A DNA stretch of 45,085 nt, taken from positions 1 through 45,085 of the forward strand of contig JAFYME010000002.1 of the NCBI GenBank assembly GCA_017556765.1, given 5' to 3'. This document shows, in pieces, positions 1-45,085 of the stretch. How positions within the stretch are numbered: position 1 is the first letter of the stretch; each line of letters starts with the position of its first letter. The position numbers and the translations under genes were made by a program. A model generated the notes under the pieces. That model was not told the origin of the DNA and ran no database searches. It saw only the letters and a program-made list of their open reading frames with translations. This DNA is from Bacteroidales bacterium (lineage in GTDB: Bacteria > Bacteroidota > Bacteroidia > Bacteroidales > UBA932).

Positions 1-1097
1 GATACCTGATAGATCTTCTTCTTGTCGTATGAAGGGTGTGTAAGCTTCTCTGCGATTTCACCGTCGTTTGTGAACATGAGGACTCCTGTTGTGTTCTTGT
101 CAAGACGTCCTACAGGGAATACTCTTGCTGAGCAGCCCTTGAGAAGATCCATCACGGTCTTGTCTGCATGAGGGTCGCTTGCTGTAGTCACATATCCCTT
201 AGGCTTGTTCATCACGATGTATACCTTCTCCTCGCCCTTGAGTCTCTCACCGTTGAATCTTATGTCGTCGGTGTTGATGTTCACCTTTGTGCCGAGCTCA
301 GTCACGACCTCGCCGTTTACTGTAACTACACCTGCAAGGATGAAGTTGTCAGCCTCTCTTCTTGAGCATACGCCTGAGTTAGCGATGAACTTGTTGAGTC
401 TTACCTCCTCCTTGATAGGAGCTGATACTGTGTCATTGTCAGAATATGCGTCGTTGTCCAGCTGCGGTCTTCTGCTGATCATCTTGTTGATTCCGCTCTC
501 GTCCTCGTCACGGAAATAGTTGAAATCCTTCTTGTAGAAGCTCTTCTTTCCGGTGTTCTTGAATCCGCCTGAGTTTCTTCTGTCACCGCCGAAGCTTCTT
601 CTCTCTCCTGAGAACGACTTTCTCTCGCCGCCCTCACCGAATGATCTGCGTGGTCTGTCGCTGCTGAAGCTTCTTCTTTCACCGTTGTTTCCGAAGCTCT
701 TTCTCTCTCCGTTGCCGCTGAAGCTTCTTCTCTCTGAGTTTTCTCCGAATGACTTTCTGTCACCTGAGAATGATCTGCGCTCTCCTCCGAATGATGATCT
801 TCTCTCACCACCCTCAGAGAATGTCCTGCGAGGTCTGTCGCTGCTGAAGCTCTTTCTCTCGCCGTTGTTGCTGAAGCTTCTTCTCTCAGAACCCTCTCCG
901 AACGATCTTCTCTCTCCCGAGAACGACTTTCTCTCGCCGCCCTCGCCGAATGATCTGCGTGGTCTGTCGCTGCCGTAGCTGCGTCTCTCGCCGTTACCGC
1001 TGAAGCTTCTTCTTTCACCATTGTTTGAATTTCTTCTGTCACCGTACTCTCTACGGCCATCTCTGCGGCCATTGCCGCCTCTTCTGTTGTCTTCCAT
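1..1097 (-). CDS. RsuA/RluB-family rRNA pseudouridine synthase with a long disordered N-terminal tail (3' end outside window)
   Basis: Isomerises a uridine in ribosomal RNA to pseudouridine. Read leftward from ATG at 1097, 365 codons are visible before the window ends, so the C-terminal part of the catalytic domain is missing. Residues 1-225 are low complexity, built from repeated blocks such as GERRSFS, SDRPRRSFGEGGERKSF and SGNGERRSF. An S4 RNA-binding domain follows at about 231-279 (VRLNKFIANSGVCSRREA). The catalytic domain then begins with the family motifs MNKPKGYVTT (296-305) and GRLDKNTTG (330-338), where D333 is the expected catalytic aspartate. RluB, RluE, RluF and RsuA cannot be separated without the rest of the protein; RluB-like is most likely because it has an S4 domain plus a tail. 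The basic Arg/Gly/Ser/Phe tail may bind RNA; this is inference. The 75 bp to tonB contains only two short hairpins. Confidence 0.9.
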   Translation of the reverse strand, partial: MEDNRRGGNGRRDGRREYGDRRNSNNGERRSFSGNGERRSYGSDRPRRSFGEGGERKSFSGERRSFGEGSERRSFSNNGERKSFSSDRPRRTFSEGGERRSSFGGERRSFSGDRKSFGENSERRSFSGNGERKSFGNNGERRSFSSDRPRRSFGEGGERKSFSGERRSFGGDRRNSGGFKNTGKKSFYKKDFNYFRDEDESGINKMISRRPQLDNDAYSDNDTVSAPIKEEVRLNKFIANSGVCSRREADNFILAGVVTVNGEVVTELGTKVNINTDDIRFNGERLKGEEKVYIVMNKPKGYVTTASDPHADKTVMDLLKGCSARVFPVGRLDKNTTGVLMFTNDGEIAEKLTHPSYDKKKIYQV

Positions 1098-1172
1098 TGT
1101 TTTACGCCTTGATGGCAATTTAAATGTTAAATAATAATATGTTGGCTCACGCCAATGATGGCCCGAAGGCCT

Positions 1173-1958
1173 TTAATCCAGTTTGAATATGTATGTAATC
1201 GTTCCCTTCTGCAGGGCAGGGGCTTCCGCACTCATGTTGAAATGCGCTCCCAAAGCCGCCTTTCTCGCTTCCTGCCACAGGGTCTTGTCAGTCACTGTCG
1301 TTCCTTCCGCACCTGCTACCGCTTTCTGTACGTTGCCGTAGTTGTCCACCCATATCTCGACTACAACCGTTCCGGATGCCTGTACTCCGTATGAAGGCTT
1401 CGGAAGAGTTCCGTTTACGCTTCTTCCCGCGAGTCTCGCATTAGGCTGGCCTGACGTCTCGCCGGTCTTTGTGTTGCCCTGCGCGTGTCCGGCCTTCAGA
1501 GCGTCGCTCACCTCATGTGCCGTCTGTGCTGCAAGCGTGTCCTTCTGAGTCTTGTTGTCAGCCGCCGAGAAGAGGGCCCTTCTGTCGATCTCCTTCTTGC
1601 GTTCAGGCTCCTTTACATCAACGTCTCCGAAATCATCCACCTTGGCTTCCGGAGCTTCATTGCTCTTTGAGCCTTCATTCGGTGCCTCAGATCTCTGTAC
1701 AAGGTTAATGTCCTTGGTCGGATCCGGCTCCACAGCCTGGGGTTTTGTTCCGTCCCATGTCTGCTTCGGCTTCTGGATCTCCGGTTCGTCGAACTCGATC
1801 AGGATCTGCTCCTGCTCCGGCGGCGGAGGGTCCAGATAGGTGAATCCCATGAAAAAGCAGCATGTGATGACAGCTATGTGTGCAGACACCGTAAGGGCGA
1901 CGCCTGTCGCCCTTGATCTCTTTTCCTGTCTTTCCCTTTCTCTGAGATACTGCTCCAT
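1173..1958 (-). CDS. tonB: TonB-family energy transducer
   Basis: Carries proton-motive-force energy from ExbB-ExbD in the inner membrane to TonB-dependent receptors such as the SusC proteins of this window. The 261-residue protein has a short charged cytoplasmic N-terminus, one membrane anchor at about 19-40, a PPPPEQE stretch right after it, a charged Pro/Lys/Glu-rich periplasmic linker, and a C-terminal domain from about 170 with the family pattern (GTVVVEIWVDNYGNVQKA and a final TYIFKLD). The start is taken at ATG 1958; an in-frame TTG six codons upstream is weaker because it crowds the exbD stop at 1980. It is the last of three genes exbB-exbD-tonB. The product's overall assignment is firm; which receptors it serves cannot be told. 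Confidence 0.88.
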   Translation of the reverse strand: MEQYLRERERQEKRSRATGVALTVSAHIAVITCCFFMGFTYLDPPPPEQEQILIEFDEPEIQKPKQTWDGTKPQAVEPDPTKDINLVQRSEAPNEGSKSNEAPEAKVDDFGDVDVKEPERKKEIDRRALFSAADNKTQKDTLAAQTAHEVSDALKAGHAQGNTKTGETSGQPNARLAGRSVNGTLPKPSYGVQASGTVVVEIWVDNYGNVQKAVAGAEGTTVTDKTLWQEARKAALGAHFNMSAEAPALQKGTITYIFKLD

Positions 1959-1979
1959 ATTCCGATTATGATGCAAGGT

Positions 1980-2393
1980 TTATTCCGGCGAGGTCGCCAT
2001 GATTACCTTGTAATGGTTTCTCTTCGCTATGTTCATCACAGCAACAACTTCCTTGATAGGAACAGTCTCGTCTGCATAGATCGAGAAAGTCGGATCCTCC
2101 TCGCTCTGGAGAAGGTCTATGAGCTCGTCCTCGATGCGGTCGAATCTGATCGGAGTCTCGTCACCGTTGATGTGGTATGAGAAGTTGTCAGTGTCCTGCC
2201 AGTGCTTGATCGAAACGCTCACTGTCGCCTTTGCGGATACCTGGCCTGTGCTCTTAGGGAGCAGAAGCTTGAGGGCGTTAGGGTTGATGAGCGTCGAGGT
2301 CACCAGGAAGAAGATCAGCAGGAGGAACACGATGTCGGTCATTGACGACATCGAGAATCCCGAATCTACCTTTGTTGTCCTTTTGATAGCCAT
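1980..2393 (-). CDS. exbD: ExbD/TolR-family proton channel subunit
   Basis: Inner-membrane partner of ExbB in the TonB energising complex. It has 137 residues, the usual size. After a short basic N-terminus (MAIKRTTKVDSGFSMSSMTD) one membrane helix covers about 20-37, and D20 at its start is the conserved protonatable aspartate of the family (MTDIVFLLLIFF). The periplasmic domain makes up the rest. It lies 12 bp downstream of exbB and 21 bp upstream of the chosen tonB start, so the three genes are probably one transcript. Many Bacteroidota carry two exbD genes in such operons; only one is present here. TolR is an alternative name, but the neighbouring tonB supports ExbD. Confidence 0.9.
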   Translation of the reverse strand: MAIKRTTKVDSGFSMSSMTDIVFLLLIFFLVTSTLINPNALKLLLPKSTGQVSAKATVSVSIKHWQDTDNFSYHINGDETPIRFDRIEDELIDLLQSEEDPTFSIYADETVPIKEVVAVMNIAKRNHYKVIMATSPE

Positions 2394-2405
2394 TGTCCGT
2401 TCTCC

Positions 2406-3101
2406 TTATCTGCCTGCAGGCTCGTGAAGCATGTCGATGAATTCGATTGTGGTGCTCTCCATCTTGAACACGAGGTTCGAGATCTGTGATGTGAGGAAGT
2501 TGTATCCGAAGTATGCGATGATACCGACGAAGAGACCTCCGACTGTTGTCACCATAGCTTCATAGATTCCTCCAGAAAGGAGAGTGATGTCAATGTTGTT
2601 GCCTGCTGTAGACATTCTGAAGAATGCCTGGATCATACCTGACACGGTACCGAGGAATCCGATCATAGGAGCTCCACCGGCGATGGTGGCAAGCATCGGA
2701 AGGCCTTTCTCAAGCCTTGCAACCTCTACATTGCCCATGTTCTCCACTGCAGTCTGGATGTCCTGAAGAGGTCTTCCGATCCTCTCGATGCCCTTCTCCA
2801 CGAGTCTTGCGACCGGTGAGTCGTATTTCTGGCAGAGAGCTATCGCCGACTTGATCTTGCCTTCGTGGATCATGTCGTGGATATCCTTCATGAAGTTCTT
2901 GTCGATCTTGCTGGCCTTGCGGATGAGCCACCACTTGTTGCCGAATATATAGATCGCCATGATCGAAAGGATGAGAAGGACGATCATGAGCCATCCGCCC
3001 TTTGTTGCCATTTCGATAAGAGAGAAGTTCATCTCCTGCGAAACAGGTGCCGCAGGAGCGAGTGCCGTTGTGTCAACGGCCTGTAGAAGATTGAAAAGCA
3101 T
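2406..3101 (-). CDS. exbB: MotA/TolQ/ExbB-family proton channel protein
   Basis: Forms the inner-membrane proton channel that powers TonB. The 231-residue protein has three membrane helices, at about 36-53, 136-158 and 178-200, with a cytoplasmic loop between the first two. The family signature appears as GGAPMIGFLGTVSGMIQAF (142-160) and GGIYEAMVTTVGGLFVGI (177-194). The residues before the first helix are Ala/Pro-rich. It is the first gene of the exbB-exbD-tonB operon, and a Bacteroides-type promoter lies about 65 bp upstream. The start is ATG at 3101. Confidence 0.92.
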   Translation of the reverse strand: MLFNLLQAVDTTALAPAAPVSQEMNFSLIEMATKGGWLMIVLLILSIMAIYIFGNKWWLIRKASKIDKNFMKDIHDMIHEGKIKSAIALCQKYDSPVARLVEKGIERIGRPLQDIQTAVENMGNVEVARLEKGLPMLATIAGGAPMIGFLGTVSGMIQAFFRMSTAGNNIDITLLSGGIYEAMVTTVGGLFVGIIAYFGYNFLTSQISNLVFKMESTTIEFIDMLHEPAGR

Positions 3102-3165
3102 AGTATTCTTACGGTCTTTTAAATTATCGTTTTCATGTCACTTTTCGCATAAGCGCGAAATCGCG

Positions 3166-3196
3166 CAAAAGTACGAAAAAAATGACTGATTACGAA
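3166..3196 (-). promoter_or_regulatory. Bacteroides-type promoter of exbB operon
   Basis: On the minus strand a -7 box TACTTTTG (3173-3166) fits TAnnTTTG. A -33 element TTCG (3196-3193), three of four bases of TTTG, lies exactly 19 bp upstream. Just downstream is a GCGCGA/TCGCGC palindrome (about 3153-3166) overlapping the expected start of transcription, which could be an operator or a 5' UTR hairpin; that role is a guess. Confidence 0.55.
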
Positions 3197-3198
3197 AT

Positions 3199-4719
3199 TT
3201 ATCTTTTGTAAATGTATCCGATCTTTCTTGTGGCCCACTCTATGAAGTATTTCATGTTAGGGGCGTCTGTGTGACCGCCGTCATGCTGGCGCCATGCAAG
3301 GTCTCCTTCCAGGAGGCTTGTGTTATATGGCGGCATAGGCTCGCTGCGGTAGTCGTTCGAAAGTCCGAGGTCAGTGGCACCGAGAAGCTTGAATGCCTCG
3401 CCGGCTGCAATCGTAGCCTGCCAGCTTCCATACTGGTCGAGCCAGAGGGCATCTCCCTGCTCAGGAATACCGTAGCTGATGAATACCAGACGTGGGGCGC
3501 AGAGAGCGATAAGCTGGTGAGAATCAACCGGAAGCATGTCTGCTGTCCATGCGCCTGTCTTTGACTCTACAGAAGCATATTTGATATAATTTCCTGCCAT
3601 CCAGTGATACTCGCCAGGGCCTGTAAGATTCTCAAGACCTTCTCCGAAAATGCGGCGGTGAAGGGCTGCTCCACCCTTTCCTGACGAACCGATGAGTCCC
3701 ATTGCGAAACGCTCCTCGAATGCGAGGGTCACGAGGGCTGCCTTACCGTATCTTGATACTCCTTCGATACCGACATGCCTTGCGTCAACGTCCGGGTCTG
3801 TCTCGAGATAATCAAGGCCTCGGGCTGCTCCCCATGCCCATGCACGGAGTGATCCCCAGTCGTCCGGCTTGCGTGGCTGTCCCTTGTTCACGAGACCGAT
3901 GATGCCGCGTGTAAGGCCTGCTCCGTTGTCTGCCTGGATGCTGCTCGGATCGATCATCGCATAGCCCCAACCGGCTGCGATAAGCTGCTCAGTAGAAGGC
4001 GGATCCTGGCCTGGAGCGCGCTGTGACATACGGCTGAACATTGCGAAAGGATTGGCTGGCTCAAACGGCTGCCATGCCGGATATTTCTTCATGAGTTCCG
4101 CTGTGCGCGGGTCGTTTTCCAGAATGCTGCGGAAGGTCTTGTTGATGATCTCCATGTCTGCTGCTCCTGGTGTTACAGGGTTAGGGAGGTTTGCCGGTCC
4201 GAACATCATCAGAAGAGGAACCGGACCCTTCGCGTCTGCAGGAGTCACTACCACCATCTTGATGTCCACGTTGATTGACGGACAAGCCGAGTTGTCTACA
4301 TGTCCCACAAGCTGTTTTGCCTTTACCCTCATCATTCCGACATTCTCGATCTCCTGTGCGGTGATTGTCCATGTCACTGACGGAATGTTTTCAGGGAGAC
4401 GGCCGTATACCTCGCTTTTAAAAGCTTCGATGATCTCCGGTCTGCGTACTTCGTACCACTGCTTTTCGTTCTTTACCTTCTTTCCTGAGTTGGTCTTCAT
4501 GAGCTCAGGGATGACGGGATAAGGGTTTGCCTTGCTCTCGTCGTAGTTTGCAGCGTAAGGACTCGACTGGTCTGCGTCAAAGCCGCGTCTGATTGACTTG
4601 ATTCCGAGCTGGTCGAGCATGTTCTGATGGTCCTGGTCGGTTGTGAATGTCACCGGCTCCTGCGCGTAGGCTGCCGCTCCTATGAGACATGCTGCGCAGA
4701 AAAGGAAAAACTTTTTCAT
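3199..4719 (-). CDS. Secreted CE15-like glucuronoyl esterase / acetylxylan esterase-type hydrolase
   Basis: An alpha/beta-hydrolase of 506 residues with an N-terminal signal peptide (cleavage probably after AAAYA, residue 19). It fits the CE15 carbohydrate esterases, which cut ester bonds between glucuronic acid of xylan and lignin alcohols. The nucleophile elbow is GIEGVSRYGKAAL with S322, followed by GSSGKGGAALHRR and E360, a region characteristic of CE15, and a C-terminal HDGGHTD with H483 as the likely catalytic histidine. Bacterial CE15 proteins are often labelled acetylxylan esterase in databases, so the true substrate is uncertain. It stands alone between exbB and truA with no other carbohydrate enzyme beside it. 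The leader peptide implies a periplasmic or cell-surface location. Confidence 0.8.
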   Translation of the reverse strand: MKKFFLFCAACLIGAAAYAQEPVTFTTDQDHQNMLDQLGIKSIRRGFDADQSSPYAANYDESKANPYPVIPELMKTNSGKKVKNEKQWYEVRRPEIIEAFKSEVYGRLPENIPSVTWTITAQEIENVGMMRVKAKQLVGHVDNSACPSINVDIKMVVVTPADAKGPVPLLMMFGPANLPNPVTPGAADMEIINKTFRSILENDPRTAELMKKYPAWQPFEPANPFAMFSRMSQRAPGQDPPSTEQLIAAGWGYAMIDPSSIQADNGAGLTRGIIGLVNKGQPRKPDDWGSLRAWAWGAARGLDYLETDPDVDARHVGIEGVSRYGKAALVTLAFEERFAMGLIGSSGKGGAALHRRIFGEGLENLTGPGEYHWMAGNYIKYASVESKTGAWTADMLPVDSHQLIALCAPRLVFISYGIPEQGDALWLDQYGSWQATIAAGEAFKLLGATDLGLSNDYRSEPMPPYNTSLLEGDLAWRQHDGGHTDAPNMKYFIEWATRKIGYIYKR

Positions 4720-4781
4720 GGGTATTGTTCTGTTAAAAATTATGTGTCCTAAATTTATGAATATTTTTTCAAATTACCATA

Positions 4782-5555
4782 CTAATATTCAGCACCGGTG
4801 AAAAACAAGGCTTTTCCCGGTACAGAACTTCCTGCGTCCGATCTGTTTCCTCTGGCTATGAGATCAGCGATCCATTGCGGTTCACGCTTTCCTCGACCTA
4901 CTTCCACAAGGGATCCGACAATAGCTCTCACCATGTTTCTGAGGAAGCGGTTTGCCTTGATTCTGAACACTATATAGTCTCCCTCCCTGTATTGGTATCC
5001 CATGAGTTCCACATGGGTCGGACGGTACGTCTCCCATCCTGCTTCCGTTATTGTGCAGATCGACGTCGCGTTGTTCCCGCCGGTCTTTTCGAAACAGCTG
5101 AAGTCGTGTTCCCCCAAAAGATGTGCCGCCGCTTCATTCATGCGCTCCATGTCCAACGGATAGCGCATCCTGTATGAAAATTTCTCGCAGAAAGGGTCTT
5201 TGACAAAGTGGATGAAGTAGTGGTATTCCCTCGAACGGGCGTCGAATCTTGCATGGAATCCGTCTTCTGCAACGGAAACCTCATGCACTGCCACTTCGCG
5301 AGGCAGGATGGCATTTAATTTGTAGCAGAGTTGCGCCGCGTCGATCCTGACTTCGTCAGGGAGTTCGAAGTGAGCGATATAGTCGATGGCGTTGACTTCA
5401 GTGTCCGTGCGGCCGGCCCCTGTGACCTGCACATGTGTACCTGTAAGGGTCTTCAGAGCCGCCTCCAGATCGCCCTGCACAGTGCGGTCATTGTTCTGGA
5501 TCTGCCAGCCGCAGAATGCGCTGCCGTCATACGAAAGCCTGATAATGTATCGCAT
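4782..5555 (-). CDS. truA: tRNA pseudouridine(38-40) synthase TruA
   Basis: Converts uridines 38-40 in the anticodon stem-loop of tRNAs to pseudouridine. The 257 residues match the usual size of TruA. The catalytic aspartate is D51 in GAGRTDTEVNA; the more common form of this motif is GRTDAGVHA. The N-terminal YDGSAFCGWQIQ and the C-terminal NRFLRNMVRAIVGSLVEVGRG are also characteristic. The start is ATG at 5555, and a TATTTTTG -7 box lies 38 bp upstream. It is transcribed divergently from moxR. Assignment is secure. Confidence 0.96.
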   Translation of the reverse strand: MRYIIRLSYDGSAFCGWQIQNNDRTVQGDLEAALKTLTGTHVQVTGAGRTDTEVNAIDYIAHFELPDEVRIDAAQLCYKLNAILPREVAVHEVSVAEDGFHARFDARSREYHYFIHFVKDPFCEKFSYRMRYPLDMERMNEAAAHLLGEHDFSCFEKTGGNNATSICTITEAGWETYRPTHVELMGYQYREGDYIVFRIKANRFLRNMVRAIVGSLVEVGRGKREPQWIADLIARGNRSDAGSSVPGKALFFTGAEY

Positions 5556-5570
5556 ATTGCAAAAAATGAG

Positions 5571-5600
5571 TAAATTTGTAGGTTTTAAAATGCAAAAATA
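5571..5600. promoter_or_regulatory. Divergent -7 boxes for truA and moxR
   Basis: TAAATTTG (5571-5578, plus) points to moxR and TATTTTTG (5600-5593, minus) points to truA. Both fit TAnnTTTG and give leaders of about 30-35 nt. The boxes interleave in a 60 bp gap, so the two promoters face each other across the same DNA. No clear -33 TTTG is seen at 19 bp for either. Confidence 0.45.
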
Positions 5601-5615
5601 TCAAAAATCATATTT

Positions 5616-6608
5616 ATGGAGAGCATAAACATCAAAGAATTGAATGACCGCATCCAGAGGGAAAGTTCGTTTGTCGACATCCTGACCATGGAGATGAACA
5701 AGGTCATCGTCGGCCAGAAGCATCTCGTGGAGAACCTCCTGATCGGTCTCCTCGCCAACGGACACATCCTTCTTGAAGGTGTTCCGGGCTTGGCAAAGAC
5801 TCTGGCTATCAATACATTGTCTCAGGCTGTGGACTCCAAGTTCAGCCGTATACAGTTTACTCCGGACCTTCTTCCTGCGGACGTGCTCGGTACCCTCATC
5901 TACTCTCAGAAGAGCGAGCAGTTCCAGATCAAGAAAGGTCCGATCTTCGCTAATTTCGTGCTTGCCGACGAGATCAACCGTTCCCCTGCAAAGGTGCAGT
6001 CGGCCCTTCTTGAGGCCATGCAGGAGCGTCAGGTGACAATCGGTGACGAGACATTCCCGCTTCCTCAGCCTTTCCTCGTGATGGCGACCCAGAACCCTAT
6101 CGAGCAGGAGGGTACATATCCGCTTCCGGAAGCCCAGCTCGACCGATTCATGCTCAAGGTTGTCGTGACTTATCCAAAGAAGGACGAGGAGCGCAGGATC
6201 ATCCGCATGAACAACAGCGGCGAATTCCCTAAGGCTCAGCCTGTTCTCAAGCCTGAGGACATCGTGAGGGCACGCGAGGTCGTGAAGGATGTGTACATGG
6301 ACGAAAAGATCGAAAGATATATCGTGGACATCGTATATGCGACCCGTACGCCGCAGGACTACAACCTCGGCAAGATCGCTAACTTCATCTCGTATGGAGC
6401 GTCACCACGTGCCAGCATCTCGCTTGCAATGGCGGCAAAGGCATATGCGTTCATCAAGAGAAGAGGATATGTCATCCCTGAGGATGTGCGTGCGGTATGC
6501 TACGAAGTGCTCCGTCACCGTATCGGCCTTACATATGAGGCGGAGGCAGAGAACATGACCACAGATCAGATCATCTCTGAAATCATCAACGCGGTAGAAG
6601 TTCCATAG
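5616..6608 (+). CDS. MoxR-family AAA+ ATPase
   Basis: AAA+ chaperone-like ATPase, first gene of the Bat cluster. Its 330 residues carry Walker A GVPGLAKT (55-62), Walker B FVLADEIN (114-121), the MoxR stretch NRSPAKVQSALLEAMQERQV and sensor-type ATQNPIEQEGTYPLPEAQLDRF. MoxR proteins act with von Willebrand factor A (VWA) proteins, probably loading or remodelling metal-binding partners, and the VWA-like proteins encoded just downstream are the expected partners. The start at ATG 5616 follows a -7 box. The next gene begins 57 bp later, after a palindromic repeat. Confidence 0.93.
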   Translation: MESINIKELNDRIQRESSFVDILTMEMNKVIVGQKHLVENLLIGLLANGHILLEGVPGLAKTLAINTLSQAVDSKFSRIQFTPDLLPADVLGTLIYSQKSEQFQIKKGPIFANFVLADEINRSPAKVQSALLEAMQERQVTIGDETFPLPQPFLVMATQNPIEQEGTYPLPEAQLDRFMLKVVVTYPKKDEERRIIRMNNSGEFPKAQPVLKPEDIVRAREVVKDVYMDEKIERYIVDIVYATRTPQDYNLGKIANFISYGASPRASISLAMAAKAYAFIKRRGYVIPEDVRAVCYEVLRHRIGLTYEAEAENMTTDQIISEIINAVEVP

Positions 6609-6611
6609 TAG

Positions 6612-6663
6612 AGATTGCCGGTCGGGCCGGCAATGACGTCATCCCCGACCGGGTCGGGGATCT
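6612..6663. repeat. Dispersed palindromic repeat (two adjacent hairpins)
   Basis: Two perfect 8-bp hairpins stand side by side around a GACGTC centre: ATTGCCGG/CCGGCAAT (6614-6621 with 6627-6634) and ATCCCCGA/TCGGGGAT (6641-6648 with 6654-6661), each with a 5-nt loop. The second half recurs in the opposite orientation at 24329-24356, where 27 of 30 bases agree. It fills the gap between moxR and the DUF58 gene inside an operon. It behaves like a REP-type interspersed repeat and could also attenuate or protect the mRNA. Confidence 0.75.
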
Positions 6664-6665
6664 GA

Positions 6666-7565
6666 ATGATTATGAATACTAATTTATCAGCAAATGACCT
6701 TTTGAAGAAGGTCAGGAAGATAGAGATCAAGACCAGGGCGCTCTCGCACCAGATCTTTGCGGGTGAGTACCATTCGGCCTTCAAGGGCCGCGGTATGGCC
6801 TTCAGCGAAGTGCGCGAGTACCAGTATGGCGATGATGTGCGCAACATGGACTGGAATGTCACTGCGCGCATGCGTTCGCCGTATGTGAAGGTCTTCGAAG
6901 AGGAGAGGGAACTGACCGTCGTGCTTCTGGTCGATGTCAGCCGTTCGAGGCTTTTCGGAACCGTAGGCACGAGCAGGAAGGACATGCTTGCCGAGATAGC
7001 CGCTGTGCTTTCGTTTTCGGCGATCATAAACAACGACAAGGTCGGAGCTCTCTTTTTCAGCGAGAAGGTCGAGAAGTTCATCCCGCCTAAGAAGGGACGC
7101 AGTCACTTGCTGCACATCATCAAGGAAATCATTGAGTTTGAGCCTACTACGGACGGTACCGATATTTCGGAGGCACTCCGTTATCTGACAAACGCGATAA
7201 AGAAGAAATGTACCGCATTCCTTCTTTCCGACATGCTTGATGTGAACAAGGACGGAAGTCCGCGTTACGAGGAGGCCCTCAAGGTGGCGGTCAACAGGCA
7301 TGACCTGTCCGTGATCGAGGTATATGACCCTCGCGAGAGGAATATTCCGAATGTGGGACTCATCCATATCAAGGATTCCGAGACGGGAAAGGCTGCATGG
7401 GTGAACACTTCGGACAGGAAGATGAGGCTGGCGTATGAGGAGTGGTTCCGCAATGTGGAGCATACCTCGACACGCCTTTTCATGAAATATAATGTGGATA
7501 AGGTCAGCATAGCCCTCGATGACGACTATGTCAAGGGACTGATGACCTTGTTTAAAAACAGATAG
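6666..7565 (+). CDS. DUF58 domain protein (VWA-like), Bat cluster
   Basis: A soluble protein of 299 residues with the DUF58 signature: GRGMAFSEVREYQYGDDVR (41-59) followed by NMDWNVTARM. A VWA-like fold with a partial metal-site motif (LLVDVSRSRL) follows. No signal peptide or membrane helix is evident. DUF58 proteins are coded directly after moxR across bacteria and are thought to be partners of the ATPase. The start is ATG at 6666; a second in-frame ATG two codons later is equally possible. Confidence 0.9.
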   Translation: MIMNTNLSANDLLKKVRKIEIKTRALSHQIFAGEYHSAFKGRGMAFSEVREYQYGDDVRNMDWNVTARMRSPYVKVFEEERELTVVLLVDVSRSRLFGTVGTSRKDMLAEIAAVLSFSAIINNDKVGALFFSEKVEKFIPPKKGRSHLLHIIKEIIEFEPTTDGTDISEALRYLTNAIKKKCTAFLLSDMLDVNKDGSPRYEEALKVAVNRHDLSVIEVYDPRERNIPNVGLIHIKDSETGKAAWVNTSDRKMRLAYEEWFRNVEHTSTRLFMKYNVDKVSIALDDDYVKGLMTLFKNR

Positions 7566-7570
7566 TATTT

Positions 7571-8617
7571 ATGCGTAATGCATTGATATACATAATGATG
7601 CTTTTGTGCATGCTGCCTCTGTCCGCTCAGGAGACGGACACGCTTGCCGTGCATGAGGCGGATACGTCGGAGGCTCTTCCCAAAGGCAGGCTGATACCTG
7701 TGAAAGGAGCGTTTCTCCAGCAGCTTCAGGAGAGGGATTCGGTCCTTGTGGCCGACCAGCTTCTGTATGGCTTCGAGCTGAAGGATGTGCTTGAAGGTAC
7801 CATGCTGGCCCTTCCGGAGCTCCCCGAAAAGCAGGATTACAGGCTCATGTACCTTTCTCCATGGCAGGTCGATACCGTAAAGGTCACCAAGCAGGGAAAG
7901 GGACAGCCAAGGCTCATGGACATAAAGGGAAGCGTGGTCATTTCTTCATTCGAAGAGGGATTGTATGAACTTCCTCAGATCATGGTCGGAAGAATGACTT
8001 CGGACGGAGTGCTCGATACTCTCGTCTTTGACCCTATGCGTCTGGAAGTCAAGACAATGCCTGTGGATACGGCGACATTCGTACCCCATGATATCAAAGG
8101 ACAGATCCGCTATCCGGTGACCTTTGCGGAGGTGATGCCTTGGCTCGGACTCTTCTGGCTCTGCTCTATGCTGATCATATTGGTCGTATGTCTGATCATC
8201 ATGAACCGCCGCAGGAACGATCCGGCTTTTGCACATAAGGATCCTGCGCATATCGTGGCTTTGAGAAAGCTTGACAGCTATAGAGGTAACAAGCTGTGGG
8301 CTCCGGAGAAGCAGAAGACATTCTATTCAGGAGTGACCGATACATTGAGGGAATACATTTCGGAACGTTACGGCATAGGAGCCATGGAGATGACTACGGC
8401 TGAGATCTTTGACCAGATGAAGTCGGTCGATCTTCCGAAGGAGCTTTATGATGATGCAAAGGAACTTTTCGACAGGGCGGATTTCGTGAAGTTCGCCAAA
8501 TATGTGGCTTCTGACGAGGACAATGCGGCGGCTCTGCCTGTGGCTGTGCGTTTCGTTACGGAAACATATCAGGCTGAGGTTGAGGCTGACAGTACTAAAG
8601 ATGGAGGGAATGAGTGA
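7571..8617 (+). CDS. Bat-cluster membrane protein of unknown function
   Basis: A 348-residue protein with an N-terminal signal peptide (cleaved near LPLSAQ, residue 20), a periplasmic domain, one membrane helix at 191-211 ending in NRRRN, and a cytoplasmic C-terminal domain of about 135 residues (from KDPAHIVALRKLDSY to the end). This layout matches the uncharacterised protein usually found between the DUF58 gene and batA in Bacteroidota. The cytoplasmic half resembles the helical domain seen after the membrane helix in BatD (compare TLREYISERYGIGAMEMTTA with the corresponding part of BatD near residues 525-550). The stop TGA shares a base with the batA ATG, so translation is probably coupled. 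Function unknown. Confidence 0.8.
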   Translation: MRNALIYIMMLLCMLPLSAQETDTLAVHEADTSEALPKGRLIPVKGAFLQQLQERDSVLVADQLLYGFELKDVLEGTMLALPELPEKQDYRLMYLSPWQVDTVKVTKQGKGQPRLMDIKGSVVISSFEEGLYELPQIMVGRMTSDGVLDTLVFDPMRLEVKTMPVDTATFVPHDIKGQIRYPVTFAEVMPWLGLFWLCSMLIILVVCLIIMNRRRNDPAFAHKDPAHIVALRKLDSYRGNKLWAPEKQKTFYSGVTDTLREYISERYGIGAMEMTTAEIFDQMKSVDLPKELYDDAKELFDRADFVKFAKYVASDEDNAAALPVAVRFVTETYQAEVEADSTKDGGNE

Positions 8618-9603
8618 TGTTCTTTGAGTATCCTAAACTTTTGTGGCTCCTTGTGATACCGGCTCTGCTGGTGTTGCACTACATATATCTGGAGCTTTCC
8701 GAGAGACACCCGCATCTGAGGGTGTCTACTTCGGTTCCATGGACGGCCTCAGGCAGATCATTCATGGCCATGCTTCGTCATGTGCCTTTTATTCTCAGGA
8801 TCTTTGCCCTTTCCATGATCATTGTCGCCATTGCACGTCCGAGATCGTCGGAGGAAATGGAAAGAGTTGATACAGAGGGAATTGATATTATTCTTGCTAT
8901 GGACGTTTCTACGTCGATGCTTGCGCGTGACCTTACTCCGGACCGTATCAGCGCGTCAAAGGACATAGCCATAGAGTTCATTGCCCAGAGGCCTACGGAC
9001 CGTATGGGAATCGTGGTCTTTGCCGGCGAAAGCTTTACGCAGTGTCCTCTTACGACAGACCGCGCGACTTTGATAAACCTCATGAAGGATGTGCAGACAG
9101 ACCTTATCGAGGATGGTACAGCGATAGGAAACGGACTTGCGACGGCTGTTGCCCGCATGAAGGATTCCGACGCGAAGAGCCGTGTGGTGATCCTGCTGAC
9201 AGACGGTGTGAACAACAGGGGAGAGATTTCTCCTCAGATGGCTGCCGAGATCGCCAAGACATATGGTGTGAGAGTATATACCATCGGAGTAGGAAAGGAG
9301 GGAATGGCTCCGTATCCTGTGATGACTCCATGGGGTGTTGAGGTGCAGAATGTGAAGGTCGAGATCGATGAGGCTCTGCTTGCAGAGATTGCCGAGTCGA
9401 CGGGAGGACGTTACTTCAGGGCGACCGACAATACGAAGCTTGCGGAGATCTACAGCGAGATCAACAAGATGGAAAAGGCCCGCACGACTGTGGACAGTTT
9501 CCCTATATATAAGGAGCTTTTCGGAAAGTATGCGCTGCTTGCTTTGCTGGCCATACTTCTGGAGCTTGTGTTCAACTGGTTTATAATAAGGAGGTTGCCA
9601 TGA
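8617..9603 (+). CDS. batA: BatA, VWA-domain membrane protein
   Basis: A 328-residue protein of the Bacteroides aerotolerance cluster. Two membrane helices lie at about 8-27 and 55-73, then a VWA domain with a complete metal-site motif DVSTS (96-100) and ILLTDGVNNRG, and a last helix before FNWFIIRRLP. The VWA domain therefore sits in the periplasm between membrane anchors. ATG 8617 overlaps the preceding stop (TGATG); a GTG one codon earlier is less likely. Its end overlaps the batB start by 4 bp. Bat proteins have been linked to oxygen tolerance in Bacteroides fragilis, but their exact biochemical role is unknown. Confidence 0.92.
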   Translation: MFFEYPKLLWLLVIPALLVLHYIYLELSERHPHLRVSTSVPWTASGRSFMAMLRHVPFILRIFALSMIIVAIARPRSSEEMERVDTEGIDIILAMDVSTSMLARDLTPDRISASKDIAIEFIAQRPTDRMGIVVFAGESFTQCPLTTDRATLINLMKDVQTDLIEDGTAIGNGLATAVARMKDSDAKSRVVILLTDGVNNRGEISPQMAAEIAKTYGVRVYTIGVGKEGMAPYPVMTPWGVEVQNVKVEIDEALLAEIAESTGGRYFRATDNTKLAEIYSEINKMEKARTTVDSFPIYKELFGKYALLALLAILLELVFNWFIIRRLP

Positions 9604-10604
9604 TAAATTTTGCTCATGCACAGTATCTTCTGCTTCTTCTCCTGATTCCGTTCTTCTTTGTGATTCAGGCAGTTGTTCTGAAGCTCAGGAGACGCAGGCT
9701 CAGGAAGTTCGGAGATGAGGCTCTTGTAAGCAGCCTGATGCCTTCTTATTCAAAGGCCAAGACATGGGTGCGTCTGGTGCTCTTCTCGATTGCGTTCTTC
9801 TTCTTCGTGATAGGTCTTGCTAGACCGCAGATCGGCGCGAAGCTGAAGGAGCATGAGACAAAGGGAGCGGAGATCATGATCGTGCTCGATGTGTCCAATT
9901 CGATGCTTGCGGAGGATTATTCACCCAACAGGCTCGAGCGTGCGAAGCTCGCGATCTCGAGGATAGTGGACAAACTGCGTGAAGACCGAATCGGTCTGAT
10001 CGTGTTTGCCGGCAACTCGTTCGTGCAGCTTCCTATCACGACAGACTATGTTTCTGCCAAGATGTTCCTCAGTTCCATCTCGACAGAGTCCGTGCCTGTG
10101 CAGGGAACTGCGATAGGAGATGCGATAAATACAGCGGTGCGAAGCTTCAGCGCGCAGAGCGACAAGAGCCGTGCTGTCATTGTGATCACAGATGGTGAGA
10201 ACCATGAGGATGACCCTGTAGCGGCGGCGAAGCAGGCGGCGGAGCTTGGAGTCCGCGTATTCACTATCGGAGTCGGTTCGCCTGAGGGAAAGCCTATCCC
10301 GATGGATGGGGAACTGCTGAAGGATAAGGACGGGGAGATCGTTGTGACAAGGCTGGATGAGTCTGTTCTTCAGGAGGTTGCGGCGGCAGGAAACGGTGTT
10401 TATGTGAGGGCAGGAAACAGTGAGTTTGGTCTGAATCCGATCATCGACGACATAAGGAAGATGGAGGACGAGAGGTACAGTTCGATCGTATTCGAGGAGT
10501 ATGATGAGCAGTTCATGTACTTCCTGGGATTCGCGCTGGTGTTCTTTGTGGTGGAGATGCTGGTGGGGGACAGAAGGTCGAAGAAGCATTTATTTAAAAG
10601 ATAA
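9600..10604 (+). CDS. batB: BatB, VWA-domain membrane protein
   Basis: A 334-residue paralogue of BatA with the same plan: N-terminal helix (8-28), second helix (58-74), VWA domain with DVSNS (97-101) and VIVITDGENHED, and a C-terminal helix (FMYFLGFALVFFVVEMLV). ATG overlaps the batA stop as ATGA. BatA and BatB probably form a hetero-complex at the cytoplasmic membrane, as expected from their paired genes. A large palindromic element follows the stop codon before batC. Confidence 0.92.
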   Translation: MINFAHAQYLLLLLLIPFFFVIQAVVLKLRRRRLRKFGDEALVSSLMPSYSKAKTWVRLVLFSIAFFFFVIGLARPQIGAKLKEHETKGAEIMIVLDVSNSMLAEDYSPNRLERAKLAISRIVDKLREDRIGLIVFAGNSFVQLPITTDYVSAKMFLSSISTESVPVQGTAIGDAINTAVRSFSAQSDKSRAVIVITDGENHEDDPVAAAKQAAELGVRVFTIGVGSPEGKPIPMDGELLKDKDGEIVVTRLDESVLQEVAAAGNGVYVRAGNSEFGLNPIIDDIRKMEDERYSSIVFEEYDEQFMYFLGFALVFFVVEMLVGDRRSKKHLFKR

Positions 10605-10706
10605 TCGGTACCTGTGTGTTACATTGGCCCCCTCCCACTCTGCGAGTGGGCCCCTCCCCCTAGCCGGGGGTGGCAAAATGCCAATTCCACACAACAGGTA
10701 CACGAT
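10604..10706. repeat. C-rich palindromic element with terminal inverted repeats
   Basis: An element of about 100 bp between batB and batC. Its ends form an imperfect inverted repeat (GTACCTGTGTG...ATTGGC at 10608-10628 against GCCAATTCCACACAACAGGTAC at the right). Inside are a perfect hairpin CCCACTC-TGC-GAGTGGG (10634-10650) and CCCCC-TAGCC-GGGGG (10656-10670). It holds no reading frame. It looks like a small non-autonomous or REP-type repeat, and in mRNA it would fold strongly in the middle of the bat operon. Confidence 0.7.
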
Positions 10707-10743
10707 TAAAGGAGATTAAAAAATCTTTCGAGGTTAAAAAGTG

Positions 10744-11535
10744 ATGAAAAATGTATTATATGTTCTGATCTGCATCGCTTCTTTACTTGTCAGCGTAGAC
10801 GCGGCTGGCCAGGTGGATAAGAAGGATGTGAGAAGGGGAAACAGGGACTTCAGGAAGGAGAATTTCAGGGAGGCTGAAATCGATTACAGGAAGGCTCTGG
10901 TGAAGGATTCCATGTCTGTGGCGGCGAATTACAATCTTGCGAACACGTTGTATCGCGAGGGTGATTTCGCCCAGGCTCAGCAGGCTCTGGAGAGGGTGAA
11001 GGATGTGGCTCCGATGTCTGGGTCAGCTGCTGATTATTATTTCAATCTTGGAGATGCGGCCCTCCAGCAGAAGGATTATCAGAAGGCTGTGGAGGCTTTC
11101 GGTGAGTCTCTGATCAGAAGGCCGGAGGATCTGCAGGCGAAGGAGAATTTCATCTATGCGAAGAAGATGCTCCAGAACCAGCAGCAGAACCAGCAGAACC
11201 AGAACAACGATCAGAATCAGGACAACCAGGACCAGAATCAGGATCAGAACCAGGATAACCAGAACAATCAGGACCAGAACGACGATCAGAACAAGGATCA
11301 GAACGATGATCAGGACAAGAATGATGATCAGAACAAGGACGATCAGCAGAATCAGGATCAGAATGGCGGTCAGGACCAGAAGGAACAGCCTCAGGGTCAG
11401 CAGCCTAAGATAACTCCGCAGGCGGCTCAGCAGATGCTCCAGGCTATCCAGGCAAAGGAAAAGGAAACACAGGACAAGGTCAACAAGCAGAAGGCGGAGG
11501 CCCTCAAGTCAAGACAGAAGGAGAAGAATTGGTAA
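10744..11535 (+). CDS. batC: BatC, TPR protein with Asp/Gln/Asn-rich linker
   Basis: A secreted or periplasmic protein of 263 residues: signal peptide (about 1-22), tetratricopeptide repeats at about 30-130 (for example AVAANYNLANTLYREGDFAQA and DYYFNLGDAALQQKDYQKA), then about 80 residues made almost only of D, Q, N and K, and a charged C-terminal tail (KEKETQDKVNKQKAEALK). BatC-type proteins are protein-binding partners within the Bat complex. The start is taken as ATG 10744; a GTG directly before it is possible. The gene ends one base before the batDE ATG. Confidence 0.88.
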   Translation: MKNVLYVLICIASLLVSVDAAGQVDKKDVRRGNRDFRKENFREAEIDYRKALVKDSMSVAANYNLANTLYREGDFAQAQQALERVKDVAPMSGSAADYYFNLGDAALQQKDYQKAVEAFGESLIRRPEDLQAKENFIYAKKMLQNQQQNQQNQNNDQNQDNQDQNQDQNQDNQNNQDQNDDQNKDQNDDQDKNDDQNKDDQQNQDQNGGQDQKEQPQGQQPKITPQAAQQMLQAIQAKEKETQDKVNKQKAEALKSRQKEKNW

Positions 11536-11536
11536 T

Positions 11537-14155
11537 ATGAAAAGATTATTTACATCAGTGCTGCTGGCGTTCATTGCAGTAATGTCGTTCGCCCAGACAA
11601 GCATAAAGGTACAGACACATAATGTCGTGGCTGCGGATGAACAGTTCAATGTGACATTCATTATAGAGGGAGAGGAAAAGTCTTCTGATTTTGCATGGGA
11701 GCCGGGCGAGGACTTCCAGCTTCTGTGGGGCCCTCAGCAGGGACGCTCTACCAGTGTGCAGATGATAAACGGCAAGACGACCAAGTCTGTGCAGACTACA
11801 TATTCGTATGTGCTTCGTCCTGTGAAGACAGGTAAGTTCACATTGGCCCGCGCGAGCGCAAAAGTGAAGGGACAGGATATCTACTCTCAGCCGACGACAA
11901 TCGAAGTCGTGGCTTCGGGATCATCATCTTCGTCTTCTTCTTCGGGAAGCCAGTCTTCTTCCCAGGGTTCGAGCCAGTCCGCACGCCAGTCCCAGTCTGG
12001 TGTGGTTCAGGATGACGATATCTTCCTCGTGCTGAACCTCAGCCGCTCGGATGTGGTTGTGGGAGAGCCGATTACGGCTACGATAAAACTTTATCAGAGA
12101 GTCAATATCGCGGGCTTCGAAAGCGCCAGCTTTCCTACATTCAACGGCTTCTGGAGCCAGGAGCTCGAGGCACCTACAAACATCGAGTTCTCGCGTGAGA
12201 CATACGACGGTCAGATCTACAACTCGGCTCTTCTGAGGAAGTTCGTCCTCATCCCGCAGCAGCAGGGTGCGGTCAAGATCGATCCGGCTGAGCTCATCTG
12301 CCTTGTAAATGTCCGTGTTTCGTCAGCAGGAACCAGTATATTCGACGGATTCTTCGACGACTACAGGACTGTCAGGAAGAAGGTCGCTTCGAAACCTGTC
12401 ACAGTCAACGTGAAGCCGCTTCCTGCAGGAGCTCCGGCTTCATTCGGCGGTGGAGTAGGAGAGTTCGCGATTTCCGCAAAACTCAGCAAGGATACTCTCA
12501 AGACTCATGAGGCGGCGTCGCTTCTTGTGACCGTTTCAGGACGCGGAAACGTATCGCTTCTTGAGACTCCGAAGGTGAACTTCCCGCCAGATATGGAGGT
12601 TTACGATACAAAGATTTCAGACAGGATCGACAAGGGAGGTCTTGCAGGCAGCAAGGTATATGAATTCCCGTTCATCCCGAGAAGCCATGGAGACTTCGTG
12701 ATCGAGCCTGTAAAGTATTCATATTATGATGTTTCCAAGAAGATGTATGTCACATTGGAGACACCTGCGATTCCGGTTACGGTAGAGCGTGGAAACGAGT
12801 CTGATGCGGGCGGCGTGGTGATCAGCGGTTCGCAGCCGAAGGATGTAAGGAACCTTGCAAGCGATATCCGATTCATCAATACAAAGGCTCCGGGCCTCTC
12901 TGCAAAGGGAAAGTTCCTTGTCGGTTCGGGAGCATTCTGGATCATTCTCGTTCTTATTGCTGCAGCTGCCGCTGCCTGCTGGTTCTCGCTCAGGAAACTT
13001 GCTGCAAGACGTGCGGACGTAGTCGGAACAAAGAACCGCAAGGCTACGAAGATGGCCCTCAAGAGACTCCAGCTCGCAAATACATTCCTCAAGCAGAACC
13101 TTTATACTGCATTCTATGAGGAACTCCACAAGGCTCTTCTCGGCTTCATTTCAGACAAACTGAACATCCCGGTGGCAGAGCTTTCGCGTGACAGGATTGC
13201 CGAAAGTCTCAAGGAGGGAAATGTTGATGAAAGCTCTGTCGACACATTTATAAGCATACTTGATGCATGTGAATTCGCGAGATACGCTCCAGATGCGGGA
13301 CATGAGGCCATGGAGGCTCATTACAAGTCGGCCCTTGATGTGATTTCTTCAATCGATTCCAATATGAAGGCAAAGAAAACCGCCCCTAAGGGCGCTGTGA
13401 TGGCTGTGCTGATGCTTCTGGCTGTATCGTTCAGCGCGTCTGCTCAGGAGAAGGATTATGTCGATTCATTGTGGGATGCGGCAAATCTGGCGTATGTGGA
13501 AGGACGTTGGGCTGATGCGATCTCAGATTACCAGATGATCTCGTCCATGGGCCTCGAGTCCGCTTCGCTTTACTGCAACACAGGCGATGCATTCTTCAAG
13601 GACGGAAATGTGCCGATGGCCATACTTTATTATGAGCGTGCCTTGAAGCTTGATCCGTCATATGATGACGCGAGATACAACCTCGACCTCCTCAACAGCA
13701 CGATCCAGGACAGAATCGATCCGGTGCCGGAGTTCGTGCTCAAGGCATGGGCCCGTGAGATATGCTACATCATGGATTCGAATGCATGGACAGTATGCTT
13801 CTTCGTCCTCTTTGCGCTGACTCTCGCCATGGCGCTGCTCTTCCTGCTTGCCCCTACAGTGGGAGGAAGACGTACAGGTTTCTTTACAGGCATAGTCCTG
13901 TTTCTTCTTGCTGTTTTTTCTCTCTGCTTCTCAGTATGGCAGAAGAATGACTACATGAAGGCGGAAGGCGCGATCGTGATGCGTCCGGTTACTTCGGTGA
14001 AGAGTTCGCCGTCGGCTGAGGCGTCGAAGGATCTTTTCATACTCCATGAAGGTACAAAGGTGAAGATCATCGATCAGGTAGGCTCATGGAACAATATCGA
14101 GCTTGCAGACGGACGACAGGGATGGATTCCGTCAGGTGACATTGAAACAATATAA
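11537..14155 (+). CDS. Fused BatD-BatE protein
   Basis: One 872-residue frame contains two Bat proteins. Residues 1-20 are a signal peptide. Residues 21-460 are the BatD periplasmic domains, with a Ser-rich linker at 127-153. Then come a membrane helix at 465-484 and a cytoplasmic helical domain to about 605. At 610 a second leader-like segment begins (MKAKKTAPKGAV, hydrophobic core 618-632, then SASAQ), followed by TPR repeats (647-720), two membrane helices (749-772, 781-801) and an SH3-like domain (806-872), which together are BatE. BatD and BatE are normally separate genes in B. fragilis. An in-frame ATG at 13364 would start BatE alone, so separate translation is possible. Without it, the inner leader would serve as a membrane helix. 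Confidence 0.88.
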   Translation: MKRLFTSVLLAFIAVMSFAQTSIKVQTHNVVAADEQFNVTFIIEGEEKSSDFAWEPGEDFQLLWGPQQGRSTSVQMINGKTTKSVQTTYSYVLRPVKTGKFTLARASAKVKGQDIYSQPTTIEVVASGSSSSSSSSGSQSSSQGSSQSARQSQSGVVQDDDIFLVLNLSRSDVVVGEPITATIKLYQRVNIAGFESASFPTFNGFWSQELEAPTNIEFSRETYDGQIYNSALLRKFVLIPQQQGAVKIDPAELICLVNVRVSSAGTSIFDGFFDDYRTVRKKVASKPVTVNVKPLPAGAPASFGGGVGEFAISAKLSKDTLKTHEAASLLVTVSGRGNVSLLETPKVNFPPDMEVYDTKISDRIDKGGLAGSKVYEFPFIPRSHGDFVIEPVKYSYYDVSKKMYVTLETPAIPVTVERGNESDAGGVVISGSQPKDVRNLASDIRFINTKAPGLSAKGKFLVGSGAFWIILVLIAAAAAACWFSLRKLAARRADVVGTKNRKATKMALKRLQLANTFLKQNLYTAFYEELHKALLGFISDKLNIPVAELSRDRIAESLKEGNVDESSVDTFISILDACEFARYAPDAGHEAMEAHYKSALDVISSIDSNMKAKKTAPKGAVMAVLMLLAVSFSASAQEKDYVDSLWDAANLAYVEGRWADAISDYQMISSMGLESASLYCNTGDAFFKDGNVPMAILYYERALKLDPSYDDARYNLDLLNSTIQDRIDPVPEFVLKAWAREICYIMDSNAWTVCFFVLFALTLAMALLFLLAPTVGGRRTGFFTGIVLFLLAVFSLCFSVWQKNDYMKAEGAIVMRPVTSVKSSPSAEASKDLFILHEGTKVKIIDQVGSWNNIELADGRQGWIPSGDIETI

Positions 14156-17305
<3,150 letters not shown>

Positions 17306-17327
17306 GTCTGAGGCTTGAAGAAAGCAT

Positions 17328-17363
17328 AATGAAGGCGGCACCCGAACGGATGCCGCCTTCATT
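17328..17363. terminator. Bidirectional terminator between GH2 gene and glyA
   Basis: Perfect 13-bp stem AATGAAGGCGGCA / TGCCGCCTTCATT with a 10-nt loop. It lies between two convergent genes, 22 bp past one stop and 20 bp past the other. Only short T runs follow, so it may also act by blocking read-through from both sides. Confidence 0.85.
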
Positions 17364-17383
17364 GTAATCGTATGTGGATCTGA

Positions 17384-18712
17384 TTAGTATCTGTTCAGAG
17401 GCATGCCGTTTGTCTTCATGCGTACCTGCTTCTTTACCTTGTCGAGAACTTCCTCGTATGCTTCGCGGCCTTCCTCAGTCTTGCCTGCGATCAGGTCGAG
17501 GTTTGCAGCTGCATTTGCGAGAACCTGGTCGATGAGGTTCACGATGAACTCCATGTCCTTCTCAACGAAACCACGTGATGTGATAGCCGGAGTACCTACG
17601 CGGATACCAGAAGTCTGGAACGGTGTGCGTGAGTCGAACGGAACCATGTTCTTGTTCACTGTGATGTCTGCCTTTCCGAGCTCCTTCTCAGCTACCTTAC
17701 CTGTAAGTTCTGGGAACTTGGTGCGGAGGTCGATGAGCATGAGGTGGTTGTCAGTGCCGCCTGATACAATCTTGTAACCTCTTGATACAAAGGCCTCTGC
17801 CATTGCCTGAGCATTTGAAACGACCTGCTTCTGGTACTCCTTGAACTCTGGCTGGAGAGCTTCGTAGAACGAAACAGCCTTGGCAGCGATGCAGTGCTCG
17901 AGCGGACCGCCCTGAACGCCTGGGAACACGCTTGAGTTGAGAATCTGAGACATCTTCTTTACGACGCCCTTAGGAGTTGTGAGACCCCATGGGTTGTCGA
18001 AGTCCTTTCCGAGGAGGATGATACCTCCGCGTGGTCCGCGAAGAGTCTTGTGAGTTGTCGATGTCACGATATGAGCATACTTCACAGGGTTGCTGAGGAG
18101 ACCTGCAGCGATGAGACCTGCTGTATGCGCCATGTCGATCCAGAGGATAGCGCCTACCTTGTCTGCGATCTCACGCATACGTGCGTAATCCCACTCTCTT
18201 GAATATGCTGACGCGCCACCGATGATGAGCTTCGGCTTGAACTCGAGGGCTCTCTGCTCCATCTGCTCGTAGTCGATCATTCCTGTTGTCTCGCTGAGAC
18301 CGTATGCTACAGCGTTATAGAGGATACCTGACATGTTTACAGGTGATCCGTGGGTAAGGTGACCGCCGTGAGCGAGGTCAAGACCCATGAAAGTCTCTCC
18401 TGGCTTGAGACATGCCATCATCACTGCCATGTTTGCCTGAGCGCCTGAATGCGGCTGTACATTTGCGTACTCTGCTTCATAAAGCTGGCAGAGACGGTCG
18501 ATAGCGAGCTGCTCGATCTGGTCTACAACCTCGCATCCGCCATAGTATCTTGCTCCCGGATAACCCTCTGCATACTTGTTTGTGCAGATAGAGCCGAGTG
18601 CTGTCAGCACCTGCTGGCTTACATAGTTTTCCGACGCGATGAGTTCGATACCTGAGGTCTGTCTTTCCTCTTCCTTCTTGATGAGATTGAAAATCTGGAG
18701 ATCCTGTTTCAT
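17384..18712 (-). CDS. glyA: Serine hydroxymethyltransferase
   Basis: PLP enzyme that interconverts serine and glycine and charges tetrahydrofolate with a one-carbon unit. The 442 residues are of normal size. The PLP lysine is K222 in [13 protein letters not shown]. Other family motifs are [11 protein letters not shown] (22-32), [11 protein letters not shown] (49-59) and [10 protein letters not shown] (85-94). The start is ATG at 18712, with TATTTTTG 23 bp upstream as a -7 box. It is convergent with the GH2 gene and divergent from the SpoU methyltransferase gene. Confidence 0.97.
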
Positions 18713-18734
18713 AAAACTTGTTTTAAAGCGACTG

Positions 18735-18769
18735 CAAAAATACTCATTTTTTTATTTTTATTACCTTTG
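18735..18769. promoter_or_regulatory. Divergent -7 boxes for glyA and the SpoU methyltransferase
   Basis: Minus strand TATTTTTG (18742-18735) faces glyA. Plus strand TACCTTTG (18762-18769) faces the methyltransferase gene. The plus box overlaps the in-frame GTG at 18769, which argues for the later ATG at 18793 as the true start. The A/T-rich stretch between them shows no exact -33 TTTG. Confidence 0.5.
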
Positions 18770-18792
18770 TGTTGATAACTTTTTGGATTTAT

Positions 18793-19323
18793 ATGCAGAA
18801 CAGGAAACTTTTGAACATAGAACTGGGCCGAGTGAGCGCCAGCGAATACAAGGAACTGCCGGAATCGGGCATTGTAGTGGTGCTTGACAACATACGCAGC
18901 GCTCATAATGTGGGCTCTGCTTTCCGTACGTCGGATTCATTCAAGATAGACAAGGTATGGCTTTGCGGAATATGCGCGGTTCCTCCTTCTGCTGAGATCC
19001 ATAAGTCGGCCCTCGGAGCGGAAGACAGTGTCGCATGGGAGCATGTGGACGATACAATGGACGCGATCCGTCGCCTCAAGGACGATGGATACACAATCGT
19101 ATGTGCCGAGCAGACAGTGGGTTCCGTGATGCTTGATGCGTTCAAGCCGGAACCGGGAAGAAAGTATGCCGTGGTCTTCGGCAATGAAGTAGCCGGCGTG
19201 CGTCAGGATGTCGTGGACGCAGCTGACATGTGCCTTGAGATCCCGCAGTTCGGTACAAAGCACTCCCTGAATGTGTCAGTCAGCGTAGGTGTCATCCTCT
19301 GGCATTTCCGCCTGCATTTATAG
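18793..19323 (+). CDS. SpoU/TrmH-family RNA 2'-O-methyltransferase
   Basis: Methylates a ribose 2'-OH in tRNA or rRNA using S-adenosylmethionine. The 176-residue protein is a minimal SPOUT knot enzyme without an extra N-terminal substrate-binding domain. The three motifs are present: LDNIRSAHNVGSAFRTSD (motif 1, about 31-48), VVFGNEVAGV (motif 2, about 129-138) and IPQFGTKHSLNVSVSVGV (motif 3, about 152-169). The start is set at ATG 18793 because an upstream GTG lies inside the promoter. The last 6 bp overlap the end of the convergent DUF819 gene. The target nucleotide cannot be inferred. Confidence 0.9.
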   Translation: MQNRKLLNIELGRVSASEYKELPESGIVVVLDNIRSAHNVGSAFRTSDSFKIDKVWLCGICAVPPSAEIHKSALGAEDSVAWEHVDDTMDAIRRLKDDGYTIVCAEQTVGSVMLDAFKPEPGRKYAVVFGNEVAGVRQDVVDAADMCLEIPQFGTKHSLNVSVSVGVILWHFRLHL

Positions 19324-20484
19324 CAGCCCCAGGAACTGGGACATGAGGAAGCCGAGGTAGTTGCCGACTGCATATCCGATGACTCCGATCGTAAGTCCCG
19401 GGATGAGCACGTCCTTGTTCTTCATCGCCGCGGCCATCATAGGGACGAATGGAGGGGAATTGATGTATGTCACCGATGCGATCACCATCATGTCCGAGTC
19501 GATGCGGAATATCTTCGCGAAGATGACCTGAAGCAGGAGCGAGCCGAATACGGCGATGAGAAGATAGCCGAGCAGGTCCATGCCTCCGATAAGGTTCAGT
19601 TCGCTCAGATCGGCCATGGAGGCCACTACAATGCAGAAGATGTAGATGAAATACATGCCGATGTCGTAGCTGTATTTCATGTTGTGGATCTTCTTTATGA
19701 ACGAACATCCGATGCCGAGTGTGGTCAGCATAAGGATGAATATGGTCATGAACATCGATTCCGGCAGGAGAAGTGCCACGCCTGCGGATATGCCGACAAT
19801 CAGCAGTGTCAGGCCGAGAAGCTTGGCTATGTAGGCTATTCCGACGCGTGTGAGGAAGCCTCTGTGCGGTTTTCTGTCTTCCTTCTGCATTTCCTTCTGG
19901 ATCGCCGCCTCATCCTTTTCTGTAAACGATTCTATGGAGTTCGGCAGGAATTTCCTGAAGAGCTTGATGCCTATTGCAAGCAGGAATGAAAGGTATAGGA
20001 AGCTTACCAGGATGTCATATGAATTTATAAGGATATATGTCTCGTCCTTGACTCCCAGCATTGTCTTCAGAGCCGCAAGATTGATCGTTCCTCCTGTGTA
20101 TACACCTGTCAGCATGCCGCCGACTTTTGCACCTTCCGGCAGGTCCTTTCCAAAGATCAGATATCCGATTATTACCGCAGTCGCTACCGAAATCATTCCT
20201 GTGACAAGTGCGAGGATCTGCGAACGTGCACCGCTCATCTTGAATGTACATCCGTAAAGCATCAGCGGGATTGCAAGAGGTACCATGGCATTTGACAGAA
20301 TCTCCTGAACTGCAGGCATCTGCTTCGGCATGAGGCCTATGTTTCCTATAATGATGCCGATGAAATAAAGAATGAGGACGGGGCCGATTTTCCCGAGCCA
20401 GCTGAAGCGGCGGCAGAGCCATAATACTCCGGCCGGGATGAGGCAGAAGCCCACGGCCAGAATAATTGTGTTCAGAATGTCCAT
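19318..20484 (-). CDS. DUF819-family integral membrane protein
   Basis: A very hydrophobic protein of 388 residues with about ten membrane helices, arranged in two halves separated by a charged loop at about 185-215 (ESFTEKDEAAIQKEMQKEDRK). It matches the DUF819 (YjcL-like) family. GGMLTGVYTGGTINLAALKT in the first half and SVTYINSPPFVPMMAAAMKN in the second look like re-entrant or substrate-site segments of the two repeats. It is presumably a transporter, substrate unknown. Single gene: convergent with the methyltransferase and divergent from groES. Confidence 0.85.
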   Translation of the reverse strand: MDILNTIILAVGFCLIPAGVLWLCRRFSWLGKIGPVLILYFIGIIIGNIGLMPKQMPAVQEILSNAMVPLAIPLMLYGCTFKMSGARSQILALVTGMISVATAVIIGYLIFGKDLPEGAKVGGMLTGVYTGGTINLAALKTMLGVKDETYILINSYDILVSFLYLSFLLAIGIKLFRKFLPNSIESFTEKDEAAIQKEMQKEDRKPHRGFLTRVGIAYIAKLLGLTLLIVGISAGVALLLPESMFMTIFILMLTTLGIGCSFIKKIHNMKYSYDIGMYFIYIFCIVVASMADLSELNLIGGMDLLGYLLIAVFGSLLLQVIFAKIFRIDSDMMVIASVTYINSPPFVPMMAAAMKNKDVLIPGLTIGVIGYAVGNYLGFLMSQFLGLL

Positions 20485-20544
20485 AGCATGTAGGTTTTAG
20501 TTATGACAAAAATAAAAACTTTTACCATAAAAATGCTTGTTGTG

Positions 20545-20584
20545 TGACAAAATGTCAGTTATTTTGCATTGGCACTTTGTTTGC
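20545..20584 (+). promoter_or_regulatory. Sigma-54-like promoter with upstream palindrome before groES
   Basis: TTGGCACTTTGTTTGC (20569-20584) matches the -24/-12 consensus TTGGCAC-N5-TTGC, with GG and GC spaced correctly by 12 bases. A palindrome TGACA-AAA-TGTCA (20545-20557) ends 11 bp before it and could bind an activator or repressor. No perfect TAnnTTTG box is seen nearby. Transcription would start near 20596, about 77 nt before groES. Use of sigma-54 is inferred from the match only. Confidence 0.6.
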
Positions 20585-20611
20585 CGAATGCACCATCGTC
20601 CTTAGCACGAC

Positions 20612-20646
20612 CTCCGGTGACACACCGAGCGAAGCGAAGGATCTTT
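20612..20646 (+). repeat. Hairpin repeat with GAGCGAAGCGAAGGATCTT tail in the groES leader
   Basis: A hairpin CTC(C)GGTG-ACA-CACCGAG (20612-20629, one bulged C) is followed by GCGAAGCGAAGGATCTT. Sequences ending in GAGCGAAGCGAAGGATCT are, from memory, widespread intergenic repeats in Bacteroidota. No second copy is in this window. It would lie in the 5' leader of groES mRNA. Confidence 0.5.
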
Positions 20647-20672
20647 AACAGCAATAATAAAATCAAACAAAT

Positions 20673-22570
<1,898 letters not shown>

Positions 22571-22608
22571 GATGTGATTGTGTAATCGCCTGATAATTAG
22601 ATTGATAT

Positions 22609-22646
22609 TAAAAGTGCTTGCTATCCCGCGGATAGCAAGCGCTTTT
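22609..22646. terminator. Bidirectional terminator between groEL and susD1
   Basis: A 17-bp stem with one G-T mismatch (AAAAGTGCTTGCTATCC / GGATAGCAAGCGCTTTT) and a 3-nt CGC loop. Runs of T follow on both strands, so it can stop both convergent transcripts. Confidence 0.88.
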
Positions 22647-22693
22647 GGTAAGTGGCTCTGTGTCAGGTGATTGTATGTCGCCTTGGTCTTCCG

Positions 22694-24313
22694 TCAGTCG
22701 GTGACTCCGTCGCGCAGGGCGGGATTCTGATCCTGGACCGGCTGCGTGCCTCCCGTGTTGTCGATGATCGCGAGATTTGTGTTCATTTCGCTCGAAGTGA
22801 AGCGCATTAGCCACCATCCGTCATCGGCTGTCATGTTGAAGCGGAATGCTTCAGGCACATTGCTGTCTTCTCCTCCATGAAAACGTACCAGAGGCTTGTT
22901 AAGGCGGCGGGTGTCGTTGTTGGAGAAGCCTTCGCCCCATAGCTCGACCCTTCGCTGGAACCATATTTCGTCTTCCAGACTGCGTCCGGATGCGTCTGCC
23001 GAATAAGCCGGATCACGGTATGTCCTGACAAAGTCTTCAAGCATGGCCTTGGCCTGTGCGGGTGATCCGCTCTTCGCCAGGCCTTCGATCTGGATGAGGA
23101 TCATTTCCTCTACACGCATGAAAGGCCAGTCGTCATCGTTCAATGTGCCTCCGACCGTATTCATTCCGAACTTTACATTCGTATAAGGGAGGAACGCCAT
23201 CTTTACATTATCAATGGTCAGCCCGGCCACGTCATCGCCGCTGACTCCGTCCCATGTCACATGATCAAGAAGAGGGGACTTCAATGATGCGTCCACCCAC
23301 CATCCCTTGCGTACGTCGCTCTCCGGAATCTTGTCATAAAGCAGCTGGTTTATGCATGAATATACTTGAGTGCCAGCTGAATAGCCGTCGCCGGAGAATG
23401 ATCTTATCCATGCACTTGAAGTAGCATACAGATTCTCCATGGCAATGTCGGTCGTCATGTCGTAACCCCATATCCAGTTGTGCTCCGACAGACTGTAGAG
23501 GAATGGTTCGGACACTTCGTCCATGCTCGCCGGCACATATCCTTCTGCCGCTTTCGCGGCGTCCGCAGCCGCCAAGGCCCATTCCTGCATGTTCAGATAA
23601 GCTCTTGCTCGAAGTCCGTAAGCCGTCTGTATGTCGATTCTCGACTTGTCTGTACGTACATATCCCTCAAGATTCTCGATCGCATAGCTCAGATCTGAGA
23701 TGATGAGGTCATAAACCTCCGCGACAGTCGCACGAGGGTTGTCTGTGAAGTCTGTGGTCTCTTCCGTAACGATCGGGATGCATGGCTTGTCTTGAGCGCC
23801 CGCTGCATATCCGAACTGGAAATACGGTGCGAGATTGAGGTAGGCGAAGGCCCTTATTGCCTTGGCTTGAGCTAGCTTATATATGACTGACGGATCTTCG
23901 GAATCCTCTGAATATGAGTTTAATACAGTGTTTGCTGCCGCTATGGTGCTGTATGGAGCGGCATATCTGATGTATGGATTCGCATAGTCGGCATTGCGTG
24001 ATGTAAGCGATCCGCAGGCGGAGAACCAGTTGTATCCGCTGTTTGCAAGGACAACGTCGGCAGCTTCGATGTCGTTTGAAAATGCCATCATTATGAATCC
24101 GAAATCGTCAGGACGGCTTCCTCCGGTCACGCCTCCCGGAGCACCGAGCTTGGTGAACATTCCGTTGAAGGATGCGTCGGCTCTGGATGGGACCAGAGCA
24201 TTTACCTCCTTAAGCTGCTGTTCGAGGATTATGCCTCCCTGAGGCTGGAGCTCGTCCATCTGACTGCAGGAAACGATGGATGCCAGGATGGCTGTTGCAT
24301 ATATCTGTTTCAT
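22694..24313 (-). CDS. SusD/RagB-like outer-membrane lipoprotein (copy 1)
   Basis: Surface glycan- or nutrient-binding lipoprotein that caps the SusC transporter. It has 539 residues with a lipobox ending at C16 (ASIVSC). SusD hallmarks are the TPR-like helices with AQAKAIRAFAYLNLAPYFQF, YGLRARAYLNMQEWA, and the C-terminal RRVELWGEGFSNNDTRRLN. It is clearly paralogous to copy 2 at 28639-30267, sharing long stretches such as SRNADYANPY and GAQDKPC. It lies 43 bp downstream of susC1, with a palindromic repeat in between. The substrate cannot be inferred: no enzymes are adjacent. Confidence 0.93.
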   Translation of the reverse strand: MKQIYATAILASIVSCSQMDELQPQGGIILEQQLKEVNALVPSRADASFNGMFTKLGAPGGVTGGSRPDDFGFIMMAFSNDIEAADVVLANSGYNWFSACGSLTSRNADYANPYIRYAAPYSTIAAANTVLNSYSEDSEDPSVIYKLAQAKAIRAFAYLNLAPYFQFGYAAGAQDKPCIPIVTEETTDFTDNPRATVAEVYDLIISDLSYAIENLEGYVRTDKSRIDIQTAYGLRARAYLNMQEWALAAADAAKAAEGYVPASMDEVSEPFLYSLSEHNWIWGYDMTTDIAMENLYATSSAWIRSFSGDGYSAGTQVYSCINQLLYDKIPESDVRKGWWVDASLKSPLLDHVTWDGVSGDDVAGLTIDNVKMAFLPYTNVKFGMNTVGGTLNDDDWPFMRVEEMILIQIEGLAKSGSPAQAKAMLEDFVRTYRDPAYSADASGRSLEDEIWFQRRVELWGEGFSNNDTRRLNKPLVRFHGGEDSNVPEAFRFNMTADDGWWLMRFTSSEMNTNLAIIDNTGGTQPVQDQNPALRDGVTD

Positions 24314-24328
24314 GTTTCTCTATGTTTC

Positions 24329-24356
24329 AGATCCCCGATCTGGCCGGGGATGACGT
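24329..24356. repeat. Dispersed palindromic repeat, second copy
   Basis: CAGATCCCCGA and CGGGGATGACGT arms around a short variable centre. This is the reverse-orientation match of the second hairpin at 6641-6663; the arms are conserved and only the loop differs. It occupies the whole susC1-susD1 gap. Confidence 0.75.
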
Positions 24357-27300
24357 TTAAAATGTAAGGGTTACTCCTCCGGTTATCGTGCGCATGGCCG
24401 AATATGATCCGCTGTTGAGGCCGGAGCCTGATGTCAATGAGCCCAGGCCCATTGAATATCGTGGATCCACACCTTTTCGTGCGGACTTGACCGCGAGATT
24501 GTCGCCGGACACATATATTCTCAAACCGGATATCTTCAGGTATGAAGTTACGCTCTCGGGGAATGTGTATCCAAGAGTTATATTGTTAACGCTCAGATAG
24601 TTCGAGCTGATGAGGTAGCTGCTTACTGCCGTCTGGCCGACGCTTGTATCTCCGTCCAGACGTGGGATGTCGCTGTCTTTATTGGTCTCTGACCATGAAT
24701 CCAGCACGTCCTTATGCCATGCCGTTCCGATTCCCGACGAAGTATGCATGAGCGCCTGATATGTGCCGTCGTAATACCTTCCTCCCAGCTGGAATGAGAA
24801 TTGGGCGGAGAGGTCGAACCCGTATGCCTTGAATGTGGTTCCGAATCCTCCGTAAAGCTTTGGAAGCACGGAACCGAGCTCATACTGCGACGCGTCTGCA
24901 AATGTTTCCGTAATCTCGGATTCTCCGGTCCATGTGCCGTCCTTGTCCAGGACCTTCCTGTACCACTGCGCCTTGCCGTTTTCAGGATTCACTCCCGCAT
25001 ATTTCCTCATGTAGGCCTCATACAGCGACCCTCCGATCTTGTATATGTAGTTTCCTCCCTTTATTCCTTCTTCGGATACCGAAGGGTCGAGGGAAAGGAT
25101 CCTGTTCCTGTAGTGGCTGAGGTTCATGTTGAGGCTCCACTGCATGGCGCTTGTATTGATCAGGATGCCTTCAAGAGTGAGTTCGAAGCCGTTGTTGACT
25201 ATGGAACCGACGTTTACAGGATAGTAGCCGGTCGGATTTCCCGCCGAAAGAGGCACGTCCTTGCTGTAGAGCAGGTCTACGGTCTTGCGTGAGAAGTATT
25301 CCGCGCTTCCGTTCAGCCTGCTGCCGAAGAATTCGAAATCAACTCCTGCGTTGAATGAGTGTGACGACTCCCATGTAAGGTCCTCATTGCCTTTGTAGGC
25401 AAGGTCGGTCGAATATTCGCCCGTAGTCTCATTGTACGAATGAGTGTAATTGTCCGCATATGGATAAAACTTTCTGGCGTAGTTCGAGCCGGGGTAGAGG
25501 TCGTCGTTTCCCTGCACGCCGTAGCTCGCCTTTATCTTCAGCATACTGATCCATCCGGCCCCGCTCATGAAGCTTTCGTTGCTGATGAGCCATGCGGCTC
25601 CGACGCTTCCGAAGTTGCCCCAGCGGTGTCCCGGAGCAAATCGCGAAGATCCGTCGCGGCGGTATGATGCACTTGCGAAATATTTGTTCCCATATTCATA
25701 CTGTACTCTCGCAAGGAATCCCTGAGTCATGTAATCCGCTGTGTATGAGGATGTCTGGCGGGATAATACTCCGTCTGCATTGCCGAGTTCACCCACGAGA
25801 GGATTGAAGAGATGGTCGTTCTGGCCTTCGAGGAACTGCTCCTTCAGCTTGTACATCTCATATCCTGCGAGAACATTGAGATTGTGTCCGCTGTCTCCGA
25901 AATCCGTCTTGTATTCGGCCAGGTATTGGTTGTTGACAGCGAATGTCCTGTCATGGCTTACGTATGCAAGTCCGTCTGTGGAGCTCTGCGAGCCGAACCG
26001 GCTGTAGAGAGCGTTGTATCGTGAGTTGTCATTGGTGAGTCCTATGTTTGCACTCAATGACAGGCCCTGTACGGGAGTCAATATAACGCCCCATTTGCCT
26101 GTGATGAAGTCGGTATATGTCTTTTTCCGGTTCACTTCATTGTCGCGTACTGCGTTGCCGACGAATGCCGGACGGATGAAGTTGGTCTGGTTGGAATCAT
26201 ATACCTTCATGCCGTTTTCCGTCATGATCTGTCCCGATGCGTCGCGGACATAAAGCGGATAGATCGGGCCCATCATGTTCGTAACGTAGAATATGTTCGA
26301 GGATGATCCGTATGAGCTTGAATATGAGGCTGTTTGTGAATCAGAATGTGCATAGCTCATGCTGCTTGTGACCTTCATCCATGGCTTCGCCTGGTAGTCG
26401 ACATTGATTCGGGCAGTATATCTCTGATAGTCGGAGTTGCTGACGATTCCTCCGTCGTTGAGGTAGCCTATGCTTCCGTAATAGTTCAGCTTGTCCTTCG
26501 CTCCGCTTACCGACAGGTTGTATTCCTGACGGAATGAGTCGCTGAATGTCAGCCCGTACCAGTCGTCAGGTATGTAGTAATATTCTCCGTCAGAGTATCC
26601 CAGGACAGCGGATGGGTTAAGCTTGAAATCCTCTCCGATGAACTTTTGTCCATCCGGGATAGTGTATACCTGATATCCCAGACCTCCGTTATTGTGGTTG
26701 AATAGGTTTGCGTCTGCATATGCGTATGCTTCCGACGGGCTTTTACCTGCATAGACCTGCGAATTGTACATCATCCTGTAATGGGTCTCATAGTACTGGG
26801 CCGGATCGGTGATTACGTCATATTGAGGTATAAGCCTTGAGTTGGATCCCCATTTGGCATCGAACCGAATCTTCGCCTCTGACGAGCCGGCCCCTCTTTT
26901 CGTCGTTATGAGCACGACTCCGTTGGCGCCTCTGGCTCCATAAATGGCTGATGCTGAGGCGTCTTTCAAGATAGACATGGATTCCACATCTGCAGGGTTG
27001 ATGTCCGCTATGGATCCGTCATAAGGCATTCCGTCGACGATGTACAGCGGCGCATTGCTGGCGCTCATCGAGCCGATTCCTCGTATCCTGACCGTACCTC
27101 CTCCCGCTGCCGGGTCTCCTGATGATGAGATGATCTGAACTCCTGGAGTTGTTCCTGCAAGAGCTGCCGTGACGTCTGTACTGACCCTTGACTCGATAGT
27201 CTCTGCTCCGATCATAGAGGCCGATCCTGTGAAGGAACTTTTTGTGGCTGTTCCATATGCCACGACTATGGTCTCTTCAAGATGCTCGGTATCAGGTTCC

Positions 27301-27587
27301 ATGACGATGTTCAAGACCATAGAGGCGTTCACGGCCTCCTTTACCGTGATATATCCGATAGAAGAGAATACGAGGTTTCCTCCGTGCGGAAGGCGGATCG
27401 AGTAGTTGCCGTCTCCGTCTGTGCTTGTTCCCGTCATCGTGCCTTCAAGGTGGACGGAAGCGTAGGGGACCGGCTCACCGTTGGAATAATCAATGACCGT
27501 TCCTGATACATTGATTTCCTGTGCCATTGCGACTGTCGCAGTCAGTGAGGCCAGTAGCGAGATGATAAGTTTCATCATGACTGTCAT
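24357..27587 (-). CDS. SusC/RagA-like TonB-dependent transporter (copy 1)
   Basis: Outer-membrane beta-barrel that imports oligosaccharides or peptides with TonB energy. It has 1076 residues. Signal peptide to about MAQ (residue 23), a carboxypeptidase-regulatory-like domain (25-105; VSGTVIDYSNGEPVPYASV), a TonB-box region (EETIVVAYGTATKSSF), the plug domain (to about 235; RIRGIGSMSASNAPLYIVDG, IYGARGANGVVLITTKRG) and the barrel ending in TGGVTLTF. The N-terminal extension is the SusC type without a signalling (STN) domain, so no anti-sigma partner is predicted. It follows the lipoprotein gene after a terminator, so it probably has its own promoter, which I could not locate. Start at ATG 27587; a second ATG lies three codons later. 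Confidence 0.94.
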   Translation of the reverse strand: MTVMMKLIISLLASLTATVAMAQEINVSGTVIDYSNGEPVPYASVHLEGTMTGTSTDGDGNYSIRLPHGGNLVFSSIGYITVKEAVNASMVLNIVMEPDTEHLEETIVVAYGTATKSSFTGSASMIGAETIESRVSTDVTAALAGTTPGVQIISSSGDPAAGGGTVRIRGIGSMSASNAPLYIVDGMPYDGSIADINPADVESMSILKDASASAIYGARGANGVVLITTKRGAGSSEAKIRFDAKWGSNSRLIPQYDVITDPAQYYETHYRMMYNSQVYAGKSPSEAYAYADANLFNHNNGGLGYQVYTIPDGQKFIGEDFKLNPSAVLGYSDGEYYYIPDDWYGLTFSDSFRQEYNLSVSGAKDKLNYYGSIGYLNDGGIVSNSDYQRYTARINVDYQAKPWMKVTSSMSYAHSDSQTASYSSSYGSSSNIFYVTNMMGPIYPLYVRDASGQIMTENGMKVYDSNQTNFIRPAFVGNAVRDNEVNRKKTYTDFITGKWGVILTPVQGLSLSANIGLTNDNSRYNALYSRFGSQSSTDGLAYVSHDRTFAVNNQYLAEYKTDFGDSGHNLNVLAGYEMYKLKEQFLEGQNDHLFNPLVGELGNADGVLSRQTSSYTADYMTQGFLARVQYEYGNKYFASASYRRDGSSRFAPGHRWGNFGSVGAAWLISNESFMSGAGWISMLKIKASYGVQGNDDLYPGSNYARKFYPYADNYTHSYNETTGEYSTDLAYKGNEDLTWESSHSFNAGVDFEFFGSRLNGSAEYFSRKTVDLLYSKDVPLSAGNPTGYYPVNVGSIVNNGFELTLEGILINTSAMQWSLNMNLSHYRNRILSLDPSVSEEGIKGGNYIYKIGGSLYEAYMRKYAGVNPENGKAQWYRKVLDKDGTWTGESEITETFADASQYELGSVLPKLYGGFGTTFKAYGFDLSAQFSFQLGGRYYDGTYQALMHTSSGIGTAWHKDVLDSWSETNKDSDIPRLDGDTSVGQTAVSSYLISSNYLSVNNITLGYTFPESVTSYLKISGLRIYVSGDNLAVKSARKGVDPRYSMGLGSLTSGSGLNSGSYSAMRTITGGVTLTF

Positions 27588-27708
27588 TTACAATTATACT
27601 TATTTTCATGGACTGCATGGCGCAGCCGCGGCTGGTCAGTATTGTTGCAAACGGGGTCATGGCTGACTTCACATTTTTTGTGCCATCCGTCAATGATGAA
27701 AACAAAGA

Positions 27709-27742
27709 AAGCGGTCGGTTCCTTCACAGGGACCGGCCGCTT
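27709..27742 (-). terminator. Terminator after the lipoprotein gene
   Basis: On the minus strand the stem AAGCGGCCGGTCC pairs imperfectly with GGAACCGACCGCTT around a short loop, and a T-rich tail follows. It separates susC2-susD2-lipoprotein from susC1-susD1. Confidence 0.75.
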
Positions 27743-27780
27743 ATCAATATTTATGTAAGAACCAGTTGGGTTTTTACCGA

Positions 27781-28614
27781 TTAGAGTTTTTCGGTTATCA
27801 CGTAAAGCTGTGGATAACCTGTGCCGAATGATCCGGCAGATACAGTCCATTTGAAGTCGAAGATGAATCCATCAACAGCCTCTTCTGCAACCCATCCTGC
27901 AGGGATGGTTCCATAGTAGATGCCATCTTCAGTAGTGACTACTGTCACATTTCCATAATCCGCGTAGCTTACGCCTGTAGAATATGAACCTGCATTCATC
28001 ACTACCTTGTCGGCGCCATCCCAGCTGAATATGAGGTCTGTCGTACTTCCGGTACCGAGCGGAGCCCATACGTCACAGAGTCTGTACATCTCGAGAATTG
28101 CAGAGTACTCCAATGTGAGAGGCCATCCCTCTCCTGTGAAGAACATGTCGTAGAACACTCCTTCAGCGTATGGAGCATAATCCTCCTTCACGACTGTAGC
28201 TGCATAGCGTGGATATACTCCAAGTGAGTCATATGCATGTGTGTACTCGTCGGATACGTTAAGTCTGACAGCGTAGTCCTTGAACATCTCCATATCGGCA
28301 GATGTCTTCACCACATATTCTGCTGTTCCCTGTCCAGCGGCGAATTCAACGGTTGCAGGGAATGTGAATACCTCAGGCTTCGATGCCCATGCATTCACAG
28401 GAACCGAAAGCGCAGCTGTAGAGTCCTTTCTGGAAACGATGACAGTAAACTCGCTTGCATCAGAAGCAAGGACTACAGAGCCTGCGTTCATGGCGCTGAA
28501 GTATACATTGTCATTGTCACCGGTAGGATTGCCCGGCACATATGCAGGCTCCTTTTCACAAGCGGCGAATGTCAGCATTGCTGCAGCTGCGATAAAAAGT
28601 ATATTCTTTTTCAT
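27781..28614 (-). CDS. Surface lipoprotein of the SusCD locus, Calx-beta-like N-terminal domain
   Basis: Probable outer-membrane glycan-binding accessory lipoprotein. It has 277 residues with a lipobox at C19 (TFAAC). Residues about 38-130 resemble a Calx-beta or similar beta-sandwich domain, judged by the pattern FTVIVSRKDS...VPVNAW...FPATVEFAAGQGTAEYVV. The rest has no motif I recognise and is rich in aromatic residues, as in sugar-binding surfaces. It is the third gene of the susC2-susD2 operon (24 bp after susD2) and copy 1 has no equivalent. It could act as a surface glycan-binding protein; ligand unknown. Confidence 0.7.
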   Translation of the reverse strand: MKKNILFIAAAAMLTFAACEKEPAYVPGNPTGDNDNVYFSAMNAGSVVLASDASEFTVIVSRKDSTAALSVPVNAWASKPEVFTFPATVEFAAGQGTAEYVVKTSADMEMFKDYAVRLNVSDEYTHAYDSLGVYPRYAATVVKEDYAPYAEGVFYDMFFTGEGWPLTLEYSAILEMYRLCDVWAPLGTGSTTDLIFSWDGADKVVMNAGSYSTGVSYADYGNVTVVTTEDGIYYGTIPAGWVAEEAVDGFIFDFKWTVSAGSFGTGYPQLYVITEKL

Positions 28615-28638
28615 TTTTGTTTCGTTTTGAAGTGATAC

Positions 28639-30267
28639 TTAGTCTGTTACACCGTCACGAAGATCAGGGTGCTGATCCTGTACCGGACTGTTTCCGCCTG
28701 TGTTGTCAACAACTGCAAGGTTTGTGTTAAGCTCGCTGTTTGTGAATCTCATAAGCCACCAGCCGTCATCTGCAGGCATGTTGAAACGGAAGTTCTCCGG
28801 CATGTTGTTGCTGCTGTCGTGGAAACGTACAAGCGGCTTGTTAAGACGTCTTGTATCAGGGTTTGCAAAACCTTCACCCCAGAGCTCTACGCGACGCTGA
28901 TACCATATTTCATCTTCAAGAGATCTGTTCGCTGCATCAGCTGAATATGAAGGGTCACGGTATGTCTTTACAAAGTTCTCAAGAATCTCTTTGCCTTTCG
29001 CTGCATTGCCAGACTTAGCATAACCCTCCGCCTGGATGAGGATCATCTCCTCAACTCGCATGAGCGGCCAGTCCTCGTCGTTTGTGGTTGTGCCCACTGA
29101 GTAGCATCCGAACTTCACGTTTGTGTATGGAAGGAACTCCATCTTCACGTTGTCGATCGCGAGAGTCGAAACCGCCTGTCCTGAAACGCCGGCCCATGTT
29201 ACAGCCTCAAGAAGCGGTGACTCAAGGGATTCGTTCACCCACCATCCCTTACGTACGTCTGTATCAGGAATCTTGTTGTAGAGGAGAGTGTTGATGGTAG
29301 CATAGCACTGTACTGCTGCTGAGTAGCTGTCGCCTGAGAATGAACGTGTCCATGCGCTTGAAGTAGCATATGTGTTGTTCTTCGCTACATCTGTAGTCAT
29401 GTCATAACCCCAGATCCAGTTGTGCTCGTTGATGTCATAAAGGAACGGCTTTGATACTTCCTCGATGCTGGCAGGTGTGTAGCCTTCTGCAGCCTTCTCA
29501 GCGTCTGAAGCAGCCTCTGCCCACCTCTGCATGTTGAGGTATGCGCGGGCACGGAGACCATATGCAACCTGCTGGTCGATTCTTGACTTGTTTGTGCGCT
29601 GAGAACCTTCGAGCTTCTCAATAGCGTAAGTAAGGTCGTCGACGATGAGCTGATATACTTCAGCGACAGTACCGCGAGGGTTGTTTGTGAAGTCTGTGGT
29701 AGCTTCTGTCACGATCGGTACACATGGCTTGTCCTGAGCGCCGGCAGCATAGCTGAACTGGAAGTAAGGTGCCAGGTTGAGATATGCATATGCGCGGATT
29801 GCACGTGCCTGGGCGATCTTGTTGAGCGCGTCAGGATCCTGAGTGTCTTCAGGATATGACTTGATCACGTCGTTAGCTGCTGCGATCAGGTTGTATGGAG
29901 CGGCATAGCGCACGTATGGGTTTGCATAGTCTGCGTTTCTTGACGAAAGCTCGCCGCATACCGAGAACCAGTTGTAACCGCTGTCCGGCATGATCATGTC
30001 GGCTGCCTCGAGGTCGCCTGAAAGGAACATCATGAGAATTCCCCAGTCATCAGGCCTGTCTGAACCGAATACGCTTTCAGGAGCACCGATCTTTGTGAAC
30101 ATTCCGTTGAATGTCGCCTCTGATCTGCTAGGGGAAAGCATATTGGTCTCTTTGACCTGTTCGGCGAGCGCTGACCCACCCTGAGGAACAAGCTCATCCA
30201 TTTCTGAACAGGCAGTCAGTGCTGCTGCAGCGGCAACTGCCAATGCTGTATATTTATTCAGTTTCAT
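28639..30267 (-). CDS. SusD/RagB-like outer-membrane lipoprotein (copy 2)
   Basis: Ligand-binding partner of SusC copy 2. It has 542 residues with lipobox C20 (AALTAC). It aligns over its whole length with copy 1 and keeps RRVELWGEGFANPDTRRLN and the terminal HPDLRDGVTD. Differences lie mostly in surface stretches (for example SGDLEAADMIMPDSGYN against SNDIEAADVVLANSGYN), which may reflect different ligands. It is 19 bp downstream of susC2 and 24 bp upstream of the lipoprotein gene. Confidence 0.94.
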   Translation of the reverse strand: MKLNKYTALAVAAAAALTACSEMDELVPQGGSALAEQVKETNMLSPSRSEATFNGMFTKIGAPESVFGSDRPDDWGILMMFLSGDLEAADMIMPDSGYNWFSVCGELSSRNADYANPYVRYAAPYNLIAAANDVIKSYPEDTQDPDALNKIAQARAIRAYAYLNLAPYFQFSYAAGAQDKPCVPIVTEATTDFTNNPRGTVAEVYQLIVDDLTYAIEKLEGSQRTNKSRIDQQVAYGLRARAYLNMQRWAEAASDAEKAAEGYTPASIEEVSKPFLYDINEHNWIWGYDMTTDVAKNNTYATSSAWTRSFSGDSYSAAVQCYATINTLLYNKIPDTDVRKGWWVNESLESPLLEAVTWAGVSGQAVSTLAIDNVKMEFLPYTNVKFGCYSVGTTTNDEDWPLMRVEEMILIQAEGYAKSGNAAKGKEILENFVKTYRDPSYSADAANRSLEDEIWYQRRVELWGEGFANPDTRRLNKPLVRFHDSSNNMPENFRFNMPADDGWWLMRFTNSELNTNLAVVDNTGGNSPVQDQHPDLRDGVTD

Positions 30268-30286
30268 TGTTTTTTCCTCCTTGATT

Positions 30287-33200
30287 TTAGAATGTAAGTG
30301 TCACACCACCGGTGATTGTACGCATAGATGAGTACGAACCGCTGTTAAGACCTGATCCCGAAGTGAATGATCCGAGTCCCATTGAGTAACGAGGGTCAAC
30401 ACCCTTTCTTGCAGAAAGTACTGCAAGGTTGTCACCTGCCACATAAACGCGGAGACCTGCTATATTGATCTTGCTGGTCCACTTTGCAGGGAATGTGTAA
30501 CCGAGTGTCACATTGTTGACGCTGAGGTAGTCAGAGCTGATGAGATAGTTGTTTACAGCTGTCTGACCTACGCTTGTGTCGCCGTCAAGACGAGGGATGT
30601 TTGTGTCAGGATTGTCCTCAGACCATGAGTTGAGGGCATCTCTGTGCCATGCCATACCTGTTCCTGATGATGTGTGCATGAGCGCCTGATATGTACCGTC
30701 ATAGTACTTACCGCCGAGCTGGAACGAGAGCTGTGCTGAGAGGTCGAATCCATATGCGCGGAGAGTTGTGCCGAATCCACCGTAAAGCTTAGGCATTACT
30801 GTTCCGAGTTCATACTGGCTTGCCTCTGTGAATACGTCTGTAACGTCGCTTTCACCGGTCCATTCCTTCTTCTTCTCGCCTGTCGCAGGATCCTCTACCT
30901 CTGCCATTACCTTCTTGTACCAGGTTGCCTTTCCTGTTTCAGGATCTACGCCTGCGAACTTGCGCATGTAAGCGTCGTAAAGAGATCCGCCGACCTTGTA
31001 AAGATAGTTGCTTCCAAGGATTCCTTCCTCAGGAATGCTGCTGTCGAGCGAGAGGATAGTGTTCTTGTAGTGGCTGATGTTCAGGTTCCATGACCACTGT
31101 ACATCCTTTGTGTTGAAGATGTTACCGTCCAATGTGATCTCAAATCCTGAGTTGTTGATCGATCCTACGTTCACAGGATAGAATCCTGTAGGGTTTCCTG
31201 AAGAAAGCGGAACGTCCTTGCTGTAAAGGAGGTCAGAAGTTGTTCTTGAGAAGTACTCTACCGAACCGTTAAGATATCCGTTGAAGAATTCAAAGTCTGC
31301 ACCTACGTTGAATGAGTGTGAAGACTCCCATGTGAGTTCTTCGTTACCTTTGTAAGCGAGTTCTAGAGAATAGTCTCCGGTCTCCTCATTGTATGAATGA
31401 GTATAGTAGTCAGAGTATGGGAAATACTTGGCTGCATATCCTGAATTCGGATAGAGGTTATCATTACCCTGTACACCATAAGAAGCCTTGAGCTTGAGCA
31501 TGTTGACCCAGCTTGCTCCGCTCATCCAGTCTTCTGCGCTCATAAGCCATGCAGCTCCGACACTGCCGAAGTTACCCCAGCGATGTCCTGGCGCGAAGCG
31601 TGAAGATGCGTCACGACGGAACGAGCCGCTCACGAAGTACTTCTCGCCATAGTTGTACTGTGCTCTTGCAAGGAAACCCTGAGTAATATAGTCTGATGTG
31701 TATGAAGACAATACCTTGCCCTTAGTGCCGTCAGCGTTGCTGAGCTCGCCTATGAGAGGGTTGTAGAGGTGGTCATTCTGTCCGGAGAGAGACTGTATCT
31801 TAAGCTTGTAGATCTCATAACCGGCGAGGATGTCAAAGTTGTGGTTTGTTCCGCCGAAGTCAGTCTTGTACTCTGCAAGATACTGATTGTTGACTGCGAA
31901 CACTCTGCTGTGGGTAACATATGCGATACCGTCTGTTCCGCTGTTTGAACCGAACTCGCTATAGAGAGCGTTGTATCTTTCGTTCTCATTTGTGAGACCT
32001 ACGTTGGCAGAGAGTGATAGACCTGCAACAGGAGTAGCTGTGAATCCCCACTTTCCGCTGATCACGTCAGAGTAGTTCTGCTTGCTGTCCACTTCGTTGT
32101 CTCTTACCGCATTACCTGTGAATGCCGGACGAGCGAAGTTTGTCTGGTTGGCGTCATAAATGGTTCTTCCGTTCTCTGTCATGATATTGCCGTTTGCGTC
32201 ACGAACGTAGAGAGGATAGATAGGAGCCATCATGTTTGTGATGTAGAACACGTTTCCTGACGATCCGAAAGTAGAAGAATATGAAGCTGTCTGTGAATCT
32301 CCGTGAGAGTAGCTGATGTTTGAAGATACCTTGAGCCACTTCTTGGCCTGATAGTCAGCGTTGATACGTGCAGTATAGCGCTTGTAGCCTGAGTTGTTTA
32401 CGATACCGCCATCATCAAGATAACCGACGCTGCCATAATAGCTGAGCCTGTCCTTCGATCCGCTTATCGAGAGGTTGTACTCCTGGCGGAATGAGTTGTG
32501 GAATGTCTCGCCGTACCAGTCGTCCGGAGTATAGTAGTACTCACCGTCTGAGTATCCGAGAGTAGCCTTAGGGTTGAGCTTGAAGTTTGTTCCGATGAAT
32601 TTCTCACCTGCTGGAACAGTATATACCTGATATCCGAGACCTCCGTTGTTCTGGTCGAAGATGTTTGCATCTGCGTATGCGTATGCATCTGCTACAGACT
32701 TGCCGGCATAGATCTGAGAGTTGTACATCATCTTATAATGAGTCTCATAGTACTCAGCTGGATTTGTGATGACGTCATATTGAGGGATGAGGCGTGAGTT
32801 TGATCCCCATTTTGCGTCGAATTTCACGATTGCATCAGCGGCCTGAGCCCTCTTGGTGGTGATGAGGACGACACCGTTTGCTCCACGTGCACCGTAGATC
32901 GCTGAAGCTGCCGCATCCTTGAGGACTGACATTGACTCGACGTCATTAGGGTTGATGTCTGAGATCGAGCCGTCATAAGGCATGCCGTCAACTACATATA
33001 GAGGGGCGCTGCTTGCAGACATCGAACCGATACCGCGGATACGGATTGTAGCTCCATTTGATGCAGGGTCACCTGATGATGAAATCACCTGTACGCCTGG
33101 AGTCGTACCTGCGAGTGCTGACGTTACGTTGGTTGTAACTCGGTTTTCGATTGTTTCTGCATTCACTACTGCAGCAGAACCGGTGAATGAACTCTTTGTT

Positions 33201-33538
33201 GCAGTACCATAGGCGACGACGATTGTCTCGTCCAGGAACTGGCTGTCAGATTCCATGGCCACATTGATCTGTGTGCGTGATGCGACGGCTACCTCAATGG
33301 TTTTATAGCCGATAGAAGAAAATACAAGAATGCCGTCTGCTGGGACTGAAAGAGAGTAATGTCCTTGGGCATCTGTGCTGACTCCGGTCATCGTACCCTG
33401 AAGATGAACCGAAGCGAATGGAACTGGCTCACCATTGGATGCGTCAGTCACATTTCCGGATACTGTGAGGTTCTGTGCAAAAGCAGCAGTTGTCATCAGT
33501 GCCGACAACACCATAAGAAATAGTTTCATTTTTCTCAT
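30287..33538 (-). CDS. SusC/RagA-like TonB-dependent transporter (copy 2)
   Basis: Outer-membrane importer of 1083 residues with the same layout as copy 1: signal peptide (to AFAQ), regulatory-like domain (VSGNVTDASNGEPVPFASV), TonB-box region (DETIVVAYGTATKSSF), plug and barrel, ending in the same TGGVTLTF. The two differ by a few small insertions, such as VEDPATGEKKKEW in copy 2. It is the first gene of the uptake locus, behind a 415 bp AT-rich gap. Start at ATG 33538; copy 1 starts with MTVMM instead of MRKM. Confidence 0.95.
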   Translation of the reverse strand: MRKMKLFLMVLSALMTTAAFAQNLTVSGNVTDASNGEPVPFASVHLQGTMTGVSTDAQGHYSLSVPADGILVFSSIGYKTIEVAVASRTQINVAMESDSQFLDETIVVAYGTATKSSFTGSAAVVNAETIENRVTTNVTSALAGTTPGVQVISSSGDPASNGATIRIRGIGSMSASSAPLYVVDGMPYDGSISDINPNDVESMSVLKDAAASAIYGARGANGVVLITTKRAQAADAIVKFDAKWGSNSRLIPQYDVITNPAEYYETHYKMMYNSQIYAGKSVADAYAYADANIFDQNNGGLGYQVYTVPAGEKFIGTNFKLNPKATLGYSDGEYYYTPDDWYGETFHNSFRQEYNLSISGSKDRLSYYGSVGYLDDGGIVNNSGYKRYTARINADYQAKKWLKVSSNISYSHGDSQTASYSSTFGSSGNVFYITNMMAPIYPLYVRDANGNIMTENGRTIYDANQTNFARPAFTGNAVRDNEVDSKQNYSDVISGKWGFTATPVAGLSLSANVGLTNENERYNALYSEFGSNSGTDGIAYVTHSRVFAVNNQYLAEYKTDFGGTNHNFDILAGYEIYKLKIQSLSGQNDHLYNPLIGELSNADGTKGKVLSSYTSDYITQGFLARAQYNYGEKYFVSGSFRRDASSRFAPGHRWGNFGSVGAAWLMSAEDWMSGASWVNMLKLKASYGVQGNDNLYPNSGYAAKYFPYSDYYTHSYNEETGDYSLELAYKGNEELTWESSHSFNVGADFEFFNGYLNGSVEYFSRTTSDLLYSKDVPLSSGNPTGFYPVNVGSINNSGFEITLDGNIFNTKDVQWSWNLNISHYKNTILSLDSSIPEEGILGSNYLYKVGGSLYDAYMRKFAGVDPETGKATWYKKVMAEVEDPATGEKKKEWTGESDVTDVFTEASQYELGTVMPKLYGGFGTTLRAYGFDLSAQLSFQLGGKYYDGTYQALMHTSSGTGMAWHRDALNSWSEDNPDTNIPRLDGDTSVGQTAVNNYLISSDYLSVNNVTLGYTFPAKWTSKINIAGLRVYVAGDNLAVLSARKGVDPRYSMGLGSFTSGSGLNSGSYSSMRTITGGVTLTF

Positions 33539-33953
33539 AGCTGTTACATTAAGTTGTTAAACATAAATATTGATACATTGAGTACACTACACTGTAACTA
33601 CAATGGTATTTCTCGACTTAGAAACTGTTATTTATGTTCGTATGGAACGATTAGTTTTAGTGTGCTTCAACAAAGTTCAATAATGTTTTTTACAATTCAA
33701 AACCCGGTTTTTGGCGTTTCAGGTACAAATTCTTGAGTTTTTTCTAGTTTGACAGACTATAGTTTTTCTTGATTTTTGCCTTTGCTTTCAGATTGTAAGT
33801 TATACCGGGTCCTTAGTTTTAAAATGAAATATTGTAAAAAAGTGTGATTTTTTTGAAAAAAAGCCCCTTTTCTAGTATTTTGCCCTAATTCAGAGCCTGA
33901 TTTTACTTCATGTTCCTGGTGTGACCTTTCAGATTGACATGTATAAAAAGGAA
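33539..33953. other. AT-rich intergenic region upstream of susC2
   Basis: About 415 bp with no reading frame that I trust and no recognisable RNA gene. It must hold the susC2 promoter, but I find no TTTG-N19-TAnnTTTG match on the minus strand. It is clearly poorer in G+C than its neighbours. A regulated promoter needing an activator is one explanation for the missing consensus. Confidence 0.5.
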
Positions 33954-33983
33954 AAAGCGACAATCTTTTCAGATTGCCGCTTT
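33954..33983 (-). terminator. Terminator of rpsT
   Basis: Stem AAAGCGGCAATC / GATTGTCGCTTT (one mismatch) with a 6-nt loop and a T-rich tail on the minus strand, about 35 bp after the rpsT stop. Confidence 0.85.
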
Positions 33984-34017
33984 CCAGCTATAGAACCCTT
34001 TAAAAGGAAATCTTTCT

Positions 34018-34272
34018 TTATGAAAGTTTATTGATATAAACTGCGATACCGCTCTTGAGGTTTGCAGCTTTGTTCTTGTGGATAACACCGATCTTTGCGA
34101 GCTTGTCGATCATTGCATAGACCTTAGGAGCGTTAGCCTCGGCTGCTGTCTTGTCGGTAGTGTTACGAATCGCACGGATTGCGTTTCTTGTAGTCTTTGC
34201 ATAATACTTATTATGCAATCTGCGCCTTTCGCTCTGGCGATAGCGCTTGTCTGCTGATGCGTGATTTGCCAT
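34018..34272 (-). CDS. rpsT: 30S ribosomal protein S20
   Basis: Small-subunit protein that binds 16S rRNA early in assembly. It has 84 residues, almost all helical and basic, with the S20 pattern [18 protein letters not shown] and [19 protein letters not shown]. It stands directly after tRNA-Glu on the same strand (24 bp), so the two are probably one transcript from the tRNA promoter. Confidence 0.95.
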
Positions 34273-34296
34273 TGTTTTTATTTTTTATATTTCTTG

Positions 34297-34368
34297 TAGT
34301 CGGTAGGGGAATCGAACCCCTCTTGCAAGAATGAAAATCTTGAGTCCTAACCGATAGACGAACCGACC
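34297..34368 (-). tRNA. tRNA-Glu (anticodon TTC)
   Basis: A 72-nt cloverleaf. The acceptor stem GGTCGGT pairs with ACCGACT (the outermost pair is G-T). The D arm is GTCT/GGAC, the anticodon arm CAAGA-TTTTCAT-TCTTG places TTC at the anticodon, and the T arm is AGGGG-TTCGATT-CCCCT. The discriminator is A and CCA is not encoded. A full promoter lies 31-61 bp upstream. Confidence 0.95.
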
Positions 34369-34398
34369 AAACTGACCATTTTTTTACAAATGGGAGTG

Positions 34399-34429
34399 CA
34401 AAGGTATGAATTAATTTTGAAATGACAAA
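34399..34429 (-). promoter_or_regulatory. Bacteroides-type promoter of tRNA-Glu-rpsT
   Basis: Minus strand TTTG (34429-34426), exactly 19 bp, then TACCTTTG (34406-34399). This is a full match to the primary sigma factor consensus TTTG-N19-TAnnTTTG. Transcription should start near 34392, about 24 nt before the mature tRNA. Confidence 0.85.
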
Positions 34430-34434
34430 ATATT

Positions 34435-35460
34435 TTACTCTTTTATTTCATCAGTTTCTTCTTTTGCCCATTCGTAAGAATATAGAATTGATTCTACTTG
34501 CCTCAGATAGTGGCGTTTATCATATCTTGGTGCATATACGAAGGCCATAAGTACAATGATGTCTTTGCCGTCTTTGCTGTAAAAAGCATGCGCGACGAAT
34601 GGTCCTCCCATGAAATCGTTATGTACGTCCCAAAGGCCCTTGATCTCTGCAAAATCGCGTCCCTTGTACCTCATGTATTTCACTGATGGTACCACTGCAG
34701 GAGCAATGGTCATGTATGTGTTCTCGAACATGCCGGGTACATTTCTTTCAAGTTCGGCATTGATGTGTGAGATAAGGCTCTCTCGGCTCATCATGTTCTC
34801 ACCCTCTGCTACAGGATACTTGAGGGTAAGGATTCCCTGCTGGATGTACTGTGGCTCGTATGAAATCCATACGAAGTCGTCGGTCTTTCTCTTGAGCTGA
34901 TAGCCTGAAGGGAAGTGAGGCGAACCTCCCGCGACAGCTGTCACTGCCGGTGCCAGAGAGCGTTCCTCGAATTTCTTTGCATTTGCGATCACCCTGTCTC
35001 TTTCCGCCTGCTCGAGGGTGGTCTTCATCATCTCGCTGTTGGCCTTGATGAGCTCAACCGCTGTCTCATTGTCAGGCGCATTGACGCGGATGATGCACTG
35101 AGGAGCGGCCCAGATGTCTTTCTGGAAGAGAACTCCCGGTTCTGTCACGCTGCTGTCGATGTTGATGAGCACAAGGTTCCTGTGGATCTGGAAGATGCTG
35201 TTGAAGCCGCTTGGAGCGAGGTCTACGAGGGTGTAGAGCGGCTCTCTCTGAGGAAGGAACGGGCAGTCAGCTGCAAGGGTGTCGCGCAGTGTCGTGCCGA
35301 CAATGCCTTCCCAGGCTCCTTTGTCGATAACGATCACGACTTCACCTGCCTTTCCGCTGATGTTGGGGAGAAGTGCCTTCTTCTTCTTTTCTTCGCTGCA
35401 TGATGCCAGAGTCATGACTGCCATTGCAGCCAGAGCAAGGTATGTAAGGATTCGTTTCAT
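34435..35460 (-). CDS. DUF4837-family lipoprotein
   Basis: A 341-residue lipoprotein (lipobox C21 in MTLASC, then EEKKKK) of the DUF4837 family, found mainly in Bacteroidota; function unknown. Recognisable stretches are VVIVIDKGAWEGIVGTTLRD near the N-terminus and IKGLWDVHNDFMGGPFVAHAFY near the C-terminus. It is the last gene of M23-dxr-rseP-DUF4837, 14 bp after rseP, which suggests an envelope role. Confidence 0.85.
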   Translation of the reverse strand: MKRILTYLALAAMAVMTLASCSEEKKKKALLPNISGKAGEVVIVIDKGAWEGIVGTTLRDTLAADCPFLPQREPLYTLVDLAPSGFNSIFQIHRNLVLINIDSSVTEPGVLFQKDIWAAPQCIIRVNAPDNETAVELIKANSEMMKTTLEQAERDRVIANAKKFEERSLAPAVTAVAGGSPHFPSGYQLKRKTDDFVWISYEPQYIQQGILTLKYPVAEGENMMSRESLISHINAELERNVPGMFENTYMTIAPAVVPSVKYMRYKGRDFAEIKGLWDVHNDFMGGPFVAHAFYSKDGKDIIVLMAFVYAPRYDKRHYLRQVESILYSYEWAKEETDEIKE

Positions 35461-35474
35461 GATAAAAATATTGG

Positions 35475-36812
35475 TTATCTGATCAGTCTTGCTATGTCGT
35501 TGCCGAATGCCAGGAACATGAGGCCGAAGATGAGGATCATGCCTATCACCTGCATTATATATAGGAATTTGTCGCTTGGCTTCTTTCCTGTGATCATCTC
35601 ATATAATGTAAAGACGATGTGGCCTCCATCGAGTGCCGGAATAGGAAGAAGGTTCATGACTCCCAGCATTATCGAAAGGAGGGCGAGTATGCTCAGGAAG
35701 CTGTACCAGTCCCATGCCGAAGGGAAAATCTGTCCGATAGCTATGAAACTTCCCACGGACTTGTACGCTTCAGTGCTTGGGGTAGCGACCATCTTCAGAT
35801 CCTTCAGATAGTCTCCGATAGAGGAGAATGTCTTTCTGAATCCCGCAGGAATAGCAGATATCGCTGTGTATTCCTTGGTCATTATCTCCGGCTGCACAAG
35901 GTAAACTCCGAGCTTTCCGGCTGTGTCTACCGCCATCTCCATTGTGAGGGTGTCCGAGCCGCGCAGTACGCTCACCGGTACTTTTGCCCCTGTATGCGCT
36001 TCCAGTATGGTCCATGCATCCTGGACGAATTCGACATCGGTGCTGTCGATGCTGATGACCTGGTCTCCGGCCTTGAGGTCCATGTCCGCGTTAGGCGAGC
36101 CGGGAGCTATCTCTCTGATCTTGAACGGCACGGCGAGGTCGAACATTCCCGGAGTGTTCAGGACGGCTCCGAAGAGGTTCTGATCTACATGGAACGTGGC
36201 TGTGTCTCCGTTTCTGAGGACTGTCACCTTTTCTGTGGATTGACGGACAAGGTCTGCCTGAAGCATTCCGAAGTTTTCAGGAACGTAGTCGTCGAAGCTG
36301 AGGATCTCGTCTCCGTTGCGGAAACCCATTTCGCGTCCAAGCTCGTTGGTGTATATCCTGTTGCCTTTGTTTGCTATGTAGCTTTCTCCCCAGCCTGCAA
36401 GGATGGCGGAGTATACAATGATTGCGAATATGAAGTTGAAAAGGACTCCTCCGGCCATCACGAGCAGTCTCTGCCATGCCGGCTTTGTCCTGAATTCCCA
36501 TGGCTGAGGCTCGCTCTTGAGGTGTTCCGTGTCCATGGACTCGTCGATCATTCCTGCTATCTTGCAGTAGCCTCCCAGAGGCATCCATCCTATTCCGTAT
36601 TCTGTCTCCCAGTCTTTTGCCTTAGGACAGAGCTTTGTGAACCATCCTGACTTTGTGCTGAAGAGCTTTTTGTCTCCCATATCGAAGAACAGGAAGAACT
36701 TGTCTACCCTTACCCCGAAGAGCTTCGCGAAGAAGAAGTGGCCGAACTCATGCACAATGATGAGTATCGACAGGGCAAGTATGACCTGAAGTGTCTTTAT
36801 GAGTACTGTCAT
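35475..36812 (-). CDS. rseP: RseP-type site-2 zinc metalloprotease
   Basis: Intramembrane protease that cuts membrane-bound regulators and removes signal-peptide remnants. It has 445 residues from ATG 36812. The zinc site HEFGH (21-25) lies in the first helix, a PDZ domain follows (the second copy around GDQVISIDSTDVEFVQDAW), and the second conserved motif NLLPIPALDGGH is in the third membrane region. The start follows the dxr stop by 10 bp; an upstream in-frame TTG lies inside dxr and is rejected. The neighbour dxr is commonly linked with rseP in bacteria. Confidence 0.94.
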   Translation of the reverse strand: MTVLIKTLQVILALSILIIVHEFGHFFFAKLFGVRVDKFFLFFDMGDKKLFSTKSGWFTKLCPKAKDWETEYGIGWMPLGGYCKIAGMIDESMDTEHLKSEPQPWEFRTKPAWQRLLVMAGGVLFNFIFAIIVYSAILAGWGESYIANKGNRIYTNELGREMGFRNGDEILSFDDYVPENFGMLQADLVRQSTEKVTVLRNGDTATFHVDQNLFGAVLNTPGMFDLAVPFKIREIAPGSPNADMDLKAGDQVISIDSTDVEFVQDAWTILEAHTGAKVPVSVLRGSDTLTMEMAVDTAGKLGVYLVQPEIMTKEYTAISAIPAGFRKTFSSIGDYLKDLKMVATPSTEAYKSVGSFIAIGQIFPSAWDWYSFLSILALLSIMLGVMNLLPIPALDGGHIVFTLYEMITGKKPSDKFLYIMQVIGMILIFGLMFLAFGNDIARLIR

Positions 36813-36822
36813 GTGTTTTCTT

Positions 36823-38001
36823 TTAGAATGTCTTTCTGCAAGATGCCTTGCCAATCAGTTCGGCAGCCTTCGCGAGGACTGTCTCGTTGGTCTTGAATAT
36901 GGTTTCCAGATCCGGGTCAGCTACAAAATCCGCACCACTCATGCACTCGTGGACGATATCCGTGATGTCATAGAAGCCGATCTTCTCCTGAAGGAAGGCA
37001 GCGACTGCCGCTTCGTTGGCGGCATTCATGATGCAGGCCATGTTTCCGCCTTTTTCCAGAGATTCGTATGCAAGCCCGAGCGCCGGGAATTTCTCTGCAT
37101 CAGGCGCGAAGAAGGACATGCTGCCGAGTTCTGCGAAGTTGAGCTTGCGGTTGTCCAGCGGAAGGCGGTATGGATAGCTGAATGCGAACTGGATCGCTTC
37201 GCGCATGTCCGGATGGCCCATCTGGGCGATGACCGATCCGTCGGCGTATTCAACCATGGAGTGGATGATCGACTCCGGGTGGATGACGACCTGGATCTTG
37301 TCTCCCGGTGTGCCGAAGAGCCAGCGGGCCTCGATGATTTCAAGTCCTTTGTTCATCATGGTAGCGGAATCTATCGTGATCTTGCTTCCCATGCTCCAGT
37401 TAGGATGGTTGAGGGCCTGGGCCCTTGTAGCCTTCGCGATGTCTTCGCGGTTCCATGTGCGGAACGGGCCACCGGATGCTGTCAGATGGATCTTTTCTAT
37501 GGCTGCGCCTGCTGAACCCATGAGGCACTGGAAGATCGCCGAGTGTTCTGAGTCGACAGGGAGGATGTGGGCGTTATGCTTCTGAGCGAGGCCCATGACG
37601 ATCTTTCCAGCGGCTACGAGGGTCTCCTTGTTCGCCAACGCGATGGTCTTTCCTGCCTTTACTGCCGCTACAGTCGATTCGAGGCCGCTGAAGCCTACCA
37701 TTGACGTCAGGACTATGTCGATGTTGTCTCCCGTAACGAGGTCGCATACCGACTGCATGCCTGCGAATACCTTTATATAATGAGGGGCGAGGGCATCGGA
37801 TACTTCACGATACTTTTCCTCGTTGCATATCACTACGCTGTTTGCGTCGAATTCGATCGCCTGCTGTATGAGAAGCTCGGAGCTGTTGTTTGCTGTGAGA
37901 AGCTCCACTTCAAACAGGTCTCTGTGCTGCCTGATCACGTCAAGCGCCTGTCTTCCGATCGAACCTGTCGATCCTAATATGGCTATGCGTCTTTTTTCCA
38001 T
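36823..38001 (-). CDS. dxr: 1-deoxy-D-xylulose 5-phosphate reductoisomerase
   Basis: Second enzyme of the MEP isoprenoid pathway: NADPH-dependent conversion of DXP to MEP. It has 392 residues with the NADPH site GSTGSIGRQALDVI, metal/substrate motifs VDSEHSAIFQCL, LTASGGPF and SATMMNKGLEIIEA, and the C-terminal helical region with NAANEAAVAAFL. It is 2 bp after the M23 gene and 10 bp before rseP, so it is within one operon. Confidence 0.97.
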   Translation of the reverse strand: MEKRRIAILGSTGSIGRQALDVIRQHRDLFEVELLTANNSSELLIQQAIEFDANSVVICNEEKYREVSDALAPHYIKVFAGMQSVCDLVTGDNIDIVLTSMVGFSGLESTVAAVKAGKTIALANKETLVAAGKIVMGLAQKHNAHILPVDSEHSAIFQCLMGSAGAAIEKIHLTASGGPFRTWNREDIAKATRAQALNHPNWSMGSKITIDSATMMNKGLEIIEARWLFGTPGDKIQVVIHPESIIHSMVEYADGSVIAQMGHPDMREAIQFAFSYPYRLPLDNRKLNFAELGSMSFFAPDAEKFPALGLAYESLEKGGNMACIMNAANEAAVAAFLQEKIGFYDITDIVHECMSGADFVADPDLETIFKTNETVLAKAAELIGKASCRKTF

Positions 38002-38003
38002 GT

Positions 38004-38858
38004 CTAGAAGTTAATGTACTTTGCAGGGTCAACGGTTTCTCCCTTGTGCCAGAGCTCGAAGTGAAGGTGCTCTCCTGTCGAAAGGCTTCCTGTGTTGCCC
38101 ACAAGAGCTATCGGAGAGCCGGCTGTCACCTTCTCGCCCACCTTCTTCAACAGTTTCTCATTGTGCTTGTAGATGGACACTATGTCGCCTTCGTGCTGGA
38201 TCTGGATGGTGTTTCCTGATTCGTCGCTCCAGCCTGCGTATATTACTGTGCCGTCGAGAGTCGCCTTGACGACCGAGCCGGAAGGGGCTGTGATGTCTAC
38301 ATATGGATGGATCGCCGGGTCATATCCCTGCGAAACCACGCCCTTGAGCGGAGTGAAGAAGTGAAGGCCCTCGATAGGGAGATTCCTTTTGTCTCTGTCG
38401 GACGATATGTCGAACTGCTCCTCCTCCTTTACATTCTGCCTGAGGATGGAGTCTTTCCTTGCCAGGTCGGCCAGATCTGCCTCTATGGTCTTTGGCTCAT
38501 GTCTTGCATTTATGATGCTGTCGATCTTAAGAGGCTCTTCACCTTCAACGACCCTTCTGAGGTTTTCTGAATACAGTTCCCACCTGTAGATCACGCTTTC
38601 AAGCGAATCTATGCGTATCGCATTCTGGATCGCCGCTCTTTTGGTTCGTGCGTCCGGATAGCCGGGGATGAATGTGCGGACAGGCGTGAATGCTATGAGG
38701 CAGAATATTATGGCTGTGAACATCACGACCGTGCTGATTATCGCTACGGTTCCTGTCGTTTTTGTGAAGCGGAGCTTGAACAGATGCTGGTGCGTCTCGT
38801 CGTCGATGATGACCAGACGGAATCTGCTGGGCCTATTGTCTTTATGGGTTTTGCTCAT
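38004..38858 (-). CDS. Membrane-anchored M23-family peptidase domain protein
   Basis: Peptidoglycan hydrolase or an activator of one. The 284-residue protein has a cytoplasmic N-terminus of about 36 residues, one membrane helix (37-58), a coiled-coil-like region (75-150) and a C-terminal LytM/M23 domain (about 165-284). Metal ligands are present as H184 and D188 (IHPYVD), H232 (YKHN) and H266 in EHLHFELW, so it may be catalytically active. It is the first gene of the envelope operon, divergent from ruvX; the ruvX promoter overlaps its start codon region. No clear promoter of its own was found. Confidence 0.9.
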   Translation of the reverse strand: MSKTHKDNRPSRFRLVIIDDETHQHLFKLRFTKTTGTVAIISTVVMFTAIIFCLIAFTPVRTFIPGYPDARTKRAAIQNAIRIDSLESVIYRWELYSENLRRVVEGEEPLKIDSIINARHEPKTIEADLADLARKDSILRQNVKEEEQFDISSDRDKRNLPIEGLHFFTPLKGVVSQGYDPAIHPYVDITAPSGSVVKATLDGTVIYAGWSDESGNTIQIQHEGDIVSIYKHNEKLLKKVGEKVTAGSPIALVGNTGSLSTGEHLHFELWHKGETVDPAKYINF

Positions 38859-38880
38859 AACTGCTTTTTTCTTAACTTTG
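38850..38880 (+). promoter_or_regulatory. Bacteroides-type promoter of ruvX, giving a leaderless or near-leaderless mRNA
   Basis: TTTG (38850-38853), 19 bp, TAACTTTG (38873-38880): a complete match. The box ends only 7 bases before the ruvX ATG at 38888, so transcription should begin at or within a few bases of the start codon. The -33 element lies inside the first codons of the divergent M23 gene. Confidence 0.8.
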
Positions 38881-38887
38881 CCGCCGC

Positions 38888-39379
38888 ATGGACAGAATCA
38901 TTGGAATAGACTACGGAAGAAAACGTGTGGGAGTCGCTGTAAGCGACCCTCTCGGCATCTTTGCATCAGCCCTTGAGACGGTACAAACTGCAAAGATAAT
39001 AGAATATCTCAAAAAATATGCTGAAAATGAGAAGGTAGTGCGTTTCGTCGTGGGTTATCCGATGAATATGGATGGAGCTCCGTCGGAGGCTGCAAAGGAT
39101 GTGGATGTCTTCCTTAAGCAGCTTGCAAAGGCTTTCCCGGATGTGCCTGTGACCCTTGAAGACGAGAGGTTCACGTCGGTTCTGGCCCACAGGGCGATGA
39201 TCGACGGGGGCATGAAGGCGAAAGACCGCAGGGACAAGGAGTCGGTCGACAAGATCAGCGCTGCGATAATCCTTCAGAGCTATATGGACAAGACTTCCGG
39301 AGGCCCGAAATTTGCAGGTAATCCTCTTCTTGTGCCGGACTCAATGTCCTCGAAAGTTACCAGAAAAAAACGTAGATAA
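38888..39379 (+). CDS. ruvX: YqgF/RuvX family Holliday-junction resolvase-like protein
   Basis: RNase H-fold nuclease linked to pre-16S rRNA end processing and proposed as a Holliday-junction resolvase. It has 163 residues. The acidic site residues are D8 in GIDYGRKRVGVA, the Glu in TLEDERFTS, and the Asp in VDKISAAIILQSY. The C-terminal tail (from about 145) is Lys/Arg/Ser-rich. It is followed by def after 2 bp. Confidence 0.93.
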   Translation: MDRIIGIDYGRKRVGVAVSDPLGIFASALETVQTAKIIEYLKKYAENEKVVRFVVGYPMNMDGAPSEAAKDVDVFLKQLAKAFPDVPVTLEDERFTSVLAHRAMIDGGMKAKDRRDKESVDKISAAIILQSYMDKTSGGPKFAGNPLLVPDSMSSKVTRKKRR

Positions 39380-39381
39380 TT

Positions 39382-39933
39382 ATGATATTGCCAATTTATT
39401 TGTATGGTTCTGAAAAGCTTCGCAACGAGAATGCCGAGGCAGACATTCAGGACAAGGAGGGCTTGACAAAGCTGATTTCAGACATGTGGGAGACCCTCAA
39501 GGCGGCTGACGGATGTGGTCTTGCCGCTCCTCAGGTCGGAGTGAATCTTCGCGTCGTGATAGTTGACGGAACAGACCTTTCGGATACTTATGAGTATCTT
39601 CATGACTTCCGCAGGGTTATGATCAATCCTGTAGTGCTCGAAGAAAGCGAGGATGTATGCGATTATTCTGAGGGCTGCCTCAGTGTGCCTGGCATTTATG
39701 CCGAGGTGACAAGGCCTTCGAAGATCAAGGTGGAATACTACGATGAGAATTTCGAGAAGGTGGTAGAGGAGTTCGACCGTTTCGGCTGCCGTATGGTTCA
39801 GCACGAGCTTTCTCATCTTGAAGGAAATCTTTTCGTGGACAATGTGTCTCCTATCCGCCGCAAGATGATCATGCGCAAGCTTCAGGCTATCTCCAAGGGA
39901 ACAGTTCAGACACGTTACAAGTCAAAGAGATAA
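39382..39933 (+). CDS. def: Peptide deformylase
   Basis: Removes the formyl group from the first methionine of new proteins. It has 183 residues with the three motifs: GCGLAAPQVG (44-53, usual form GxGLAAPQIG), EGCLSVPG (97-104, metal ligand C99) and QHELSHLEG (140-148, ligands H141 and H145, catalytic E142). The middle of the third motif is Ser at 144, where most deformylases have Asp (HExDH). The stop overlaps the next start by one base (TAATG). Confidence 0.95.
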   Translation: MILPIYLYGSEKLRNENAEADIQDKEGLTKLISDMWETLKAADGCGLAAPQVGVNLRVVIVDGTDLSDTYEYLHDFRRVMINPVVLEESEDVCDYSEGCLSVPGIYAEVTRPSKIKVEYYDENFEKVVEEFDRFGCRMVQHELSHLEGNLFVDNVSPIRRKMIMRKLQAISKGTVQTRYKSKR

Positions 39934-41288
39934 TGGGAGCATTCCACGCATATGATATAAGAGGAATCTACAATGTGGATTTCGACAAGGAGACAGCCTA
40001 CAAGGTCGGTTTCTTCCTTCCTGAGCTTCTTTCAGCAGACAAGGTGCTTGTGGGAAGGGACGCCCGTGTTTCGTCTCCTGAGATACATGAGTATCTTCTG
40101 AAGGGACTTACTGCAGCTGGTGCTGATGTATATGACATAGGCCTCAGCACGACTCCTATGGTGTATTTCGGTACAGCCAATTATGGATTCAAGGCTTCTG
40201 TACAGATCACCGCTTCGCATAATCCTGCCGAGTACAACGGCCTTAAGGTCTCGCGTGAAAACGCGCTTCCTGTCGGTCTTGATACAGGTCTTGGCCAGAT
40301 CAAGGAGTGGATAGAGAATGGTCGCGAGTGTATCCCTGCGGAGGTTCGTGGTCAGGTTCATCCAATGGACATCAAGGCGGATTATCTTGCATTCCTTCTC
40401 AAATACAAGGGTGACTGGTCTTCGCTGAAGATCGCCATGGACGTGTCCAACGGAATGGCTTCGCTTTTCGCGCGCGACATATTCGGCGACCAGCCGGCAT
40501 ACATCTATGAAGAGATGGACGGAAGCTTCCCTAATCATGAGCCTAATCCTTTGGTACAGAAGAATGTACAGGATCTGAAGAAGCTCGTCGCTCAGACGAA
40601 GGCGGATATCGGAGTCATCTTTGACGGCGACGCTGACCGCGTTATGTTCGTCGATGAGAACAGCCGTTTTATCTCGCCGGACCTCATGATCGCTGTCCTG
40701 GGACATTATTTCCTCGAGGAGAGGGGAGAGAAGGGATACATCCATCAGGACATCCGCAGCTCGAAGGCAGTGGGCGAGTACCTCGCGCCGATGGGTGGTG
40801 TGATGAATACATGGAGGGTAGGACGTGCATATGCTGCGCTCAAGCTTCGTGAGATCGACGGCGTTTACGGTGGTGAGCTTGCGGGACATTATTACTTCCG
40901 CGATTTCTTCTACTCAGACAGCGGACTTCTTGCTGCGATCCTTATCCTCAATGTCGTCGCGAAGATGAAGGCGCAGGGCGTTTCCCTCAGCCAGCTCATC
41001 GCTCGCATCGAGAAATATCAGAACTCAGGAGAGATCAATTTCCGTCTTGAGGACAAGCTCGGAGCTATGAATGCTGTACGTGACCATTTCATGGGTACGG
41101 AGCAGTCGACTGCATACATGGACTTCGACGGATATCGCGTCGAGTTCCCTGAGTGGTGGTTCAACATCCGCCCTTCAAATACGGAACCTTACCTCAGATT
41201 CCTCTGCGAGGCAACTTCAGCAGAGCTTCTTGAGGAGAAGGTGGGGACAGTAAGAAAGATACTCACAGAACAGTTTGGAGCAGAATAG
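39933..41288 (+). CDS. Phosphohexomutase (phosphomannomutase/phosphoglucomutase)
   Basis: Moves phosphate between C1 and C6 of a hexose for sugar-nucleotide supply. It has 451 residues. The catalytic serine is S95 in TASHNP, the metal loop is DGDADR (231-236), the sugar loop GGELAGHYYF contains the E/S-type specificity region, and RPSNTEPYLR binds phosphate near the C-terminus. The family does not separate Man-1-P from Glc-1-P specificity by motif alone, so the gene symbol is left open. Translationally coupled to def. Confidence 0.93.
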   Translation: MGAFHAYDIRGIYNVDFDKETAYKVGFFLPELLSADKVLVGRDARVSSPEIHEYLLKGLTAAGADVYDIGLSTTPMVYFGTANYGFKASVQITASHNPAEYNGLKVSRENALPVGLDTGLGQIKEWIENGRECIPAEVRGQVHPMDIKADYLAFLLKYKGDWSSLKIAMDVSNGMASLFARDIFGDQPAYIYEEMDGSFPNHEPNPLVQKNVQDLKKLVAQTKADIGVIFDGDADRVMFVDENSRFISPDLMIAVLGHYFLEERGEKGYIHQDIRSSKAVGEYLAPMGGVMNTWRVGRAYAALKLREIDGVYGGELAGHYYFRDFFYSDSGLLAAILILNVVAKMKAQGVSLSQLIARIEKYQNSGEINFRLEDKLGAMNAVRDHFMGTEQSTAYMDFDGYRVEFPEWWFNIRPSNTEPYLRFLCEATSAELLEEKVGTVRKILTEQFGAE

Positions 41289-41289
41289 G

Positions 41290-42318
41290 ATGAATAGATT
41301 GATGAAGAAACTTATTCTGACGGCTCTGGCTTTCATGGCCGGCGCCCTTTCTGTGACATATGCCATAAATCCGGTAAGGATCGATACCGTGAGGACGCAG
41401 CTTGTGGTCCCTCGCCCGGCGCTCGAGCCCCTGAAGTCGCTCGTGACATCGCCTACCGATGCTATCGATACCCTGGACACAGCTAATGAACATATCAAGG
41501 TCGTTCTCCATGCCGACAATACATGGCACTATTACAAGACTCCTTCCTTCCAGCAGGTTTCTGGAGTATATGACAGCAACTGGGATGACAATTCTACAAA
41601 TCCATATGGAATAGAGCAGAAGGATCTGCCCGATGAATGGGCAATATGGCTTGTGGACAGTCTGGACCAGTATCATTGTCCTTTCCAGGGCTCTGTGTAT
41701 CATAGGGGTAAGTTCGGCGTGCGTCGTGGCCGTCGCCATCAGGGAGTGGATATCCCTCTCAAGACCGGTGATCCGGTCTATGCGACATTTACCGGAAAAG
41801 TACGCGTCTCGAAGTACTGGGGAGCTTTCGGAAACCTTGTCGTGATCCGTCATGACAACGGTCTGGAGACATTCTATGCCCATCTTTCAAAGAGAAACGT
41901 TGAGGTGGGAGATTGGGTAAACGCCGGTGACGTGATCGGACTCGGCGGCTCTACAGGCCGCTCCACTGGTCCACACCTCCATTTCGAGACCCGCCACAAC
42001 GGCTTTGCATTTGACCCGCAGTGGCTCATTGACTTTGAAAAAGGAACCCTCCGCCACCGCCTTTTCGTGCTGAAGAAGAAGTACTTCAACATCTACAGCA
42101 ACTACGAGCAGGACTTCGAGGATGAGCTCAAGAACGAGGAGGACGACAAGAAGGAGGATGCCGAAAGAGAGGCAATGCGCTGGTACACAATCAAGTCCGG
42201 CGATACTCTCGGCCGCATCGCCATCAACAACGGCACTACGGTAAATGCCATCTGCAAGCTCAACGGCATCAAGCCGACAACTACCCTCAAGATCGGCCGC
42301 AAGATCCGAGTGAGGTAA
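41290..42318 (+). CDS. Secreted M23 peptidase with C-terminal LysM domain
   Basis: Peptidoglycan hydrolase of 342 residues. Signal peptide at 1-25, an N-terminal segment to about 135, an M23 domain with metal residues H150 and D154 (RRHQGVDIPL), H198 (FYAHLS) and the HLH at 229-231 (GPHLHFETR), then a highly charged Asp/Glu/Lys linker (275-295) and one LysM domain (297-342; YTIKSGDTLGRIAINNGT) for glycan-strand binding. ATG 41290, one base after the preceding stop, was chosen; an upstream in-frame TTG overlaps the previous gene. Confidence 0.93.
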   Translation: MNRLMKKLILTALAFMAGALSVTYAINPVRIDTVRTQLVVPRPALEPLKSLVTSPTDAIDTLDTANEHIKVVLHADNTWHYYKTPSFQQVSGVYDSNWDDNSTNPYGIEQKDLPDEWAIWLVDSLDQYHCPFQGSVYHRGKFGVRRGRRHQGVDIPLKTGDPVYATFTGKVRVSKYWGAFGNLVVIRHDNGLETFYAHLSKRNVEVGDWVNAGDVIGLGGSTGRSTGPHLHFETRHNGFAFDPQWLIDFEKGTLRHRLFVLKKKYFNIYSNYEQDFEDELKNEEDDKKEDAEREAMRWYTIKSGDTLGRIAINNGTTVNAICKLNGIKPTTTLKIGRKIRVR

Positions 42319-42334
42319 TCTTCCGGAGATTTTT
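42317..42334 (+). terminator. Weak terminator after the M23/LysM gene
   Basis: AATCT-TCCGG-AGATT followed by TTT begins at the end of the stop codon. The stem is only 5 bp, so activity is uncertain. Confidence 0.4.
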
Positions 42335-42346
42335 CAGATACATCTG

Positions 42347-42460
42347 ACACCTTGGACGTTTCTTTCATGATTTCCGTCCAAGGTGTTTTGTTTTTCGGTG
42401 TTTTGAGCCGGTTTCGTGTACACCTCGGTCGGAAATCATCTCCAAAACGTCCAAGGTGTA
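42347..42460. repeat. Left hairpin doublet of the transposase unit
   Basis: Hairpin A: ACACCTTGGAC (42347-42357) pairs perfectly with GTCCAAGGTGT (42376-42386). Hairpin B: TACACCTCGGTC (42419-42430) pairs with GTCCAAGGTGTA (42449-42460) with two mismatches (C-A and T-T). A and B are about 32 bp apart. The right doublet repeats the order, spacing and the B-type mismatches. Confidence 0.85.
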
Positions 42461-42472
42461 TACCATAGTAGC

Positions 42473-43387
42473 CTACATTGCAAGGCAGCGCCGGATTTGT
42501 TTCTCTCCGATGTGCATATTCCGATATAGTTGCTCTGCAATCTGCTGCTTTTCCTGTCTTGTGAGCAGGTATATAGAGGCCTTACCGTATTTGGGCAGGA
42601 TGGTCCTGTCTATTTCCATACAGATGTCGATGTCGGATGGCCTTTTGTAATCTGATTTTCCGTTTTCATATATGAGCATTCTTTCCGTGTTGTCTGCCTT
42701 GACCCCAGATTCGATTGCCGATAGGTTTATCGGAGGTTGATTGTTATTGTCTTTCTGTTGTTCCGTCTCCCATTCTTCCGAAGATTTTCTCGTCATGTAC
42801 CAGTTGTATGCTCTTGGTGTGACGAACATGTTTTCCATCTGAGGGATATCAAGTACTGTCTCGCGGAGAAATACACCGCTCTCGCTCATCTTATATGATG
42901 AGGGGTATTCCGCTGTCTTGCCGATATGGTTTCTGTGATGTCTTGGGTCAAGAAACTTCTCACATGGGCTCTTGCCCATCTCCTTCATGAATATTGCATT
43001 TGCGCTGCAGTATGGGTATGCGTAAGGAATAGGGGCGATGCCGTGATGGAGTGCGTTGCGCAGTGTGTAGCTTGCGGCTGCGAGCATGTGGTTATAGCCT
43101 ACTACTTCCATGGAGAAATGATGCTTTTCTCCAAGTTTGCCGGATCTGAAGTACTTCCTGTTGAAATACATACTGTACTGCATGCGGAAGCTGAACATAA
43201 GATCCTTAGGAACTTCAGTCTGTGCCATCTGGTGAAAGTGGGTGGACATGAATGATTCCACCAGACCGGTAGAGCCTGTATTGTACAAGGCTACTGCGAG
43301 GCAATTGAATCCTCTGTTGTAATCTTCCTGGTCCCTGAACAGGACCTCATCTCCTGCCGACAGGCATAAATGGTAGGTTCTTTTCAT
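42473..43387 (-). CDS. Y1 (HUH) transposase, REP-associated tyrosine transposase-like
   Basis: A 304-residue single-strand DNA transposase of the IS200/RAYT superfamily. The HUH metal pair is H50 and H52 in MSTHFHQMAQ. The presumed catalytic tyrosine is Y107 in SYTLRNALHHG, the equivalent of the Y(I/T)xRNP..xG motif. The C-terminal 180 residues (from about 125) are not part of the minimal Y1 domain and include a Gln/Asn-rich run (KDNNNQPP) and a terminal basic helix (RQEKQQIAEQLYRNMHIGEKQ) that could bind hairpins. The frame is intact. It is flanked by hairpin doublets that are its likely substrate. Family membership is firm; RAYT against true insertion sequence is open. Confidence 0.82.
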   Translation of the reverse strand: MKRTYHLCLSAGDEVLFRDQEDYNRGFNCLAVALYNTGSTGLVESFMSTHFHQMAQTEVPKDLMFSFRMQYSMYFNRKYFRSGKLGEKHHFSMEVVGYNHMLAAASYTLRNALHHGIAPIPYAYPYCSANAIFMKEMGKSPCEKFLDPRHHRNHIGKTAEYPSSYKMSESGVFLRETVLDIPQMENMFVTPRAYNWYMTRKSSEEWETEQQKDNNNQPPINLSAIESGVKADNTERMLIYENGKSDYKRPSDIDICMEIDRTILPKYGKASIYLLTRQEKQQIAEQLYRNMHIGEKQIRRCLAM

Positions 43388-43519
43388 AACATTTTATCTT
43401 ATACACGTTCTTGCCCTTCGCCCTCTCTCCACATCTCTCTGGGAATGTATGATGTGTGCAAATGTATGAAATTCAACTGAAAAGGATGCATCTTTTGTGG
43501 AATAAAAGTGCATTGCAGC
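43388..43519. other. Leader of the transposase gene
   Basis: AT-rich stretch between the transposase ATG and the right hairpin doublet. No reading frame or clear TAnnTTTG box is seen on the minus strand. It presumably carries a weak promoter for the transposase. Confidence 0.4.
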
Positions 43520-43632
43520 ACACCTTGGACGTTTGGGAGATTGGAAACGTCCAAGGTGTTCGCAATATACCCGGTATTGCCTCGAATTCAGTCCACCTCG
43601 GTCAGAAATCTTATCCCAAACGTCCAAGGTGT
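43520..43632. repeat. Right hairpin doublet of the transposase unit
   Basis: Hairpin C: ACACCTTGGACGTTT (43520-43534) pairs perfectly over 15 bp with AAACGTCCAAGGTGT (43545-43559), loop of 10 nt. Hairpin D: CACCTCGGTC (43594-43603) pairs with GTCCAAGGTG (43622-43631) with the same two mismatches as hairpin B on the left. D and B also share the inner GAAATC and CCAAA segments, so these are two copies of one 113-114 bp unit in direct orientation. Confidence 0.85.
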
Positions 43633-43647
43633 ACAGCCAGATACAAA

Positions 43648-43676
43648 AGCTCCGACCTCGGAAGGAGGCCGGAGCT
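43648..43676 (-). terminator. Terminator of guaA
   Basis: Stem AGCTCCGGCCTC / GAGGTCGGAGCT read on the minus strand (one mismatch), 5-nt loop, followed by TTTTGT. It lies about 50 bp after the guaA stop and ends the transcript before the transposase unit. Confidence 0.85.
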
Positions 43677-43727
43677 GTATCGTTTATGCGGGGAGGGGAA
43701 TTGCTCCCTCTCGACTGTCAGGGATGA

Positions 43728-45035
43728 TTACTCCCACTCGATTGTTGCGTTTGGCTTTGGTGAGAGGTCGTAGCAGACGCGGTTTACAGTAGGGATCTCT
43801 GCAAGGATACGGTCTGTGATCTTCTGGAGGATAGGCCACTCGATCTGCTCGATTGTAGCTGTCATCGCGTCGACTGTGTTGACGGCGCGGATGATTACCG
43901 GCCAGTCGTATGAACGTGCGTTGTTGCGTACGCCTACAGACTTGAAGTCAGGAACCACTGTGAAGTACTGCCATACCTTCTTGTCGAGGCCGGCTGCTGC
44001 GAACTCCTCACGGAGGATTGCGTCAGACTCGCGGAGAGCCTCAAGACGGTCGCGTGTGATCGCTCCGAGGCAACGTACTCCGAGACCTAGTCCTGGGAAC
44101 GGCTGACGGTATACCATCTCGTATGGGAGACCGAGCTCAACTCCGCAAGCGCGAACCTCGTCCTTGAAGAGCTGCTTGAGAGGCTCAACGAGCTCGAACT
44201 GGAGGTCCTCAGGGAGACCGCCTACGTTGTGGTGTGACTTAACGACCTTGGCAGTCTTTGTACCGCTCTCTGCGATATCAGGATAGATTGTTCCCTGGCC
44301 GAGGAAGTCGATTCCGTCAAGCTTGCGAGCCTCTTCCTCGAATACGCGGATGAACTCGCCGCCGATGATCTTTCTCTTCTGCTCAGGATCTGCAACTCCC
44401 TCGAGAAGGCCGAGGAAACGGTCAGTTGCATCTACATATATAAGGTTTGCGCAAAGCTGGTTGCGGAATACCTCCACAACATTCTCAGACTCGCCTTTAC
44501 GCATGAGACCGTGGTTTACGTGAACGCAGTAAAGCTTGTCACCGATGGCCTTGAGAAGGAGGGCTGCAAGAACAGAACTGTCAACTCCGCCCGAGAGCGC
44601 GAGGAGAACCTTCTTGTCGCCAACCTGCTGGCGGATGAGCTCAACCTGGTCTGCAACGAAGTTCTTCATGTTCCAGTTGGCCTCTGCCTTACATGCGTCA
44701 AACACGAAGTCCTTTACTGCATTCTTGATGAACTCCTCATCGTTTCCGAACTGAGCAAGCTTGATTTCGCAGAGCGCCTTGTCGTGACCTGCTGCCATAA
44801 CAGGGAAACCTGCCTCGTAGATTTCAGGGAGAACATCGATCGCAACTCCGTCGATTACGTTGTTAGGACCACCGTTGATGATGATACCCTTTACATTAGG
44901 AAGAGCCTTGAGCTCCTCGGCTGTGATATCGTGCGGGTGGATCTCGCTGTATACACCCAATGCTCGGATTGCCCTGGCAACCACTGTGTTTTCGTGGCTT
45001 CCGAGGTCAAGAATTACGATCATGTCCTGTTTCAT
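43728..45035 (-). CDS. guaA: GMP synthase with degenerate, shortened glutaminase domain
   Basis: Makes GMP from XMP with ATP and ammonia. Normal GuaA has about 510-525 residues; this one has 435. The synthetase part is complete: P-loop SGGVDSS (148-154), KIIGGEFIRVF, GQGTIYPDIAES, KSHHNVGGLP and the C-terminal dimer domain ending in KPNATIEWE. The glutamine amidotransferase part is not. Its first 80 residues are normal in pattern (ILDLGSHENTVVARAIRALG, KGIIINGGPNNV), but where other enzymes have PVLGICYGMQL this protein has PVMAAGHDKAL, so the nucleophile Cys is Gly83, and about 87 residues including the His/Glu of the triad are gone. It probably needs free ammonia or a separate glutaminase. 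The frame has no break, so this is not a fresh frameshift. Start ATG 45035. Confidence 0.9.
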   Translation of the reverse strand: MKQDMIVILDLGSHENTVVARAIRALGVYSEIHPHDITAEELKALPNVKGIIINGGPNNVIDGVAIDVLPEIYEAGFPVMAAGHDKALCEIKLAQFGNDEEFIKNAVKDFVFDACKAEANWNMKNFVADQVELIRQQVGDKKVLLALSGGVDSSVLAALLLKAIGDKLYCVHVNHGLMRKGESENVVEVFRNQLCANLIYVDATDRFLGLLEGVADPEQKRKIIGGEFIRVFEEEARKLDGIDFLGQGTIYPDIAESGTKTAKVVKSHHNVGGLPEDLQFELVEPLKQLFKDEVRACGVELGLPYEMVYRQPFPGLGLGVRCLGAITRDRLEALRESDAILREEFAAAGLDKKVWQYFTVVPDFKSVGVRNNARSYDWPVIIRAVNTVDAMTATIEQIEWPILQKITDRILAEIPTVNRVCYDLSPKPNATIEWE

Positions 45036-45071
45036 ATAGTCTAAATTTTAATTGTTTTTCTAACCGAGGTG

Positions 45072-45079
45072 CAAAAATA
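45072..45079 (-). promoter_or_regulatory. -7 box of guaA
   Basis: TATTTTTG on the minus strand (45079-45072) fits TAnnTTTG, about 37 bp before the ATG. The -33 position lies outside the window. Confidence 0.5.
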
Positions 45080-45085
45080 GAAAAA

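Follow-up and report, generated by a model that had tools for sequence, protein, structure and literature searches.

Four kinds of described enzyme are closest to the one discussed here. First, canonical GMP synthases (GuaA, EC 6.3.5.2) combine an N-terminal glutaminase part with synthetase and dimerisation domains in a single chain. Second, the archaeal GMP synthetases divide the work between two subunits (GATase and ATPPase), as set out in an excerpt of PMC10526850. The same excerpt describes that the synthetase module of the GMP synthetases studied can use external ammonia in vitro, independently of the glutaminase. Third, according to part of the text of PMC4655335, CPS1 keeps an inactive, ancestral glutaminase-like domain, with Ser in place of the catalytic Cys, and draws on environmental ammonia. 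Fourth, the physiological donor of single-domain NAD synthetase is ammonia, and the single-domain form is most likely ancestral (PMC3376133, partial text). Here, we describe a Bacteroidales GMP synthetase gene in which half of the glutaminase has been deleted and the remainder disarmed.

The gene lies at the end of the window, i.e., the whole 45,085-nt stretch of DNA that was analysed, and encodes 435 residues from an ATG to a stop codon (Table 1). Its product resembles GuaA in domain order, with the synthetase and dimerisation domains following a homologous N-terminal glutaminase part; unlike GuaA, it is without the catalytic Cys, His and Glu, ~84 glutaminase residues are deleted, and the truncated form constitutes a separate, deep clade. 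It shares with the archaeal two-subunit enzyme a synthetase that is not fused to a working glutaminase, but here a remnant is still fused, and no separate GuaA-type glutaminase was found in the 27 genomes that carry the truncated form as their sole GMP synthetase. As in CPS1, an inactive glutaminase-like domain that has lost its catalytic Cys is retained; CPS1, however, keeps the domain, whereas here half of it has gone, in a bacterial enzyme with GMP as its product. By analogy, CPS1 would be the best precedent for an ammonia-only enzyme. Single-domain NAD synthetase likewise offers ammonia as the donor for an ATP-dependent amidotransferase relative; in the present case, ammonia use would be secondary, acquired by loss, and with a remnant kept. 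Where the truncated form stands in tandem with a canonical GuaA, the arrangement is comparable to the pairing of the ammonia-dependent AsnA with the glutamine-dependent AsnB. We know of no natural GMP synthetase described so far as depending on ammonia.

Table 1. Positions of features in the window, with altered CarA loci from other genomes in the last row
Feature	Position	Strand	Evidence
Truncated-glutaminase GMP synthetase gene, 435 aa	43728..45035	-	ORF; NF000848 and TIGR00884 above curated cut-offs; same-length relatives
N-terminal portion of the class I glutaminase domain, kept as a pseudo-glutaminase remnant (residues 1-82)	44790..45035	-	PF00117 1-76/190; phmmer; dN/dS
Gly83 codon at the position of the GICYG catalytic Cys	44787..44789	-	Alignment; relatives
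Linker, residues 84-124, replacing the deleted half-domain	44664..44786	-	Alignments
ATP pyrophosphatase (XMP/ATP) domain: LSGGVDSS P-loop, YPD..ES, KSHHN lid	44010..44663	-	TIGR00884; alignment
C-terminal dimerisation domain, PF00958 GMP_synt_C	43734..44009	-	E 7.8e-38; 92/92 positions
Leu316 codon	44088..44090	-	Pro in 70/70 other distinct 435-aa relatives
115-bp overlap with end of contig C39, contig junction	44971..45085	.	TypA-like gene upstream
Altered CarA of sole type-A congeners, triad Cys (now Gly or Glu) and His lost	L192-L197, L199-L204, L310-L312, L314-L316, L187

Alignment with Escherichia coli GuaA (1gpm) yields two blocks, with window residues 5–88 matching 9–91 and residues 107–435 matching 194–525; the step from 88 to 107 set against that from 91 to 194 gives a net deletion of ~84 residues. 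The segment that bears the triad His and Glu is missing from the window protein, and at the nucleophile position PVMAAGHD replaces the canonical motif (AAGHD vs GICYG), such that Gly83 stands in place of the Cys. In the N-terminal quarter, the match to the Pfam GATase profile PF00117 covers just positions 1–76 of 190, and the score for TIGR00888 is 52 bits against a cut-off of 172. The synthetase half, by contrast, exceeds both TIGR00884 (447 bits; cut-off 339) and NF000848 (537 bits; cut-off 400), and the SGGVDS P-loop, YPD..ES and KSHHN lid do not vary among 28/28 aligned sequences, window included. The remnant is recognisable as such: residues 1–98, used as a phmmer query, match the N-termini of GMP synthases in the PDB (best E 3.6e-12), and CKAEANWNM, within residues 84–124, aligns with the canonical interdomain linker. 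On sequence criteria, then, the window protein is a GMP synthetase and is not a glutaminase, so that “glutamine-hydrolyzing GMP synthase” is very probably the wrong label for it.

A sequence-only reading of the window had reported the change of the GICYG Cys to Gly83 and the removal of the HPE His and Glu, both of which the alignment confirms. The ~87-residue shortening it proposed reflects a real and large deletion, with the size being ~84 since 87 includes an N-terminal offset. It had also called the synthetase and dimerisation domains fully normal; this is true of the profiles, the motifs and the complete PF00958 match, with the exception of residue 316, which is Leu (PFPGLGL) where 70/70 other distinct 435-aa relatives have Pro. 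Leu316 is either a local variant or an assembly error. Just 50 nt separate the gene start from the end of the contig, in a genome of 1.55 Mb that is 58% complete. However, contig C39 from this genome shares 115 bp with that end and extends into an upstream gene that we take to be TypA-like, a neighbour also present in relatives (L004–L007); the window gene is therefore complete despite the contig end. On its other side, guaA is adjoined by a 304-aa ORF (window 42473–43387, minus strand) that resembles an IS200-like/REP-associated transposase.

Gly83, His84 and Cys89 are present in 72/72 distinct relatives of 434–435 aa, and the same motif occurs in 12 further proteins of 436 aa. Selection was estimated from 71 genes, with 785 pairs kept after those with overall dS undefined, <0.1 or >1.5 were dropped, and regional medians taken from pairs with dS >0.2 in the region. 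Median dN/dS is 0.028 for residues 1–98 and 0.021 for residues 1–82, compared with 0.043 for the synthetase (residues 125–435) and 0.075 for the faster residues 99–124, all of these being rough figures because the pairs are non-independent and synonymous sites are near saturation (pS 0.52–0.67). A canonical GuaA yardstick amounts to 4 usable pairs only. The comparison of remnant and synthetase that the sequence-only reading had proposed (0.028 vs 0.043) shows that the remnant is constrained at least as strongly as the working domain, i.e., it is under strong purifying selection. Like CPS1, the protein retains a glutaminase-like domain without a catalytic Cys, here under selection. Since half of a glutaminase is kept under such selection, the protein offers a clean test of the non-catalytic role of that domain. 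It is scarcely credible that the gene is decaying or is an assembly artefact of one metagenome bin. The 58% completeness, the position at a contig end and the unique Leu316 are what such an origin might produce, but the motif is common to 72 distinct relatives, dN/dS is ~0.03, and independent assemblies and named strains carry the truncated form. With the relatives, the dN/dS values and the C39 overlap taken together, we rejected both a pseudogene and a contig-end artefact.

The truncated form is widespread. Using the N-terminal 138 residues as query (E <1e-60) against 400 genomes of the window's genus, we found it in 39, the window's own included; a further 274 genomes gave weak matches, with open frames >500 aa in most of the rows listed, and 87 gave none. 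An order-level search identified carriers in 10/393 genomes from five genera, and the form is found in four other Bacteroidales genera besides the window's. These distributions, together with the low dN/dS of the remnant, agree with the earlier suggestion that this is an evolved type of enzyme and not a decaying gene. A scan of GTDB contigs with an N-terminal alignment returned 538 stretches; a relative at E ≤1e-3 is encoded in 504 of them, a number that counts relatives by that threshold and not the exact truncated form. The best 80 of these 504 are 86–97% identical, and ruminant hindgut is named in the titles of 61 of the 80. Among named strains, Parabacteroides distasonis has an 87% identical protein (WP_022191716.1) encoded directly after guaA (WP_005854975.1), and Bacteroides finegoldii has a homologue that is also 87% identical (WP_055279793.1); both are annotated “glutamine-hydrolyzing GMP synthase”. 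Subdoligranulum variabile has a 429-aa form (75% identical). The named records are labelled as plasmids but contain chromosomal-type genes, and so may be assembly pieces. The truncated form crosses phyla, which the sequence-only reading had not foreseen. In the open-licence PMC literature, we found nothing on an ammonia-only or glutaminase-less GMP synthetase or on this Bacteroidales form. For Bacteroides thetaiotaomicron, fitness effects are reported for BT_4265, listed as “GMP synthase (guaA)” (PMC4380924, partial text). BT_4265 could be either the truncated or the canonical form. UniProt may list a second GuaA for this species.

Two midpoint-rooted trees based on the synthetase domain (107 and 77 rows; the bootstrap of the first had not settled) place the 435-aa truncated form, here type A, in one clade separate from canonical Bacteroidales GuaA. 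Type A, the 429-aa form and type B, i.e., proteins of 325–328 aa from the window's genus that are without any glutaminase and sometimes stand in tandem behind canonical GuaA, unite in a clade (100/100) whose branch is ~1 change per column long. This clade groups with six full-length GuaA (98/91, 99/95) from contigs that carry integrase-like genes and whose hosts look like Bacillota; a seventh such GuaA (L296) is placed opposite, together with canonical Bacteroidales GuaA and the outgroups. Read most simply, these trees would mean that the truncation is old, that the truncated gene was transferred between phyla, and that type B has lost what was left of the remnant. A different history applies to type D, proteins of 319 aa that mostly start with MYNG- or MHDG- (L024, L025, L031, L089, L090, L092, L266, L270) and are adjacent to IMPDH in G023 and G230. 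Type D forms one clade at 100/100 within the canonical Bacteroidales GuaA group, and is by this placement a second, independent and complete loss of the GuaA glutaminase. Origin by simple deletion from the local canonical Bacteroidales GuaA thus fits type D; for type A, the trees do not support it. A phage origin was also considered and rejected: 17 phage records match, all at <60% identity, and the contigs inspected resemble host guaA beside integrase-like genes. At L292 and L294–L302, the 3′ end of guaA is followed by genes that read as integrase-like, which makes guaA look like an integration site.

In most of the carriers examined, the truncated form would be the only GMP synthetase. The sequence-only reading had set against itself the possibility of a second, full-length GuaA, and none was found in the window's own genome (58% complete). 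More broadly, a TIGR00884 search of 32 of the 48 carriers known at that point detected no other GuaA above the cut-off in 27. These 27 sole carriers comprise 23 genomes of the window's genus, the window's own among them, three of g30 and one of g187; nine are ≥90% complete with ≤5% contamination. The remaining 5/32 carriers (g107 and g90) have a canonical-type GuaA directly upstream on the same strand (in G588 it is cut, apparently by the contig end), and two further tandem loci were found (L144 and L148). In these genomes, as in P. distasonis, the truncated form is thus a second enzyme beside canonical GuaA.

The presence of canonical-type GuaA in those five carriers, and the long branch of ~1 change per column leading to the clade, would be compatible with a different substrate or a regulatory role for the truncated form, with GMP coming from guanine salvage. 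We consider a new role of this kind unlikely, since the ATP and XMP motifs are invariant, the protein scores as an equivalog, and it is the only GuaA in 27/32 carriers. Furthermore, IMPDH, the source of XMP, was found in 25/25 genomes searched, own included.

If the protein makes GMP, its ammonia could come from glutamine hydrolysed elsewhere. One possibility is that a separate, unrecognised glutaminase channels ammonia to the synthetase, with the remnant as a docking surface, following the logic of the archaeal two-subunit enzymes (described in part of PMC10526850). The strong conservation of the remnant would suit such a role. However, PF00117 matches at E ≤0.001 in 27/27 sole carriers include no GuaA-type glutaminase; they consist of the remnant itself, CarA, PyrG, a peptidase C26-dipeptidase-like fusion, and HisH beside hisA (for one HisH, a profile score was obtained as well). 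A separate GuaA-type glutaminase was likewise not found in the window's own genome (58% complete). In addition, a partner specific to GuaA would leave the disarmed CarA of congeners (see below) unexplained. We therefore regard a docked partner as improbable. The sequence-only reading had offered free ammonia and a stand-alone glutaminase side by side; with 0/27 sole carriers having a GuaA-type candidate for the latter, the former is favoured.

Since the triad is gone and no partner was found, the donor is probably free NH3, and we put at roughly three in four the probability that the truncated form makes GMP with ammonia only and retains the glutaminase part as a pseudo-enzyme. The synthetase half would adenylate XMP using ATP, and free NH3 would attack adenyl-XMP directly, with glutamine not being hydrolysed and ammonia not being delivered by a partner. 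The retained first half of the glutaminase would be a pseudo-enzyme domain that most likely stabilises the synthetase and shapes or caps the entry of NH3; stability, a lid and NH3 entry are all roles it may have. Two observations from the available part of PMC10526850 count against free ammonia as the donor in the cell: (i) every GMP synthetase studied prefers glutamine as its physiological substrate; and (ii) the Km for NH4Cl reaches up to 174 mM, for human GMPS. The gut would supply enough ammonia, and the carriers probably build GMP from it. If so, this would be a widespread ammonia-dependent GMP synthetase, often the only one in its host, and the first known to us. Annotations as “glutamine-hydrolyzing” would need to be checked against the triad.

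The window's genus appears to have moved away from glutamine hydrolysis more widely. CarA is the glutaminase subunit of carbamoyl-phosphate synthase. It was not found in the window's own genome (58% complete), so what follows rests on congeners. All 16 sole-carrier congeners with a CarA found have no intact glutaminase triad, a result the sequence-only reading had not anticipated. Fourteen of those read are sole carriers by TIGR00884 (G280, G146, G233, G192, G416, G361, G380, G310, G210, G365, G265, G258, G415 and G397), and the sole status of the other two (G021 and G025) comes from a separate search. In 15/16, GICLG has become G-x-G-x-G (Cys to Gly) and HPE has become NPE, APE, TPE or DPQ, with Glu kept in 14; in the remaining genome, G397, Cys is replaced by Glu and His by Gln (QPE). 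Two CarA occur in G415, one with Cys to Gly and one that has the Cys but QPD. The altered proteins are otherwise recognisable as CarA: 4/4 scanned (L192, L204, L188 and L187) still pass the CarA profile cut-offs, and a frame that reads as CarB-like follows in the six loci with enough flank (L310–L312, L314–L316). Median dN/dS for their two halves is 0.077 and 0.066 (12 genes; 65 and 58 of 66 pairs usable), i.e., both halves are under purifying selection. As a bacterial analogue of CPS1, the disarmed CarA of congeners (Gly for Cys, His replaced) is closer than the truncated GuaA.

Genomes with canonical-type GuaA served as controls. The CarA first fetched was intact in 13/13 (eight congeners and five tandem genomes), and with G035 added, at least one intact CarA is present in 14/14 canonical-GuaA genomes read. 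However, G001, G003 and G035 have, beside a dihydroorotase-like (pyrC) gene, a second CarA with a broken triad in addition to the intact one (Cys to Gly in G003, L320, and G035, L321; His to Tyr in G001, L319). Disarmed CarA is thus not confined to sole carriers. Genomes with other GuaA types vary. The type-D genome G018, which lacks a GuaA glutaminase altogether, has a dihydroorotase-linked CarA (L313) in which Gly replaces Cys and Asn replaces His; this CarA may be the older pyrC-linked copy rather than a fresh loss. Type-D G034 keeps an intact CarA (L072), and in G002, with only a type-B-like GuaA fragment, the CarA Cys is present and the end of CarA is missing. Disarmed CarA beside intact CarA may parallel truncated GuaA beside canonical GuaA; the sole carriers would be those left with disarmed copies only.

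For CTP synthase (PyrG), the domain PF06418 was not found in any of the 16 type-A genomes of the genus that were searched, own included, six of which are ≥90% complete. It was also missing from 8/10 genomes with only type B or type D, the other two being G023, with a match, and G004, with a fragment. Across all 32 genomes searched, a match was present in 8. In G711, a sole carrier from another family, the PyrG Cys has become Ser (GISLG; L198/L237) with HPE kept. The shift from glutamine to ammonia is not uniform: the PyrG triad is intact in the sole carriers G540, G712 and G775, as is CarA in G034. Nor is there a general loss of glutamine use, a proposal that we rejected since the PurF, PurL and HisH nucleophile motifs are kept in the sequences read. 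The N-terminal Cys of PurF is retained in 7/7 read (two more carriers have a match besides), and the PurL motifs are intact in the window's own genome.

Taken across GuaA, CarA and PyrG, we lean slightly towards the view that some hindgut Bacteroidales have dismantled glutamine hydrolysis in much of nucleotide synthesis, using free ammonia instead and keeping the disarmed domains as structural or regulatory pseudo-enzymes. The dismantling would extend to GuaA (one lineage having deleted half of the glutaminase and another the whole), to CarA (Cys to Gly with His replaced) and to PyrG (not found in carriers of the genus, and with Ser for Cys in another lineage). GuaA and CarA may have taken a shared path, in which intact and disarmed copies coexisted and the intact copy was then lost; the GuaA pair in Parabacteroides and the CarA pairs in G001, G003 and G035 would represent the intermediate stage. 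With the CarA result added, it seems that ammonia-only enzymes can be favoured in ammonia-rich guts, a parallel to CPS1 in animal liver. If true, a large bacterial clade would have had its nitrogen wiring reshaped by ambient ammonia, a change concealed behind the label “glutamine-hydrolyzing”. As a separate observation on the source of XMP, IMPDH profile matches span ~1000 bases in G006, G009, G011, G128 and G229 and ~1400 elsewhere, which suggests that the CBS insert has been lost from the IMPDHs with short matches.
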